From Lysobacter sp. 5GHs7-4 (GTDB taxonomy: Bacteria; Pseudomonadota; Gammaproteobacteria; Xanthomonadales; Xanthomonadaceae), in assembly GCF_021284765.1 (NCBI RefSeq), contig NZ_CP089924.1, positions 1,258,001-1,322,000 on the forward strand: DNA of 64,000 nucleotides, written 5' to 3'. Positions 1-64,000 of the stretch are shown here, one piece after another. Each line of letters starts with the position of its first letter. Position 1 is the stretch's first letter. Made by a program: the position numbers and the translations under genes. The notes below the pieces were generated by a model. The model searched no databases and was not told the origin of the DNA. It saw nothing but the letters and a program-made list of their open reading frames with translations.

Positions 1-94
1 CGACGAGATCGACGAAACGGGTTCGGGTTTTCGGACGCGCTGCGTCCCTATAGAGACGAGGCCATGCGAGCGGCCCGCAACCGGAGGGGAATCG

Positions 95-3505
<3,411 letters not shown>

Positions 3506-3540
3506 GTTGAGGTTTCGACCCGTCGGGTTCCATCCCATCC

Positions 3541-3563
3541 ACCGCCCGCACCCGTCGGGCGGT
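3541..3563 (+). terminator. GC hairpin after the TonB receptor
   Basis: ACCGCCCG and CGGGCGGT form an 8-bp perfect stem with a 7-base loop, 35 bases after the receptor stop. No T-run follows, so it is a terminator-like or mRNA 3'-end hairpin rather than a classic intrinsic terminator. Confidence 0.4.
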
Positions 3564-3742
3564 CGATACAGACCAAGGACGCATCTGTTTCAGCGCTCTG
3601 GCGAATGAGAGCAAGAGTTCGAACAGGCTGATGTTCGGTGCACCTCGGTTCGGTGCCGCCACGGCACTTGCCTTCCCCCCGTGGCACGACCTCCGCGCGC
3701 TTCGCGTTCGGGGATTTCGATAATCGACTGTGGAGCAATACG

Positions 3743-4312
3743 ATGACCAAGTTCAAAGCCACCCTTCTCGCCTCCCTGATCGCGGCGGGCACGCTCGTGT
3801 CGGCGCCGGCGTTCGCCGGTTGGGAGTACTGGAACGGTAGCGCCTGGGTGAACACCACGCCCGCCGGCACGTACGTGACCTTCACCGGCAGCACCACCGC
3901 TACGGTCTCGGGTATCGCGGTTCCGTGTTCCAGCGCCACCTTCAACATGCAGCTGTCCGGCGGCACGGCGTCGATCGCCAGCGCCACCTTCACCGGCGGC
4001 GCGGCCTGCACGGGCAACGTGACGGCGGAGAACCTGAGCTGGGGCGTGTCCCCCGGCGCGGGCTCGGGCGCGGCGAGTTCGGCCGTGACGATCGGCGGAA
4101 CCTCCTACCCGAACGCGATCCAGGTCCGCTTCAACACGCCGGCGCGCGTGTGCACGGGCGGTGTCGCCACCGGCACGCTCAACAGCCTCAACAACACGGC
4201 GACCAACGCCACCTTCACCTTCACCGCGCAGTTCCTGCCGCCGCCGTCGCCGTGCACCAACGTGCGGTCCACCTCGACGCTGACGGCCAACGTTCCGCTT
4301 CGCTACATGTAA
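3743..4312 (+). CDS. Small exported protein of unknown function (beta-rich, four cysteines)
   Basis: A 189-residue protein. Residues 1-24 are a clear signal peptide (MTKFK, hydrophobic core, then APAFA before GWEYW). The mature part is rich in Thr, Ser, Gly and Ala with alternating beta-type patterning. It holds four cysteines (PCSS, ACTG, VCTG, PCTN) that could form two disulfides, and it ends in LRYM. The start was chosen at the ATG behind GGAG (3732-3735), because the 35 codons upstream in the same frame do not look coding. The layout recalls small secreted PraB-like proteins, but that is a weak resemblance from memory. It lies between a TonB receptor and another exported protein, with strong hairpins after it. 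Function is not assigned. Confidence 0.8.
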   Translation: MTKFKATLLASLIAAGTLVSAPAFAGWEYWNGSAWVNTTPAGTYVTFTGSTTATVSGIAVPCSSATFNMQLSGGTASIASATFTGGAACTGNVTAENLSWGVSPGAGSGAASSAVTIGGTSYPNAIQVRFNTPARVCTGGVATGTLNSLNNTATNATFTFTAQFLPPPSPCTNVRSTSTLTANVPLRYM

Positions 4313-4330
4313 GTCGAACGCGAATCGCCT

Positions 4331-4358
4331 CGTCGCTCGGCACGGATGCCGAGCGACG
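4331..4358 (+). terminator. 12-bp perfect hairpin, terminator-like
   Basis: CGTCGCTCGGCA and TGCCGAGCGACG pair perfectly around a CGGA tetraloop, starting 18 bases after the stop of the exported protein gene. There is no U-tract, so it may act as a 3'-end stabiliser or Rho-assisted terminator. Confidence 0.55.
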
Positions 4359-4391
4359 CGGGGATGTCGCTGAAGCAACCGCCTAGCCATC

Positions 4392-4430
4392 CGCTGCATC
4401 GGGCGTGCGATCCGCGCGCCTGATGCAGCG
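4392..4430 (+). terminator. Second long hairpin, followed by TTCT
   Basis: CGCTGCATCGGGCG and CGCCTGATGCAGCG form a 14-bp stem with one G-T wobble and an 11-base loop, followed by TTCT. With the hairpin at 4331-4358 it makes a double-hairpin block between the two exported-protein genes. Confidence 0.5.
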
Positions 4431-4607
4431 TTCTAGATGGACGGCATCGAAGGCGCTGGGGCGCGGCATCGGGCCCCTCCGGTTGGATGGGGCTCGATCG
4501 AACCGGCGCATGCAGCGATGGCCGGCGATGCGGCGATCGCCAACAGGCGGCGGACGGGCGTCCGCCGGGCGCAGATCAGCATTCTCCCTTAGATTCAGGA
4601 GTTCATC

Positions 4608-5534
4608 ATGTCCAAGGCATTGCTATACACGGCCCTTGCCACGGCGTTGGTCGGAGCCGTCGTCACGCCCGCCGCGACGGCGGCGGCACCGGCTCCGGGT
4701 TTCGAGAAGTTCCAGTTTTGCCCGTACGAAACGCCGCCCCTTCAGGAAGAAGGGACCGCCTGCGTGCACAGCGTGACGAGCTCGGGCTCGTTCACTATCG
4801 GCACCACCACGCTGCCGATCGACAAAGCGATCGTCCTGCAGGGCGGCATCACCGGTATTCAGCCCTCGCCGCTGTTCGAGGCCGTCGGTGCGCCGACGCT
4901 CAACTCGCCGCCGGGCAAGGTCCCGGGCGGTCTGCTCGGCATCGTCAACCCGGCGCCGAACTGGCCGCTGCCGCTGTGGCAGGCGTTCTGGAGCGTGGTC
5001 AATTCGGTCAACGACGTGACCGCGACGATGGAGCCGGTGCAGCAGATACAGACCGATTTCGGCGCGGCGCTCAACCCGAACTGGGGCGGCGATCCGACCG
5101 CGGTGCGGCTGGCGCTGCGCGTGCGTCTGCAGAATCCGTTCCTCGGCAACTCCTGCTACATCGGTTCCGCGCAGAACCCGGTCGTGGTCAAGCTGCAAAC
5201 CGGCACCACCGCGCCGCCGGCGCCGACCGCGCCGATCTCGGGCAGCCCGGGCAGCTTGGATTTCATCCAGGTGGGCAACGATCCGTACGCCTACCTTCAG
5301 AACACCGGCAACATCCTGGTCGACAATACCTTCGCCGTGCCGGCGGCCAAGGGCTGCGGCAACATCGCCCTGGGTCTGCCGATCCTGACGCAGTTGCTGG
5401 ACTCGCTGGTGTCGGGTGCGGTTAATCTGAAGGTGGGATTGCCGTCCGCCGCGGGCAAGAACCAGGCGATCCTGCAGGGCGACACGGCCATTGCCGCCGC
5501 CGCCTACGTGCGGGACGGTTCTCCGTACCAGTAA
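4608..5534 (+). CDS. Exported protein of unknown function (CPYETP-type)
   Basis: A 308-residue protein. The signal peptide spans about residues 1-27 (MSKALLYTALATALVGAVV, then TAAA). The mature protein starts near FEKFQFCPYETPP and has a TSSGSFTIGTTTLPI stretch followed by ILQGGI. Long loops rich in Pro, Gly and Asn follow, with cysteines at CPY, ACVH, SCY and GCG. AGGAG lies about 8 bases before the ATG. From memory, exported proteins with this opening (Cys-Pro, then a TSGxFxxG strand and a QGG motif) are common in actinobacteria and unusual in Proteobacteria, which would hint at transfer; this is unverified. A beta-rich cell-surface or secreted role is inferred only. It is probably not co-transcribed with the previous gene, given two strong hairpins between them. 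Confidence 0.8.
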   Translation: MSKALLYTALATALVGAVVTPAATAAAPAPGFEKFQFCPYETPPLQEEGTACVHSVTSSGSFTIGTTTLPIDKAIVLQGGITGIQPSPLFEAVGAPTLNSPPGKVPGGLLGIVNPAPNWPLPLWQAFWSVVNSVNDVTATMEPVQQIQTDFGAALNPNWGGDPTAVRLALRVRLQNPFLGNSCYIGSAQNPVVVKLQTGTTAPPAPTAPISGSPGSLDFIQVGNDPYAYLQNTGNILVDNTFAVPAAKGCGNIALGLPILTQLLDSLVSGAVNLKVGLPSAAGKNQAILQGDTAIAAAAYVRDGSPYQ

Positions 5535-5623
5535 TGGTTCGGCGGTAAGCAGGGCGGCTTCGCGAGAGGCCGCCCTGCAGTCCCGCAGCCCGCGCCTGTG
5601 GCGGCTCTGGAGTGGATTCGGGA

Positions 5624-6592
5624 ATGCAATTTCGCTACGTCTTGATCGCCTTGTCCGGACTGGCCGCGCTGACCGGCGCCTATTTCCTGGGGCGGGGCCA
5701 AAGCCCGGTGGCGCCGGCGGCGGCCATGCCGATCGCCGCCGCTCGCGGGCCGCAGGCCGGAGCCAGTGTCGTCGCGATCGATCCAGTGCGGATCACCGCC
5801 TCGCTGCCGGCACGCGATGTGCCCTTGAAGCGGATCTTCAACGAGCTGCGCTCGCGCGCCGATGCCGGCGATGTCGCGGCGGCCACGCGCCTGTACCAGG
5901 ACCTGCGTACCTGCGCCGGCTTCGACAACCTGGAATGGTTCCTGACGCGGGCCGCCGACGAGACGCTGGCCGATAAGATCGACGGGACCAGCGCGCAGGC
6001 GCTGGAGCGCTATCGGGTGCAGTTGGAGGCGGTGGAATCGCATAAGCAAGCCATCCAGAAGACCCGTTCGCTCTGCGAGGGGCTCGAGCGCGGCATGCTG
6101 GATTCGCAACTGTCGAGCTTGCAAAAGGCGGCGCAACTGGGCGAAGAGCATGCGCGCGCCTGCTATCTCTCCAGCGGGCCCGGCTACGACGCACGCGGGC
6201 TCATGCGTCATCCCGAATGGATCCAGGAGTACCGCAACGGCGTCAAACCGCTGATGGACGCCGGCATGGCCGCCGGCGACTGGAAGGTGGTGGACATCCT
6301 GCGCCGCTCGTACGAGCCGGGTGCCGACGGCATGCTCGCAGGGGCATTAGGGCCCGATGCGGTGCAGTACTACCGCTACCTCAAGCTTTACCGCCTGGGT
6401 GCGCAGCACGGCCGCGCCGCCGACATGGATCGGAAGCTGGCGCTGGCCGCCGCGCGGATCCGACCGGAGCAGCGCGCCGATGCCGACCGGTGGGCGCAGG
6501 AAACCTTCCAGAATCAGTTCGGCAGCAGCAATTCGACGGAGTCGACTGCGCCCGGCTGGGACCCGTGTTCCTTCGCCGGGCCTCAGGCATGA
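5624..6592 (+). CDS. Membrane-anchored periplasmic protein, first of two tandem paralogues
   Basis: A 322-residue protein with one N-terminal transmembrane anchor (residues 5-22, YVLIALSGLAALTGAYFL) and a mostly alpha-helical soluble part predicted to be periplasmic. It is the tandem paralogue of the next gene. Shared blocks include CYLS-GP-YD-RGL, AGDW-VVD, RR/RG-YEPGA, YYRYLKLYRLGA, and a C-terminal tail ending GWDPCSF or GWDACGP. Helical hairpins and small-residue spacing recall tetratricopeptide or Sel1-like solenoids, but no clean repeat is visible. The start is the ATG at 5624; a GTG at 5612 is possible in the same frame. I do not recognise the family and assign no function. Confidence 0.82.
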   Translation: MQFRYVLIALSGLAALTGAYFLGRGQSPVAPAAAMPIAAARGPQAGASVVAIDPVRITASLPARDVPLKRIFNELRSRADAGDVAAATRLYQDLRTCAGFDNLEWFLTRAADETLADKIDGTSAQALERYRVQLEAVESHKQAIQKTRSLCEGLERGMLDSQLSSLQKAAQLGEEHARACYLSSGPGYDARGLMRHPEWIQEYRNGVKPLMDAGMAAGDWKVVDILRRSYEPGADGMLAGALGPDAVQYYRYLKLYRLGAQHGRAADMDRKLALAAARIRPEQRADADRWAQETFQNQFGSSNSTESTAPGWDPCSFAGPQA

Positions 6593-6680
6593 GCGCTTTT
6601 TCGCCACGATCCTCGCGGCTTTCGCCACGAATCGGCCACCCGATCCGGCGCATGCCGGCCCCAGCGCGCAAGGCTTCGAC

Positions 6681-7664
6681 ATGAGCCACTATCGACTACT
6701 GTTTCTGGCGGTTCTGGCCCTGGCGGCCATCGTCGGTGCCTATCTGTTCGGCCGCAAGGAAGCCGCGAGCACGGCCGCGCCGCTGATGTCGGCCGCGGCG
6801 ACCGAGCAGCCGATCGGCGGAGCACCGGGCAGCAACCTGGCCATGGTCGCCCAGGCCTCGCTGAACTTCGATCGCGGGGCGCGGCTGCCGCCGTTGGGCG
6901 CGCCGCTCAAGTCGGTGTACGCGCAGCTGCAGGCGCAGGCGAACGCCGGCGACGGCCGCGCCGCGGCGCGGCTGCTGCGCGATCTCAGCCGTTGCAGCCG
7001 CCAGCGCGCGGTCGAATGGTCGACGATGCGCAACACCCATAATCTCACCGAACAAAAGACCGAGAACCTGAGCGCGGCGCAGTTGCGCACCTACCAGGCC
7101 TTGCTCGACACCGCCGCGATTCGGCAACGCGGCGTCGACGAAGGACGGGCGCTGTGCGAGGGCGTCGGCGACGAGATACTCGACACCTTGAACGCGAACC
7201 TGGCCCAGGCCGCGCGCCTGGGCGACGCCGATGCGCGTGCGTGCTACCTCAGCCGCGGCCCCTTGTACGATCCGCGCGGCCTGCTCAAGCAGCCAGGCGC
7301 GCTGAGCGCCTACCGCCGCGAGGCGACGCGCCTGATCGAGAGCGGCCTGGCCGCCGGCGACTGGCGCGTGGTGGATCTGCTGCGGGGCGCCTACGAGCCC
7401 GGTGCGCAAACCCTGCTGGCCGGACTGGTCGGCACCGACGTGAACCGGCACTACCGCTACCTCAAGCTCTATCGCCTGGGCGCGGAGAGCTTCCGCGTCG
7501 CCCAGATCGACCGCCAACTCGCGCTGGCCGAAGCCAGCCTCAGCCCGGCTCAGCGCGCCGAAGCCGACGAGTGGGCGCAAAGCACGCTGCGCGAGAACTT
7601 CAGCGGCGACTCCACCGCCGGCACGCCGCAGGGCTGGGACGCCTGCGGGCCCCTCGACGGCTGA
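6681..7664 (+). CDS. Membrane-anchored periplasmic protein, second of two tandem paralogues
   Basis: A 327-residue protein with the same architecture as its upstream neighbour: an N-terminal anchor (about residues 4-22, YRLLFLAVLALAAIVGAYLF, then GRK), a small-residue linker, and a helical domain. Conserved pieces are CYLSRGPLYDPRGLL, AGDWRVVDLLRGAYEPGA, HYRYLKLYRLGAE and the GWDACGP tail, next to paired cysteines that recur in both copies. The start is the ATG at 6681, 88 bases after the upstream stop, so the pair probably shares a transcript. The copies are clearly diverged, which points to an old duplication. Function unknown. Confidence 0.82.
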   Translation: MSHYRLLFLAVLALAAIVGAYLFGRKEAASTAAPLMSAAATEQPIGGAPGSNLAMVAQASLNFDRGARLPPLGAPLKSVYAQLQAQANAGDGRAAARLLRDLSRCSRQRAVEWSTMRNTHNLTEQKTENLSAAQLRTYQALLDTAAIRQRGVDEGRALCEGVGDEILDTLNANLAQAARLGDADARACYLSRGPLYDPRGLLKQPGALSAYRREATRLIESGLAAGDWRVVDLLRGAYEPGAQTLLAGLVGTDVNRHYRYLKLYRLGAESFRVAQIDRQLALAEASLSPAQRAEADEWAQSTLRENFSGDSTAGTPQGWDACGPLDG

Positions 7665-7985
7665 GCGCGCGCAGCGATCCGCGGCTCGGCGACGGGTCCG
7701 GGCCGGTCGTACCGAGGCCGGCCGCAGCGACGTGTCGACAACGGCCGTGGCCCGCGTCTGTTTCTGAACGCCGGCCCCAACCGCCGATCGCACCCGCAGG
7801 GCGCGCGATCCGTGGCCGCTGACCGTGCCCGCATTCGTATGGGGTCAGGTAAACGCTCCGGTCGTGGGGCGGCGAGGCGAAGTACTAGGCCGTCACACTC
7901 TCACGACGCGTGAACGCAACGTCGAAGCAGGTCGAGGCGGCGTCGGTATAGGATCGCCGGATCGTGGGACATCAGGGAGGGTCTC
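7665..7985. other. Intergenic region, no gene seen
   Basis: These 321 bases hold no convincing gene. A TATAGG at 7947-7952 could be a -10 for the c-di-GMP gene, but no good -35 lies 17 bases before it. An AGGGAGG Shine-Dalgarno sits just before the TTG start at 7986. Confidence 0.4.
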
Positions 7986-10700
7986 TTGCGGACGTCCAGG
8001 GATTTCGACGCGCTCTCTACGTCCTCGCAGGCCGGCTCGGCGGACAGCGCACGCGGCTTCGCCCGTGCCGAGCTGCCGCCCGTGGGCGCGCCCGAACGCA
8101 TTTCGCCCCTGGGCATACCGGCCTGGGCCTGGAGCTTGTTGGCGCTGGCGTTCGGCGTGGCCCTGACTCTTTGGTTGGGCGGCGCGCAGCAGCGGCGCCT
8201 GGTCGACGACCGCACCACCGCGCTGGAAAGCAACGCCCAGCGCAGCTATCACGCCATCGCCGACCGGCTGCAGGCCTGCGAGCTGCTGCTGCGCTCGGTG
8301 CAGACCCTGTTCCTGACCTCGGACAACGTCACCGCGCAGGAATTCGCCAATCTCTACGCCAACGTGCGTCCGCGCGAACGTTTCCCCAGCCTGCAGGCGA
8401 TGGCCTACTCGCGCCGCGAGGCGCAGGTGGACGGCGACCACTACATCACCGAACTGGCCGCGCCCTTGCCCGAGAATCAGCGCGTGCTGGGGCTGGACGT
8501 GAATCAGCAGCCCAGCAATCTGGTCGGCGTGCTGGCCTCGCGCGACAGCGACCAAGCGGTGTTGTCGGCGCCGTTCCGGCTGGCCCAGCAGGGCGACGCC
8601 GACGCGCGCCGCGACGGCGTGACCATGCGCCTGCCGGTGTTCTCGCCCGGCCCGCCGCCGTTGAACCAGGACGAGAGGCGGGCGCGCATGCGCGGGTCCA
8701 TCGCGATCTCGTTCCACTCCGGGCGCCTGATCGAAAACAGCCTGGGCGAAGACGCCCGCCGAGACCTGCACGTGGAGGTGGTCGACATCACGGAGGGCGC
8801 GATTCCGCTGTTCGCCACCGGCGCGCCACCGACGTCGCCCACCGGTTACCGCTTCGAACGCGAGATCGACTACGGCGGGCGGCGCTGGCGCGTACGCATG
8901 CATGCGCTGACGCCGGTCGCGACCGCGTCGGTGCAGCGCGTGAGCGCGCTTCTGCCCGGTCTGCTGGCCAGCGTGCTGCTGGCGCTGCTGGTATGGTCGG
9001 TCGCGCGCACGCGCCGGCTCGCGCTGGAGCTGGGCTCGCGCATGAGCCGGCGCTATCGCGAGAGCGAGGAACGTTTCCGCGCGCTCAACGAACTGTTGCC
9101 CGCGCTGGTGCTGCTGGCGCGCCGCGACGACGGCCGCATCTCCTACGCCAACCAGGCCTCGCGCGCGCGCCTGGGCGAGACCGTGTACGAGGTGCCGCTG
9201 CCGGAGCTGTTCGAGGACGAACTGCTGCGCGACAAGCTGCGCGCCGCCGACCTGGTCGACTGCGCCAACGCCGAGGCGATGCTGCGCAGCGTCAACGGCG
9301 ATCGCTTCTGGGCCAACGTCTCGATCACCAACGTGGTGCTGGAGGGGCATTCGCGGCTGCTGATGGTGGCCTCCGACATCTCCGAGCAGCGCCAGCTGAC
9401 CGAGCTGCTGACCTACCAGGCCAGCCACGACACCCTGACCGAGTTGTACAACCGGCGCGAGTTCGAGCGCCGCATCGAGCGCGTGCTGGCGGCCGTGGCC
9501 GCGGGCGGACCGCCGTGCGCGCTGCTGTACATCGATCTGGATCAGTTCAAGCTGATCAACGACACCTCCGGCCACGTCGCCGGCGACCAGTTGCTCAGCC
9601 AACTGGCGACGATGATGAGCACGCACCTGCGCGGCGGCGACGTGCTCGCGCGTCTGGGCGGCGACGAGTTCGGCGTGCTGGCTACCGAGGTCCACGATCA
9701 GGCCGGCGCGGCGCTGGTCGCCGAGCGCCTGCGCGAACACATCGACGGCTACGTGTTCGTGTGGGAGCAGCGCACCTACACCATCACCGCCAGCATCGGC
9801 GGCGTGATGCTCGACCGCCCCAACGTGACCTTGAAGGATCTGCTGTCGCAGGCCGACACCGCCTGCTACATGGCCAAGGAAAGCGGCCGCAACCGCGTGC
9901 ATTTCTATTCCGAGCACGACGACAACGCCGCGCGCCGGCGCAGCGAGATGGAGTGGGCCAACCGGCTGCGCTGGGCGATCGACGAGGGCCGCCTGCTGCT
10001 CAAGTACCAGGAGGTGTGGCCGCTGTCGCCGCAGGCCGAGTCGGGGCTGCATCTGGAGCTGCTGTTGCGCTTCCGCGACGAGCAAGGGCGGCTGGTGGTG
10101 CCCGGCGCCTTCATTCCTGCCGCCGAGCGCTACGGCCTGATGCCGATGATCGACCGCTGGGTGATCGAGACCGCGCTGGCCAACTTCAACCGTCTGCATC
10201 CGTCGGGCGAGCTGTTGCGCACGGCCACGATCAATCTCTCCGGCGCCAGCATCGAGGATGAGACGCTGGCCGACCTGATCCTGGAGCTGCTCACGCGCCA
10301 TGCGGTGGCGCCGGAGCGGGTCTGCTTCGAGATCACCGAGACGGTGGCTGTGCGCAACCTGGCTCAGGTCGCACGTTTCATCGAGCGCCTGCGCGCGGTC
10401 GGCTGCCGTTTCGCGCTGGACGACTTCGGCGCCGGCATGTCCTCGTTCGGCTATTTGAAGAATCTGCCGGTGGACATCATCAAGATCGACGGCGCCTTCA
10501 TCCGCGATCTGCTCACCGATCCGATGAGCCATGCGATCGTCAAGGCGGTGACCGACATCGGCCACCAGCGCGGTCTGAAGGTGATCGCCGAGTGGGTGAC
10601 CAGCGACGAAATCCTGCTGGAGTTGGGGGCGATGGGCGTCGACTATGCGCAGGGCTATGCGCTGCATCAGCCCGAGCCGGTGCCGTTCCATCGGCGTTGA
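7986..10700 (+). CDS. Membrane CHASE-PAS-GGDEF-EAL c-di-GMP enzyme
   Basis: A bifunctional-type cyclic di-GMP turnover protein of 904 residues. Two transmembrane segments (about 45-67 and 318-341) flank a periplasmic CHASE sensor. A PAS domain follows (about 357-470), then GGDEF with an intact active-site motif GGDEF at 558-562 and an I-site RGGD at 549-552. The EAL domain follows, with the signature Glu in ELLLR (E691), DDFGAG (812-817) and the AEW and QGY motifs. Both catalytic domains look intact, so synthesis, degradation or switching is possible. The start is TTG, chosen because AGGGAGG lies about 5 bases upstream and no good ATG exists nearby. The c-di-GMP theme continues across the next intergenic region with a PilZ protein. 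Confidence 0.93.
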   Translation: MRTSRDFDALSTSSQAGSADSARGFARAELPPVGAPERISPLGIPAWAWSLLALAFGVALTLWLGGAQQRRLVDDRTTALESNAQRSYHAIADRLQACELLLRSVQTLFLTSDNVTAQEFANLYANVRPRERFPSLQAMAYSRREAQVDGDHYITELAAPLPENQRVLGLDVNQQPSNLVGVLASRDSDQAVLSAPFRLAQQGDADARRDGVTMRLPVFSPGPPPLNQDERRARMRGSIAISFHSGRLIENSLGEDARRDLHVEVVDITEGAIPLFATGAPPTSPTGYRFEREIDYGGRRWRVRMHALTPVATASVQRVSALLPGLLASVLLALLVWSVARTRRLALELGSRMSRRYRESEERFRALNELLPALVLLARRDDGRISYANQASRARLGETVYEVPLPELFEDELLRDKLRAADLVDCANAEAMLRSVNGDRFWANVSITNVVLEGHSRLLMVASDISEQRQLTELLTYQASHDTLTELYNRREFERRIERVLAAVAAGGPPCALLYIDLDQFKLINDTSGHVAGDQLLSQLATMMSTHLRGGDVLARLGGDEFGVLATEVHDQAGAALVAERLREHIDGYVFVWEQRTYTITASIGGVMLDRPNVTLKDLLSQADTACYMAKESGRNRVHFYSEHDDNAARRRSEMEWANRLRWAIDEGRLLLKYQEVWPLSPQAESGLHLELLLRFRDEQGRLVVPGAFIPAAERYGLMPMIDRWVIETALANFNRLHPSGELLRTATINLSGASIEDETLADLILELLTRHAVAPERVCFEITETVAVRNLAQVARFIERLRAVGCRFALDDFGAGMSSFGYLKNLPVDIIKIDGAFIRDLLTDPMSHAIVKAVTDIGHQRGLKVIAEWVTSDEILLELGAMGVDYAQGYALHQPEPVPFHRR

Positions 10701-10727
10701 AGCCGAGTCTGCGTTCCGCGCTTTGGG

Positions 10728-10759
10728 GTAGGAGCGGCGTGAGCCGCGACCGCGAATCC
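10728..10759 (+). repeat. REP-like extragenic element
   Basis: GTAGGAGCGGCGTGAGCCGC core with a GCGGC/GCCGC hairpin (10734-10738 with 10743-10747) followed by GACCGCGAATCC. Related units lie at 11408, 19693, 20345, 52639 and 57734. It sits 86 bases before composite repeat copy 1. Confidence 0.7.
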
Positions 10760-10813
10760 TGGTTACCGCGCCTGTCCGGCTCCGATAGCCTCCAAACTCC
10801 GGCGTCGCGCTTT

Positions 10814-11311
10814 TAGCTCCCTCCTTTGACAAAGGGTGAGGCCGTGCGTTTACGAACCGCAGGTTCGTGCACGGGTGAACGACAACAGGCCGTGCCTGTT
10901 GGCCGGGCGGGTTGGGGAGGATTTGCTCTTGCTATTGTCTTCGCTTCTTCCGACCGAAGGTCAAAGGCTTCCGCCTGCTGCGCATGCGGGTCACTTTCTC
11001 TTGCTGACCCAAGAGAAAGTAACCAAAGAGAAGGGTCTGAGCCCAGAGCTCCCGTGTGGTTTCGGTTCTTGCGCCGGGATTTTTCGATAAGACATCCCTG
11101 TCTTATCGAAAAACGGCGCGCGTCCTGCGCGCCGCCCTTCGGGTCTGGGAATGGTCGTGTGGCTTCGGACCAATGGACTTCAATGCCGGAGCAAACTCAA
11201 CTGCAACTGCAACTGCAACTGCAACTGCAACTGCAACTGCAACTGCAACTGCAACGGCAACTGCAACTGCAACGGCAACTGCAACGGCAACTGCAACGGC
11301 AACGGCAACGG
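10814..11311 (+). repeat. Composite hairpin-hexanucleotide repeat, copy 1
   Basis: In order: a TAGCTCCCTCCTTTGACAAAGG unit interrupted by about 73 extra bases (10836-10908), then GGGTTGGGGAGGATTTGCT. Next comes an 11-bp hairpin ACTTTCTCTTG/CAAGAGAAAGT (10993-11020) and a perfect 15-bp hairpin TTTTTCGATAAGACA with loop TCCC (11080-11113). A GGCGCGC/GCGCGCC hairpin (11115-11133) and 19 hexamer units of CAACTG or CAACGG (11198-11311) follow. Copies 2 and 3 carry G:C where this copy has A:T at one stem position of the 15-bp hairpin, and both arms change together. Confidence 0.85.
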
Positions 11312-11407
11312 CTAGAGCTAGCGCCTGTGGAGGATCTGCGGCTAGCGTCGTTGCTCAGTACGCGGACGCGGCGTGTGCCGCTCCTACAGGTGGAGCGGTC
11401 GCTTTCT

Positions 11408-11436
11408 GTGGGAGCGGCGTAAGCCGCGATCGCGAA
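11408..11436 (+). repeat. REP-like extragenic element
   Basis: GTGGGAGCGGCGTAAGCCGC followed by GATCGCGAA, with a GCGGC/GCCGC stem. Same family as the unit at 10728. Confidence 0.7.
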
Positions 11437-11590
11437 AGTGAAGGTGCGGCGCGACCACGTGGAGTGGTCGGTATTGGGCATGGCGACGATGCGGTTGTCA
11501 CCGCATCCTACTTCGTCGATTCACGGGAACGTAGGATGCGGCGAACCGAGCGAGCCGCACTATCGCGCCATGGCGACGACGCGAGTGCGT

Positions 11591-11941
11591 TTATTCGTAA
11601 GTGCCGCCCGGCGAGTCCAACCACTGCCGCAGCTGCAGCATCTCGCTTTCCAGCATGGTGATGAAGCGGAAGCCGGTCCAGGTCTGGCCGGGCATGCTGG
11701 TGCGGTCTTGCCACAGCAGGTGCGCGCCGACCTCGATCGGCGAGGTGTGGTGTGGCGCGTCGCGCAGACTGAAGCGCAACTGGTACAGGGCATCGTCGGC
11801 CAGCGGCGTGTTGGCGATCAGCAGCATTCCGGTCTCGGACAAATTGCTGAGCTGGCCGATCACCACGTCAGTCATGGTGTCGACGACCTGCACGGTGTCG
11901 TTGACGCGGCGGCGGCGCACGCGGCGGAATTCCTCGCTCAT
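11591..11941 (-). CDS. PilZ-domain protein
   Basis: A 116-residue single-domain PilZ protein, the usual c-di-GMP receptor fold. The N-terminal RRVRRRR supplies the Arg-rich RxxxR arm, and NLSETG matches the (D/N)xSxxG motif, so binding residues look present. A GFRFI strand follows and a helical tail ends GGTYE. Its ATG overlaps the stop of the upstream DUF1631 gene by four bases (ATGA), which indicates translational coupling. The pair probably acts together in c-di-GMP-dependent control; the target is unknown. Confidence 0.9.
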   Translation of the reverse strand: MSEEFRRVRRRRVNDTVQVVDTMTDVVIGQLSNLSETGMLLIANTPLADDALYQLRFSLRDAPHHTSPIEVGAHLLWQDRTSMPGQTWTGFRFITMLESEMLQLRQWLDSPGGTYE

Positions 11942-14202
11942 GCCTGCGCCTCCTCGTTCTTCTGGCCGCCGGCGACGAAGCCGCGCAGCACGCTAAGCGC
12001 GGCGTTCCAGGCCCGGTCGACGAGGCGGCCCTTCTCGGCAGTGACCACGCGCGCCTGGCCGTGCGCCATCATCCGCGCCAGGCTGTCCAGCGACTGTTCG
12101 CCGATGCGCTGGCCGCGCTGGTTCACGAACAGGGCGTTGTCGGTGATGGTGCTGAACCACGACAGCCGTCTGCGCACCGCGTCGCCCTGTTGGTTGGTCA
12201 CGAATTCGAACCAGGTGCCGAAGGGCAGGGTGCGGATGTGCTCCCAGCAGGCCTGTTCCTGCTCGCTGCGCGGCGGCAGGTCGCGCTTGGCCGTGACGCC
12301 GTCCTCGCCCAGACGCGCGCGCGCCTTGAGCTTCATCGCCAGTTCGGTGCGCGAGGCGACGTCGTCGTTGGCGGCCGCGGCGCCGACGGTGAGCTGGCGC
12401 GAGATCGCGTTGGCCTCGTCGGCGTGGTAGCCCACCAGCGTCAGCGCATGCTCGATGTCGCCGTCCAGGCCGCCGGGCGCGCGCTCGCTGGCGCCGACCA
12501 CGTTGGCGGCGACGATCTGCCGGGTCGCTTCGACCTGGCGACGCCATTCGTCCGAGTCCTCGCCGTGGCGCAGCAGGGTCAGGGTCAGCACGTCGGACCA
12601 GGCCTGGCTCAGCAGCGCCTGCACGAACTTGGGCAGCGACTGGCCGTGCACCGCGGCTTGGATGGCGTCGCTGGCCTGGTGCTTGGCCATTTCCAGTTTT
12701 TCCTTGCCGCGCGCGGCCTCGACGTGGCGGCGTTCGGCCACCTCGGCCTTGCGCGCCATCGCGCGCAGGTGGTCCTGCAGGCTCTGGTTGGCGGCCTCGA
12801 ACACCCCGGCGTCGCCGTCGTAGTGCTCGACCACGTGATCGACCGCGCGCCGCAGCTGGTCGTTGAGCTGCGGGTCGGATTCTTCTTTCGGGATCCAGTT
12901 GGCGCCGGCTTCGGCGACGGCGTTCAACAGCTGCCGCGCCGGATGCTGGCTGCGCACGAAGAAGGCGCGGTCCTGCAGCGCCAGCCGCAGCAACGGCACC
13001 TGCAGGCGCCCGAGCAGGCCGCTGGTACCGGCGTCGCCGCGCAGCTCCCGCTCGATCTCGCCGTAGAACAGGTCCAGCAGTTCGAAGGCGTCGCTGTCCT
13101 CGCGCGACAGCGTCGCCGCTTCGCCGCGTTGCTGGCGGGCCTGGGCCAGCAGGGTCTGGCGCAGGTCGGCGACGCTGCGCTGCGCCGGCGCGGCCTGCGC
13201 GGGCGCGGCCTGCAGCGTGCGCAGCGCGTCGATGAGGTCGTGGGTGGCCAGCGACGGGCGCGCCGCCGCTTGCGCGCCGGGGCGCAGTTTGCCGAGCAGG
13301 TCGCGGCGCCCGGACAGCAGTTGCTGCAGCGAGGCGTAGTCGCCTTGCTCGTCGCCGCCGGCGGCGACCGCGGCGGCATCGGCCTGGCCGGTCCAGGCGG
13401 TGTAGGGCCGTGCGCCGCGCGGGGTGCGGCCGTTGTCGTCGCGTTCGCGGCGCGGATCCTCGCCGCGTTCGACGTTCTGCGCGGTCGGGCGCGCGCGGAT
13501 CGGCACGAACGACAGGCTGGGCAGCACGTTCTCGCGCGCCAGCAGCGCGTTCATAGTTTCCACCAACTGCGCGTAGCCGGTCATCACGTGCTGGTCGTAG
13601 ACGCGGTACAGGTCCAGCTTGGCTTCCTGGCCGATCTGCAGCACCGAGCAGGCCTCGGCCAGGATCCGGCCCAGGCTGTGCGGCCCCAGCGGCAGGCGCT
13701 CGGCGTCGTAGGCGGGCGCGCCGGCGAGCACGCCGAAGCGCTGGCCCAGCAGCATCAGCGGCAGGCCTGCGCGGGCTTCCTGGCGGGTGGCGATCGCGCG
13801 CAAGGCGGTGTGCTCGTCGATCTCGGTGTCCTCGACCAGGCGCAGGTCGCGGAAGGTCGGCAGGGCCTGCGGATCGTCGGGCGTCGCCACCGGCTCGCGC
13901 ACCTTGGTCAGCGCGGTCTCCAACCCGACCAGATAGCGCGGCACCAGGTCGACGCGGTTCAAGCGCACCAGGCGCAGGGTTTCCAGGTACACCGACTGCA
14001 GGCTGGCGTTGCGCGCCTGGTCGGCCTGGCGGAACAGCTGCTGCTCGTACTCGATCAGCATCAGGTCCAGCGCGCGCGCCATCTCGTCGGAGACCAGGGC
14101 GTACAGGTGCTCGAGCACCCGCCGCACGCGCTTGGGCATCGCCGCGGACGCCAGGGTGGGCCGCGGGAACGATTTGCCTAGCGGTTCGAACGTCGCGGAC
14201 AT
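11938..14202 (-). CDS. DUF1631 family protein
   Basis: A large cytoplasmic protein of 754 residues, mostly helical, matching DUF1631 by its opening (PKRVRRVLEHLYALVSDEM, then ALDLMLIEYEQQLFRQAD) and its long charged helices. Homologues have sometimes been mislabelled thymidine phosphorylase; nothing here supports that. Towards the C terminus the LPFGTWFEFVTNQQGD stretch, followed by RRRLSWFS and ALFVNQRG, resembles a PilZ-like barrel; this is my inference. It is the first gene of a two-gene unit with the PilZ protein (four-base overlap). Role unknown, probably linked to c-di-GMP signalling. No membrane segment or signal peptide is seen. Confidence 0.85.
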   Translation of the reverse strand: MSATFEPLGKSFPRPTLASAAMPKRVRRVLEHLYALVSDEMARALDLMLIEYEQQLFRQADQARNASLQSVYLETLRLVRLNRVDLVPRYLVGLETALTKVREPVATPDDPQALPTFRDLRLVEDTEIDEHTALRAIATRQEARAGLPLMLLGQRFGVLAGAPAYDAERLPLGPHSLGRILAEACSVLQIGQEAKLDLYRVYDQHVMTGYAQLVETMNALLARENVLPSLSFVPIRARPTAQNVERGEDPRRERDDNGRTPRGARPYTAWTGQADAAAVAAGGDEQGDYASLQQLLSGRRDLLGKLRPGAQAAARPSLATHDLIDALRTLQAAPAQAAPAQRSVADLRQTLLAQARQQRGEAATLSREDSDAFELLDLFYGEIERELRGDAGTSGLLGRLQVPLLRLALQDRAFFVRSQHPARQLLNAVAEAGANWIPKEESDPQLNDQLRRAVDHVVEHYDGDAGVFEAANQSLQDHLRAMARKAEVAERRHVEAARGKEKLEMAKHQASDAIQAAVHGQSLPKFVQALLSQAWSDVLTLTLLRHGEDSDEWRRQVEATRQIVAANVVGASERAPGGLDGDIEHALTLVGYHADEANAISRQLTVGAAAANDDVASRTELAMKLKARARLGEDGVTAKRDLPPRSEQEQACWEHIRTLPFGTWFEFVTNQQGDAVRRRLSWFSTITDNALFVNQRGQRIGEQSLDSLARMMAHGQARVVTAEKGRLVDRAWNAALSVLRGFVAGGQKNEEAQA

Positions 14203-14435
14203 GCAGGACTCACCAATACCGGATCGGGCGATCTAATCACGCCCCCTTGAGACCCGCCAGCCCTGTCGCTGCCAAGCGGCCGGAATGGAGCGACCACCGA
14301 TTCGAACGCGGCCAGGGGCGCGGCGCGGCCAGCACGCGTTGGCGGGCGGTGGGGCGCGATGCTGCGGGACAGCAGGACGGCTGCGCGAAACGCGGGCCGG
14401 GGCGCGCGCTCGGTGCTCCAGCTCAGTTTTCCAGC

Positions 14436-15590
14436 TCAGTCTTCCAGGAACAGCGCGACCACGTCGTTGGTATAGCGCCGGCCGAGCTCGGTCGGGCGCA
14501 CGCGCTCGCCGTCGCGCTCCAGCCAGCCTTGCCCGTAGGCGGCCCGCAGGGGTGCGGCGATGGTGTCCAACGGCAGCCCGGTGCGGGCCTCGAAATCGCC
14601 GGCGGCGAAGCCGTCGACCAGGCGCAGCGCGTTGAGCATGAACTCGAACGGGCGCCGCTCGGGCCCGATGCGGTCGTCGCCGCCGATCGCCTCGGCTTGG
14701 CCGGCGCGGGCCAGGTACTGGGTGGGGTGCTTGATCTTCCAGCGCCGCAGCACCGCCTGCTCGGCGCCCAGGGTGATCTTGCCGTGGGCGCCGGCGCCGA
14801 TGCCCAGGTAATCGCCGTAGCGCCAGTAGTTCACGTTATGGGCGCAGCGCCGGCCGGGGCGCGCGTAGGCGCTGACTTCGTACTGGGCATAGCCGTGCGC
14901 GGCCAGCAGGGCCTGGCAGTGCTCCTGCATGTCCCAGGCGCCGTCGTCGTCGGGGATGCCCTGCGGCGGGCGCGCGGCGAACACGGTGTTGGGTTCCAGG
15001 GTGAGCTGGTAGTGCGAGACGTGCGCGGGCTGCAGCGCGAACGCGCGCTCCAGGTCGCGTTCGGCCATCGCCAGGCTCTGCTCGGGCAGGGCATACATCA
15101 GGTCGAGATTGAGATTGTCGTAGCCGGCGTCCTGGGCCAGCTTCACCGCCGCTTCGGCATCAAAGCTGTCGTGGATGCGGCCCAGGCGGCGCAGGCAGCC
15201 GTCGTCGAAGCTCTGGATGCCGAAGCTCAAGCGGTTCACGCCGGCCTGGCGGTACAGCTCGAAGCGGCCGTGCTCGGCGGTGCCGGGGTTGGTTTCCAGG
15301 GTGATCTCGCAGGCCGGCGCGAAGCGCAAACGCGCACTGGCCGCCTGCAGGAACCGGTCGATGGCCTCGGGCGGAAACAGGCTGGGCGTGCCGCCGCCGA
15401 AGAACACCGTCTGCACCGTGCGGCCCCAGACCAGCGGCAGGTCGTGGTCGAGATCGGCCAGCAGGGCGTCGACGTAGTCCGCGAACGGCAGCGGGCCGCG
15501 GCCCTCGTGCGAATTGAAGTCGCAGTAGGGGCATTTGCGCACGCACCAGGGCAGGTGCACGTACAGCGACAGGGGCGGCAGCGACAGCAT
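14436..15590 (-). CDS. hemW: Radical SAM heme chaperone HemW
   Basis: A 384-residue radical SAM protein of the HemN/HemW group. Near the N terminus CVRKCPYC places Cys16, Cys20 and Cys23 for the 4Fe-4S cluster, and FFGGGTPSL is the glycine-rich SAM-binding motif. The HemN C-terminal domain is present, and length fits HemW (about 380), shorter than coproporphyrinogen dehydrogenase HemN (about 450). HemW proteins are thought to deliver heme to target proteins and not to act as coproporphyrinogen oxidases. It is the last gene of the minus-strand run; its start lies 4 bases after the lipoprotein stop. Confidence 0.93.
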   Translation of the reverse strand: MLSLPPLSLYVHLPWCVRKCPYCDFNSHEGRGPLPFADYVDALLADLDHDLPLVWGRTVQTVFFGGGTPSLFPPEAIDRFLQAASARLRFAPACEITLETNPGTAEHGRFELYRQAGVNRLSFGIQSFDDGCLRRLGRIHDSFDAEAAVKLAQDAGYDNLNLDLMYALPEQSLAMAERDLERAFALQPAHVSHYQLTLEPNTVFAARPPQGIPDDDGAWDMQEHCQALLAAHGYAQYEVSAYARPGRRCAHNVNYWRYGDYLGIGAGAHGKITLGAEQAVLRRWKIKHPTQYLARAGQAEAIGGDDRIGPERRPFEFMLNALRLVDGFAAGDFEARTGLPLDTIAAPLRAAYGQGWLERDGERVRPTELGRRYTNDVVALFLED

Positions 15591-15594
15591 GGCG

Positions 15595-16140
15595 TCAGCG
15601 GGCCGCCTGCGGGCGGCGCGCGCTCAGGTCGATGCGGTAGTCGACGATGCGGATGCCGTAGTCGCGACGCATCGACAGCGGGTCCAGCACGGCCGCATCG
15701 TCGGCCTCGCCGGCATCGGGGCCGATCACCAGATAGGCCGGCTGGTCCTGGCCGTGATTGACCAGCAGTTCGCAATCGCCCGGGTCGAACGCGACCTGGC
15801 GATCGCGACGCATCGCGCCCAGCGGCACCTGCAGGCCGCGGCCGTGCGCCAGCGACGCGCTCCAGCGGTTGCTGCTTTCGCAATCGCCCAGGTAGTCGCG
15901 GCCGCGGTAGGCGCAGATCAGGCTGTTCTCGACCACGGCGCGGCGGCCGTCCTGCTCGTACTCGATGCGGAACGGGAACGCGTAACGGCGCTGCGCCGGC
16001 GTGGCGTCGCCCAGTTCGCGGATTTCGTTGCGGCTGCAGGTCAGCGGCGACGACAGGCCGTCGAAGCTGCTGCAGCCGGCCAGGGCCAGCGCGCCGGTCA
16101 AGGCCAGCGCGGCGCGACGGAGGGGGAAGGGGTGCGGCAT
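15595..16140 (-). CDS. Putative lipoprotein of unknown function
   Basis: A 181-residue protein with a lipoprotein signal: MPHPFPLRRAALALTGALAL, then the lipobox LAGC. The mature part has four further cysteines (TCSRNE, ICAYRG, DCESS, DCELL), suggesting two disulfides in the periplasm. The YAFPFRIEYEQDGRR stretch looks like a small beta-domain. The start was set at the ATG that begins the signal peptide; the longer upstream reading frame overlaps rdgB and is not credible. It is tightly coupled to hemW downstream (4-base gap). Family not recognised. Confidence 0.8.
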   Translation of the reverse strand: MPHPFPLRRAALALTGALALAGCSSFDGLSSPLTCSRNEIRELGDATPAQRRYAFPFRIEYEQDGRRAVVENSLICAYRGRDYLGDCESSNRWSASLAHGRGLQVPLGAMRRDRQVAFDPGDCELLVNHGQDQPAYLVIGPDAGEADDAAVLDPLSMRRDYGIRIVDYRIDLSARRPQAAR

Positions 16141-16256
16141 GCGGATCGCTTCGGGTGTGGGGGACGGGTGGCCGCGCGAGGCGCTGCGGCGTCCACAGGA
16201 TACGCGCGCCCGCGCCCGCGGCCGCGGCCGGTGATGCGGCGTGCGTTGGCGCGGCC

Positions 16257-16862
16257 TCAGGCGCCCGCGCGTACCGCCTCGAGCAGCTTTTCGCGCAGCG
16301 CCGCCAGCGCGCGGCCGCGGTGGCTGAGGCGGTTCTTGAGGTCGGTGTCCATCTCGGCCGCGGTCAGGCCGTAATCGGGATCCAGGAAGACCGGGTTGTA
16401 GCCGAAGCCGTTGCTGCCGCGGCGTTCGCGGATGATCCGGCCCGGCCATACGCCCTCGGCGATGATCGGCTGCGGATCGGTGGGATGGCGCAGCAGCACG
16501 ATCACCGCGTAGAAGTGCGCGGCGCGGCGGCCGTCGGGCACGTCCTGCATCGCCAGCAGCAGCTTGTCGATGTTGGCCTGGGCATCGCCGTGCACGCCCG
16601 AATAGCGCGCCGAATACAGGCCCGGCGCGCCGCCCAGCGCGTCCACGCAGATGCCCGAATCGTCGGCCAGCGCCGGCAGGCCGGTGACGGCGCTGGCGTG
16701 GCGGGCTTTGAGCAGGGCGTTCTCGACGAAGGTGCTGGCGGTTTCCTCGGCGTCGTCCACACCCAGATCGCTCTGCGCGACCAGCTCGATACCGGTGTCG
16801 GCCAGCAGTTCGCGCAGTTCGACCAGCTTGCCCTGATTGCTGCTCGCCAGCACCAGTTTCAT
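16257..16862 (-). CDS. rdgB: RdgB/HAM1 non-canonical purine NTP pyrophosphatase
   Basis: A 201-residue house-cleaning enzyme that hydrolyses ITP, dITP and XTP to monophosphates, keeping deaminated purines out of DNA and RNA. Family hallmarks are SSNQGK at 7-12, FVENALLKARHA, LADDSGICVDALGG with the metal-binding acidic pair, GLYSARYSG, and the C-terminal SHRGRAL. Length matches the family (about 195-200). The ATG overlaps the stop of the VOC gene by four bases. The neighbourhood rph, rdgB, hemW is conserved in related bacteria. Confidence 0.96.
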   Translation of the reverse strand: MKLVLASSNQGKLVELRELLADTGIELVAQSDLGVDDAEETASTFVENALLKARHASAVTGLPALADDSGICVDALGGAPGLYSARYSGVHGDAQANIDKLLLAMQDVPDGRRAAHFYAVIVLLRHPTDPQPIIAEGVWPGRIIRERRGSNGFGYNPVFLDPDYGLTAAEMDTDLKNRLSHRGRALAALREKLLEAVRAGA

Positions 16863-17266
16863 CGCTTCAGCTCCAGCAGATCCCAGCGGTTGCCGTACAG
16901 ATCCTCGAACACCGCCACCGTGCCGTAGGGCTCGTGGCGCGGCGCTTCCATGAAGCGCACCCCGCGCGCCGACATCGCGGCATGGTCGCGGGCGAAATCG
17001 TCGGTGTGCAGGAAGAACCCGACCCGGCCGCCGGTCTGGCGGCCGATCGCGGCCTGCTGCTCGTCGCCTACCGCTTGCGCCAGCAGCAGCGCGGTCTCGT
17101 TGCCCGGCGACGGCGACACGCGCACCCAGCGCTTGCCGCCGCCCTGGTCGAGGTCTTCGAGCAGGACGAAGCCGAGCGCGCCGGTGTAGTAGGCGATCGC
17201 CTCGTCGTAGTCGCGCACCACCAGGGTCAGGCTGCCCAGCGAGCGCCGCATCGCCGCCTCGCTCAT
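16859..17266 (-). CDS. VOC (glyoxalase/bleomycin-resistance fold) family protein
   Basis: A 135-residue protein of the vicinal oxygen chelate superfamily. It has paired beta-alpha-beta-beta-beta modules: [20 protein letters not shown] in the first half and [21 protein letters not shown] in the second, ending in the metal-site pattern [10 protein letters not shown]. Substrate unknown; similar proteins are often annotated only as glyoxalase-like. It overlaps rph upstream and rdgB downstream by ATGA at both ends, so it is translated in one coupled unit with two housekeeping genes. Confidence 0.88.
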
Positions 17267-18021
17267 CGCGCCAGCGCGTCGCGCTGCGCGGCCACCAGCT
17301 CGGCGATGCCGGCTTCGGCCAGGGCCAGCAGGCCGTCGAGTTCCTCGCGGCGGAAGGCGTGGCCCTCGGCCGTGCCCTGCAGCTCGATGAAACCGCCGCC
17401 GTCGTTCATGACCACGTTCATGTCGGTGTCGCAGTCGCTGTCCTCGGCGTAGTCCAGGTCCAGCACCGGCACGCCGCGGTAGACGCCGACCGAGACCGCG
17501 GCGACCGCGCCGAAGATCGGATCCTTGTTGATCTCGCGCCGCGCCTGCAGCCAGCGCACCGCATCGACCAGGGCCACGTAGGCGCCGGTGATCGCGGCGG
17601 TGCGGGTGCCGCCGTCGGCCTGCAGCACGTCGCAGTCCAGGGTGATGGTGCGCTCGCCCAGGGCCTTGCGGTCGATGCAGGCGCGCAGGGCGCGGCCGAT
17701 CAGGCGCTGGATTTCCAGGGTGCGGCCGCCCTGCTTGCCGCGCGCGGCCTCGCGGTCGCTGCGGGTGTGGGTGGCGCGCGGCAGCATGCCGTACTCGGCG
17801 GTGACCCAGCCCTCGCCCTTGCCGCGCAGGAACGGCGGCACCTTGTTTTCGACGCTGGCGGTGCACAGCACCCGGGTCTGGCCGAAGCTGACCAGCACCG
17901 AGCCCTCGGCGTGGGCGGTGTAAGCGCGTTCGATGCGGACTTCGCGCATCTGCCCGGGCGTGCGCCCGCTGGGACGCGCGAAAGCGTCGGTGGGGGCGGC
18001 GGAAGTGCCGGTCATGGCCAT
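17263..18021 (-). CDS. rph: Ribonuclease PH
   Basis: A 252-residue phosphorolytic 3' exoribonuclease that trims tRNA 3' ends. The core [39 protein letters not shown] and [17 protein letters not shown] is near-diagnostic, with the phosphate-site arginines and the DxxxD-type acidic site in [16 protein letters not shown]. The start could be 18021 (MAMTG) or 18015 (MTGTS); the first few residues are not conserved in the family. It opens the minus-strand unit rph-VOC-rdgB and is divergent from yicC, 62 bases apart. Confidence 0.96.
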
Positions 18022-18083
18022 GGGTTACCGTTTTGGTGGCCGGCGAGTTTACCATTCGCTCCCTGTAGGCCTTGGACCACCGC

Positions 18084-18959
18084 ATGATCCGCAGCATGAC
18101 CGCCTTCGCCAGCGGCGAACGCGTCACCGAATGGGGCACGCTCGGCTGCGAGCTGCGCTCGGTCAACCACCGCTTCCTGGAGCTGGGCGTGCGCCTGCCC
18201 GATGAGCTGCGCGCGCTGGAACCGGCGCTGCGCGAGCGCATCGCCGCACGCGTGAGCCGCGGCAAGCTCGATTTCGTGCTGCGCCTGCGCGCGCCCGAGG
18301 GCGCCGCCGCGCTGCAGCTCAATCCGGCCCGCCTGCGCGAATTGGGCGATCTGGCCTCCGATCTGCAGACGCGTTTCCCGGGCCTGCGCACCGAACTGAC
18401 CGATCTGCTGCAATTCCCGGGCGTGCTGCAGGCCCAGACATCCGACCCGGCCGCGCTGCAGGCCGCGGCGCTGGAGCTGCTGGACGGCGTGCTCGACGAA
18501 TTCCTGGCCGCGCGCGAGCGCGAGGGCGCCAAACTGGCGGCGGTGATCTCCGAACGCGTCGACGGCATCGCCGCGATCGCCGCGGACGTGCGCGGCATGA
18601 TGCCGGGCATTCGCAGCGGCCAGCGCACCAAGCTGGAAAACCGCCTGGCCGACCTGGCGCAGTCCAGCGGCGTCGGCGGCTTCGATCCCGGCCGCGTCGA
18701 GCAGGAACTGGTGCTGTGGCTGCAGAAGCTGGACGTGGACGAGGAGCTGGACCGCCTCGACGCCCACGTCGGCGAGGCGCGGCGCGTGCTCAAGCTGCGC
18801 GAAGCGGTCGGCCGCCGCCTGGATTTCCTGCTGCAGGAGTTCAACCGCGAGGCCAACACCCTGGGTTCCAAGTCCGTGGACGCGCGCAGTTCGGCGGCGG
18901 CGGTGGAGCTGAAGGTGCTGATCGATCAGGTCCGCGAGCAAATCCAGAATATCGAGTAG
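18084..18959 (+). CDS. YicC/YloC-type endoribonuclease
   Basis: A 291-residue protein matching the YicC family (E. coli YicC is about 287 residues). The N terminus MIRSMTAFASGE is characteristic, followed by CELRSVNHRFLEL and later the conserved C-terminal DFLLQEFNREANTLGSKS and a VELK-LIDQVREQIQNIE tail. YicC proteins are reported as endoribonucleases. The start was placed at ATG 18084, which begins the conserved MIRSMT, and not at the upstream TTG. It is divergent from rph and precedes gmk, a classic yicC-gmk order. Confidence 0.93.
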   Translation: MIRSMTAFASGERVTEWGTLGCELRSVNHRFLELGVRLPDELRALEPALRERIAARVSRGKLDFVLRLRAPEGAAALQLNPARLRELGDLASDLQTRFPGLRTELTDLLQFPGVLQAQTSDPAALQAAALELLDGVLDEFLAAREREGAKLAAVISERVDGIAAIAADVRGMMPGIRSGQRTKLENRLADLAQSSGVGGFDPGRVEQELVLWLQKLDVDEELDRLDAHVGEARRVLKLREAVGRRLDFLLQEFNREANTLGSKSVDARSSAAAVELKVLIDQVREQIQNIE

Positions 18960-19050
18960 TGAGCCTGGAGCAGCGAGAGGCGAGCAAGCGCTCGCTCCTC
19001 ACCTCTCTCTTTTCACTCCTAGCGCCACCATCCACGGACCCGATCGATTC

Positions 19051-19671
19051 ATGCGCGGAACCCTCTACATCGTCGCAGCCCCGTCGGGCGCCGGAAAATC
19101 CAGCATCGTCAACGCGGTGCTGGCCCGCGATCCCAACATCAGCCTGTCGATCTCGTTCACCTCGCGCCAGCCGCGCCCGGGCGAGCGCCATGCCGAGCAC
19201 TACCACTTCGTCAGCGCCCAGGAATTCGAGGGCATGGTCGAGGCCGGCGATTTCTTCGAGCACGCGCGCGTGCACGGCGACTGGAAGGGCACCGCGCGCC
19301 AATCGGTGGAACCGCAGCTGGCCAGCGGCCGCGACGTGCTGCTGGAGATCGACTGGCAGGGCGCGCGCCAGGTGCGCAACAAGGTGCCCGGCGCGGTCAG
19401 CGTGTTCATCCTGCCGCCGTCGCGGCAGGCGCTGGAATCGCGCATGCGCACCCGCGGCCAGGACAGCGAGGAAGTGATCCAGCAGCGGCTCGCGGCTGCG
19501 CGCGAGGAGATGTCGCATTACGGCGAGTTCGACTACGTGATCGTCAACGAGCACTTCGACACCGCTGTCGACGAGATGTGCGCGATCTTCGTCGCCAGCC
19601 GCCTGCGCCGCGACCCGCAGGTCGCGCGCCACTCGCGCCTGATCACCGCGCTGCTGGCCGACGAGGGCTGA
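19051..19671 (+). CDS. gmk: Guanylate kinase
   Basis: A 206-residue enzyme that phosphorylates GMP and dGMP. The P-loop APSGAGKSS is at 10-18, followed by SISFTSRQPRPGE (GMP-binding region), the EFDYVIVNE-type late motif and the FVDF-like core AGDFFEHARVHGD. Size matches bacterial Gmk (about 207). It lies 91 bases after yicC, followed by rpoZ and spoT, the standard gmk-rpoZ-spoT order of gammaproteobacteria. Confidence 0.97.
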   Translation: MRGTLYIVAAPSGAGKSSIVNAVLARDPNISLSISFTSRQPRPGERHAEHYHFVSAQEFEGMVEAGDFFEHARVHGDWKGTARQSVEPQLASGRDVLLEIDWQGARQVRNKVPGAVSVFILPPSRQALESRMRTRGQDSEEVIQQRLAAAREEMSHYGEFDYVIVNEHFDTAVDEMCAIFVASRLRRDPQVARHSRLITALLADEG

Positions 19672-19692
19672 AGCGGCGCCCGCAGCCTTGGG

Positions 19693-19718
19693 GTAGGAGC
19701 GGCCTAAGCCGCGATGCG
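19693..19718 (+). repeat. REP-like extragenic element between gmk and rpoZ
   Basis: GTAGGAGCGGCCTAAGCCGC followed by GATGCG, with a GCGGC/GCCGC stem. One member of the family seen at 10728, 11408, 20345, 52639 and 57734. Confidence 0.65.
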
Positions 19719-19848
19719 CCACTGGGCTACGACGGTGCTCCGGGGCCCGTACGCCCCTCCATAAGGCTGCGTACGCCTTTGCAGGCCCTGATCTGGTGCG
19801 GTCAACCCGCCTATCTGCTTGATTTTCAAGGCGGAACGCTCCGGAAAC

Positions 19849-19877
19849 TTGCTCTGCTCCGCGGCCCCCGCTAAACT
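19849..19877 (+). promoter_or_regulatory. Candidate sigma-70 promoter of rpoZ
   Basis: TTGCTC (19849-19854) and TAAACT (19872-19877) are separated by exactly 17 bases, about 51 bases before the rpoZ ATG. A weak-to-fair match in high-GC DNA. Confidence 0.5.
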
Positions 19878-19928
19878 TCCCGGCCCCCATCCGCTGTAAA
19901 GACGGCCGCACCGGCCGCCAGGAGCCCC

Positions 19929-20228
19929 ATGGCCCGCATCACCGTCGAAGATTGCCTGGAAGTGGTCGATAACCGCTTCGAACTCGTCATGCTGGCCGCC
20001 AAGCGCGCCCGTCAGCTGGCCAACGGCGTCGAGCCCCAGCTGGACAACAGCGAAGCCAACGACAAGCCGACCGTGTTGGCGCTGCGCGAAATCGCCGCGC
20101 GCCAGATCAACCCCGAATACATCGACGCGGTCGAGAAGTCCGAGCGCGAGCGCAAGGAGCGCGAGGCGCTGGAATGGGCCGCCGCCGAAGTGGTCGCCGA
20201 CGACGACCTGTCCAAGGGCGACGACTGA
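19929..20228 (+). CDS. rpoZ: RNA polymerase omega subunit
   Basis: A 99-residue omega subunit, which helps assemble RNA polymerase and takes part in ppGpp sensing in some bacteria. The opening [20 protein letters not shown], then KRARQLANG and [13 protein letters not shown], is the standard signature. An acidic tail ends KGDD. It lies between gmk and spoT, has its own candidate promoter, and is followed by a classic terminator at 20265. Confidence 0.97.
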
Positions 20229-20264
20229 TCCCGGCCGCGGCCTGCGGGCCGCGCCGCGACACCG

Positions 20265-20292
20265 AACGGCTCCGCCTCGGCGGGGCCGTTTT
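20265..20292 (+). terminator. Intrinsic terminator of rpoZ
   Basis: AACGGCTCCG pairs with CGGGGCCGTT (10 bp including one T-G) around a CCTCGG loop, and the T-run GTTTTC follows. It lies 37 bases after the rpoZ stop. Confidence 0.7.
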
Positions 20293-20344
20293 CGTATGCG
20301 GGGGAGGGAGCCGCGCATTGCCGCGACCTCCATCGGCTTCAGCA

Positions 20345-20422
20345 TTCTGTGGGAGCGGCGTGAGCCGCGATTGCGCGGTCCCAGCTCGGGGTTCGGTCGC
20401 GGCTCACGCCGCTCCTACAGAA
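20345..20422. repeat. REPIN-like inverted pair of REP elements
   Basis: Two 26-base arms (20345-20370 and 20397-20422), each with the GAGCGGCGTGAGCCGCGA core or its complement, are inverted around a 26-base loop with a single mismatch that is a G-T pair. Such REP doublets fold as one long hairpin with smaller hairpins inside each arm. Confidence 0.75.
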
Positions 20423-20601
20423 AGCAGGTGAAATCCTTCACGGCCGCAGAAAATCGTGCTCGCAATCGCCTGCCTGCCGCTGTCGGATGCCCGCCGGGCG
20501 CATACGGATTCCGATAATCGTCACCATATTCATGTTTCCGGCCGCGGAAACCCGCGCCCCCGCGTTGCAAGCCGCGCCGCCGCCCGCGTAGATTCCCCTT
20601 T

Positions 20602-22785
20602 ATGACCCCCGCCGAGCCCGCGCTTCAGTCCTATCCGGTATCCGTCCACGACGAGGCGGACCTGCCGGACTATGTGCGCGAGTTCGAGCAATCGGCCGCT
20701 TACCTGCCCGAGGCGCAGCGCGCGCTGCTGCGTCGCGCCTGGGCGATCGGCGCGGCCGCTCACGCCGGCCAGACCCGAAAATCCGGCGAGCCCTACATCA
20801 CCCATCCGGTCGCGGTGGCCAAGGTGCTGGCCGACCAGGGCCTGGACGTGGAGACGCTGATCGCGGCGATCCTGCACGACACCATCGAGGACACGCCGCT
20901 GACCCGCGAGGGCCTGGCGACCGAGTTCGGCGAGACCGTGGCCGAGCTGGTCGACGGCGTCACCAAGCTGGACAAGCTGCAGTTCCGCGATCGCCAGGAA
21001 GCGGCGGCCGAAAGCTTCCGCAAGATGCTGCTGGCGATGGCGCGCGACCTGCGCGTGATCCTGATCAAGCTCGCCGACCGCCTGCACAACATGCGCACCC
21101 TGGGCGCGCAGAGCGCCGAGGCGCGCGAGCGCATCGCGCTGGAGACGCTGGAGATCTACGCGCCGATCGCGCAGCGCCTGGGCATGAACCTGATCAAGGC
21201 CGAGCTGCAGGACCTGGGCTTCCGCGCCCTGCACCCCTGGCGCCATGCGGTGATCGAAAAGCGCATCCGCACCCAGCCGGTGGTGCGGCGCGAGTCGCTG
21301 GTGCAGATCGAGGCCCAGCTGGCCCAGCGCCTGACCAAGGAAAAGCTGCTGCACCGCCTGATCAGCCGGGTGAAGTCGCCTTGGAGCATCTACACCAAGA
21401 TGCGCGCCGAGCATAAGAGCTTCACCCAGGTCATGGACGTGTTCGGCTTCCGCGTGGTGGTGCGTTCGGTGCCCGACTGCTACCACGCCCTGGGCGTGGT
21501 GCATGCGGCCTACAAGCCGCTGGACTCGCGCTTCCGCGATTTCATCGCCATCCCCAAGGCCAACGGTTACCAGTCGTTGCACACGGTGCTGTTCGGCCCC
21601 TACGGCTCGCCGGTGGAAGTGCAGATCCGCACCGAGGAAATGGACCTGATCGCCGAGCGCGGCATCGCCGCGCACTGGTCGTACAAGCACGGCGGCGAAG
21701 GCCCGAACAGCGCGCAGAGCCGCGCCCACAGCTGGATCGCCAGCCTGGTGGAATCGCAGCGCTCGACCGGTTCGTCGCTGGAGTTCCTGGAAAACGTCAA
21801 GGTCGACCTGTTCCCGGACGAGGTCTACCTGTTCACACCCAAGGGCGACATCCTCTCGCTGCCGCGCAATTCCACCGCGCTGGATTTCGCCTACGCCGTG
21901 CACACCGACGTCGGCAACCGTGCGGTGGCCGCGCGCGTCGACAGCAAGCTGGTGCCGCTGCGCACCAAGCTGGCCAGCGGCCAGCGCGTGGAGATCATCA
22001 CCGCCAAGTCCTCGACGCCGAAGCCGCAATGGCTGGAGTTCGTGGTCTCGGGCAAGGCCCGCACCTCGATCCGCCAGCAGCTCAAGCAGCTCGAGCACGA
22101 GGACGCGGTGCAACTGGGCCATCGCATGCTCGATCGCGCGCTGGAGGCCCTGGAAACCTCGCTGGACCGCGTGCCCGCGCTGCGCCTGGAAACCTATCTC
22201 AGCGACAGCCGCTATCCGCGCCTGGAGGCCCTGTTGGCCGACATCGCGCTGGGCAACCGCATGCCCAACCAGGTCGCGCTGGCGCTGGCGCGCGAAACCC
22301 CGGGCAAGCCGCGCGGCCGCGCGATCGACCGCCCGCGCCTGACCGAGGACAAGATCCTGATCACCGGCGCCGAGCGCGGCGTGATCAGTTTCGCCAACTG
22401 CTGCCTGCCGTTGCCCGGCGACGAGATCATGGGCTACCACACCGCCGGCAAGGGCATCGTGGTGCACCGCATGGACTGCCCCAACGTCGCCGACTACCGC
22501 AAGTCGCCCGACCGCTGGGTGCCGATCGGCTGGGACCGCCAGGTCAGCGGCGACTTCAGCGCCGCCCTGCGCATCGAAGTGGACAACCGCCCCGGCGCGC
22601 TGGCCCAGGTCGCCGCGGCCATCGCCGAGGCCGAGTCCAACATCGACCGCGTCGAGTACCTGGAACGCGACTCCAACATCGCGGTGATGCGCTTCTCCAT
22701 CGAGGTCGGCGACCGCCGCCACCTCGCCGACGTGATGCGCAAGGTCCGCCGCCTCAACGTGGTGCTGGGCGTGCAGCGGATGTAA
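20602..22785 (+). CDS. spoT: Bifunctional (p)ppGpp synthetase/hydrolase SpoT
   Basis: A 727-residue RelA/SpoT homologue. An HD hydrolase domain with ILHDTIED (His92-Asp93) indicates hydrolase activity. The synthetase domain carries FGFRVVVRSVPDCYHALG, FIAIPKANGYQSLHT and VEVQIRTEEMD. A TGS domain (VYLFTPKGDILSLPRNSTALDFAYAVH) and a C-terminal ACT domain (LRIEVDNRPGALAQVAA) follow. Length and order match bifunctional SpoT. It follows rpoZ, as in E. coli. Confidence 0.96.
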   Translation: MTPAEPALQSYPVSVHDEADLPDYVREFEQSAAYLPEAQRALLRRAWAIGAAAHAGQTRKSGEPYITHPVAVAKVLADQGLDVETLIAAILHDTIEDTPLTREGLATEFGETVAELVDGVTKLDKLQFRDRQEAAAESFRKMLLAMARDLRVILIKLADRLHNMRTLGAQSAEARERIALETLEIYAPIAQRLGMNLIKAELQDLGFRALHPWRHAVIEKRIRTQPVVRRESLVQIEAQLAQRLTKEKLLHRLISRVKSPWSIYTKMRAEHKSFTQVMDVFGFRVVVRSVPDCYHALGVVHAAYKPLDSRFRDFIAIPKANGYQSLHTVLFGPYGSPVEVQIRTEEMDLIAERGIAAHWSYKHGGEGPNSAQSRAHSWIASLVESQRSTGSSLEFLENVKVDLFPDEVYLFTPKGDILSLPRNSTALDFAYAVHTDVGNRAVAARVDSKLVPLRTKLASGQRVEIITAKSSTPKPQWLEFVVSGKARTSIRQQLKQLEHEDAVQLGHRMLDRALEALETSLDRVPALRLETYLSDSRYPRLEALLADIALGNRMPNQVALALARETPGKPRGRAIDRPRLTEDKILITGAERGVISFANCCLPLPGDEIMGYHTAGKGIVVHRMDCPNVADYRKSPDRWVPIGWDRQVSGDFSAALRIEVDNRPGALAQVAAAIAEAESNIDRVEYLERDSNIAVMRFSIEVGDRRHLADVMRKVRRLNVVLGVQRM

Positions 22786-22840
22786 GCCGCGGCCGCGATG
22801 CGGTTCGGATAAGAAAGCGGCGATCGGCGGTGTCCCGATT

Positions 22841-22869
22841 CGTCATCCCCGCGTAGGCGGGGATCCAGT
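22841..22869 (+). repeat. Extragenic palindrome GTCATCCCCGCG-type
   Basis: CGTCATCCCCGC, then GTAG, GCGGGGATCCAGTG, a short palindromic element. The same motif recurs at 57873 and 58069 (with GAAG instead of GTAG). It lies between the convergent spoT and bamD genes. Confidence 0.6.
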
Positions 22870-23004
22870 GGCTTCAGCGGCATGCTGCGCCAGCCGCCGG
22901 AATTCCCTGGGGCCGCGGGGTTCCTGCTCTATGGTTCGACCGGCTCGCACGACCGGCGTCCGAGCTCGCATCGTCACGCGTCGCGTACTCGAACCCCACA
23001 AACG

Positions 23005-23030
23005 CAGACGCCGCCCGAAGGCGGCGTCTG
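23005..23030 (-). terminator. UUCG-loop terminator hairpin of bamD
   Basis: On the minus strand CAGACGCCGCC pairs with GGCGGCGTCTG around a TTCG tetraloop (11 bp), then GCGTTTGTGG. It lies 25 bases after the bamD stop. Confidence 0.6.
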
Positions 23031-23054
23031 GAGCGGCGCTGCGCGGACGCAGGC

Positions 23055-23942
23055 TTACTTGGTGTCGCGGTCCTGGTTGTCCAGCGCCGACTTCTCGCCC
23101 GCGAACGGGTTGAGCTTGCGCCAGTTGCCCGGATAGTCCGGCCAGTCGCCGCCCTGCAGGTAGGGATGCGTGGGATCGTTCTGCTGCAGCACGCGCTTGG
23201 CGTCGGCGGCCAGGGTGTCGTTGCCCAGGCCGGTGTAGGCCACGGCCAGGGTCGCGACCGCGTCGTTCTGGTACTTGCTCTGCGGGTAGGTCTCCAGCAG
23301 GTACTTGGCGCGCTCGGCCGCGGCCACGTAGGCGGTGCGGCGCAGGTAGTACAGGGCGACGTCGAGCTCGTGGCGCGAGAACGTGTCGCGCAGCGCCATC
23401 ATGCGCTGGCGCGCGTCGGCGGCGTAGCGGCTGTTCGGGTAACGGTCGGCGACGATCGCGAAGTCGTTGTAGGCCTGCATCGGCGTGGCCAGGTCGCGGC
23501 GGCTGGAGTCCAGGCGCCACACGCGCTGCAGGAACACCGTGTCGCGGCTGGAGTTCACCAGGCCACGCAGGTAGTACATGTACGAGGCGTAGCGGTGGGT
23601 CGGGTAGGTACGGATGAAGCGGTCGATGCTGCTGACCGCGTCGTCGTGCTTGCCGGACTTGAACTGGGCGTAGGCGGTCTCGACCAGGGCCTGCTCGGTG
23701 TACGGACCGTAGGGGTACTGCGCGACCAGGCGCTTGAAGGTGGTCTCGGCGGCCGCCCAGTTGCCGTTGGTCATCGAGGTGTGGGCCTTGTCGTACAGCG
23801 CCTCCACCGGCTGGCCCTCGTCCGCGTCCTTGTCCTTGAACATCTTGCCCAGCCGGCCGCAGCCGGTGCCGGCGAGTACCACGATCAGCAGCAGGGACAG
23901 CAGGCGGACGAGACGGTGTGAACGGGCGAAACGAAGGGTCAT
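23055..23942 (-). CDS. bamD: Outer membrane assembly lipoprotein BamD
   Basis: A 295-residue BamD (YfiO), the essential TPR lipoprotein of the beta-barrel assembly machine. A signal peptide ends VVLAGTGC, followed by helical repeats characteristic of the family: [22 protein letters not shown], then [47 protein letters not shown] repeat and the late [14 protein letters not shown] follow. The start was set at MTLRF, where the signal peptide begins, rather than nine codons upstream. The lipobox has Gly and Thr at -3 and -2, poorer than the usual Leu-Ala-Gly. It is divergent from rluD. Confidence 0.93.
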
Positions 23943-23977
23943 GGCAAGGTTCGCGGGCGCCGGAGGCACGAAGCGCC

Positions 23978-23985
23978 GATAATAG
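23978..23985. promoter_or_regulatory. Possible overlapping divergent -10 for bamD and rluD
   Basis: GATAATAG reads as GATAAT on plus (rluD, ATG 39 bases downstream) and as CTATTATC with TATTAT on minus (bamD, ATG about 37 bases downstream). No strong -35 is visible for either, so this is tentative. Confidence 0.3.
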
Positions 23986-24022
23986 CAGTCCCCGCGCCCA
24001 GCCCCTGAATCCTGCCCATCCG

Positions 24023-24997
24023 ATGAACGAGTCCGTAAACCCCCTCCAGGCCACCGTGCCCGACAGCGCCGCCGGGCGCCGCTTCGACGCGGTCCTGGCC
24101 GAGTTGTTCCCGGACTATTCGCGCTCCCGCCTGGCCGCCTGGATCAAGTCCGGCGACGCCCGCCTCGACGGCCGCGAGGTCCGCCCGCGCGACCCGGTGC
24201 GCGGCGGCGAGACCGTGACCCTGACCGCCGTGCTCGACGTCCAGACCCATTCCGAGCCCGAGGACATCGCGCTGGACGTGCTGTACGAGGACGATCAGGT
24301 GTTCGTCATCGACAAGCCGGCCGGCTTGGTGGTGCACCCGGGCGCCGGCAATCCGGCCGGCACCCTGGTCAACGCGCTGCTGCACCGCGATCCGGGCCTG
24401 GACGTGCTGCCGCGCGCGGGCATCGTGCACCGGCTCGACAAGGACACCTCGGGGGTGATGGTGGTCGCGCGCACCCTGCCGGCGCACACCGCGCTGGTCG
24501 AGCAGTTGTCCTCGCGCGAAGTGCACCGCCAGTACCTGGCCGTGGTGGTGGGCGCGCTGGTCTCCGGCGGCACCGCCAATCTGCCGATCGACCGCCATCC
24601 GCGCGACCGCATCCGCATGGCGGTGCGCGAGGACGGCCGCGACGCGGTCACCCATTACCGTCTGCGCGAGCGCTTCCGCGCCCACACCTTGCTGGAGTGC
24701 CGGCTCGAGACCGGACGCACCCATCAGATCCGCGTCCACATGGCCCACCTCAAGCACCCGATCGTCGGCGATCCGCTGTACGGCGGCCCGCTCAAGCTGC
24801 CGCGCGGCGCGACCACTGAACTGGTCGATGCGCTGCGCGGTTTCCGCCGCCAGGCCCTGCACGCCGAGACGCTGGAGTTCGCCCATCCGGTCAGCGGCGA
24901 GCCGGTGCGCTGCAGCGCGCCGGTGCCGGCCGACATGCGCGCGCTGATCCAGACCCTGCACGACGACACCGTCGCCGCCGCCGACAAGGCGCGCTGA
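24023..24997 (+). CDS. rluD: 23S rRNA pseudouridine synthase RluD
   Basis: A 324-residue enzyme that makes pseudouridines 1911, 1915 and 1917 in 23S rRNA helix 69. An N-terminal S4 domain ([18 protein letters not shown]) precedes the catalytic domain with HRLDKDTSG, whose Asp139 falls at the position of the E. coli RluD catalytic aspartate. Late motifs are [20 protein letters not shown] and RQALHA. The ATG at 24023 starts the S4 domain and lacks a strong SD. It is directly followed, 4 bases on, by pgeF as in E. coli, and is divergent from bamD. Confidence 0.96.
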
Positions 24998-25001
24998 GCG
25001 C

Positions 25002-25775
25002 ATGCGCGACGACGATGCCTGGCTGCACGCCGACTGGCCCGCGCCCGCCGGCGTGCGCGGTTTCACCACCCTGCGCCAGGGGCCGGGCGTGTCGGCGCCG
25101 CCGTTCGACCGCTTCAACCTGGGCTACCGCGCCGGCGACGGCGCCGACGCGGTCGCGCACAACCGCGCGGCCCTGATCGAACGCGCGGGACTGCCGTCGC
25201 CGCCGCGTTGGCTGCGCCAGGTGCACGGCGTCGCGGTGCGGCGCTTCGACGGCGCGCCGCCGTCCGATCCCGTGCCGCCCGACCAGGAACCCGAAGCCGA
25301 CGCCTCGGTCAGCGCCACGCCCGGCACGGTGCTGGCGATTCTCACTGCCGACTGCCTGCCGGTGCTGTTCGCGGCTGACGACGGCAGCGAGATCGGCGCC
25401 GCGCATGCGGGTTGGCGCGGCCTGGCCGCCGGCGTGCTCGAGGCCACGGTCGCGGCCATGCGCACCCCGCCGGCGCGGCTGCGCGCCTGGCTGGGACCGG
25501 CGGCGGGACCGCAGGCCTACGAAGTCGGCGCCGAGGTGCACGCGGCCTTCGTCGACCACGACCCGCACGCCGCCACCGCCTTCGTCGCCACCCGGCCCCA
25601 GCATTGGCGCGTCGATCTGTACGCGCTGGCGCGCCGGCGCCTGGCCGCGGCCGGGATCGCGCCCGCGCAGGTGCATGGCGGCGGGCTGTGCACGATTTCC
25701 GACCCGCAACGTTTCTATTCGCATCGCCGCGACCAGCGCGGCGGGCGCATGGCGACCCTGATCTGGATGGCCTGA
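25002..25775 (+). CDS. pgeF: Peptidoglycan editing factor PgeF (YfiH, laccase-domain family)
   Basis: A 257-residue YfiH family protein. Family motifs are RGFTTLRQG, LRQVHGVAV (His75), TADCLPVLF (Cys118), AAHAGWRG (His135) and the late GGLCTISDPQRFYSHRRD. Three residues of the type that binds zinc or copper are intact. Known roles of the family are peptidoglycan quality control (removal of mis-incorporated serine stem peptides) and, for some members, purine nucleoside phosphorylase activity. It lies 4 bases after rluD and its TGA shares an A with the next ATG. Confidence 0.93.
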   Translation: MRDDDAWLHADWPAPAGVRGFTTLRQGPGVSAPPFDRFNLGYRAGDGADAVAHNRAALIERAGLPSPPRWLRQVHGVAVRRFDGAPPSDPVPPDQEPEADASVSATPGTVLAILTADCLPVLFAADDGSEIGAAHAGWRGLAAGVLEATVAAMRTPPARLRAWLGPAAGPQAYEVGAEVHAAFVDHDPHAATAFVATRPQHWRVDLYALARRRLAAAGIAPAQVHGGGLCTISDPQRFYSHRRDQRGGRMATLIWMA

Positions 25776-26596
25776 TGCGCGTTTCGACACCTGCCGTGCT
25801 GCGTGCCTGCCTGACGCTGGCGCTCGCCGCCTGCGCGCTGCCGGCCTTCGCCGCCGACTGCCGATCGCGCGTGTACGACCTGCTCAAGGCCGCCTATCCG
25901 CAAGCCGAAAGCGAGACCGGCGACGACGGCGAACTGCTGCGCCTGCCCGGCGCGCGCTGGATCAATTTGGGCGAGGTGGTGTGCAAGGTTTGGCCGGCGT
26001 CGCCGGACAAGACCCTGCTGGCGTTCAAGCTGCAATACGAGGCCGCCAGCGGCGGCGACGTCGAGCCGGCCGATCTGGAACTGCTGATCGCCGATAGCGC
26101 CAGCGACCGCATCCTGCAGCGCTACCGCGAGGCCCATGCGCTGGATTCCGACGCGATCCGGGTCAGCGGGCTGGTCCTGGACACCGCGCGCTACCGCCTG
26201 GACGAGCGCACCACGGCGTTCGGCCTGCGTGTGAACTACAGCGGCTCCTCGCGTGCCAATCCCTACAGCAGCACCTCACTGAGCCTGTTCGTGCCCGATG
26301 GCGCCCAACTGCGCCCGGTGCTGCGCCGGTTGCAGGTCGCGCTGGAGCGCGGCGAGTGGGACACCGAATGCGCGGGCGAATTCGAGGCTGTGCAACGCAC
26401 CGTCGCGATCGACGCCAAGCGCGACAACGGCTATGCCGGCCTGTCGGTGGCCAGCACCACCACGGCCAGCCGCAACGCGTTCGGCGACGACCGCCAGTGC
26501 GACAGCTCCGAAAGCCCGCCGCGCAAAACCCGCGAACGCCTGCGCTACGACGGCCGCGAGTACGTCGTGCCGGCCGCCTTGAGCGGGCTGGATTAG
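25775..26596 (+). CDS. Exported protein of unknown function
   Basis: A 273-residue protein. A signal peptide (MRVSTPAVLRACLTLALAAC, then ALPAFA) precedes ADCRSRVYDLLKAAYP. Four cysteines in the mature part could form disulfides. A YAGLSVASTTTASRNAF stretch and a C-terminal Arg-rich segment are visible. The ATG overlaps the pgeF TGA by one base, so it is translated next in the rluD-pgeF run. Not recognised, no function given. Confidence 0.8.
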   Translation: MRVSTPAVLRACLTLALAACALPAFAADCRSRVYDLLKAAYPQAESETGDDGELLRLPGARWINLGEVVCKVWPASPDKTLLAFKLQYEAASGGDVEPADLELLIADSASDRILQRYREAHALDSDAIRVSGLVLDTARYRLDERTTAFGLRVNYSGSSRANPYSSTSLSLFVPDGAQLRPVLRRLQVALERGEWDTECAGEFEAVQRTVAIDAKRDNGYAGLSVASTTTASRNAFGDDRQCDSSESPPRKTRERLRYDGREYVVPAALSGLD

Positions 26597-26668
26597 CGGC
26601 ATGCGCTGCGCACGGGGCCTTCGCCACTGCGTCGCGCGTTGCGCGCGCGAGCCCGGCGCATCGTCGCG

Positions 26669-27208
26669 ATGAGCGCTGTGGGCGCCGCGCCTACGCTGTA
26701 CCGCACCTTGCTGGGCGAGCGCTGCGACCGCCTGCCGGCCAGCGTGCGCCGCATGCACGACCGCGCCGGCCTGCAGCGCTATCGCGGCGAAGCCAGCGTC
26801 GTGCGCGGCCGTTCCTGGCTGTCGCGCCTGTGCGCCTGGGCCGCGCGGCTGCCGCCGCAGACGCAGGGCGCCATCGAGGTCGAGATCGACGCCGACGCGC
26901 ATGGCGAGCGCTGGGTCCGCCGCTTCGACGGTCACGCCATGCCGTCGCGGCTGTGGGCGCAGCAGGGATTGCTGTGCGAACGGCTGGGCCTGCTGCGGTT
27001 CGCGTTCGTGCTGGAGGCGGACGAGAGCGCGGTGCTGTGGCGGGTGCATGGCGTGCATGCCTTGGGCATCGCGCTGCCCCAACGCTGGTTCGACGGTGTA
27101 ACCGCCATGGAGTCGGAGAGCGAGGGCCGCTACCGCTTCGACGTGCGCGCGGAGCTGCCGCTGGCCGGCCTGTTGGTGCAGTACTGGGGCTGGCTCGATG
27201 TCGGCTGA
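26669..27208 (+). CDS. DUF4166 domain protein
   Basis: A 179-residue soluble protein matching DUF4166 by TLYRTLLGERCDRLPASVRRMH, then QRYRGEASVVRG and the closing LLVQYWGWLDV. The family is of unknown function and often sits next to DCC-type thiol oxidoreductases, as here. The start was placed at ATG 26669; a longer reading frame exists but lacks support. It overlaps the next gene by 11 bases. Confidence 0.82.
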   Translation: MSAVGAAPTLYRTLLGERCDRLPASVRRMHDRAGLQRYRGEASVVRGRSWLSRLCAWAARLPPQTQGAIEVEIDADAHGERWVRRFDGHAMPSRLWAQQGLLCERLGLLRFAFVLEADESAVLWRVHGVHALGIALPQRWFDGVTAMESESEGRYRFDVRAELPLAGLLVQYWGWLDVG

Positions 27209-27623
27209 AGCGCACACGGCGGCCGACGGGGACGCGATCATCGTGTTCGACGGCGTCTGCGCGCTGTGCAACGGCTGGGTGCGCTTCCTGCTGCGTCACG
27301 ACCGGCAACAGCGCTACCGCTACGCGGCGATGCAGGGCGAACGCGGCCGCGCCTTGTTGTCGGCGAACGGCCTGGACCCCGACGATCCGATGTCGTTCCT
27401 GCTGATCGAGAACGGCCGTGCCTGGACCGATACCGACGCGATCGCGCGCGTGTTGTCCGGCCTGGGCGGCGTATGGCGCCTGGCAGCGGTGCTGCGCTGG
27501 CTGCCGCGTGCGCTGCGCGATCCGCTGTACCGGTGGGTCGCGCGCAACCGCTATCGCTGGTTCGGGCGGTACGAGCGGTGTCTGTTGCCGACGCCGGAGC
27601 AGCGGGCGCGGTTTTTGGATTGA
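27198..27623 (+). CDS. DCC-family thiol-disulfide oxidoreductase (DUF393)
   Basis: A 141-residue protein with the DxxCxxC signature FDGVCALC (Asp18, Cys21, Cys24), a redox-type CxxC, and a FVRFLLRHD-like helix (WVRFLLRHD). Later AIARVLSGLGGVWRLA and the conserved RYRWFG segment fit the DCC family, which is thought to act in thiol-disulfide exchange. Overlaps DUF4166 by 11 bases, so the two are co-translated. Confidence 0.88.
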   Translation: MSAEAHTAADGDAIIVFDGVCALCNGWVRFLLRHDRQQRYRYAAMQGERGRALLSANGLDPDDPMSFLLIENGRAWTDTDAIARVLSGLGGVWRLAAVLRWLPRALRDPLYRWVARNRYRWFGRYERCLLPTPEQRARFLD

Positions 27624-27749
27624 TTGGGATGGGTTTGTGTGTGGGCGCTTGCGGGTCCGCGGGCTGTGGGGCGGAGCGGGCATCCGTCCAAGCTTGCGCC
27701 GCCCCGCATCCGCGGCAACCATGGCATCGATCACCGACGGAGCCCGTCC

Positions 27750-28193
27750 ATGCCGCATCGCGCCCTGCTGCTGTCGCTGTGCTTGCTGCTGAGCGCTTGC
27801 GTCACCGCGCCGGCCGCCGTCGATCCGGCCCTGCACGGCGATGCCGCGCGTCCCGCAGCCGCGCAGGCCTGGATCCGCAGCGAGCTGTACTTCAGCGTCG
27901 GCACCGAGGGCCAGGCTGGGACGCAGATCGACGAGGCGCAGTGGCGCGCCTTCCTCGACCGCGAAGTCACGCCGCGTTTTCCCGACGGCCTGACCGTGTT
28001 CGAAGGCTACGGCCAGTGGCTGTTCCGCGGTGCCGCCGCGCCCGAACGCCAGCGCGCCAAGGTGCTGGTGGTGCTGCACGAGGACACGCCCGCGCGCGTG
28101 GCCGACATCGAGGCCATCCGCGTCGCCTGGAAACGCATGAGCGGTCACCAGTCGGTGCTGTGGTCGCGGCAGCGGGCGGACGTTTCGTTCTAG
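27750..28193 (+). CDS. DUF3574-type lipoprotein
   Basis: A 147-residue lipoprotein. MPHRALLLSLCLLLSAC has a good lipobox LSAC. The mature part (WIRSELYFSVGTEGQA, then FLDREVTPRFPDGLTVFEG and GQW) matches DUF3574, a small periplasmic or outer-membrane-anchored domain of unknown role. It is 126 bases after the DCC gene and 88 bases before a permease, so operon membership is uncertain. Confidence 0.82.
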   Translation: MPHRALLLSLCLLLSACVTAPAAVDPALHGDAARPAAAQAWIRSELYFSVGTEGQAGTQIDEAQWRAFLDREVTPRFPDGLTVFEGYGQWLFRGAAAPERQRAKVLVVLHEDTPARVADIEAIRVAWKRMSGHQSVLWSRQRADVSF

Positions 28194-28281
28194 CCCTGGC
28201 GCTGTTCGCGCGGCCGCCGCTGCCCGCACAATCGCTGCATCCACGTCGCACCCCTTCACCGCGCCCGCCCAGGATCCGCCG

Positions 28282-29880
28282 ATGACCGCTTCCTCCCCAC
28301 GCCGCTGGTTCGTCGCCGGCGATCTCAACGGCTTCTTCGGCCTGGTCGTGGACAACCTGTCCATCCTGGGGTTCATCGCCGCGGCGCTGATCGGCATCTT
28401 CGGCTTCCCGGCCGAGGTGGTGTACACGCGCATGTTCCCCGGTACCGCCTTCGGCGTGCTGGTCGGCAACTTGATCTACACCGCGATGGCGCGCCGCCTG
28501 GCGGCCAGAAGCGGACGCAACGACGTCACCGCGATGCCGCTGGGCCTGGACGCGCCGACCAGCATCGGCATGGCCCTGCTGGTGTTGGGCCCGGCTTTCG
28601 TCGCCTACAAACAGTCGGGCCTGGACCCGCAGGCCGCCGCCATCGCGACCTGGCAGCTGGGCATGGCCTCGCTGGTGGTGATGGGCGTGCTCAAGTTCGT
28701 GCTGTCGTTCGCCGGCGACGCGGTCACGCGCCTGATCCCGCGCGCGGGCCTGCTCGGCTCGATCGCCGGCGTGGCGCTGGTGCTGATGGGCTTCCTGCCG
28801 CTGATCGAAACCCTGCGCTCGCCGGTGGTCGGTTTCGTCACGCTGGGCCTGCTGCTGTACGTGCTGATCGCCAAGGGCCGCCTGCCGGTGAAGCTGCCGG
28901 GCGTGTTCGTGGCCTTCGTGTTCGGCACCGTCCTCTATTACGGCCTGGGCGCGCTCGGCCTGGGCGCGCCGGGCTTCCATTGGCCGCAGGCGGTGCCGCC
29001 TACGCTGGTGCTGCCGTGGCCCAGCCTGGGTTTCATCGAAGGCCTGCCGGCGACCGTGCCCTACCTGCCGCTGCTGCTGCCGTTCGGCTTGCTGATGGTG
29101 GTCGGCGGCATCAACGTCAGCGAGAGCGCGCGCGCCGCCGGCGACGACTACCGCACCCGCGACATCCTGTTGGCGGAAGCGTTCTCGACCCTGGTCGCGG
29201 GCTTCTGCGGCGGCGTCGCCCAGACCACGCCCTACATCGGCCAGCCCGCCTACAAGCACATGGGCGCGCGCAGCGGCTATACCCTGCTGACCGGTTTGTT
29301 CGTCGGCCTGGGCGGCATGCTCGGCATCGTCTCGGGACTGGTGCAATGGCTGCCGCTGGCGGTGCTGGCGCCGATCATCGTCTATGTCGCGCTGGACATC
29401 ACCACCCAGGCCTTCCAGGCCACGCCGTCCAAGCACGCCACCGCGATGGTGTTCGGCTTCCTGCCGTCGGTGGCTTACATGCTGGCGATCAAGACCGGCA
29501 ATCCGGGCTGGATCGCGCCGGAGCACCACGCCCAGCTGATGAGCGCGCTGGACGGCCACGGCCTGCCGGAACTGGCGGTGATCGTGACCCTGGGCAACGG
29601 CTTCATCATGACCTCGATGATCTGGACCTCGGCGGTGGCGGCGATGGTCGACGGGCGGCTGCTGCGCGCCTCGGCCTTCCTGCTGGCGGGCGCGGCGCTG
29701 TCGCTGTTCGGCATCATCCATTCGGTCGATCCGCGCGGCGGCATCTACCTGCCGTGGGCGCTGGAAGGCCTGCCGCGCGTGATCGCCTGGCAGTTCATCG
29801 GCGCGTATCTGGCCCTGGCCGCGCTGATGGCGCTGCTGTCGCTGCAGCGTCCGCCGCGGACGGACGACACCGCGGCTTGA
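28282..29880 (+). CDS. NCS2-like permease (xanthine/uracil permease type)
   Basis: A 532-residue inner-membrane protein with about 12-13 hydrophobic segments. It starts with a soluble RRWFVAGDLNGFFG, then LSILGFIAAALIGIFGFP. A FPGTAFGVLVGNLIYTAMARR stretch and polar residues in helices (GINVSESARA, TTPYIGQPAYKHMGARSGYT) suit a substrate-proton symporter. It resembles the AzgA/NCS2 nucleobase permease fold, but I cannot name a substrate, and the match is not strong enough for a gene symbol. gloA follows 55 bases on. Confidence 0.78.
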   Translation: MTASSPRRWFVAGDLNGFFGLVVDNLSILGFIAAALIGIFGFPAEVVYTRMFPGTAFGVLVGNLIYTAMARRLAARSGRNDVTAMPLGLDAPTSIGMALLVLGPAFVAYKQSGLDPQAAAIATWQLGMASLVVMGVLKFVLSFAGDAVTRLIPRAGLLGSIAGVALVLMGFLPLIETLRSPVVGFVTLGLLLYVLIAKGRLPVKLPGVFVAFVFGTVLYYGLGALGLGAPGFHWPQAVPPTLVLPWPSLGFIEGLPATVPYLPLLLPFGLLMVVGGINVSESARAAGDDYRTRDILLAEAFSTLVAGFCGGVAQTTPYIGQPAYKHMGARSGYTLLTGLFVGLGGMLGIVSGLVQWLPLAVLAPIIVYVALDITTQAFQATPSKHATAMVFGFLPSVAYMLAIKTGNPGWIAPEHHAQLMSALDGHGLPELAVIVTLGNGFIMTSMIWTSAVAAMVDGRLLRASAFLLAGAALSLFGIIHSVDPRGGIYLPWALEGLPRVIAWQFIGAYLALAALMALLSLQRPPRTDDTAA

Positions 29881-29935
29881 GCGCGGCGCCGCGCGTCCTC
29901 ATATTGACTTCACCCCTTTCGAATCCCGCCCCGCC

Positions 29936-30466
29936 ATGTCCCTGCAGACCGAACTCGACGCCGTGCCCGGCGTGACCGCCCGGCCCGATGCCGCCACCCG
30001 CGACTATGTGTTCAACCACACCATGTTGCGCGTCAAGGATCCGGCCAAGTCGCTGGATTTCTACACCCGCGTGCTCGGCTACACCCTGGTGCGCAAGCGC
30101 GATTTCGCCGAGGCGCAGTTCAGCCTGTACTTCCTGGTGCTGGTGTCCGACCCGGCGCAGATCCCGGCCGAGGAGCCCGCGCGCGGCGAGTGGTTGCTGA
30201 GCCAGCGCGGCGTGCTGGAACTCACCCACAACCACGGCACCGAGCACGACGCCGCGTTCGCCTATCACCACGGCAACAGCGAGCCGCGCGGCTTCGGCCA
30301 CATCTGCGTGTCGGTGCCCGACGTCGAGGCCGCGTGTGCGCGTTTCGAACGACTGGGCGTGGCGTTCCAGAAGCGCCTCAGCGACGGCCGCATGAAGGAC
30401 ATCGCCTTCATCAAGGATCCGGATGGCTATTGGGTCGAAATTCTGCAGCCGACCAGCCGGGTTTGA
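29936..30466 (+). CDS. gloA: Lactoylglutathione lyase (glyoxalase I)
   Basis: A 176-residue glyoxalase I converting the glutathione hemithioacetal of methylglyoxal to S-lactoylglutathione. The metal ligands are placed: His28 (NHTMLRVKD), Glu95 (VLELTHNHG), His122 (GFGHICVSV) and Glu168 (YWVEILQP). Length 176 matches the longer type with an extra N-terminal arm rather than the about 135-residue E. coli form. Methylglyoxal detoxification fits the metabolic genes nearby. Downstream are repeat sequences and clpB. Confidence 0.95.
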   Translation: MSLQTELDAVPGVTARPDAATRDYVFNHTMLRVKDPAKSLDFYTRVLGYTLVRKRDFAEAQFSLYFLVLVSDPAQIPAEEPARGEWLLSQRGVLELTHNHGTEHDAAFAYHHGNSEPRGFGHICVSVPDVEAACARFERLGVAFQKRLSDGRMKDIAFIKDPDGYWVEILQPTSRV

Positions 30467-30506
30467 TCTGCCGGCCGTTGATCCGCTCCCCCTTTGTTGA
30501 TCTGTT

Positions 30507-30767
30507 CCCCCCTTTGAAAAAGGGGGGCTGGGGGGGATTTGCTTCTGCCCGCGCAACAGCAAATCCCCCGCGCAGCTACACCCACCTGCATCGCCCATCC
30601 TCGGCGCCGGCCCCCTTTTTCGAAGGGGGCGATGCTTCTATTCCCTCCTTTGAAAAGGGGGCCAGGGGGGATTTGCTTCTGCCCACGCAAACAGCGAATC
30701 CCCCGCGCAGCTACACCCACCTGCATCGCCCATCCTCGGCGCCGGCCCCCTTTTCCAACGGGGGCGA
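30507..30767 (+). repeat. Two tandem copies of a hairpin/G-rich unit
   Basis: Copy A (30507-30631) and copy B (30642-30767) both run CCTTTGAAAA(A)GGGGGG, then a G-rich stretch and GATTTGCTTCTGCCC, then a shared GCAGCTACACCCACCTGCAT block and CTCGGCGCCGGCCCCC. The core relates to the CTCCTTTGACAAAGGAG plus GGTTGGGGAGGATTTGC unit at 10814, 52725, 57944 and 58140. Confidence 0.7.
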
Positions 30768-30841
30768 CTTTTCAAAGTGGCGACGTTTCGCCGCCGGCCG
30801 TCCACAGCCTGAAGACCGCCGCCCACCGCGTCTCGCCAACT

Positions 30842-30870
30842 CTTGAAACACCCGCCCCAGCCCGCATTAA
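30842..30870 (+). promoter_or_regulatory. Candidate sigma-32 (heat-shock) promoter of clpB
   Basis: CTTGAAA (30842-30848) is a perfect sigma-32 -35. CCGCATTAA (30862-30870) matches the CCCCATTTA -10 at seven of nine positions with a 14-base gap after CTTGAA. It ends 64 bases before the clpB ATG and suits a heat-induced disaggregase gene. Confidence 0.6.
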
Positions 30871-30934
30871 CAGGTCATTCGCGGCCTTAGCGCGACACTC
30901 GCGCCGGGCCGCCACACCTTTCGGAGAACCCTCC

Positions 30935-33520
<2,586 letters not shown>

Positions 33521-33531
33521 TCGCGAGCTAA

Positions 33532-33560
33532 CTCGTGGCGGGCGCCGTGCCCGCCACGAG
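33532..33560. terminator. Bidirectional terminator between clpB and cah
   Basis: CTCGTGGCGGGC and GCCCGCCACGAG, a perfect 12-bp stem with a GCCGT loop, between the clpB stop (33520) and the stop of the convergent carbonic anhydrase (33572). Confidence 0.65.
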
Positions 33561-33571
33561 GGCATTGCGAC

Positions 33572-34330
33572 TCAGTCGCCGCGATAGCTCACCGGGCGTC
33601 CGTTGAGCGATTGCACGGGACGGCGGTTGCCGCCAGGGAACTGCGGGCCCGAGAACAGCGCGGTGAAGGCGGCCAGCTGCTGCAGCGACGCGGTCTTGGC
33701 CGTGGCCACCACATGCCAGGACACGCCTTCGCTGCACGGCGGCGTGGTCAGCGAACCCTTGAAGCGATAGATTCGCCCAGACGGCACCAGCGCGCGCAGG
33801 TTGAAGGCGGCGACGTTGCCGTGCTCGCCTTCTTCATCGGGCAGTACCGACACGATTTTCTGCAGCTGACTGTCGACCGCTCCCTCGTCGAAGAACACGC
33901 CGACCACGGCCAACGAATTGTCGGCGGCACGATGCACCAGATGCAGCTCCAGCGGGTACTGCTCGCCGTTGAGGAAATTTTCGCTGGGCGTGTGCACGTG
34001 GAACTGCACCAGTTGATAGACCTTGCCGCCGATGCTGAGCGTGTTGCCGGCCGGCAGATTGGCCTGCACGGTGTGGCCCAGGTGTTCGATCGGGAAGGCG
34101 GTGTTGGTGGAGTAGTTGAAACTCAGTGCGGACAGGTTCGCGGTAGTCGCCCGGCCGGGGATCACGTCGATCGGAGATTGCTGGTTGCCGGCCGAGCAGG
34201 CGGAAAAGGCCGGGTCCAGCGCACTCCAGCCTTCGGTGCCGTGTTCGTAACTCCATTCGGTCGCGGCGGCCGGGGCGCTGAGCAAGAGCAACGCGAGTGC
34301 GACGGCGCGCTGCGGAAATCGCACGTTCAT
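33572..34330 (-). CDS. Alpha-class carbonic anhydrase, periplasmic
   Basis: A 252-residue enzyme interconverting CO2 and bicarbonate. A signal peptide ends APAAATEWSY. The alpha-CA zinc ligands are His111 and His113 (FHVHTPSEN) with His130 (ELHLVH). A cysteine pair (Cys45 and the one in TTPPCSEG) fits the conserved disulfide. The opening EWSYEHGTEGW and QQSPIDV are also diagnostic. The start was chosen at the ATG beginning the signal peptide; the reading frame upstream is not supported. Periplasmic CO2 or bicarbonate balance is the likely job. Confidence 0.94.
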   Translation of the reverse strand: MNVRFPQRAVALALLLLSAPAAATEWSYEHGTEGWSALDPAFSACSAGNQQSPIDVIPGRATTANLSALSFNYSTNTAFPIEHLGHTVQANLPAGNTLSIGGKVYQLVQFHVHTPSENFLNGEQYPLELHLVHRAADNSLAVVGVFFDEGAVDSQLQKIVSVLPDEEGEHGNVAAFNLRALVPSGRIYRFKGSLTTPPCSEGVSWHVVATAKTASLQQLAAFTALFSGPQFPGGNRRPVQSLNGRPVSYRGD

Positions 34331-34593
34331 GTGGCGGTTCCAGGTTGGGTGGTGCGGGGGAGCGCACGACCCTAGCCATTGCCGCGTCGCAGCATCGGGC
34401 GGCGCTGGGCGCAGCGCACGATCCATCTGTGATCGCCGGCGCCTTCGGTGCCGCGCAGGCGACGAACGGTGCACGCACGCCAGCGAACCGGGCGGCCATA
34501 CCACCTGTGTCGATGCAGCTTGCGGTTGCGCCGCGAGGCCGCGGCGCCGGCGTGGCGCTGCGACCTGGCGGCTCGCAAACCCGTGTTACCGCC

Positions 34594-34911
34594 TCAACGG
34601 TCCGGGATGCCGTACGTGGCGCCGTGCTCGTATGCGTCCGCCGTCAGCTGCAGGCTGTGCGTCACGCCTTGGTCTTGCCGACCGCCGTAGTGATAAGGCG
34701 GAATGCGAGTGACGCGGCCGTCGGCGGCGCGTTGCATGTAGCGCGTGCGCCGCGCGGTCGCGACGATCTCGTCGGGCGTCACGGCGCGGCCATGCTTGGC
34801 GATCAGCGCCTGCACGATGTCGTCGATGGCCACCATGCGGCTGCCGTTGTGGCGGTCCTGGCGCAGGTAGTCCATCAGCGCCCAATCCAGGTCGAACTCG
34901 GTCCCGCTCAT
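34594..34911 (-). CDS. Small protein of unknown function, coupled to an amidohydrolase
   Basis: A 105-residue soluble protein: MSGTEFDLDWALMDYLRQDR, then DDIVQALIAKHGRAVTPDEIVATAR, a helical stretch with the look of a helix-turn-helix, and VTRIPPYHYGG. No signal peptide or membrane segment. Its ATG overlaps the stop of the upstream exported amidohydrolase by four bases (34908-34911), which supports real expression. I do not recognise the family. Confidence 0.7.
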   Translation of the reverse strand: MSGTEFDLDWALMDYLRQDRHNGSRMVAIDDIVQALIAKHGRAVTPDEIVATARRTRYMQRAADGRVTRIPPYHYGGRQDQGVTHSLQLTADAYEHGATYGIPDR

Positions 34912-36962
34912 AGCGCGCTCGGCGAGGCTGCCGCTTGCTTACGCGGCACGATGCCCAGCGCCTGTTCGATCTCCGCCGGGTCGAAACGCTTGCCGCCCTT
35001 GAACACCAGGTCGACCTTGCGGATGTCGCGCATGTCGGCCAACGGGTCGCCGTCGATCAGCACCAGATCGGCGAGCTTGCCCGGCGCGATCACGCCGCGG
35101 TCCTTGTCCACGCCCATCACCTGCGCCGGCGTCAGCGTCGCCAGCCGCAGCACTTCGGCATTGGGGATGCCCGCGCGCGAGTAGACCTCCAGTTCGGCGT
35201 GCAGCATGTAGCCGGCCAATGCGTCGGTGCCGGGCAGGATGGTCACGCCGGCCTCGTGCACGGCCTTGAGCAGCTGCAGCATGGTCGGCAGCGCTTGCTG
35301 GTACGCCTCTTCCTTGCCGTGCGGCGGCTTGAGCGCGCCCCAGCTCAGGTTGCGCTGCGCCTGAGGCGGGAATCGCTCGGCGACGCCGCGCAGGCCCGGC
35401 GGGGTCTTGGCGTCGGGATCGCCGCCGTACAGATCCTCGGCCAAGGCCATGGTCGGATCGAGCACGGTGTGGTGGCGCTTGAGGAAGTCGACGAACTCGC
35501 GCACTTCCGGCTTGGACGGCGGGAACTCGTGCGCGTGCTCGCCGACCTCGGTCAGGCGCGCCTTGGTGCGGGTGTCCTGCACGCGCGGGTACATGAAGTT
35601 GAGTTCGACAAACAGGAAGTGCTGCAGCTCGTCGGCGCCGGCCTCGATGAACTGCCGGGCCGACATGAAAGCCGGCACGTGCCCGCTCACGCGCAGCCCG
35701 CGCGCGTGCGCGCGGTCGGCGATCAGCGGGAACAGTTCGGGCTTGAGCGAGGAATAGGTCTTGATCTGCATGTAGCCGCGGTCGGCGTAGAAGTCGACCG
35801 CCTTGATCGCCTCCTCCGGCGTATCGACCAACATCTTGGTCGGGCCGGCGTAGGGGCCGGGACCGTCGATGAAGCCGGCCATCATCACCCGCGGGCCGAC
35901 CTCGGTGCCGGCCTCGAAGCGCTTCACGCGCTCGGGGAAGGTATCGAAGTTGTTAGCCACGTCGCGCGCGCTGGTAACGCCGGCGGCGATGTCCAGCGCG
36001 CCGTCCTCGATGGACGAGTAGTGCTTGTGCACGTCCCACAGGCCCGGCATCAGGAAGCGCCCGCGCGCGTCGACGATTTCGGCGCCGGCCGGCGCCTTGA
36101 GTTGCGCGTCCGGCGCCACCCGCACGATGCGCTCGCCCTCGATCAGCACGCTGGTGCCGGCGCTGGCGCTGAGATCGCGCGGGTCGAACACGCGCGCGTT
36201 GCGGATCAGCAGCGGTCCCTGGGCGGGATGGGTGAGGCGCTGCGCAAGTTGCGCGCCCCAGGCCGCGTCGGAGCGCTCCTGCAGTTCCAACAGCTTGGGC
36301 AGCGCGTCCTGCAGCTCGGCGTCGATCACCGCGAACCAGCCCGAGGCATACAGGGTCGCGGCGGTGGAGCCGTCGGCGTGCAGCCACAGCGACTGCGGCG
36401 TGAAGTTGAGGCCGGACACGCGCTGCAACGTGAGCTTGACCGGGCCGTTCTTGCCGATCACCTCGTGCTCGCCCAGGGTTTCGATGCGGGCCTCGCCCGC
36501 GGGCAGGATCGCCAGCTTGCGCTCCGGCGCGCGCAACAGCGCGCGCGCGAGGGTGCCGCCGATTTCCGGCGCGGCCTGCAATGGCAGGAAGAAGGCTGGC
36601 GCGCTCAGCGCCTTCTCGCCTTGTTCGCTGGGATTCTTCCAACTCGCGCGGCCGGCATCGACGCGGTAGCGCTCCTCGAAGGGATTGAGCAGGTAGTCGT
36701 TGCCGCTGCCGCTGTAGTCGGCCAGGGTACCGTCGGCGTTGAGACGCCAGCGGGTCTTGCTGCGGTCGCCGCGGCCGCGGTCGGTGTAGTGGTACTCGAC
36801 CTGGACGCTGCCGTCGGCGGCGGTCTCGACGATCTGCTTGCCGGCGACGTTGCCCTGCATCAGCACCACTTGTTCGCGGCGGGCGGCGAGGGCGTCGGAA
36901 ATGGAAAGCGCGAGTACGGCGGGCAGGGCGAATGACAGCAGCAGCGATCCGGCTAAGCGCAT
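34908..36962 (-). CDS. Exported amidohydrolase-family protein
   Basis: A 684-residue protein with a signal peptide (MRLAGSLLLSFALPAVLALS, then DALA). An N-terminal region of about 270 residues is not similar to classic amidohydrolases. A metal-dependent hydrolase barrel follows, with LMPGLWDVHKHYSSIE (HxH), a HVPAFM histidine, and LPGTDALAGY with the catalytic Asp. The C-terminal ITP-like pattern GVIAPGKLADLVLIDGDPL is typical of the superfamily. Several such exported enzymes act as dipeptidases or prolidases in periplasm or medium; the substrate here is not readable. Start at ATG 36962, as the signal peptide begins there; an ATG 75 bases upstream lacks this. Confidence 0.87.
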   Translation of the reverse strand: MRLAGSLLLSFALPAVLALSISDALAARREQVVLMQGNVAGKQIVETAADGSVQVEYHYTDRGRGDRSKTRWRLNADGTLADYSGSGNDYLLNPFEERYRVDAGRASWKNPSEQGEKALSAPAFFLPLQAAPEIGGTLARALLRAPERKLAILPAGEARIETLGEHEVIGKNGPVKLTLQRVSGLNFTPQSLWLHADGSTAATLYASGWFAVIDAELQDALPKLLELQERSDAAWGAQLAQRLTHPAQGPLLIRNARVFDPRDLSASAGTSVLIEGERIVRVAPDAQLKAPAGAEIVDARGRFLMPGLWDVHKHYSSIEDGALDIAAGVTSARDVANNFDTFPERVKRFEAGTEVGPRVMMAGFIDGPGPYAGPTKMLVDTPEEAIKAVDFYADRGYMQIKTYSSLKPELFPLIADRAHARGLRVSGHVPAFMSARQFIEAGADELQHFLFVELNFMYPRVQDTRTKARLTEVGEHAHEFPPSKPEVREFVDFLKRHHTVLDPTMALAEDLYGGDPDAKTPPGLRGVAERFPPQAQRNLSWGALKPPHGKEEAYQQALPTMLQLLKAVHEAGVTILPGTDALAGYMLHAELEVYSRAGIPNAEVLRLATLTPAQVMGVDKDRGVIAPGKLADLVLIDGDPLADMRDIRKVDLVFKGGKRFDPAEIEQALGIVPRKQAAASPSAL

Positions 36963-37111
36963 GGCGGCCCTCCTTGGGCGCGGACGTCGGCACCGCGGAC
37001 GGCTCCGGTCTGGCGGAGGCCGGCGCGGCTGGGTCACCCCTTATAGCCGATCCCGGGCGGCGCGAATGCGCGGCGAATGGCGAGTGGCGGTGGCCGCGCG
37101 TGCAGCGACGG

Positions 37112-37143
37112 CGACGACGGCCCGGAATCCCGGGCCGTCGTCG
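37112..37143 (-). terminator. 14-bp hairpin after the second TonB receptor
   Basis: CGACGACGGCCCGG and CCGGGCCGTCGTCG form a perfect 14-bp stem with a 4-base loop, 22 bases after the receptor stop codon. No strong T-run on the minus strand. Confidence 0.55.
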
Positions 37144-37165
37144 TTCGCACTGGAAGCGAATCAAC

Positions 37166-39538
37166 TCACCACTTGTAGCCCACCTTCACGTACGCGAACG
37201 CGCCATTGAAACCGAACGGCGAGGCGGTGTTGTAGGGCAGGTAGTTGCGCGTGCCCAGCACCAGCTTGGACTCGTCCGGGTACTCGTCGAGCACGTTGTC
37301 GCCGCCGACGGTGAAGTCCCAGCTGCCGAGCTGGTAGGTCGCCGCCAGGTCCAGCGTCCACTTGGCGCTGAAGGTCTGATCCAGCAGCGGATTGGTGGCG
37401 TGCAGTTCGGTGAACTCGCCGTAGCGCGTGGCGGTGGCGTTGAAGCGCCAGTTGCCGGTCTTCCAGTCGCCGGCCAGGAAGAACTTGTCCTTGGGCGCGC
37501 CCTTGGTGATGCGGCCGATCTCGGTGCGGCCGATGCGCACCGCCGCCGGGTCGATCGCCGCCAGCCGCGCCGGATTGGGCGCGATGCGCTCGATCTCGGT
37601 CTTGGAGTAGTTGTAGCCCAGGGTCAGGTCGAAGCTGCCCGAGGCCAGCGCGAACGCCTGGGTCGCGATCAGGTCCACGCCCTGGGTCTTGGTGTCGACG
37701 GCGTTGGTGAAGTAGCGGCCGCCGCCGATGCCGGGATAGCCATTGGCCTGCAGGTAGTTGCGCACCGCGGTGCTGGTCAGGTTTTCCGACAGCAGGATGC
37801 GGTCGTCGACCTTGATGTGGTATGCGTCGACGGTGATGTACAGGCCGTCGCGCGGTTGCAGCACCAGGCCCAGGCTGTAGTTGGTGGACTCCTCGGCCTT
37901 CAGCGATTCCGAGCCCAGCGCGATCGCCGCCGGGTTGTCGACGCGGAAGGTGCCGATCTCGTAGGGCACGCCGCTGATGAAGTTGGTCGCGATCGACTGG
38001 AAGAACTGCTGCTGCAGCGACGGCGCACGGAAGCCGGTGGACGCGGTGGCGCGCAGCGCGACCTTGTCGGTGAAGGCGTAACGCGCCGACAGCTTGCCCG
38101 AGGTGGTGTCGCCGAAATCGCTGTAGCTCTCGAAGCGCGCGGCGATGCCGGCGGAGAACTTGTCGGTCAGGTCGGCCTCGACGTCGGCATAGAGCGAATA
38201 GCTGTGACGGTCGAAGTCGCCGGCATCGCTGGCGCGGAAGCCGGAGAACACCTGCGCGCCCGGAATGATCTGGCCGTTGGAGGCCGGCACGCCGCCGTTG
38301 GCGTAGGACAGCGGTTCGCCGGCGTGCTGGCTGAACTCCTCGCCGCGCCATTCCGCGCCCCAGGCGAAGGTCACTGGGTATTGCCAGCCGAAATCGACCG
38401 GACGCGCGAAGTCCAGGTTCAACACGTGCTGGGTGACTTCCAGCGCGCCGGCGTAGAACTGGGTCGGCGAGGTCGGGCCCAGGCTGCGGTTGAGCGTGTG
38501 CTCGATGTCGAAGCTCAGCTCGTTGTGGCCGTAGTTGTAGCTCAAATCGATCTGCGTGCCGCCCGCGGTTTCCGTGCGCAGGCCGACCACCGCGGCGCGG
38601 TCCTTGCTGATGTTGTGGATCTGCGGCAGGAAGCCGTTCGGATAGATCGACGGGATGTTGCGCGGGTCGGCGGCGAAGCGGAAATAGCCGTTGGAGAGCA
38701 CGTCGCGCTTGCTGTAGCTGCCGAAGGAATAGAAGGTCAGATAATCGGCGACGTCGTACTCGCCGTTGTAGGACACCGCGCCCTGATCGATCTCGGGATC
38801 GCCGTAGCGCTGCTCGACCACGCCCTGGAACGGCCGCGCGCGATTGGTCTGATCCTGATGGCCGCCCTGCGCGGCCAGGTGCAGCTTGCCGTTCTCGCCC
38901 AGCTTGAAGCCGGCGTCGCCGGACAGTTGGTACTGCTCGCCGTCGCCGGCGCTGTACTGGCCGTAGCGCGCGGCCAGGCTGCCGCCGTGATCGCTGCCCT
39001 TGAGCACCACGTTGACCACACCGGCGATCGCGTCGGAGCCGTACTGCGCCGAGGCGCCGTCGCGCAGCACTTCCACGCGTTCGATCGAGGCGATCGGAAT
39101 CGCGTTGAGGTCCACCGGCGAGGAGCCGCGGCCCTGGCTGCCGTTGAGGTTGATCAGGGCGGTGGTGTGGCGGCGTTTGCCGTTGACCAGCACCAGCACT
39201 TGGTCCGGCGCCAGGCCGCGCAGCTGCGCCGGACGCACCGCGTCGGTGCCGTCGGTGATCGCCGGGCGCGGAAAATTCAGCGAGGGCAGGGCGCGCGACA
39301 GCGCGGTGGCCAGTTCGACCGTGCCGGTGGCCTCCAGCGCCTCGGGCGTGATGATGTCGATCGGCGCGCTGGACTCGGCGACGGTGCGGTCGCTGACGCG
39401 GGTGCCGGTGACGATGACCTGGTCCAGGTTATGCGCCGAGGCGTCGGCGGGTGCGTCCTGGGCGTAGCCGGGAGCGGCGAGGGCGGCGAGCAGGGCGAGT
39501 GCGAGCGGACGACGGACGGCACGGAAAGCGACGGACAT
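37166..39538 (-). CDS. TonB-dependent receptor
   Basis: A 790-residue outer-membrane receptor without an STN domain. The signal peptide ends LAAPGYA before QDAPADA, and the TonB box NLDQVIVTGTRV follows. The plug carries LRGLAPDQVLVLVNGKRRH, then GSDAIAGVVNVVL. The barrel ends in KVGYKW, an aromatic C terminus. AAGGAG lies about 9 bases before the ATG. The substrate is unknown: no neighbouring transporter or regulator gives it away. It is divergent from the cobalamin riboswitch and btuB, but carries no B12 motif of its own. Confidence 0.93.
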   Translation of the reverse strand: MSVAFRAVRRPLALALLAALAAPGYAQDAPADASAHNLDQVIVTGTRVSDRTVAESSAPIDIITPEALEATGTVELATALSRALPSLNFPRPAITDGTDAVRPAQLRGLAPDQVLVLVNGKRRHTTALINLNGSQGRGSSPVDLNAIPIASIERVEVLRDGASAQYGSDAIAGVVNVVLKGSDHGGSLAARYGQYSAGDGEQYQLSGDAGFKLGENGKLHLAAQGGHQDQTNRARPFQGVVEQRYGDPEIDQGAVSYNGEYDVADYLTFYSFGSYSKRDVLSNGYFRFAADPRNIPSIYPNGFLPQIHNISKDRAAVVGLRTETAGGTQIDLSYNYGHNELSFDIEHTLNRSLGPTSPTQFYAGALEVTQHVLNLDFARPVDFGWQYPVTFAWGAEWRGEEFSQHAGEPLSYANGGVPASNGQIIPGAQVFSGFRASDAGDFDRHSYSLYADVEADLTDKFSAGIAARFESYSDFGDTTSGKLSARYAFTDKVALRATASTGFRAPSLQQQFFQSIATNFISGVPYEIGTFRVDNPAAIALGSESLKAEESTNYSLGLVLQPRDGLYITVDAYHIKVDDRILLSENLTSTAVRNYLQANGYPGIGGGRYFTNAVDTKTQGVDLIATQAFALASGSFDLTLGYNYSKTEIERIAPNPARLAAIDPAAVRIGRTEIGRITKGAPKDKFFLAGDWKTGNWRFNATATRYGEFTELHATNPLLDQTFSAKWTLDLAATYQLGSWDFTVGGDNVLDEYPDESKLVLGTRNYLPYNTASPFGFNGAFAYVKVGYKW

Positions 39539-39585
39539 GGTGCGCGGCTCCTTGCGGCAGGGGGATTGGTAGCGATGTCATTTTG

Positions 39586-39614
39586 GTTTAACACGTTCAT
39601 AACAATCGGGTCAA
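39586..39614 (-). promoter_or_regulatory. Candidate sigma-70 promoter of the TonB receptor
   Basis: On the minus strand TTGACC (39614-39609) and TTAAAC (39591-39586) are 17 bases apart in an unusually AT-rich stretch, about 48 bases before the ATG. The -35 is good, the -10 poor. Confidence 0.35.
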
Positions 39615-39774
39615 ACGCAAAGACGCATGCAGAAATAGCCGTACGTCATGGTTTCGAACATTAGGTGTGCCATGGCGCATGCCAGCGGCATCCGCACCGC
39701 GAGCCGCAGGCCGCCGACGGGCGCCGCCCACCGCCCTCATGCCGATCCGTCATGCCGGTGCGCGGCCGCTGGGC

Positions 39775-39783
39775 TGCTACCAT
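39775..39783 (+). promoter_or_regulatory. Possible extended -10 of the btuB riboswitch transcript
   Basis: TGCTACCAT reads as an extended -10 (TGnTAnnAT) immediately upstream of the aptamer. No clear -35. Confidence 0.35.
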
Positions 39784-39789
39784 GCGCGG

Positions 39790-40012
39790 GCTTGAGGTGA
39801 TTGCCGGCCCCGCCGGCGATTGAAACGGGAATCCGGTGCGCCGGTCGTCCGAGCGGAGAATCCTCCGTTTGGCGCGACGGCAAATCCGGAGCTGCCCCCG
39901 CAACGGTAAGTAAGACGAACGATCCGCAGCGAGCCACTGTGCGCAGGCATGGGAAGGCGCGGACCGGAGGGCTGGAGGCCCTCGCTTGCAAGCCCGGAGA
40001 CCGGCCTGAGGC
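39790..40012 (+). ncRNA. Cobalamin (AdoCbl) riboswitch
   Basis: Clear landmarks in order: GAAACGGGAATCCGGTGCG (39822-39840), the B12 box GCTGCCCCCGCAACGGTAA (39891-39909), GCCACTG (39932-39938) with GGGAAGGC (39951-39958), and AAGCCCGGAGACCGGCC (39990-40006). The expression platform to the btuB SD (40129) is about 115 bases and contains C-rich runs such as CTCTCCCCC that could pair with the AGGAG SD. It should repress btuB and the following operon when cobalamin is plentiful. The boundaries are approximate; identification is secure. Confidence 0.96.
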
Positions 40013-40140
40013 TGACCCGACACGCGGTGGGCGCTGTCATGGGGCTGCCTGCGTCCGCGCGTCGCCGCCTCGTCCTCTCCCCCTGCGTGTCTCCGACCCA
40101 TCGTTGTCCGCGCGGGTAGGCGCGGGCCAGGAGCCATGCT

Positions 40141-41994
40141 TTGAATTTCCCCGTTTTCCCGCTTCGCCGCACCGCGCTGGCGACGGCGCTGCTGTCTGTC
40201 GCCGCCCCGCTGTGGGCCGCCGATGCCGCCACCGACCTGGACCAGGTCGTGGTCACCGCCACCCGCACCGCGCAGACCCAGGACGCGACCCTGGCCTCGG
40301 TCACCGTGATCGACCGCGAGGACATCGAACGGCTGCAGCCGCTCAACCTGCCCGACCTGCTGCGCGGCACGCCCGGCCTGTCGATGGCCAACAACGGCGG
40401 CCCCGGCAAGCAGACGTCCTTGTTCCTGCGCGGCACCGAATCCGACCACGTGCTGGTGCTGATCGACGGCATCAAGATCGGTTCGGCCACCAGCGGCGGC
40501 GCCTCGCTGCAGGACATACCGGTCGAGCAGATCGAGCGCATCGAGATCGTGCGCGGTCCGTTCTCCAGCCTCTACGGCTCCGAGGCGCTGGGCGGCGTGA
40601 TCCAGATTTTCACCCGTCGTCCGCAGGGCGCGTTCGCGCCGCACGCCAGCGCCTCGATCGGCAGCTGGCAGACGCGCCGCGGCACGCTCGGCGTGGGCGG
40701 TAAAAGCGGCAACGGCTGGTACTCGATCAACGCCGCCAGCGAAGACACCGACGGCATCAACGCCTGCCGCGGCAAGCCCTCGCCGGGCGGCGCGGGCTGC
40801 TTCACCAACTCGCCCGACCGCGACGGCTACCGCAACCTGTCGCTGACCGCGCAAGGCGGTTACCGCTTCAGCGACGCTTGGGACGCCGAGGCGCGCGTGT
40901 TCCGCGCGCAAGGCCGCAACGAGTACGACGGCAGCACCAACAACCAGGCCGACACTGTGCAGCAGGTCGCAGGCGGCCGCCTGCGCTACGCGCCCAGCGA
41001 ACGCGCGACGCTGACGCTCAACCTGGGCCGCAGCAGCGACCTCAGCGACACCTATCGCAACGGCGTCTACTCCAGCACCTTCAACACGCGCCGCAAGCTG
41101 GGCTCGCTGCAGGGCGATTTCGGCCTGGCCGGCGGTCTGCTCAGCCTGGGCTACGACTGGCAGCAGGACGAAATCGAGAGCAGCACGGTCTACGCGCGCG
41201 ACCATCGCATCAACCGTGGGCTGTTCGGCCAATACCAGCGCGATTTCGGCGCCCATTCGCTGCAGGCCAGCCTGCGCCGCGACGACGACAGCCAGTTCGG
41301 CGGCCAGACCACCGGCAGCGCGCTGTGGGGCTGGAACCTCAGCGAACAGCTGCGCCTGACCGCCAGTTACGGCACCGCGTTCAAGGCCCCGACCTTCAAC
41401 GAGCTGTACTTCCCCGGTTTCGGCAACGCCGCGCTCAAGCCGGAGGAATCGCGCAGCTTCGAACTCGGCCTGCGCGGCGAGCAGAGCTGGGGCGGCTGGT
41501 CGCTCAACGCCTACGAAACCCGCGTCGACGAATTGATCGCGTTCGACGCGTCGATCGGTCTGCCGGGCAACATCGATCGTGCGTTGATCCAGGGCGTCGA
41601 GGCATCGGTCGATACCACCTTGGCCGGCTGGGACCTGCGCGCCAGCGCGACCTGGCTGGATCCGCGCAACGACAGCCGCGGCGCCAGCCGCGACAAGATC
41701 CTGCCGCGTCGCGCGCGCGAAAGCGGACGCGTCGATGCCGATCGCCGGTTCGGCCGTTTCAGTCTCGGCGGCAGCGTCTACATCGCCGGCCAGCGCTACG
41801 ACGATCTGGCCAACACCCGCCGCCTCGACGGCTACGCCACCAGCGATCTGCGCCTGGGCTTCCGCTTCAACGATGCCTGGAGCCTGCAGCTGGCGGCCAA
41901 CAACGTGTTCAACCAGCGCTACGAGACCGCGAGCTACTACAACCAGCCCGGCCGCAACTACCTGCTGACCCTGCGTTACCGCGCGGCGAACTGA
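40141..41994 (+). CDS. btuB: Vitamin B12 TonB-dependent receptor BtuB
   Basis: A 617-residue receptor, typical BtuB length (about 600). Signal peptide MNFPVFPLRRTALATALLSV ending near LWA, then the TonB box LDQVVVTATRT at residues 33-43. The plug has LFLRGTESDHVLVLIDGIKI and GPFSSLYGSEALGGVI, strongly BtuB-like. The barrel ends YRAAN, without the usual aromatic last residue. The start is TTG, because AGGAG at 40129-40133 is 7 bases before it; the nearby ATG (40136) is only 2 bases from the SD and runs into TGA after one codon. It is directly controlled by the riboswitch and leads a 12-gene cobalamin array. Confidence 0.94.
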   Translation: MNFPVFPLRRTALATALLSVAAPLWAADAATDLDQVVVTATRTAQTQDATLASVTVIDREDIERLQPLNLPDLLRGTPGLSMANNGGPGKQTSLFLRGTESDHVLVLIDGIKIGSATSGGASLQDIPVEQIERIEIVRGPFSSLYGSEALGGVIQIFTRRPQGAFAPHASASIGSWQTRRGTLGVGGKSGNGWYSINAASEDTDGINACRGKPSPGGAGCFTNSPDRDGYRNLSLTAQGGYRFSDAWDAEARVFRAQGRNEYDGSTNNQADTVQQVAGGRLRYAPSERATLTLNLGRSSDLSDTYRNGVYSSTFNTRRKLGSLQGDFGLAGGLLSLGYDWQQDEIESSTVYARDHRINRGLFGQYQRDFGAHSLQASLRRDDDSQFGGQTTGSALWGWNLSEQLRLTASYGTAFKAPTFNELYFPGFGNAALKPEESRSFELGLRGEQSWGGWSLNAYETRVDELIAFDASIGLPGNIDRALIQGVEASVDTTLAGWDLRASATWLDPRNDSRGASRDKILPRRARESGRVDADRRFGRFSLGGSVYIAGQRYDDLANTRRLDGYATSDLRLGFRFNDAWSLQLAANNVFNQRYETASYYNQPGRNYLLTLRYRAAN

Positions 41995-42034
41995 TCGCCG
42001 CGTTCCCGCCACCGACCCGTCCACGAGGCCGCCG

Positions 42035-42625
42035 ATGAATCCGCCCAGCCGACCCGTCTACTACAGCCTGTTCACCGCGCTCGCCGCGATGATGGTCGCC
42101 ACCCGCTTCCATCACTTCGGCGACGCGCTGCATCTGCCCGATGCGTCGATGGCGGTGTTCTTCCTCGGCGGCCTGTGGCTGCGCAAGCACCTGGGTTTCG
42201 TCGCCTATCTGGTCATGGCGGTGGCGATCGACTGGATCGCGATCCAGGCCCAGGGCAAGAGCTTCTTCGAGCACTACTGCGTGACCCCGTCGTACGCCTT
42301 CCTGCTGCTGGCGTACGCGGCCCTGTGGTACGGCGGGCGTTGGTACGCGCCGCGTCTGCGGGCCACGCCGCGCGCATGGTTCGGCGCGCTGGGCGTGGGC
42401 CTGGCGGCGGCGACGGTGTCGTTCTTGATTTCCAACGGTGCCTTCTACTGGCTGGGCGGGCGCTACGAAGACCCTCATCTGAGCCAGTACCTGGCCCGCG
42501 TGTGGCAGTGGGGCCCGCTGTTCGTGCGCACCACCCTGAGCTACATCGCCGTGGGCCTGATCGCCTACGCCTTGATCGCGCGCGTCGCCTCGACGCGCGT
42601 CGCCCCGAACGCCGCGCAAGCCTGA
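42035..42625 (+). CDS. BtuM-like candidate cobalamin inner-membrane transporter, copy 1
   Basis: A 196-residue protein with about six membrane segments. It is paralogous to the next gene: ATRFHHFGD-LHLPDASMAVFFLGGLWLR aligns with the neighbour's ATRGQHF, LPSASWAIFFLAG and LLR. An HYCVTPSYAF block has Cys82 with Tyr87 five residues on, and GGRYEDP gives an Arg. From memory, the solitary ECF S-component-like transporter BtuM has about 200 residues, six helices and a cobalamin-liganding Cys near position 80 with a Tyr five residues later. The pattern and the btuB operon fit that family, but this was not tested by alignment. Start ATG 42035, 40 bases after btuB. Confidence 0.7.
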   Translation: MNPPSRPVYYSLFTALAAMMVATRFHHFGDALHLPDASMAVFFLGGLWLRKHLGFVAYLVMAVAIDWIAIQAQGKSFFEHYCVTPSYAFLLLAYAALWYGGRWYAPRLRATPRAWFGALGVGLAAATVSFLISNGAFYWLGGRYEDPHLSQYLARVWQWGPLFVRTTLSYIAVGLIAYALIARVASTRVAPNAAQA

Positions 42626-42637
42626 AGGACGCCGACC

Positions 42638-43243
42638 ATGACCGCTACCGTCTCTCCCTCCCTGCCGCTGCAATCGCCGCGCCTGCAGATCGTCGTCGGC
42701 GTCGCGCTGGCCGCGCTGATGATCGCCACGCGCGGCCAGCACTTCGCCACCATCGACCGCCTGCCCAGCGCGTCGTGGGCGATCTTCTTCCTCGCCGGCG
42801 CGCTGCTGCGTCCGATGTGGATGCTGCCGCTGCTGTTCGTGTTGGCCTCGTTGTTGGACATCGTCAGCTTGGCTTCGGGCACGATCGGCGACTGGTGCCT
42901 GTCGCCCGCGTACTGGGCGCTGGCGCCGGCCTATGCGGGCTTGTGGTTGGCCGGCCATTTCTATGCGCGCATCCACCAGGATCGCTGGGCGACGCTGCCG
43001 CGTCTGGCGGCGGTGCTGGCGGTCGCGGCCTTGCTGACCTACGTGTTTTCCGGCGGCGGCTTCTATTTCTTCTCCGGACGTTATCCGGACCCGACCCTGA
43101 CCGGCTTCGCGGCACGCATCGCCCAGTACTATCCGCGTAACCTGGGCACGCTGGCCGGCTACGTCGGCGTCGCGTTCGCGCTGCTGGCGGGGGCGCGCGC
43201 GCTGACCGCGGTCCGCGCCGCCCAGCAAGGAGCCCGCGCATGA
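42638..43243 (+). CDS. BtuM-like candidate cobalamin inner-membrane transporter, copy 2
   Basis: A 201-residue membrane protein with about six segments, paralogue of the gene 12 bases upstream. DWCLSPAYWA gives Cys87 and Tyr92, spaced as in copy 1; ATRGQHF keeps the His; SGRYPDP the Arg; LLDIVSL an Asp in the membrane region. Whether the pair works as a heteromer, or one copy prefers cobinamide, cobamide variants or cobalt, cannot be seen. Its stop overlaps the cobO start by four bases (ATGA). Confidence 0.68.
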   Translation: MTATVSPSLPLQSPRLQIVVGVALAALMIATRGQHFATIDRLPSASWAIFFLAGALLRPMWMLPLLFVLASLLDIVSLASGTIGDWCLSPAYWALAPAYAGLWLAGHFYARIHQDRWATLPRLAAVLAVAALLTYVFSGGGFYFFSGRYPDPTLTGFAARIAQYYPRNLGTLAGYVGVAFALLAGARALTAVRAAQQGARA

Positions 43244-43857
43244 ACGATACGGTCCCGTCGCAGGAAGCGCGCCATCGCGAGCGCATGCAGCGCAAGAAGG
43301 AACTGGTGGACCGCAAGATCGCGCGCGCCACCATCGAGCGCGGCGTGCTGGTGGTGAACACCGGCAACGGCAAGGGCAAGAGTTCTTCCGGTTTCGGCAT
43401 GCTCGCCCGCTCGCTGGGGCACGGCTTCCGCTGCGGCGTGGTGCAGTTCATCAAGGGCAGCTTCTCGACCGGCGAGGAGGCGTTCTTCCGCCGCTTCGAG
43501 GGCGACCAGCTCGCGTATCACGTGATGGGCGAGGGCTTCACCTGGGAAACCCAGGACAAGGCGCGCGACATCGCCGCCGCGCAGGCGGCCTGGGCCAAGG
43601 CCGCGGCGATGCTGGCCGATGCGTCCTGCGATTTCGTCTTGCTGGACGAGCTCAACATCGCGCTCGCGCACCGCTACGTCGAACTGGACGCGGTGCTGGC
43701 CGCGGTGGCCGCGCGCCCGCCGTTGCAGCACGTGGTCATCACCGGCCGCGGCGCGCCCGACCGCCTGATCGAGGCCGCCGACACGGTGACCGAGATGCGG
43801 GTGGTGAAGCATGCGTTCCAGGCCGGCATCAAGGCGCAGAAGGGTGTGGAGCTGTGA
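43240..43857 (+). CDS. cobO: Corrinoid adenosyltransferase CobO (BtuR type)
   Basis: A 205-residue ATP:corrinoid adenosyltransferase that attaches the 5'-deoxyadenosyl group to cob(I)alamin or cob(I)yrinate a,c-diamide. The P-loop-like motif TGNGKGKSS lies at 41-49, with RGVLVVNTGNG and VQFIKGS typical of CobO/BtuR, and DFVLLDELNIAL later. The N-terminal extension (about 30 residues, Arg- and Lys-rich) is usual. It overlaps the BtuM-like gene by four bases, and cobB starts 4 bases after it. Confidence 0.95.
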   Translation: MNDTVPSQEARHRERMQRKKELVDRKIARATIERGVLVVNTGNGKGKSSSGFGMLARSLGHGFRCGVVQFIKGSFSTGEEAFFRRFEGDQLAYHVMGEGFTWETQDKARDIAAAQAAWAKAAAMLADASCDFVLLDELNIALAHRYVELDAVLAAVAARPPLQHVVITGRGAPDRLIEAADTVTEMRVVKHAFQAGIKAQKGVEL

Positions 43858-43861
43858 GGCC

Positions 43862-45156
<1,295 letters not shown>

Positions 45157-45160
<4 letters not shown>

Positions 45161-46095
45161 GCGTCGTCGCCGCCGTCGCCGCGATGTGGGCCGCGTTCGT
45201 TCTGGATCGCCTGCTGGGCGAGCCGCGGCGCGCGCACCCGCTGGTCGGTTTCGGCCGCTACGCGCAGGCGATCGAGCGGCGTTGGCACTGCGACGACCGC
45301 GCGCGCGGCGTGGCGGCGTGGATGCTGGCGGTGCTGCCGCTCACGTTGCTCGCCGCCGCCGTGCAGTGGGCGGCCTGGCGCTGTTCGCCCTGGCTGGCCG
45401 CGAGCTATGCGGCGGGCGTCCTGTATCTGTGCGTCGGCCTGCGCAGCCTGGGCGAGCATGCCGAGCCGGTGGCCCGCGCCTTGCGCGCGCACGACCTGGA
45501 CGCCGCGCGTGCCGCGGTCGGGCGCATCGTCAGCCGCGATACTCAGGCGCTGGACGCTGAGCGCGTGGCGGCGGCCGCGACCGAATCGGTGCTGGAGAAC
45601 GGCAACGACGCGGTGTTCGGCGCCTTGTTCTGGTTCGCCTTGCTCGGCCCGGCGGGCGCGGTGCTGTACCGGCTGGCCAACACCTTGGACGCGATGTGGG
45701 GCTATCGCACGCCGCGTTACCAGCGCTACGGCTGGGCGGCCGCGCGCATCGACGACGTGCTCAATTATCTGCCGGCGCGGCTGACCGCGCTGACCTATGC
45801 CGTGCTCGGCAATGCCGCCGCGGCGCTGCGCTGCTGGCGCCGACAGGCGCCGGCATGGGACAGCCCCAACGCCGGCCCGGTGATGGCCGCGGGCGCCGGC
45901 GCGCTGCGCGTGCGCCTGGGCGGCGCGGCGCCGTATCACGGCGTGTGGGAGCCGCGTCCTTGGCTGGGCGAGGGTGCCGCGCCGGATGCCGACGCCATCG
46001 TGCGTGCGCAGTCGCTGGTCCGGCGCGGCGTGTGGCTGTGGCTGACAGCATTCACCCTGGTCGCGATGGTGGTGATTTATGTTCGATTCGACTGA
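45157..46095 (+). CDS. cbiB: Adenosylcobinamide-phosphate synthase CbiB
   Basis: A 312-residue inner-membrane protein that joins (R)-1-amino-2-propanol phosphate to adenosylcobyric acid. Family signatures are [20 protein letters not shown] near the N terminus, [24 protein letters not shown] and [13 protein letters not shown], with several hydrophobic segments. Starts in a four-base overlap with cobB (ATGA). In P. denitrificans nomenclature this gene is called cobD. Confidence 0.95.
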
Positions 46096-46139
46096 ACGCG
46101 CACGCGCGTCGCGACTGGGATTCGCCGGAGCGCGCTCGC

Positions 46140-47138
46140 ATGCTTGAGCACGGCGGTCGCCTGCTGCGTGCGGCGCAACGCTACGGCATCGCGCCGGCCG
46201 ACTGGCTGGACCTGTCGACCGGCATCAATCCCGAATCCTGGCCGCTGCCGTCGATACCCGCGCGCGCCTGGCACCGCCTGCCCGAGGACGACGACGGTCT
46301 GCATGCGGCGGCGCGCGACTATTACGGCGCGCCCGATCTGCTCGCCGTCGCCGGTTCGCAGGCCGCGATCCAGGCCTTGCCTGGCTTGCGCGCGCCTTCG
46401 CGCGTGGGCGTGTTGGCGCCCGGCTATGCCGAGCATGCGCATGCCTGGCGTCAGGCCGGTCACGCGGTCGAGTTGCGCGCGTCGTCGGATTTGTTGGCGC
46501 AGGCAGAGCGCTACGACGTCGTGGTGCTGATTCATCCCAACAATCCGGGCGGCGAACGTTACGAGCACGCCGTGTTGCTCGACCTGCACGCGCGGCTCGC
46601 CGCACGCGGCGGCTGGCTGCTGATCGACGAGGCTTTCATGGACGCGACGCCGGACGCCAGCCTCTGCGCCGAGACCGCGCGCCCCGGCCTGATCGTGCTG
46701 CGTTCGGTCGGCAAGTTCTTCGGCCTGGCCGGCGCGCGCGCGGGTTTCGTCTGCGCCGAACCGGTTTTGTTGGGCACGCTGCGCGAGCGCCTGGGGCCGT
46801 GGACCTTGAGCGGGCCGACGCGACACGCGGTACGACTGGCCCTGGCCGATCGCGACTGGCAGGCGCGCACGCGCACGCGACTGCGCGCGCAAGGCGAACG
46901 TCTGGCGGCCCTGCTCGGCGCGCACGGACGCACGCCCACCGCGGGCTGCGCCTTTTTCCAGTGGCATCGCTGCGACGATGCACCCGCCTTGCACAAGGCA
47001 TTGGCGCGGCGCGGCATCCTCACCCGCCTGTTCGACGCGCCGGCCAGCGTGCGTTTCGGCTTGCCCGGCGACGATGCGGCCTATGCGCGCCTGGATGCGG
47101 CGTTGGCCGAAATCGGCAGCGAACGGAGCCCGGCATGA
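46140..47138 (+). CDS. cobD: Threonine-phosphate decarboxylase (PLP aminotransferase fold)
   Basis: A 332-residue pyridoxal-phosphate enzyme that decarboxylates L-threonine phosphate to aminopropanol phosphate for Cbi[14 protein letters not shown] at the N terminus is a hallmark, IHPNNPGG recalls the family substrate site, and the Schiff-base lysine is Lys192 in [10 protein letters not shown], with the phosphate-anchoring Arg in GARAGF. The ATG at 46140 lacks a strong SD; the reading frame upstream is in another gene. In P. denitrificans nomenclature this is cobC. Its stop overlaps cobQ. Confidence 0.93.
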
Positions 47139-48625
47139 GCGCGCGCGTGCTGATGGTGCAGGGCTGCACCTCCGATGCCGGCAAGAGCGCTCTGGTCACC
47201 GCGCTGTGCCGCTGGCTGCGTCGGCACGGCGTGCGCGTCGCGCCGTTCAAGCCGCAGAACATGGCCCTGAACTCGGCCGTCACCGCCGACGGCGGCGAGA
47301 TCGGCCGGGCCCAGGCGGTGCAGGCGCAGGCGGCCGGGCTGGCGCCGCACACCGATTTCAATCCGGTGCTGCTCAAACCCAACAGCGACACCGGCGCGCA
47401 GGTGATCCTGCACGGCCGCGCCGTCGCCAACATGGACGCGCGCGGCTACCACGACTACAAGCGCGTGGCGATGCAGGCGGTGCTGGCCTCGCACGCGCGT
47501 CTGGTCGCCGGCTTCGACGCGGTGATCGTCGAGGGAGCCGGCAGCCCGGCCGAGATCAACCTGCGCGCCGGCGACGTCGCCAACATGGGCTATGCCGAAG
47601 CGGTGGATTGCCCGGTGGTGTTGATCGCCGACATCGACCGTGGCGGGGTGTTCGCGCACCTGGTCGGCACCCTGGCGCTGCTGTCGGACAGCGAACGCGC
47701 GCGCGTGGCCGGCTTCGTGATCAACCGCTTCCGCGGCGACATCGCCTTGCTGCAACCCGGCCTGGACTGGCTGGAACGCGAGACCGGCAAGCCGGTGCTG
47801 GGCGTGCTGCCTTACCTGCAAGGTCTGCATCTGGACGCCGAGGATGCTTTGCCGCGTGGGCGCGAGCACAAGACCGGCGCGCGTCTGCGCGTGGCGGTGC
47901 CGGCGCTGCCGCGCATCAGCAATCACACCGATTTCGATCCGCTGCGAGCGCATCCGCAGGTCGATCTGCTGTATGTCGGCCCGAGCGAAACGCCGCCGGC
48001 CTGCGATCTGATCGTGCTGCCGGGCTCCAAGTCCACGCGCGCCGACCTGGCCTGGTTGCGCGCGAACGGCTGGGAAGCGGCGATCGCGCGCCACCTGCGC
48101 TACGGCGGCAAGCTGATCGGCATCTGCGGCGGCCTGCAGATGCTGGGACGCGCGGTGCACGATCCGCTCGGCATCGAGGGCGCGCCCGGTTCCAGCGCGG
48201 GCCTGGGTTGGCTGGACCTGGAGACCACGCTGGAACCCGACAAACAACTGCGCAACGTCGCCGGCCGGCTGAGGCTGGACGACGCGCCGGTGCGCGGCTA
48301 CGAAATCCACTGCGGCCTCAGCCAGGGCCCAGCCTTGGCGCGTGCGACCGCGCGGTTGGACGACGGCCGCCACGACGGCGCGTATTCCGAGGACGGGCAG
48401 GTGTTCGCGACCTACCTGCACGGCCTGTTCGACGAGCCCGCCGCCTTGGCCGCCTTGCTGCGCTGGGCCGGACTGGATCGGGCCGAGACGCTGGACATGC
48501 ACGCGTTGCGTGAGTCCGGTATCGACCGCCTCGCCGATGCCGTCGAGGCTCATTTGGACACCGGCCGCCTGGCCGCCTTGCTCGGCCTGCCGGCCGCCAC
48601 CGGAGTCTCGGCATGCGTACCCTGA
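47135..48625 (+). CDS. cobQ: Cobyric acid synthase CobQ
   Basis: A 496-residue amidotransferase that adds four amides (b, d, e, g) to adenosylcobyrinate a,c-diamide. N-terminal [11 protein letters not shown] (ATP site), [10 protein letters not shown] and [15 protein letters not shown] are typical CobQ. The glutaminase domain has Cys331 (GICGGLQML) and His429 (TYLHGLF). Size fits CobQ (about 490-505). It starts in a four-base overlap with cobD and its 3' end overlaps cobU by 13 bases. Confidence 0.96.
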
Positions 48626-49134
48626 TCCTCGGCGGCGCGCGCTCGGGCAAGAGCGCCTTGGCCGAACGGCTGGCCGCGCGCCAGGCGGACGTGGTGTACA
48701 TCGCCACCGCGCAGGCGCGCGACGGCGAGATGGCCGCGCGCGTGGCCCACCATCGCCAGCGCCGCCCCGCGCAGTGGCGCACGATCGAGGAGCCGCTGGC
48801 ATTGGCCGCCGCGCTGCGCGAACACGCGCGCGACGGCCGCTGCGTGCTGGTCGACTGTCTCACGCTCTGGCTGAGCAATCTGCTGGACGAACAACGCGCC
48901 GTCGAGGATTGGCCGCGCGAACGCGACGACCTGCTGCGCACGCTGCCGACGTTGCCCGGCGAGATCGTCCTGGTCAGCAACGAGGTCGGCCTGGGCGTGG
49001 TGCCGCTGGGCGAACTCACGCGGCGCTTCGTCGACGAAGCCGGCCGCCTGCACCAACACCTGGCCGCGCCCTGCGAGCGCGTGCTGTTCGTCGCCGCGGG
49101 CCTGCCGCTGGCGCTCAAAGGAGAACTGCCTTGA
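48613..49134 (+). CDS. cobU: Adenosylcobinamide kinase / guanylyltransferase CobU
   Basis: A 173-residue bifunctional enzyme that phosphorylates and then guanylylates adenosylcobinamide. P-loop GGARSGKS at 7-14, [17 protein letters not shown] with His46, which falls at the position of the guanylylated histidine of Salmonella CobU, and [11 protein letters not shown]. Usual length about 180. Overlaps cobQ by 13 bases and cobT by four. Confidence 0.95.
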
Positions 49135-50204
49135 ACGATGCCGCCGCCGCGCCGCCGCTGCGCGACTGGACCCTGGACGCTTGCGTCGCCCCCGATGCGG
49201 AGTGCGAAGCGCAGGCGCTGGCGCGCCAGGCGCAACTGACCAAGCCGCCGGGTTCGCTGGGCGCGCTGGAGACCATCGCGGTGCGATTGGCGGCGTTACA
49301 GCGCAACGCGTTGCCCAGCGTCGACCGGGTCTGGATCAGCGTATTCGCGGCCGATCATGGCGTGGCCGAGGAGGGCGTGTCGGCGTTTCCGCAAGCGGTG
49401 ACCGGCGAAATGGTGCGCAACTTCGCCGGCGGCGGCGCCGCGATCAGCGTGCTCGCGCGCGCCTTGGACGCGCAACTGGACGTGGTCAACCTGGGCACGG
49501 TCAACGATCCCGGCGACATCGGCGGCGTGCGCCGCGCGATCGTCGCGCCCAGCAGCGCGAATTTCTGCGCACAAGCGGCGATGAGCGCCGCGCAACTGCA
49601 GGCGGCGCTGGACGCCGGCGCCGACAGCGTGCGGCTGGCGCGTGCCGACGGCGCCCAGCTCTACATCGGCGGCGAGATGGGCATCGCCAACACCACCGCC
49701 GCGACCGCGCTGGCCTGCGCCTTGCTCGCACGCGCGCCCACCGAACTGGCCGGTGCCGGCACCGGACTGGACGCGGCCGGCATCGCCCACAAAGTCGCGG
49801 TGATCGAACGCGCCCTGGCCCTGCACGCCGACGCGGGCAACGCGCGCGAACAACTGCGGCGCCTGGGCGGTTTCGAGATCGCCGCACTGACCGGTGCCTG
49901 CATCGCCGCGGCCCAGGCCGGTCTGCCGGTGTTGGTCGACGGCTACATCGCCACCGTCGCCGCGCTGGCCGCGGTGCGGATCAATCCCGGCGTGCGTCAG
50001 TGGCTGCTGTTCGCGCACCGCTCGCACGAACGCGGTCACGGCGTATTGCTGCAGGCGCTGGACGCGCAGCCGCTGCTGGACTTGGGCATGCGCCTGGGCG
50101 AGGCCAGCGGCGCCGCCGCCGCGGTGCCGTTGCTGCGACTGGCCTGCGCGTTGCACGGCGGCATGGCCACCTTCGCCCAGGCCGGCGTGTCGGAACGCGC
50201 ATGA
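49131..50204 (+). CDS. cobT: Nicotinate-nucleotide--dimethylbenzimidazole phosphoribosyltransferase CobT
   Basis: A 357-residue enzyme that makes alpha-ribazole phosphate from dimethylbenzimidazole and nicotinate mononucleotide. Motifs: [38 protein letters not shown] and the late [11 protein letters not shown] with the catalytic Glu (residue 324). Length matches the family (about 350). TTG start: AAAGGAG (49117-49123) sits 7 bases before it and the nearby ATG at 49138 is out of frame. The TTG overlaps the cobU stop by four bases. Confidence 0.95.
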
Positions 50205-50773
50205 CGGCGACGGTCATCGACCTGCTGCGGCACGGCGACACCGGCCAGCGCAGCTACCGCGGCCGGCTCGACGATGCGCTGCTCGATGTCGGCTGGGCGC
50301 AACTGCGCGCCGCGGTGGCCGGCCGCGAGTGGGATGCGGTGATCTCGTCGCCGTTGCGGCGCTGCGCCGATTTCGCCCAGGAGCTGGCGCAGGCGCGTGG
50401 CCTGCCGCTGCACTTCGACGCGCGCCTGGTCGAATACGATTTCGGACAGTGGCAGGGCGTGCCGATCGAGACCTTGGCCGAGCAGCAGGGCGAGGCGCTG
50501 GGTCGGTTCTGGGCGGATCCGGTTGCGCATCCGCCGCCGGGCGCGGAGACTTTCGCCGCGTTCGGTGCGCGTCTGATCGCGGCCCTGGACGAGGCGGCCG
50601 CGGCCTGGCCGGCACGACGCGTACTGGTGGTCACGCACGGCGGCGCGATCCGCTTGTTGCGCTGCCTGTACGAGGGACGCGGCTACGGCGACATGGCCGG
50701 CATCGACGTCGCGCATGCCTCGCTGCACCGCATGGATTGGAGCGGCGGCATGCGCCGCGCCGCCTTGGCCTGA
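50201..50773 (+). CDS. cobC: Alpha-ribazole phosphatase CobC (histidine phosphatase)
   Basis: A 190-residue histidine phosphatase that removes the phosphate from alpha-ribazole phosphate or adenosylcobalamin phosphate. The catalytic LLRHGDTG has Arg10-His11-Gly12, and the second histidine is in [10 protein letters not shown]. The context between cobT and cobS makes the cobalamin role much likelier than another phosphoglycerate-mutase-like function. ATGA overlap with cobT; the TGA shares its A with the cobS ATG. Confidence 0.92.
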
Positions 50774-51513
50774 TGCGCGCGCTGCTGCACGCGATCGGTT
50801 TCCTGACCCGCGTGCCGGTGCCGGCCTCGGCGTTCGGCGACGCGCGCGCGCAGTCGCGTTCGCTGGTCTGGTATCCCTGGGTCGGTGCGCTGCTCGGCGC
50901 GCTGCTGTGCGCGCTGGCCTGGGCGCTGCAGTCGGCGCCGCCGCTGCTGGCCGCGGCATTGCTGCTGCTGGCGTGGGTGCTGCTGACCGGCGCGCTGCAC
51001 CTGGACGGGCTGGCCGACAGCGCCGATGCCTGGATCGGCGGCATGGGCGCGACCCCGGAAGCGCGCCGCGAACGCACCTTGGACATCATGAAAGACCCGC
51101 GCAGCGGCCCGGCCGGCGTGGTCGCGTTGGTGCTGGCGCTGCTGCTGAAATTCGCCGCGCTGGCCAGCTTGCCCGCGCCGGCCTGGTGGGCCCTGCTGTT
51201 GGCGCCGACGCTGGCGCGCGCGACGCTGACGCTGGCGTTCCTCAGCACGCCCTACGTGCGCAGCGGCGGCCTCGGCAGCGGCCTGGTCGCGGTACCTCGC
51301 GCGGCGGCGATCGCCAGTTTGCTGGTCGCTGCCGCCGCCTGTGCGCTCGCGGGTTGGCGCGGCGGCTTGGCCGTCGTGGTCGCGCTGTCGCTCTTTGCGC
51401 TGTGGCGTCGCGCCTGCATGCGCCGCCTGCAGGGCATGACCGGCGACACCTGCGGCGCCCTGGCCGAGATGGTCGAAGCGGCGGTGCTGGTGAGTCTGGC
51501 GCTGAGCCACTGA
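50773..51513 (+). CDS. cobS: Adenosylcobinamide-GDP ribazoletransferase CobS (CobV)
   Basis: A 246-residue integral membrane enzyme joining alpha-ribazole and adenosylcobinamide-GDP into adenosylcobalamin. LLHAIGFLTRVPVP at the N terminus and HLDGLADSADAWIGG, with Asp78, Asp82 and Asp85, are family hallmarks, followed by RERTLDIMKDPRSGP. Several hydrophobic segments, rich in Ala and Leu. It ends the cobalamin array; no hairpin terminator is obvious after it. Confidence 0.95.
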   Translation: MRALLHAIGFLTRVPVPASAFGDARAQSRSLVWYPWVGALLGALLCALAWALQSAPPLLAAALLLLAWVLLTGALHLDGLADSADAWIGGMGATPEARRERTLDIMKDPRSGPAGVVALVLALLLKFAALASLPAPAWWALLLAPTLARATLTLAFLSTPYVRSGGLGSGLVAVPRAAAIASLLVAAAACALAGWRGGLAVVVALSLFALWRRACMRRLQGMTGDTCGALAEMVEAAVLVSLALSH

Positions 51514-51597
51514 GCGGCGCGAGAGCGCAAGATGGGAACCGCCGCCGGCGCGGGCGACCGACATGCTGGCGACGACGCCCGAACCAGGACCCGCCCC

Positions 51598-52539
51598 ATG
51601 GCCTTCGTCGACGACTCCGACCGTCCCGCGCCTGCCGCCGATCGCGTGCGCGCCGACACCCGCGAAAGCTATCGGCGCCGCATCGAACGCGCGGTGGCCT
51701 TGATCGAGTGCGCGATCGTGCACGGCGAGGAACCGCCCGAGCTTTCGCGCCTGGCCGAAGCGGCCGCGTTCTCGCCGTACCATTTCCATCGCATCTATCG
51801 CGCCATGACCGGCGAAACCAGCGGCCAGACCGTGGCCCGGCTGCGCTTGCTGCAAAGCCTGCGTCTGCTCGCGGGCGCCGCCGGCAGCATCACCGACACC
51901 GCGCTCGCGGTCGGCTATCAGACGCCGCAGGCGTTCAGCCGCGCGTTCCGCCAGGGCCTGGGCGGAACGCCCAGCGAACTGCGCGCCGAGCCCGAACGCC
52001 TGCGCCGCGAGATCGAGCGTCTCGCGCGCCCGCCGGGCGCCGCGGACAGCGGCGCGCCGCTGCAGGTCGAGGTGGTCGATGTCGACCCGGTGCAGGTGCT
52101 GGCCTTGCGCGTAAACGGTGGCTACCCGCAGCAGAACCACGGCTACGTGCGCCTGTTCGGCTGGGCGGCCGAGCGCGAACGCATGGAACAGCTCTGCGGC
52201 TTATACGGCGTGCCTTGGGACGATCGCCGCGATGTGCCCGCGCCGGACTGCGCCTTCGACTGCATGATCGCCTTGGACGCGCCGTTCGAAGTCGACGGCG
52301 ACGAATTCCGCCGCGAGATCCTCGGCGGCGGCCGCTATGCGCGGCTGCGCCATGTCGGCCCCTTCGACGGCCTGGAGGCGCTCACCGACGCGCTGCTCGC
52401 GCAGTGGCTGCCCGACAGCGGCGAGCGCCTGCGCGATGCGCCGCTGCATCACCACTACCTGGACGATCCCGACGAAACGCCGGCGGCGCTGCTGCGCACC
52501 GACATCTTTCTGCCGTTGCGCGATCGCGAGGTTGCGTAG
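51598..52539 (+). CDS. AraC-family regulator with GyrI-like effector domain
   Basis: A 313-residue transcription factor. The N-terminal AraC DNA-binding region has two helix-turn-helices: LSRLAEAAAFSPYHFHRIYR and ITDTALAVGYQTPQAFSRAFR. The C-terminal part (ALRVNGGYPQQNHGYVRLFG, then FDCMIALDAPFEVDGDEFRRE and HVGPFDGLEALTDALL) fits the GyrI-like small-molecule-binding fold. Such regulators sense amphipathic drugs or metabolites in MarA/Rob-like ways. The start at 51598 was preferred to an in-frame ATG 66 bases upstream. It follows cobS by 84 bases; no evidence that it controls cobalamin genes. Confidence 0.88.
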   Translation: MAFVDDSDRPAPAADRVRADTRESYRRRIERAVALIECAIVHGEEPPELSRLAEAAAFSPYHFHRIYRAMTGETSGQTVARLRLLQSLRLLAGAAGSITDTALAVGYQTPQAFSRAFRQGLGGTPSELRAEPERLRREIERLARPPGAADSGAPLQVEVVDVDPVQVLALRVNGGYPQQNHGYVRLFGWAAERERMEQLCGLYGVPWDDRRDVPAPDCAFDCMIALDAPFEVDGDEFRREILGGGRYARLRHVGPFDGLEALTDALLAQWLPDSGERLRDAPLHHHYLDDPDETPAALLRTDIFLPLRDREVA

Positions 52540-52638
52540 GCGAGGGCGACTTGTGTGGGGCGGCCTGGGTTGCGGTCGCGAGCTTCAATTGCGACATGGG
52601 TTCGCGACCGAGCAGCGATGCGACGCAATCGCTACCTG

Positions 52639-52669
52639 CAGGAGCGGCGGGAGCCGCGACCGTGAATCC
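52639..52669 (+). repeat. REP-like extragenic element
   Basis: CAGGAGCGGCGGGAGCCGC then GACCGTGAATCC; the same 86-base offset to the composite repeat as in copy 1 (10728 to 10814). Confidence 0.65.
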
Positions 52670-52724
52670 CGGCGACCGCGTCAGTTCGGTTCTGACGACG
52701 TCCACATTCCGGCGTCGCGCTCTC

Positions 52725-53093
52725 TAGCTCCCTCCTTTGACAAAGGAGGGTTGGGGAGGATTTGCTCTTGCTGTTGTTTCTGCTTCTTCTGACCGAAGGT
52801 CAAAGGCTTCCGCCTGCTGCGCATGCGGGTCACTTTCTCTTGCTAGCCCAAGAGAAAGTAACCAAAGAGAAGGGCTAGCGTGACCAAACCTCCCGTACGA
52901 GCGCGGAGCTTGCGCCGGGATTTTTCGATAGGACATCCCTGTCCTATCGAAAAACGGCGCGCGTCCTGCGCGCCGCCCTTCGGGTCTACGACTGGTCGTG
53001 TGAGTGCGGTGCTTTTGGATTCCAATGCCGCGGCAACCGCAACCGCAACCGCAACCGCAACCGCAACCGCAACCGCAACCGCAACCGCAGCGG
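52725..53093 (+). repeat. Composite hairpin-hexanucleotide repeat, copy 2
   Basis: TAGCTCCCTCCTTTGACAAA then GGAGGGTTGGGGAGGATTTGC. Next an 11-bp hairpin (52832-52859), a 15-bp hairpin TTTTTCGATAGGACA with loop TCCC (52921-52954), a GGCGCGC hairpin, and nine CAACCG units with a final CAGCGG (53034-53093). It lacks the 73-base insert of copy 1. The hexamer tract is CAACCG here rather than CAACTG. Confidence 0.85.
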
Positions 53094-53155
53094 CAACGCT
53101 GGCGCTGCCGTCGGTGGCTTGCAGCCTTGGGAGGCGGCGCTGCGCAGCGGTCGGC

Positions 53156-53833
53156 TCAGGCCCCGACCGCGTCCAGCCGTGCTTCGAGTTCGGCGATACG
53201 CGCTTCCAGCGCGGCGACGCGCTCGCTCAAGGGCGAGCCGGCGCTGCCGCGGTGGTCGTCGTCGGCGTCGCCGCCGGCGACGGCGTTCCAGACCGGCTCG
53301 CCGCTGAGCAGGTGGCCATAGCGGTCCTCGCGCTGGCCGCTCTGACGGCCCAGCAGCCGCACCAGCGGCGGCGAATGCTGGGCCAGGCGCTCCAGCGCGT
53401 ACTGGACGTCGCCGACGTTGTCGAACTTGGCCATGCGCTCGCTGCGCGTCAGCAGTTCGTTCAAGGTCTGCGGGCCGCGCAGCATCAGCAGCGCCAGCAG
53501 CGCGGTCTGCGGCCGGGTCAGATCGAGCAGGGCGCCGGCACGATGGGCATAGCGCTCCGAGCGGCCGGTGTGTTGCGACTTCACCCAGCCGCGCGGTTCC
53601 AGCCGGCGCAGCACGTTGCCGACTTCGCCTTGCTCCAGCTGCATCGTCGGCTCGCGCGCGGTCTTCTGGTTGCAGGCCACGACGATCGCGTTGAGGGTCA
53701 GCGGATAGACGTCGGGCGTGGTCGCTTCCTTCTCGATCAGGCAGCCGATGATGCGGGCCTCGACCGCGTTGAGCAGCGGTTCGGGCGCGCCGTCGGCGTC
53801 GCTGGCGGGAGTGGGGCGGTCGGTATCGCTCAT
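53156..53833 (-). CDS. YceH/DUF480 family protein
   Basis: A 225-residue protein of the YceH (UPF0502/DUF480) family. Conserved EARIIGCLIEKEATTPDVYPLTLNA, then CNQKTAREP and LRRLEPRGWV indicate two winged-helix-like domains. The C terminus is a coiled coil (ERVAALEARIAELEARLDA). Function unresolved in the family. The start codon is the ATG at 53833. It is 28 bases downstream of the ybaL stop, so likely co-transcribed with it. Confidence 0.9.
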   Translation of the reverse strand: MSDTDRPTPASDADGAPEPLLNAVEARIIGCLIEKEATTPDVYPLTLNAIVVACNQKTAREPTMQLEQGEVGNVLRRLEPRGWVKSQHTGRSERYAHRAGALLDLTRPQTALLALLMLRGPQTLNELLTRSERMAKFDNVGDVQYALERLAQHSPPLVRLLGRQSGQREDRYGHLLSGEPVWNAVAGGDADDDHRGSAGSPLSERVAALEARIAELEARLDAVGA

Positions 53834-53861
53834 GGTCGCTCGCTGGGGGTTCGGGCCGCGC

Positions 53862-55553
53862 TCAGGTGAGCGCGGTGGAGGGCGGCAGGTGGCGTGCGCC
53901 GCGATAGACGGGCGCGGCCAGCACCATTTCGGCCAGGCTGTGCGCGAGCTCGCGCTCGGCCATCACCGCGCCGTCGGCGCCGTGCTCGATCAGGTGGCGC
54001 ACTTCGTTGTCGCTGTGGGCGCGCGCGACGATGCTCAGATCGGGCTTGATCGCGCGCAGCTTGGCGATGATCTCGCCGGCTTCCAGCGCCTGCGGGATCG
54101 CCAGCATCACCGTGGTCGCGCGCTCGGGCACGGCCTCGCGCAGCACGCGTTCGTTGACCGCGTTGCCCAGGATCGCCGGCAGGCCGGCGGCGCGCGCCTT
54201 GGCGATCAGGCTGTCCTCGCCGTCGATGACCACCACCGGCACCTGGCGTTCGGTCAGCAGGCGCGCCAGCTCGCTGCCGACGCGGCCGTAGCCGATCAGG
54301 ATCACGTGGCCGGCGATGTCGGCCGGCACGGTCGGCTGCACCGGATCGGTCTTGGCTTCCTGCAGCGCGGCCGCTTCGCGCGCCTGCTTGCGGTCCAGCC
54401 AGGCGAACAGCAGCGGATTGACCACGATCGACAGCAGCGCGCCGGCCAGGATCAGGTCCTGGCCCTCCGGCGGCAGAATTTCCAACTGCAGGCCGAGGCC
54501 GGCGAGGATGAAGGAGAACTCGCCGATCTGGGCCAGGCTGGCCGAGATCATCAGCGCGGTGGAATTGGGTTTGCCGAACGCGCGCACGATGGCGTAGGCG
54601 GCGATCGATTTGCCCAGCACGATGATGGCGAAGGTGGCCACCACTTCCAGCGGCTTCTCGACCAGGATCATCGGGTTGAACAGCATGCCCACCGAGACGA
54701 AGAACAGCACCGCGAACGCGTCGCGCAGCGGCAGGGTCTCGTTGGCGGCCTGGTGGCTGAACTCGGATTCGTTGAGCAGCATGCCGGCGAAGAACGCGCC
54801 CAGCGCGAACGACACGCCGAACAGCTCGGCCGAGCCGAACGCCACGCCCAGCGCGATCGCCAGCACGCACAGGGTGAACAGTTCGCGCGAGCCGGTGCCG
54901 GCGACGCGTTCGAGGATCCAGGGAATGACGCGGCGGCCGACGATCAGCATCACCGCGACGAAGGCGCCGACCTTGGCCAGGGTCTTGAACAGCGCCGCCC
55001 AGACCTCGCTGGGGTCGCCGGCCTCGCCCTTGAGCAGCCCGGCCAGCGCCGGCAGCAGCACCAGCGCCAGCACCATCGCCAGGTCCTCGACGATCAGCCA
55101 GCCCACCGCGATCCGGCCCTTGGCGGTTTCCACCAGGCGCCGTTCCTCCAGCGCGCGCAGCAGCACCACCGTACTGGCCACCGACAGGGCCAGGCCGAAC
55201 ACCAGGCCGGCGCCGTGCGACCAGCCCAGGAATCGCGCCAGGCCCCAGCCCATCAGCGCCGCGGCGCCGATCTGCACCACCGCGCCGGGCAGGGCGATGG
55301 CTTTCACCGCCAGCAGGTCGCGCATCGAGAAATGCAGGCCGACGCCGAACATCAGCAGGATCACGCCGATCTCGGCCAGCTGCGGCGCCAGGGTCTGGTC
55401 GCCGACGAAGCCGGGCGTGAACGGCCCGGCGATGATGCCCGCGATCAAATAGCCCACCAGCGGCGACAACCGCAGGCGTTGCGCCAGCGCGCCGAAGACG
55501 AACGCCAGCACGAAACCGGCGACGAGGATCGCGATCAGGGAGGTGTGATGCAT
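53862..55553 (-). CDS. ybaL: YbaL family cation:proton antiporter
   Basis: A 563-residue protein close to E. coli YbaL (about 558). A CPA2-type antiporter domain with about 12-13 segments (LSPLVGYLIAGIIAGPFTPG, EIGVILLMFGVGLHFS, GLALSVASTVVLLRALEE, LAQIGEFSFILAGLG) is followed by a TrkA-N Rossmann domain with VILIGYGRVGSELARLL. Likely exchanges K+ or Na+ for H+, with nucleotide-controlled gating. Near its end, ERELAHSLAEMVL is typical. Divergent from the ABC-F gene, with yceH downstream. Confidence 0.9.
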   Translation of the reverse strand: MHHTSLIAILVAGFVLAFVFGALAQRLRLSPLVGYLIAGIIAGPFTPGFVGDQTLAPQLAEIGVILLMFGVGLHFSMRDLLAVKAIALPGAVVQIGAAALMGWGLARFLGWSHGAGLVFGLALSVASTVVLLRALEERRLVETAKGRIAVGWLIVEDLAMVLALVLLPALAGLLKGEAGDPSEVWAALFKTLAKVGAFVAVMLIVGRRVIPWILERVAGTGSRELFTLCVLAIALGVAFGSAELFGVSFALGAFFAGMLLNESEFSHQAANETLPLRDAFAVLFFVSVGMLFNPMILVEKPLEVVATFAIIVLGKSIAAYAIVRAFGKPNSTALMISASLAQIGEFSFILAGLGLQLEILPPEGQDLILAGALLSIVVNPLLFAWLDRKQAREAAALQEAKTDPVQPTVPADIAGHVILIGYGRVGSELARLLTERQVPVVVIDGEDSLIAKARAAGLPAILGNAVNERVLREAVPERATTVMLAIPQALEAGEIIAKLRAIKPDLSIVARAHSDNEVRHLIEHGADGAVMAERELAHSLAEMVLAAPVYRGARHLPPSTALT

Positions 55554-55827
55554 CGGATCTCCATGTCGTGTCGGCCTCCAAGAATGTGGGCCGCCCCCCG
55601 CCGATGCAAGTCGCCGAGTCCGGTTCGAAGGGCTCCAAGCGGCATTGCGTGGCCGAAATCGCCTGAAATTTCGTGCCTGAACGCCGATCCGGCATGCCTT
55701 GCCGCCTGTCGGCGAACAGTCTGGCCGCGGTCTGCGACCGCGGCGCGACAGCGCCCGCGGACAGCCGGCTCGGCCCGGAGCGCGGATCGGATGCGATCGC
55801 CGCGGGCGGCACGCGCCTCCGGCCCGT

Positions 55828-55833
55828 TACACT
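55828..55833 (+). promoter_or_regulatory. Possible -10 of a leaderless ABC-F transcript
   Basis: TACACT ends 6 bases before the ATG at 55840, the spacing expected when transcription starts at the first base of the start codon. No SD precedes either candidate ATG and no -35 is obvious. Confidence 0.35.
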
Positions 55834-55839
55834 ATGCGC

Positions 55840-57708
55840 ATGATTGCTTTCCGTGATTTCGCCCTCCGGCGCGGCGAACGCCTGCTCCTGTCCAAAGTCG
55901 ACCTGACCCTGCAAGCGGGTTGGCGCATCGGCGTGATCGGCCGTAACGGCACCGGCAAGTCCTCGCTGTTCGCGGCGATCCAGGGCGAGCTGGAGTCCGA
56001 CCTGGGCAACCTGGACATGCCCGCGCGCGTGCGCATGGCCAGCGTGGCCCAGGAAACCCCGGCCCTGGACGACCCGGCGCTGGACTTCGTCCTGTCCGGC
56101 GACGCCAACGTGTACTCGGTGTTGATGGCCGAACGCGCCGCGGTCGAGCGCGAGGACTGGGAGGCCGTGGCCGAGGCCCATCACCGGCTGGAAGAGCTCA
56201 ACGGCTACGACGCCACCGCGCGCGCCGGCAAGCTGCTGCACGGCCTGGGCTTCTCGCCGGACACCCACGAGCGCGCGGTCAAGGAGTTCTCCGGCGGCTG
56301 GCGCGTGCGCCTGAACCTGGCGCGCGCGCTGATGACGCCGTCGGACCTGTTGCTGCTGGACGAGCCCACCAACCACCTCGACCTCGACGCGGTGCTGTGG
56401 CTGGAGCAGTGGCTGCTCAAGTATCCGGGCACCCTGATGCTGATCTCGCACGACCGCGAGTTCCTCGACGAGGTCACCACCCACACCCTGCACCTGCACG
56501 ACGGCAAGGCCAAGCTCTACACCGGCGATTACACCGCGTTCGAGCGCCAGCGCGCCGAACATCTGCGCCTGCAGCAGATCACCCACGAAAAGGCGCAGGC
56601 CGAGCGCGCGCACCTGCAGAGCTTCATCGACCGCTTCAGCGCCAGCGCCGCCAAGGCCAAGCAGGCGCAGTCGCGGGTCAAGCGCCTGGCCAAGATGGCC
56701 GGCACCGAGGCGGTGCGCGCCGAACGCGTGCTGCGCATCGATTTCCCCGAGCCGCTGAAGCTGCCGCATGCGCTGCTGCGCCTGATGCATGCCGACTGCG
56801 GCTATGGCGACCACACCGTGCTCGACCAGGTCGGCTTCATCCTGGAAGCCGGCGACCGCGTCGCCCTGCTGGGCCCGAACGGCGCCGGCAAATCGACCCT
56901 GGTGAAGTCGCTGGTCGGCGAGATCGAGTTGCTCAGCGGCGAGCGCGGCGGCCATCCGGACCTGCGTATCGGCTACTTCGCCCAGCACACGGTGGAATCG
57001 CTGCGCGAGGGCACCACCGCGATCGACCATCTGGCCGACATCGCGCCGGGCGTGGCCACGCAGCAGCTGCGCGACTTCCTGGGCAAGTGGAATTTCCCCG
57101 GCGATCGCGCCTTCGAGAAGGTCGATTCCTTCTCCGGCGGCGAGCGCGCGCGCCTGGCGCTGGCCTTGATCGCCTGGCGCCGCCCGAACGTGCTGTTGCT
57201 CGACGAGCCCACCAACCACCTCGACCTGGACATGCGCGAGGCGCTGGCCGAGGCGCTGAGCAGCTTCAATGGCGCGATCGTGCTGGTCTCGCACGACCGC
57301 CATCTGATCGGCCTGGTCTGCGACACGTTCTGGCGCGTCGCCGACGGCGTCGCTCAGCCGTTCGACGGCGACCTCGACGCTTACGCGGTGTGGCTGCGCA
57401 CCCGCGACAGCAGCAACGACGGCAAGGCCGCGGCCAAGGCGATCGCCGCCGCGGCCGCCAACGTGGTGCCGGAAACGCCGCCGAGCAAGCCGCGCGCCAA
57501 GGTCAATCCGCACAAGCTGGCCCAGGCCGAGGCGCGCGTGGCCGAGTTGGAATCCAAGCTGCGCACGCTGGACATGGACTTGGCCGATCCGACCAAGTAC
57601 GCCGGCGGCGGCGACAACGCCGCCGAGCTGGCGCGCAAGCGCGAGGCGGTGGCGGCCGAGTTGGCTCAGGCCGAGGCGGAGTGGTTGGCGCTGTACGACG
57701 CGGCTTGA
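55840..57708 (+). CDS. ABC-F ATPase, YheS type
   Basis: A 622-residue duplicated ABC protein without membrane segments. First domain: Walker A GRNGTGKSS, signature FSGGW, Walker B LLLLDEPTNHLDLDA. Second domain: GPNGAGKST, FSGGERARL and LLLDEPTNHLDLDM. A Lys- and Glu-rich linker between domains and a coiled-coil C terminus are present. ABC-F proteins act on ribosomes; the MIAFRDFALRRGERLLL start and RVKRLAKM linker match YheS. Start chosen at 55840 (MIAF), matching E. coli YheS; an ATG two codons earlier (55834) is the alternative. No SD is seen. Confidence 0.92.
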   Translation: MIAFRDFALRRGERLLLSKVDLTLQAGWRIGVIGRNGTGKSSLFAAIQGELESDLGNLDMPARVRMASVAQETPALDDPALDFVLSGDANVYSVLMAERAAVEREDWEAVAEAHHRLEELNGYDATARAGKLLHGLGFSPDTHERAVKEFSGGWRVRLNLARALMTPSDLLLLDEPTNHLDLDAVLWLEQWLLKYPGTLMLISHDREFLDEVTTHTLHLHDGKAKLYTGDYTAFERQRAEHLRLQQITHEKAQAERAHLQSFIDRFSASAAKAKQAQSRVKRLAKMAGTEAVRAERVLRIDFPEPLKLPHALLRLMHADCGYGDHTVLDQVGFILEAGDRVALLGPNGAGKSTLVKSLVGEIELLSGERGGHPDLRIGYFAQHTVESLREGTTAIDHLADIAPGVATQQLRDFLGKWNFPGDRAFEKVDSFSGGERARLALALIAWRRPNVLLLDEPTNHLDLDMREALAEALSSFNGAIVLVSHDRHLIGLVCDTFWRVADGVAQPFDGDLDAYAVWLRTRDSSNDGKAAAKAIAAAAANVVPETPPSKPRAKVNPHKLAQAEARVAELESKLRTLDMDLADPTKYAGGGDNAAELARKREAVAAELAQAEAEWLALYDAA

Positions 57709-57733
57709 GTTTCGCCGCGATCGGCTGATTCGA

Positions 57734-57806
57734 TCGCGGCTTACGCCGCTCCCACAGAAGGCGGCGGCGATGCTGTAGCTGTCTGTGGGAGCGGCGTGAG
57801 CCGCGA
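57734..57806. repeat. REPIN-like inverted pair
   Basis: Arms 57734-57759 and 57781-57806 each hold the GGGAGCGGCGT(A/G)AGCCGCGA core or its complement, inverted around a 21-base loop; 24 of 26 positions pair. It ends in TGAGCCGCGAAGCG. Confidence 0.72.
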
Positions 57807-57856
57807 AGCGTCACCCGCAAACCACCCGGAAACCGGCGCTGCGAATGCGGGCCACG

Positions 57857-57957
57857 TTCCCTTGCTGTTGCCCGTCATCCCCGCGAAGGCGGGGATCCAG
57901 TGCCTTTAGCGTCTTCCGGCACGTAAGTCAGGTCCTTCGCCTTTAGCTCCCTCCTTT
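57857..57957 (+). repeat. Direct repeat unit A (second copy 196 bp downstream)
   Basis: About 101 bases beginning TTCCCTTGCTGTTGCCCG and ending CTCCCTCCTTT, including the CGTCATCCCCGCGAAGGCGG palindrome and the CGTCTTCCGGCACGTAAGTC block. An identical copy is at 58053-58153. Confidence 0.75.
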
Positions 57958-58055
57958 TTATAAGGAGGGTTGGGGAGGATTTGCTGTTGCTCTCCTTTCG
58001 CCAGCTTGTCACGAAGGTCAACGGCTTCCGCTTGCTGCGCATGCGGGTCACTTTC
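57944..58055 (+). repeat. Partial composite element next to copy 3
   Basis: TAGCTCCCTCCTTTTTATAAGGAGGGTTGGGGAGG with CTTCCGCTTGCTGCGCATGC and GGGTCACTTTC, matching the start of the composite repeats but stopping before the hairpins. It then runs into a second copy of the 101-base direct repeat. Confidence 0.65.
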
Positions 58056-58153
58056 CCTTGCTGTTGCCCGTCATCCCCGCGAAGGCGGGGATCCAGTGCC
58101 TTTAGCGTCTTCCGGCACGTAAGTCAGGTCCTTCGCCTTTAGCTCCCTCCTTT
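58053..58153 (+). repeat. Direct repeat unit B
   Basis: Identical to 57857-57957 over about 101 bases, offset 196. Composite copy 3 begins at its 3' end. Confidence 0.75.
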
Positions 58154-58495
58154 ATCAAAGGAGGGTTGGGGAGGATTTGCTTTGGCTTTGCTTTCGTCTC
58201 TTCTGGTCGAATATCAAAGGCTTCCGCCTGCTGCGCATGCGGGTCACTTTCTCTTGCTAGCTCAAGAGAAAGTAACCAAAGAGAAGGGCTAGCGTGACCA
58301 AACCTCCCGTACGAGCGCGGAGCTTGCGCCGGGATTTTTCGATAGGACATCCCTGTCCTATCGAAAAACGGCGCGCGTCCTGCGCGCCGCCCTCCGGGTC
58401 TACGGTTGGTCGTGTGAGTGCGGGGCTTTTGGATTTGAATGCCGTGGCAACTGCAACTGCAACTGCAACTGCAACTGCAACTGCAACCGCAGCGG
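58140..58495 (+). repeat. Composite hairpin-hexanucleotide repeat, copy 3
   Basis: TAGCTCCCTCCTTTATCAAA then GGAGGGTTGGGGAGGATTTGC. An 11-bp hairpin (58246-58273), the 15-bp hairpin TTTTTCGATAGGACA with loop TCCC (58335-58368), GGCGCGC, and six CAACTG units with CAACCG and CAGCGG (58448-58495). The hexamer tract is the shortest of the three. Confidence 0.85.
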
Positions 58496-58542
58496 CGACA
58501 GCCGGGGCAAGGGCAGCTGCTCCGGTCTCGCAGCCTAGGCCC

Positions 58543-60639
58543 TCACTGCAAACGCACTTCCAAATCGCGCTTTGCCCCCGCCACATTGCCGCTGTAATCC
58601 TTGGCGGTGATGCGCAGCGTGTAATCCCCCGGCGGCAGCTCGGTCGGTACCCACAGGCCCGTGGCGAGCTTGCCGTCGCGCGCGGTATTGGTCAGCACGT
58701 AGCGGAAGCGGGTGATCGCGTTGCCGTGCACGGTGACGCCGCTGCCGTCGGCGTAGACCACCTTGGTCGCCTCGTCCTCGGACGGCATGCGGTCGAACTG
58801 GATGTTGCTGCGCGGCGTTTCGTAGCCCGGCATCGGCGTGCCCGCCGCGTCCAGCCATTGGTAGCCCAGCGCGTACAGGCCTAGCCGGCGCCGCGCCTGG
58901 TTGCGGTCGACCTGGTCCCAGGCGTCGACCACGATCTGCACGCCGGGCAGGGCGCGCGATACCAGCACGCGGCCTTGCTCGCGCTGTTCCAGCGGTTGCG
59001 CCGCATCGTCCAGCAGCGCGACGCGTTCGATCTGCGGCGCGTGATGGTCGGCATAGCCAAGGAAACCCAGGCCGATCGCGTTGCGCTGGTAGCCGCTGAC
59101 GCCGACGATCAAATGCACATGGGCCATCGCGTTGATCGTGCCCAAGGCGTCGCCGACGCGGAAGCGCGTGCCGCGCAACACCCGCACGCGGCCCAGCTCG
59201 CCGTCCTCGCGCATCACGGTCTGGAAGCGGACCGGGTCCAGCGAATCGCCGCGCGCGTCGCGGCCGACGCGCATGTGGATGTAGCTCAGCGTGTCCAGGC
59301 CCATGCCTTCGCCCAACTGCCCCAGGCCCCAGGTCGCGTGCGGGCTGCTGACCTTGGCGTCGGCGATCGCCAGCACGCGCTGGCCGACGTCGCCGGCGAT
59401 GTCGAGGCCGTCGTGCAGATGATGGCGCGCCTCGCCGTTGCCGTCGCCGCGCACCTCGCCCAGGGTGCCGACCACTTCGTGCCAGGCGTTCTGCGGCGCC
59501 AGCGGCCAGCGGCCTTCGCTGCGCGGCAGGGGGTTCATCGGCGACGGGCCGACCGCGCTGGCGACCGGCGCGACGCCGGCCTTGAGCGGCGCCAGCCGGT
59601 GCACGCGGTAGCCCAGCGCATCGGCCACGTACAGGCTGTCGTCGGGCGCCAGCACCAGCGCCGACGGCCGCGCGAAACGCTGCCAGGTGCCCGCGCCGTT
59701 TATGGTGTGCACGCTGCGGTCCATACCCAGCTGCAGCACGCGGCCGCGCGCCATTTCGCCGATGTAGATCACGCCGTCGTGGGTGACGGCCACGCTCAGC
59801 GGACGTCGCAAGGTATCCGGCGGACCCTCGGGCGTGCCTTCGAGCAGGGTGCTGACCGCGCCGTCCAGGCCGATCCGCCGGATCGCGTCGTTGCGCAGGT
59901 CGGCGACCAGCACGCGGCCGTGGCGGTCCAGCGCCAGCCCGGTCGGGGTATCGAAACGCGCGAGCGCGCCGGGACCGTCCTGGTAGCCGGGACGGTCGCC
60001 GCCGGCCAGCGTGCGCACCTGGCCGTCGTTGCCGATCACGCGGATGCGGTCGTTGTAGGTGTCGGCGATGTAGACCCGCCCCTGCGGGTCTACCGCGATG
60101 CCGGTTGGGCCGTTGAAGCGGGCGGTCGCACCCGGACCGTCGAGGTAGCCCGCCTGGCCGTCGCCGGCCAGGGTGCTGACCGCGCCCTGCGGCGTGATCT
60201 TGCGGATCGCGTGGTTGCCGGTGTCGGCGACGTAGAGATTGCCGGCCGCGTCCAGGGCCAGTCCGGACGGCGTGTCGAACGCCGCCGCGGCGCCGACGCC
60301 GTCGCGGAAGCCTTCGTCGGAACCGGCCAACGTGCTCACGCTGCCGTCGGCGCGGAGGATGCGGATGCGGTTGTTGTCGCCGGCATCGGCGACGTACAAG
60401 CTGCCGTCGCGGCCCAGCGCCAGCCCGTAGGGATCGGCGAAGCGCGCCTGCGCGGCGGCGCCGTCGCGCAAGCCCTGCACGCCGTCGCCGGCGCGCAGCT
60501 CCACCTGCGCGGCCCAGCCCAGCGGCGTGACTTTGGGCGCGGCCGGTTTCAGCACGATGCTGGGTTCGTAGACGTAGGTGGCGGCCAACGCGGCGACGGT
60601 GAGGCCGATCGCCAGGCCGAGCCAGAGATTTCGGGACAT
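58543..60639 (-). CDS. NHL-repeat beta-propeller fused to a LytM/M23-type domain
   Basis: A 698-residue protein. An N-terminal membrane anchor (MSRNLWLGLAIGLTVAALAA, then TYVYEP) is followed by six NHL repeats of the form FDTPSGLALDAAGNLYVAD-N-IRKI, which should close as a propeller. After residue about 380 comes an M23-like domain: HDGLDIAGD supplies an HxxxD, and MAHVHLIVG an HxH, so the zinc-binding set of a LytM endopeptidase looks intact. A C-terminal immunoglobulin-like segment follows. This is an unusual fusion; I do not know a named family. Start chosen at MSRN (60639) with AGGAAC before it; a longer reading frame begins 39 bases upstream. Confidence 0.85.
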   Translation of the reverse strand: MSRNLWLGLAIGLTVAALAATYVYEPSIVLKPAAPKVTPLGWAAQVELRAGDGVQGLRDGAAAQARFADPYGLALGRDGSLYVADAGDNNRIRILRADGSVSTLAGSDEGFRDGVGAAAAFDTPSGLALDAAGNLYVADTGNHAIRKITPQGAVSTLAGDGQAGYLDGPGATARFNGPTGIAVDPQGRVYIADTYNDRIRVIGNDGQVRTLAGGDRPGYQDGPGALARFDTPTGLALDRHGRVLVADLRNDAIRRIGLDGAVSTLLEGTPEGPPDTLRRPLSVAVTHDGVIYIGEMARGRVLQLGMDRSVHTINGAGTWQRFARPSALVLAPDDSLYVADALGYRVHRLAPLKAGVAPVASAVGPSPMNPLPRSEGRWPLAPQNAWHEVVGTLGEVRGDGNGEARHHLHDGLDIAGDVGQRVLAIADAKVSSPHATWGLGQLGEGMGLDTLSYIHMRVGRDARGDSLDPVRFQTVMREDGELGRVRVLRGTRFRVGDALGTINAMAHVHLIVGVSGYQRNAIGLGFLGYADHHAPQIERVALLDDAAQPLEQREQGRVLVSRALPGVQIVVDAWDQVDRNQARRRLGLYALGYQWLDAAGTPMPGYETPRSNIQFDRMPSEDEATKVVYADGSGVTVHGNAITRFRYVLTNTARDGKLATGLWVPTELPPGDYTLRITAKDYSGNVAGAKRDLEVRLQ

Positions 60640-60856
60640 GCGGTTCCTGGGTTGCGTCGGCGTGCTTGCGGCCGGCATCTGATGAACGGCAATTCTAGCG
60701 GTGACGCGCGCGTAGCCGACCGGTTTGGCGCAGCGATCGGTCTCTCACCGCAAAGTTGGGCGCGAGTACACCACGGCGCATCGCCCCGTCGGGCTCCATG
60801 GTTTAAATTGCCGCGCGCGGCGCCCGGAACTGCCGGCGCCACCACAGGGGATGGGC

Positions 60857-63352
60857 ATGAGTCGTAGCAAGGGTTGGGTCGCGGCGATCGCCGCGTTGGC
60901 GGTGGTTGCGGCGTTCGCGGCGCCGGTAGTTCGCCAGGCGTTCCAACTAGCGCTGGCCCGCGTCACGGCGCCGCAGATGCAGCCGCAGGCGGCACCGGGC
61001 GATCCGGCCGAACCGATCGAGATGCAAGGTTCGCGGCCCAAGCTGACGCCGGTGAGCCTGACGATCGCCGGCGAGATTGTCGGCCTGGCGCCCGGCGCGG
61101 CGCCGGATTCGATCCTGATCCGCGTCGGCGGCCGCAGCTTCGCCGGCCAGATCCAGGGCGGCGGCTATGTGGCGACGGTCGATGCCCTGGACCGCGCCGA
61201 GATGGTCAGCGTCGAGGTCGCCTCCCAGCGCGTGCGCTATCGCAGCGTGGTCGGCAGCTTCGGCAAACTGATCGCGCACGCCGGCGGCGACCGCCGCGTC
61301 GACGCCGCCGAGTTGCAAACCTTGCGCGTGTCGCCCTTGAGCAGCGCGCTGGCCTTCCTGGTGCGCACCGCGCTGCAGGGCCGCGACGCGGTCAGCGACC
61401 GGGAGTTCGAGCACGTCAGCCGCAGCCTGTTCCAAGAAGACGTGTTCGAGGCGCGTGCCTTGCTCGCCGGTGCGGCGTCCGGCGCGGCGGTGTTGCCCGA
61501 GGGCTATGCGGACGGCCAGCAACTGCTGGAGAACGAAGCCGCTTACAGCGAATGGATCCGCAGTTTCAACGGGCGCTCGGGCAGCGACGAGGCGATGTTC
61601 CAGCCGATCGGCCACGCGCCGCTGTCGGCCTTGTCCGAGCTGCCGGCTCAAATGCTGCTGATGGCGACGATCCAGCGCGACAGCTACCCGGTGTTCGCCA
61701 ACGCGCCGCAGCTGCTGCTGCGCAATACCGATGGCAGCTACCGCTGGTACACGGGCGAGACCGAGGAAGCGCCGGTGAACTATCGCGTGGAACTGGATGC
61801 CTCGGGGGATGTGCTGCTGTCGCCGCTGGCGCCGCGCGTGTTCGAGCGCTACGAGGCGGTCGAGCGCGTGCGCTTGAGCCTGGATCGCGTCGTACTGCGG
61901 CGCCTGTTCGACGGCGACCGTCACGAATTGTGGGTGGCGCGCGAGCAGTGGAGCCGAACCTCCGTCGACCGCCCGGGAACGACGCTGGCGCCCTATGTCG
62001 AGATCCGTCTGTGGTCGGCGTCCGATCTGCAGCAGGTCACGCGCACCCGCGCTTGGACCTCCGCGCCGACCCGGCGCGCCTTGCCCTGGCCTTGCGCCAG
62101 GTCGTACGCGTCCTTCAGTAGCCGCCAGCGACTGGAAACCTGCGATTTCGTCCAGCACCGCTTCGACCCGGGCGGCAGCGGCGCGACCCAGGACCACGGC
62201 CCCAAGGTCGACCGTTATATGCGGCCCCAGGCCGCCGGCGCGGGCGTCGCTTTCGACTGGACGGTCGAGGGCGATCAACTGCTGGTGCGCACGCCGCTGG
62301 CAACGCTGCGCTACTGGAGCATCGACGGCGACGACGACACCGTCGACACCGTGGTCTACCTGGCCATCGGTAACTCCGGCGCCACCGCCGGGCAGACCTG
62401 GACCGGCGTGAGCGGGTCGCTGGCGATCGACAGCGTGCCGTTCGAGGCGGCGCAGGCCGTCGGCACCTGGACCCCGGCCTCGGCGCGGACCGCGGCGACC
62501 ATGTACCCGAACCCGCACTACACGCTGGAAGTCCAGCGCGACGTCGGTGGCGATGCCGAGCAGCGCGAGGACGGCTACGGCAGCGGTCCGCGCAGCGCGA
62601 CCCTGCGCTGGGAGGCGGTGGATGGCCGGGTCTACGAGACCCTCACCAGCGCCGTGTTCGATCGCAGGGAAGGCCAGCGCAGCGTCCGCGATTGCGCCAC
62701 GGCGTTCGCGGCCGGGGCGCAGACCTGCGCGCCCTCGCGGGTACGCTACTTCCGGCCGCTCAAGCGGGTCGGCGACGGTCTGTACGGGATCGAAGAGCTG
62801 CACTACCAGTTCGAGCAGAAGCCGCCCGGCTACACCGGCCCCTACGATGTCGTCAGCATCGACGTGCGGCCCAACCATTACCGCTGCACCGCCGGCGCTT
62901 GCCTGACGCCGCCGGCGCCGCCGACGGCGCGTCTGCCCGCGATCCAGGCGCCTCAACCGCTGGCGACCCCGGCAACGGTTGATTCGTCGGCTAAAATCCC
63001 CATGTTTGCCATCGCCCGTCCGAAAACGTCCCGAGTCGCAATGCCCATCTACGCCTTCCAATGCAGCGCCTGCGGGCACAGCTTCGACCGCCTGCAGAAA
63101 CTGTCCGACGCCGATCCCACCGTCTGCCCGTCCTGCGGCGCCGAGGCGGTCGGCCGTCAGCTGACCGCGCCGCAGTTCCGTCTGGCCGGCGGCGGCTGGT
63201 ACGAGACCGACTTCAAAAAGGACGGCGACAAGAAGCGCAACCTAGTCGACGGCGGCAGCACGGCCGGCGCGGCCAAGCCCGCCGAAACCAAGGCCGAGCC
63301 CGTCAAGAGCGAGCCCAAGCCGGCCGCCAAGCCGGCGGCGTCCTCGGATTGA
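60857..63352 (+). CDS. Large membrane-anchored protein of unknown function, reading in frame into FmdB
   Basis: The reading frame has 831 codons. Residues about 1-27 (SRSKGWVAAIAALAVVAAFAAPVV) form an anchor or signal, preceded by AGGGG six bases from ATG 60857. About 700 residues of exported beta-rich sequence of unknown family follow: VGGRSFAGQIQGGGYVATVDA, VSPLSSALAFLVRTAL and a late CTAGACLTPP. The frame then continues without a stop into MPIYAFQCSACGH (63041), a complete FmdB zinc ribbon. An out-of-frame TGA (62980) near the junction suggests that the two were once separate genes. It could be a natural fusion, a one-base frameshift, or an overlap of reading frames. Function unknown. Confidence 0.72.
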   Translation: MSRSKGWVAAIAALAVVAAFAAPVVRQAFQLALARVTAPQMQPQAAPGDPAEPIEMQGSRPKLTPVSLTIAGEIVGLAPGAAPDSILIRVGGRSFAGQIQGGGYVATVDALDRAEMVSVEVASQRVRYRSVVGSFGKLIAHAGGDRRVDAAELQTLRVSPLSSALAFLVRTALQGRDAVSDREFEHVSRSLFQEDVFEARALLAGAASGAAVLPEGYADGQQLLENEAAYSEWIRSFNGRSGSDEAMFQPIGHAPLSALSELPAQMLLMATIQRDSYPVFANAPQLLLRNTDGSYRWYTGETEEAPVNYRVELDASGDVLLSPLAPRVFERYEAVERVRLSLDRVVLRRLFDGDRHELWVAREQWSRTSVDRPGTTLAPYVEIRLWSASDLQQVTRTRAWTSAPTRRALPWPCARSYASFSSRQRLETCDFVQHRFDPGGSGATQDHGPKVDRYMRPQAAGAGVAFDWTVEGDQLLVRTPLATLRYWSIDGDDDTVDTVVYLAIGNSGATAGQTWTGVSGSLAIDSVPFEAAQAVGTWTPASARTAATMYPNPHYTLEVQRDVGGDAEQREDGYGSGPRSATLRWEAVDGRVYETLTSAVFDRREGQRSVRDCATAFAAGAQTCAPSRVRYFRPLKRVGDGLYGIEELHYQFEQKPPGYTGPYDVVSIDVRPNHYRCTAGACLTPPAPPTARLPAIQAPQPLATPATVDSSAKIPMFAIARPKTSRVAMPIYAFQCSACGHSFDRLQKLSDADPTVCPSCGAEAVGRQLTAPQFRLAGGGWYETDFKKDGDKKRNLVDGGSTAGAAKPAETKAEPVKSEPKPAAKPAASSD
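63041..63352 (+). CDS. FmdB-family zinc ribbon protein
   Basis: A 103-residue FmdB domain protein: MPIYAFQCSACGHSFDRLQK and VCPSCGA form a CxxC...CxxC zinc ribbon, followed by the conserved GGWYETDFK and an Ala/Lys/Pro-rich tail. Its normal start, the ATG at 63041, is internal to the longer reading frame above, and a TAAAAT (62992-62997) 43 bases before it could be its own -10. FmdB genes often precede aspS; here a convergent gene follows instead. Role in the family is uncertain. Confidence 0.85.
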   Translation: MPIYAFQCSACGHSFDRLQKLSDADPTVCPSCGAEAVGRQLTAPQFRLAGGGWYETDFKKDGDKKRNLVDGGSTAGAAKPAETKAEPVKSEPKPAAKPAASSD

Positions 63353-63404
63353 TCGTGGCGCCCGGCGTCGGCCGGGCCTGCGTCGATTTAGGCTTGAAGC
63401 GCGA

Positions 63405-63425
63405 CGGGCGCCGTAGCGGCGCCCG
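63405..63425. terminator. Hairpin between convergent genes
   Basis: CGGGCGCCG and CGGCGCCCG, a 9-bp perfect stem around TAG, between the FmdB stop (63352) and the DUF3011 stop (63438). Confidence 0.5.
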
Positions 63426-63437
63426 GCACGCGGCCCC

Positions 63438-64000
63438 TCAGTTACCGAATTCGCCGCGGCAGCCGCGGCTGACCCAGATCGCGGTGGCCGAGCTGATGCC
63501 CCAGGTATTGCCTTGGGTGCAGGGCTGCTTGGAGATCTGCCGCAGCAGGCGCGGCACGCCGTAGCCCGGCGGCCAGGCGCAGGTGGTGGTGCGGTTGTCC
63601 ACGCTGGAGCAGGTCACGCGGCGCGCGCCCGGTTGCGGCGGCTGGATCTGGGCGCCGGAAACGAATTCGGCGCGGCAACCCTGGCTGACCCAGACCTGGC
63701 CGTTCTGCGACTGCCAGGTCCGTCCCTGCACGCAGGCCGAGCTGGACAGCTGGCGCGACAGCCGGCTCGGCCCGTACCAGGGCACGGCGCAGGTGCGCGG
63801 GCGGTTGTCGGTGCTTTCGCAGCGCACGGCCTGGCCCACCGGCGGCATCGGCGGGTTCAGGCCGGGGCCGAATTCGCCACGGCAACCGCCGCTGACGTAG
63901 ATGTTGCCGTCGCGCGACTGCCAGGTGCTGCCCTCGGTGCAGGGCGTCTTGGACAGCTGCCGGATCAGCCGCGAATAGCCGGGCCAGCCGGCGCGGCAGG
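63438..64000 (-). CDS. DUF3011 repeat protein, 5' part cut off by window end
   Basis: The C-terminal part of a longer protein. At least three repeats follow the pattern C-x-S-x5-R-x3-CxxxxxxxxRLxRQ(L/I)S...C-x-G-x-W-x8-(I/V)(W/Y)V-x-x-GCRGEF, for example LIRQLSKTPCTEGSTWQSRDG with GCRGEF and LSSSACVQGRTWQSQNG with GCRAEF. That matches DUF3011, a disulfide-rich exported domain family. The reading frame is open to the window edge, so the start, signal peptide and number of repeats are not seen. Confidence 0.8.
   Translation of the reverse strand, partial: CRAGWPGYSRLIRQLSKTPCTEGSTWQSRDGNIYVSGGCRGEFGPGLNPPMPPVGQAVRCESTDNRPRTCAVPWYGPSRLSRQLSSSACVQGRTWQSQNGQVWVSQGCRAEFVSGAQIQPPQPGARRVTCSSVDNRTTTCAWPPGYGVPRLLRQISKQPCTQGNTWGISSATAIWVSRGCRGEFGN

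Follow-up and report, generated by a model that had tools for sequence, protein, structure and literature searches.

The host genome of the DNA analysed here (G000; one contig of 4,709,885 bases) contains a non-coding interspersed chromosomal repeat made up of a REP, a C-rich/G-rich unit, three hairpins and a hexamer tract, and all 39 of the full copies found in it are oriented with the replication fork. This bias is much stronger than the strand bias of the genes. We favor, with a probability of about 0.45, the reading that this REP-containing composite repeat would be copied and corrected at the fork, by a mechanism that we infer from the pattern of the copies, and tolerated at gene ends. 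No description of this repeat or of its orientation was found in the open-licence literature.

Architecture of the element

The window, which is the whole stretch of DNA analysed, covers 64,000 nt of G000 and includes three copies. The sequence-only reading had reported the same parts in the same order at three places, and all of these parts were located: a CTCCCTCCTTT(G) unit, GGGTTGGGGAGG, an 11-bp ACTTTCTCTTG hairpin (hairpin 1), a 15-bp TTTTTCGATA hairpin (hairpin 2), a GGCGCGC hairpin (hairpin 3) and a CAACNG hexamer tract. The features are as follows.

10730..10749, plus strand: copy 1 REP (AGGAGCGGCGTGAGCCGCGA), left edge of the composite (sequence and REP scans)
10817..11003, plus strand: copy 1 A-unit (CTCCCTCC/GGGTTGGGGAGG) with an extra segment of ~70 bp within, to the end of the hairpin 1 5' arm
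10993..11020, plus strand: copy 1 hairpin 1, 11-bp ACTTTCTCTTG stem (sequence)
11080..11113, plus strand: copy 1 hairpin 2, perfect 15-bp stem, TCCC loop, A:T subtype
11114..11134, plus strand: copy 1 hairpin 3, CGGCGCGC stem; read on the minus strand, TTTTT follows (terminator-like)
11198..11311, plus strand: copy 1 hexamer tract, CAACTG/CAACGG
52640..52659, plus strand: copy 2 REP, variant
52728..52842, plus strand: copy 2 A-unit, to the end of the hairpin 1 5' arm
52832..52859, plus strand: copy 2 hairpin 1
52891..52925, plus strand: copy 2 weaker plus-strand hairpin TCCCG...CGGGA, then TTTTT
52921..52954, plus strand: copy 2 hairpin 2, perfect 15-bp stem, TCCC loop, G:C subtype
52955..52975, plus strand: copy 2 hairpin 3; TTTTT after it on the minus strand
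53034..53087, plus strand: copy 2 hexamer tract, nine CAACCG units
57787..57806, plus strand: REP upstream of the tandem units that precede copy 3
57947..58061, plus strand: truncated A-unit in tandem before copy 3, ending just past the hairpin 1 5' arm
58143..58256, plus strand: copy 3 A-unit, to the end of the hairpin 1 5' arm
58246..58273, plus strand: copy 3 hairpin 1
58335..58368, plus strand: copy 3 hairpin 2, G:C subtype
58369..58389, plus strand: copy 3 hairpin 3; TTTTT after it on the minus strand
58448..58489, plus strand: copy 3 hexamer tract, CAACTG

The ~70-bp extra segment inside the CTCCCTCC unit of copy 1 is present in 13 of the 39 genome copies. The difference noted earlier in the 15-bp hairpin, A:T in copy 1 and G:C in copies 2 and 3, is real and concerns stem position 11/24, on both arms. 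All three copies stand between convergent genes (GGDEF-EAL/PilZ, AraC-type regulator/DUF480 and two-domain ABC ATPase/NHL-repeat protein), which corrects the location given by the sequence-only reading, between convergent genes or after a regulator gene. CGTC-type palindromes (CGTCATCCCCGCG[A/T]AGGCGGGGATCC) were seen near some copies, at 57,873-57,895, 58,069-58,091 and 22,841-22,863 of the window, and in the relative G013 one element is flanked by two of them in direct orientation.

Copy number and spread

A whole-genome scan of G000 with the exact hairpin 2 pattern gave 38 places, versus 0 for a control pattern. Blastn with copy 2 listed 96 matches in the same genome, among them 39 long ones and 24 confined to the A-unit, the remainder being short pieces or secondary matches of the hairpin 2 palindrome on the opposite strand. 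An anchored scan that recorded orientation, run on the fetched regions, yielded 39 full copies, namely the 38 and one with a diverged hairpin 2 that came from blastn. Because 40 of the 142 blastn candidate regions were scored, this count is a lower bound (at least 39 full copies; diverged ones may be missing). The copies are distributed unevenly, as one replication arm has 29 and its opposite 10 (p about 0.003), and no known full copy lies around the terminus between 2.61 and 3.37 Mb.

Among relatives, blastn with copy 2 gave matches in 39 of 60 genomes (11 candidates per genome scored), some of which are hexamers or single parts only. By eye, the three hairpins can be seen in order in further Lysobacter and, outside that genus, in five genera of the family (loci L043, L044, L048, L051 and L061), with stems that diverge yet stay paired; beyond the family, the loci fetched from the rest of the order have no more than hairpin 1 in comparable form. 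Further copies in the genome and the same order of parts in other genomes, both of which the first reading had left to be looked for, thus exist. Plasmid and phage collections, searched in distant mode at E 1e-5, returned zero matches to the element.

Orientation relative to replication

The dnaA gene of G000 is located at 342.8 kb, and a single dif-like site was found nearly opposite, at 2718.4 kb, with 3 mismatches to the dif consensus; a control gave no match. The GC skew of 41 sampled stretches broadly fits this placement of origin and terminus, with exceptions. The copies change strand near dnaA, between those at 339 kb and 371 kb, and a second time across the dif-like site, such that 39 of 39 point from dnaA to the dif-like site. 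The probability of this outcome is 2e-12 at 1:1 and 4e-10 at a gene strand bias of 57.5%, values that overstate independence because some copies are duplicates of one another or inherited in common. Judging from the orientation, the top strand of the element would be the lagging-strand template on both arms.

Two possible sources of the bias were rejected. The gene strand bias in the fetched stretches, 270:199, is far too weak. Isolated REPs do not impose a direction either, as those far from the element divide 20:20 (522 kb sampled), with 15 of the 20 anti-oriented ones in two clusters. REPs within 1 kb of copies are co-oriented by 54:2, and A-unit matches near elements, full ones included, by 62:0, the distant ones being 5:2. 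Separately, nine REP matches stand in tandem, 109-117 bp apart and all against replication, at G000:C1:847,078-847,982. Sites between convergent genes provide a built-in control, because a gene lies upstream in either orientation and transcription is neutral; here 28 of 28 copies follow replication. At tandem-gene sites the ratio is 10 with the gene to 1 against it, so transcription or selection may also matter.

A similar polarity was found in three draft relatives. Exact matches to the hairpin 3 pattern number 28 in G012 (7 contigs), 32 in G013 (7 contigs) and 37 in G014 (10 contigs), and those of each contig lie on one strand, although 7 of the 24 contigs hold a single match and are uninformative on orientation. 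The exception is G013:C7, with four matches on the minus strand and then one on the plus strand. We fetched the 296-kb gap between them (292-588 kb) because an origin or terminus was expected there, and dnaA was then located at about 295.2 kb. Every exact match on the dnaA contigs of G012 (4 matches) and G014 (7) points away from dnaA, and with the 5 of G013:C7 this gives agreement for 16 of 16. Six further hairpin 3 matches carry one mismatch: three have the strand of the other matches on their contig, one has no other match beside it on its contig, and two lie on the opposite strand to theirs (G012:C1:1,086,993 and G014:C5:382,058), both of the latter lacking the TCC loop.

The relatives G005, G001 and G011 all carry the repeat family and a Y1 transposase. 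With the terminus taken as opposite dnaA, G005 has 47 co-oriented and 50 anti-oriented copies among the exact matches listed (97 of 210, with a shorter pattern), and G001 has 23 and 27 among the matches listed (50 of 120). On the dnaA contig of G011 the matches listed comprise 3 co-oriented and 4 anti-oriented ones. Because these three genomes hold the family without the bias, polarity is confined to one clade and does not characterize the whole family.

The arrangement of the copies in G005 was examined in 20 fetched regions with 44 copies, 33 of them at convergent sites. By hairpin 2 they fall into subfamily X (CATACGGG, 24 copies) and subfamily Y (CCGATAAG, 11 copies, and TCGATAGG, 8 copies), with one copy untyped. 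Inverted neighbors closer than 700 bp combine X with Y in 18 of 19 cases and X with the untyped copy in the other, and same-strand neighbors are X and X only. Copies that share one of the three hairpin types have a mean identity of 0.897 (0.84-0.91 depending on the type), as against 0.702 for copies of different types. Fetched G000 copies are single or head to tail and none is inverted. Derivation of such singles from inverted pairs, one partner having been lost, was considered, and only 2 of the 20 G005 regions proved to have a flank that matches a G000 element region.

Mosaic structure and homogenization of the copies

In 26 of the 39 copies a REP precedes hairpin 2 at a distance of up to 400 bp, and additional A-units stand head to tail ahead of many copies. 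Among 31 A-unit matches that lack the remaining parts, 20 break off right after ...CTCTTGC or a near variant, which is the first loop base of hairpin 1, i.e., its apex, and 18 of them are followed by a REP at a distance of about 15 bases or less. Two further broken units, missed by the script, look alike by eye, and the other nine differ or are unrelated. Pairwise homology of the 39 copies starts at the REP, at the A-unit or past an inner insertion, and in most cases it stops within the hexamer tract. The element is a mosaic without sharp ends, and for that reason no cleavage sites were seen.

No clean empty sites were found in relatives, hence no insertion junction was seen. At site 2 of G013 the entire intergenic stretch is absent, and site 4 of G012 is deletion-like, with a remnant left. 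The G012 counterpart of the copy 2 site (L111, G012:C16 at about 72.1-72.5 kb) has a different sequence there, ~430 bp long, which on inspection by eye possibly codes for a short membrane protein. For the earlier proposal of a mobile non-coding element speaks that presence of the element varies between species; the ends, which are not sharp, speak against it. A mini-insert of ~20-27 bp (TCC...GGATTTCCTTCGGTC), resembling a separate tiny mobile repeat, was noticed within REP palindromes and hairpin 1 arms, at the G000 copies at 1,146,093 and 3,858,809, in hairpin 1 of two G000 copies and in G013:C4 near 42.8 kb.

Comparison with G013 shows that copies are retained at fixed places. Out of 25 G013 copies examined (of the 32 exact matches), 20 occupy sites of G000 copies, so the 39 copies are not all independent events; the matched flanks are ~83-94% identical. 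At 19 shared sites the counterparts have an identity of 0.804, versus 0.798 for permuted partners (10% of 1000 permutations as high). One of the 20 shared pairs, with a misaligned copy, was left out of this test (counterpart mean 0.783 with it and 0.804 without), and it was solely for this misaligned copy that the G000 counterpart ranked first of 39. Mean identity within the genome is 0.874 in G000 and 0.866 in G013. Copies are homogenized within each genome, and the counterpart at a shared site resembles a given copy no more than one picked at random does. Copies must therefore often exchange sequence, or be replaced time and again at fixed sites. The 5 of 25 examined G013 copies without a G000 counterpart are all co-oriented, as judged for two by contig agreement, for two by their place on the dnaA contig and for one by gene order with the window.

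Such exchange is also what the main rival explanation builds on, which is selection against rearrangement. Opposite copies on one arm would invert the stretch between them, so that only a co-oriented arrangement survives, whereas co-oriented copies on opposite arms are inverted repeats and exchange between them would keep replication polarity. Ribosomal RNA operons, with their co-orientation with replication, are a comparable pattern. We find this explanation unlikely: a score of 39 of 39 would demand very strong selection, G005 keeps many similar copies both ways despite a mean identity of 0.84-0.91 within hairpin 2 types, and the five G013 copies without a counterpart follow replication as well.

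The sites common to two species, together with the origin-to-terminus direction of every G000 copy, could also reflect a KOPS- or Chi-like signal of chromosome polarity, read by a translocase, recombination or segregation protein, with selection against the wrong orientation. Signals of the KOPS type should be densest near the terminus. There are only about 39 sites, none near the terminus, and kin possess the repeat family without polarity, which makes such a signal highly improbable.

Covariation in hairpin 2

Over the 39 copies, stem position 11/24 of hairpin 2 is A:T in 22 and G:C in 17, with zero mixed pairs. Covariation was analysed with 30 distinct hairpin 2 sequences with 4-base loops, aligned gap-free, after exclusion of 15 of 45 rows (14 centered on a 3-base loop and one mis-centered). 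Paired cells made up 92.4% of 450, a figure that is favored because each hairpin was centered by best pairing. Double changes were present at 12 of the 15 stem pairs, which 0 of 500 shuffles reached; there were 53 double-change cells versus 12.6 in shuffles, and covariation was 0.378 versus 0.141 shuffled and no higher than 0.136 in slid versions. From species to species the stems diverge strongly with pairing retained, and the TCC of the loop is kept in 29 of the 30 aligned sequences while stems vary. Folding of the 189-nt core of copy 2 gives z = -6.0 for RNA and -6.5 for DNA.

The sequence-only reading had argued for selection on the hairpin structure, and had tied this to further compensatory changes in the stem arms. 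Such changes were found at the 12 of 15 pairs, and it is well supported that pairing is kept by selection or another force. The aligned sequences support hairpin 2 as a maintained hairpin and do not separate RNA from DNA structure, because palindromes can likewise be re-created when template switching occurs at the fork.

Gene context and possible RNA functions

Gene context was obtained with a home-made codon-score gene caller. In G000, 28 of the 39 copies are between convergent genes, 10 in tandem with a gene, 1 in tandem against it and 0 between divergent genes, and 38 are downstream of a gene pointing the same way. As background, the 428 neighbor pairs of these fetched stretches, with the element sites counted in, comprise 70 convergent, 287 tandem and 71 divergent ones. 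In 20 regions of G013, 15 of 21 copies are convergent, 4 tandem with, 1 tandem against and 1 divergent. As REPs of other bacteria also prefer gene ends (PMC3733652), the location at gene ends is in itself no proof of a terminator role.

The anatomy of an intrinsic terminator, a G+C-rich hairpin and then a T run, was found in all three window copies on the minus strand and, by scan, in two of the three on the plus strand. A T5 run is present at hairpin 2 in 39 of 39 copies, and these T5 arms come after a weak hairpin when the plus strand is read (mean -13.4 kcal/mol) and after hairpin 3, a strong one, when the minus strand is read (mean -19.9). A consensus scan gave 7 terminator-like sites in copy 1 (1.2 in shuffled sequence), three of which lie in hexamers, and 3 each in copies 2 and 3 (1.1 and 1.5 shuffled). 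By its sequence the core has the build of a bidirectional intrinsic terminator, and a terminator role is compatible with it.

The element might accordingly be a domesticated bidirectional terminator or a 3'-end RNA element that ends convergent transcripts, its orientation being a side effect. The terminator put forward earlier gains from the 38 of 39 copies that follow a same-direction gene, from the 28 convergent and 0 divergent sites as compared with 70 convergent among 428 pairs, and from the hairpin-T5 arrangement on both strands, with TTTTT after hairpin 3 (minus, 3/3) and after the weaker plus hairpin (2/3). It leaves the single orientation at all 28 convergent sites unexplained, and termination needs no REP, G-rich unit or hexamer tract. 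The scan is not striking for copies 2 and 3, hairpin 2 of loci L046, L047, L053 and L057 has no T run, and the preference for gene ends is shared with REPs of other bacteria (PMC3733652). At the 10 tandem sites, moreover, the stronger minus-strand terminator has no neighboring gene to stop. We therefore doubt that termination is what the element is for.

A consensus scan of the three window stretches found no sigma-70-like promoter. In Rfam 15, the only match above gathering score was the cobalamin riboswitch of the window (39,778-40,023, 100.2 bits), which lies outside the element; the best scores on the copy 2 stretch were PhotoRC-I at 20.1 bits (cut-off 45) and RsmY at 13.9 bits (cut-off 57). 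The loops of hairpins 2 and 3 contain GGA on the minus strand, which presumably fits the CsrA consensus, and a decoy RNA for CsrA/RsmA would agree with the TCC loop of hairpin 2 (minus-strand GGA) being kept in 29 of 30 sequences while stems change. The RsmY-like match on the minus strand is weak (E 0.58, far below its cut-off) and at chance level, the window stretches gave no promoter-like site, and an RNA role leaves the replication orientation unexplained, so we give the decoy very little credence.

Comparison with known repeat systems

The closest resemblance is to REP, BIME and REPIN sequences and their RAYTs. Like these, the element is intergenic, palindromic, present in many copies and gene-end-preferring, it has a REP upstream in 26 of 39 copies, and the G000 RAYT gene is flanked by the REPs of the element. 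The inverted pairs of G005 resemble the heterodimers formed by some REP families (PMC3733652). In contrast to REPs of the GTAG superfamily, which are GTAG-tagged palindromes of 20-40 bp, frequently associated with a RAYT, the core hairpins are other and larger and a REP is one part. The element is about 350 bp long with three hairpins, single or head to tail in fetched G000 copies, and REPs near copies do not form an inverted unit (54 co-oriented, 2 opposite) as in BIMEs or REPINs. Furthermore, the element follows replication and isolated REPs do not.

IS200/IS605 elements move as single strands via the lagging-strand template and their orientation follows replication (PMC5371812, PMC6006769); a preference for termination sites is also reported (PMC5371812). 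The element shares with them and with their non-autonomous derivatives the orientation with replication (39/39 in G000; not in G005, G001 and G011), the abundance of hairpins and a top strand that would lie in the lagging-strand template. It differs from them in lacking sharp ends with subterminal hairpins and a cognate TnpA, the partner found being a RAYT only, in the homogenization of its copies and in having none known near the terminus.

With MITEs the element has in common that it is short, non-coding, dispersed and variable in presence. MITEs have defined ends with terminal inverted repeats and a target duplication, whereas here the ends are not defined and the homology ends scatter. On these grounds an ordinary MITE or IS is ruled out. 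Ribosomal RNA operons, as a pattern, are likewise dispersed, co-oriented with replication and homogenized within the genome; unlike them, the element has no known transcript or promoter-like site and its presence varies between species. The GGGAATC heptamer repeats of Xanthomonas, in the same bacterial order, are also intergenic and G-rich, and differ in that neither the leading nor the lagging strand is reported to be favored (PMC4692102).

Proposed mechanism and implications

The most economical reading of the observed anatomy, orientation and homogenization is fork-coupled copying or annealing of one strand, combined with loss of promoter-harming insertions. Copies would be made and corrected from single-stranded DNA at the replication fork. 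Copying or annealing of one polarity, with the top strand of the element as lagging-strand template, would fix the orientation, as in the single-strand transposition of IS200/IS605-like elements. Insertions that break promoters would be lost, leaving copies at gene ends, where the hairpin-T5 core may terminate transcription in both directions, a by-product that would make the element tolerable. Against fork copying stands the terminus preference of IS200/IS605, set beside the lack of known full copies between 2.61 and 3.37 Mb.

The resident RAYT is a candidate enzyme, and this only because REPs belong to the composite. This RAYT, REP-flanked, is the one Y1 protein found in G000. Its presence as cause of the bias was rejected, since each of the 10 relatives examined, with or without the bias, was found to have at least one Y1 gene. 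The RAYT frame, of 170 codons, lies in G000:C1:859,600-863,000; REPs in both orientations flank it and an alternating REP tandem array is nearby.

More tentatively, the element may be a replication-polarized repeat that is multiplied and homogenized by one-strand copying at the fork, with no enzyme of its own, and whose copies map the direction of replication. If this is true, the units that stop at the hairpin apex would be traces of interrupted copying, and the polarized form would have arisen inside one genus, as another Lysobacter has inverted heterodimers. One genus thus holds polarized and non-polarized states of one family, which offers a natural comparison. The strand flip of the copies may be of use in locating the origin of a draft genome. 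Because the polarity suggests that single-stranded DNA at the fork is involved, the way in which REP-like repeats spread becomes directly testable.
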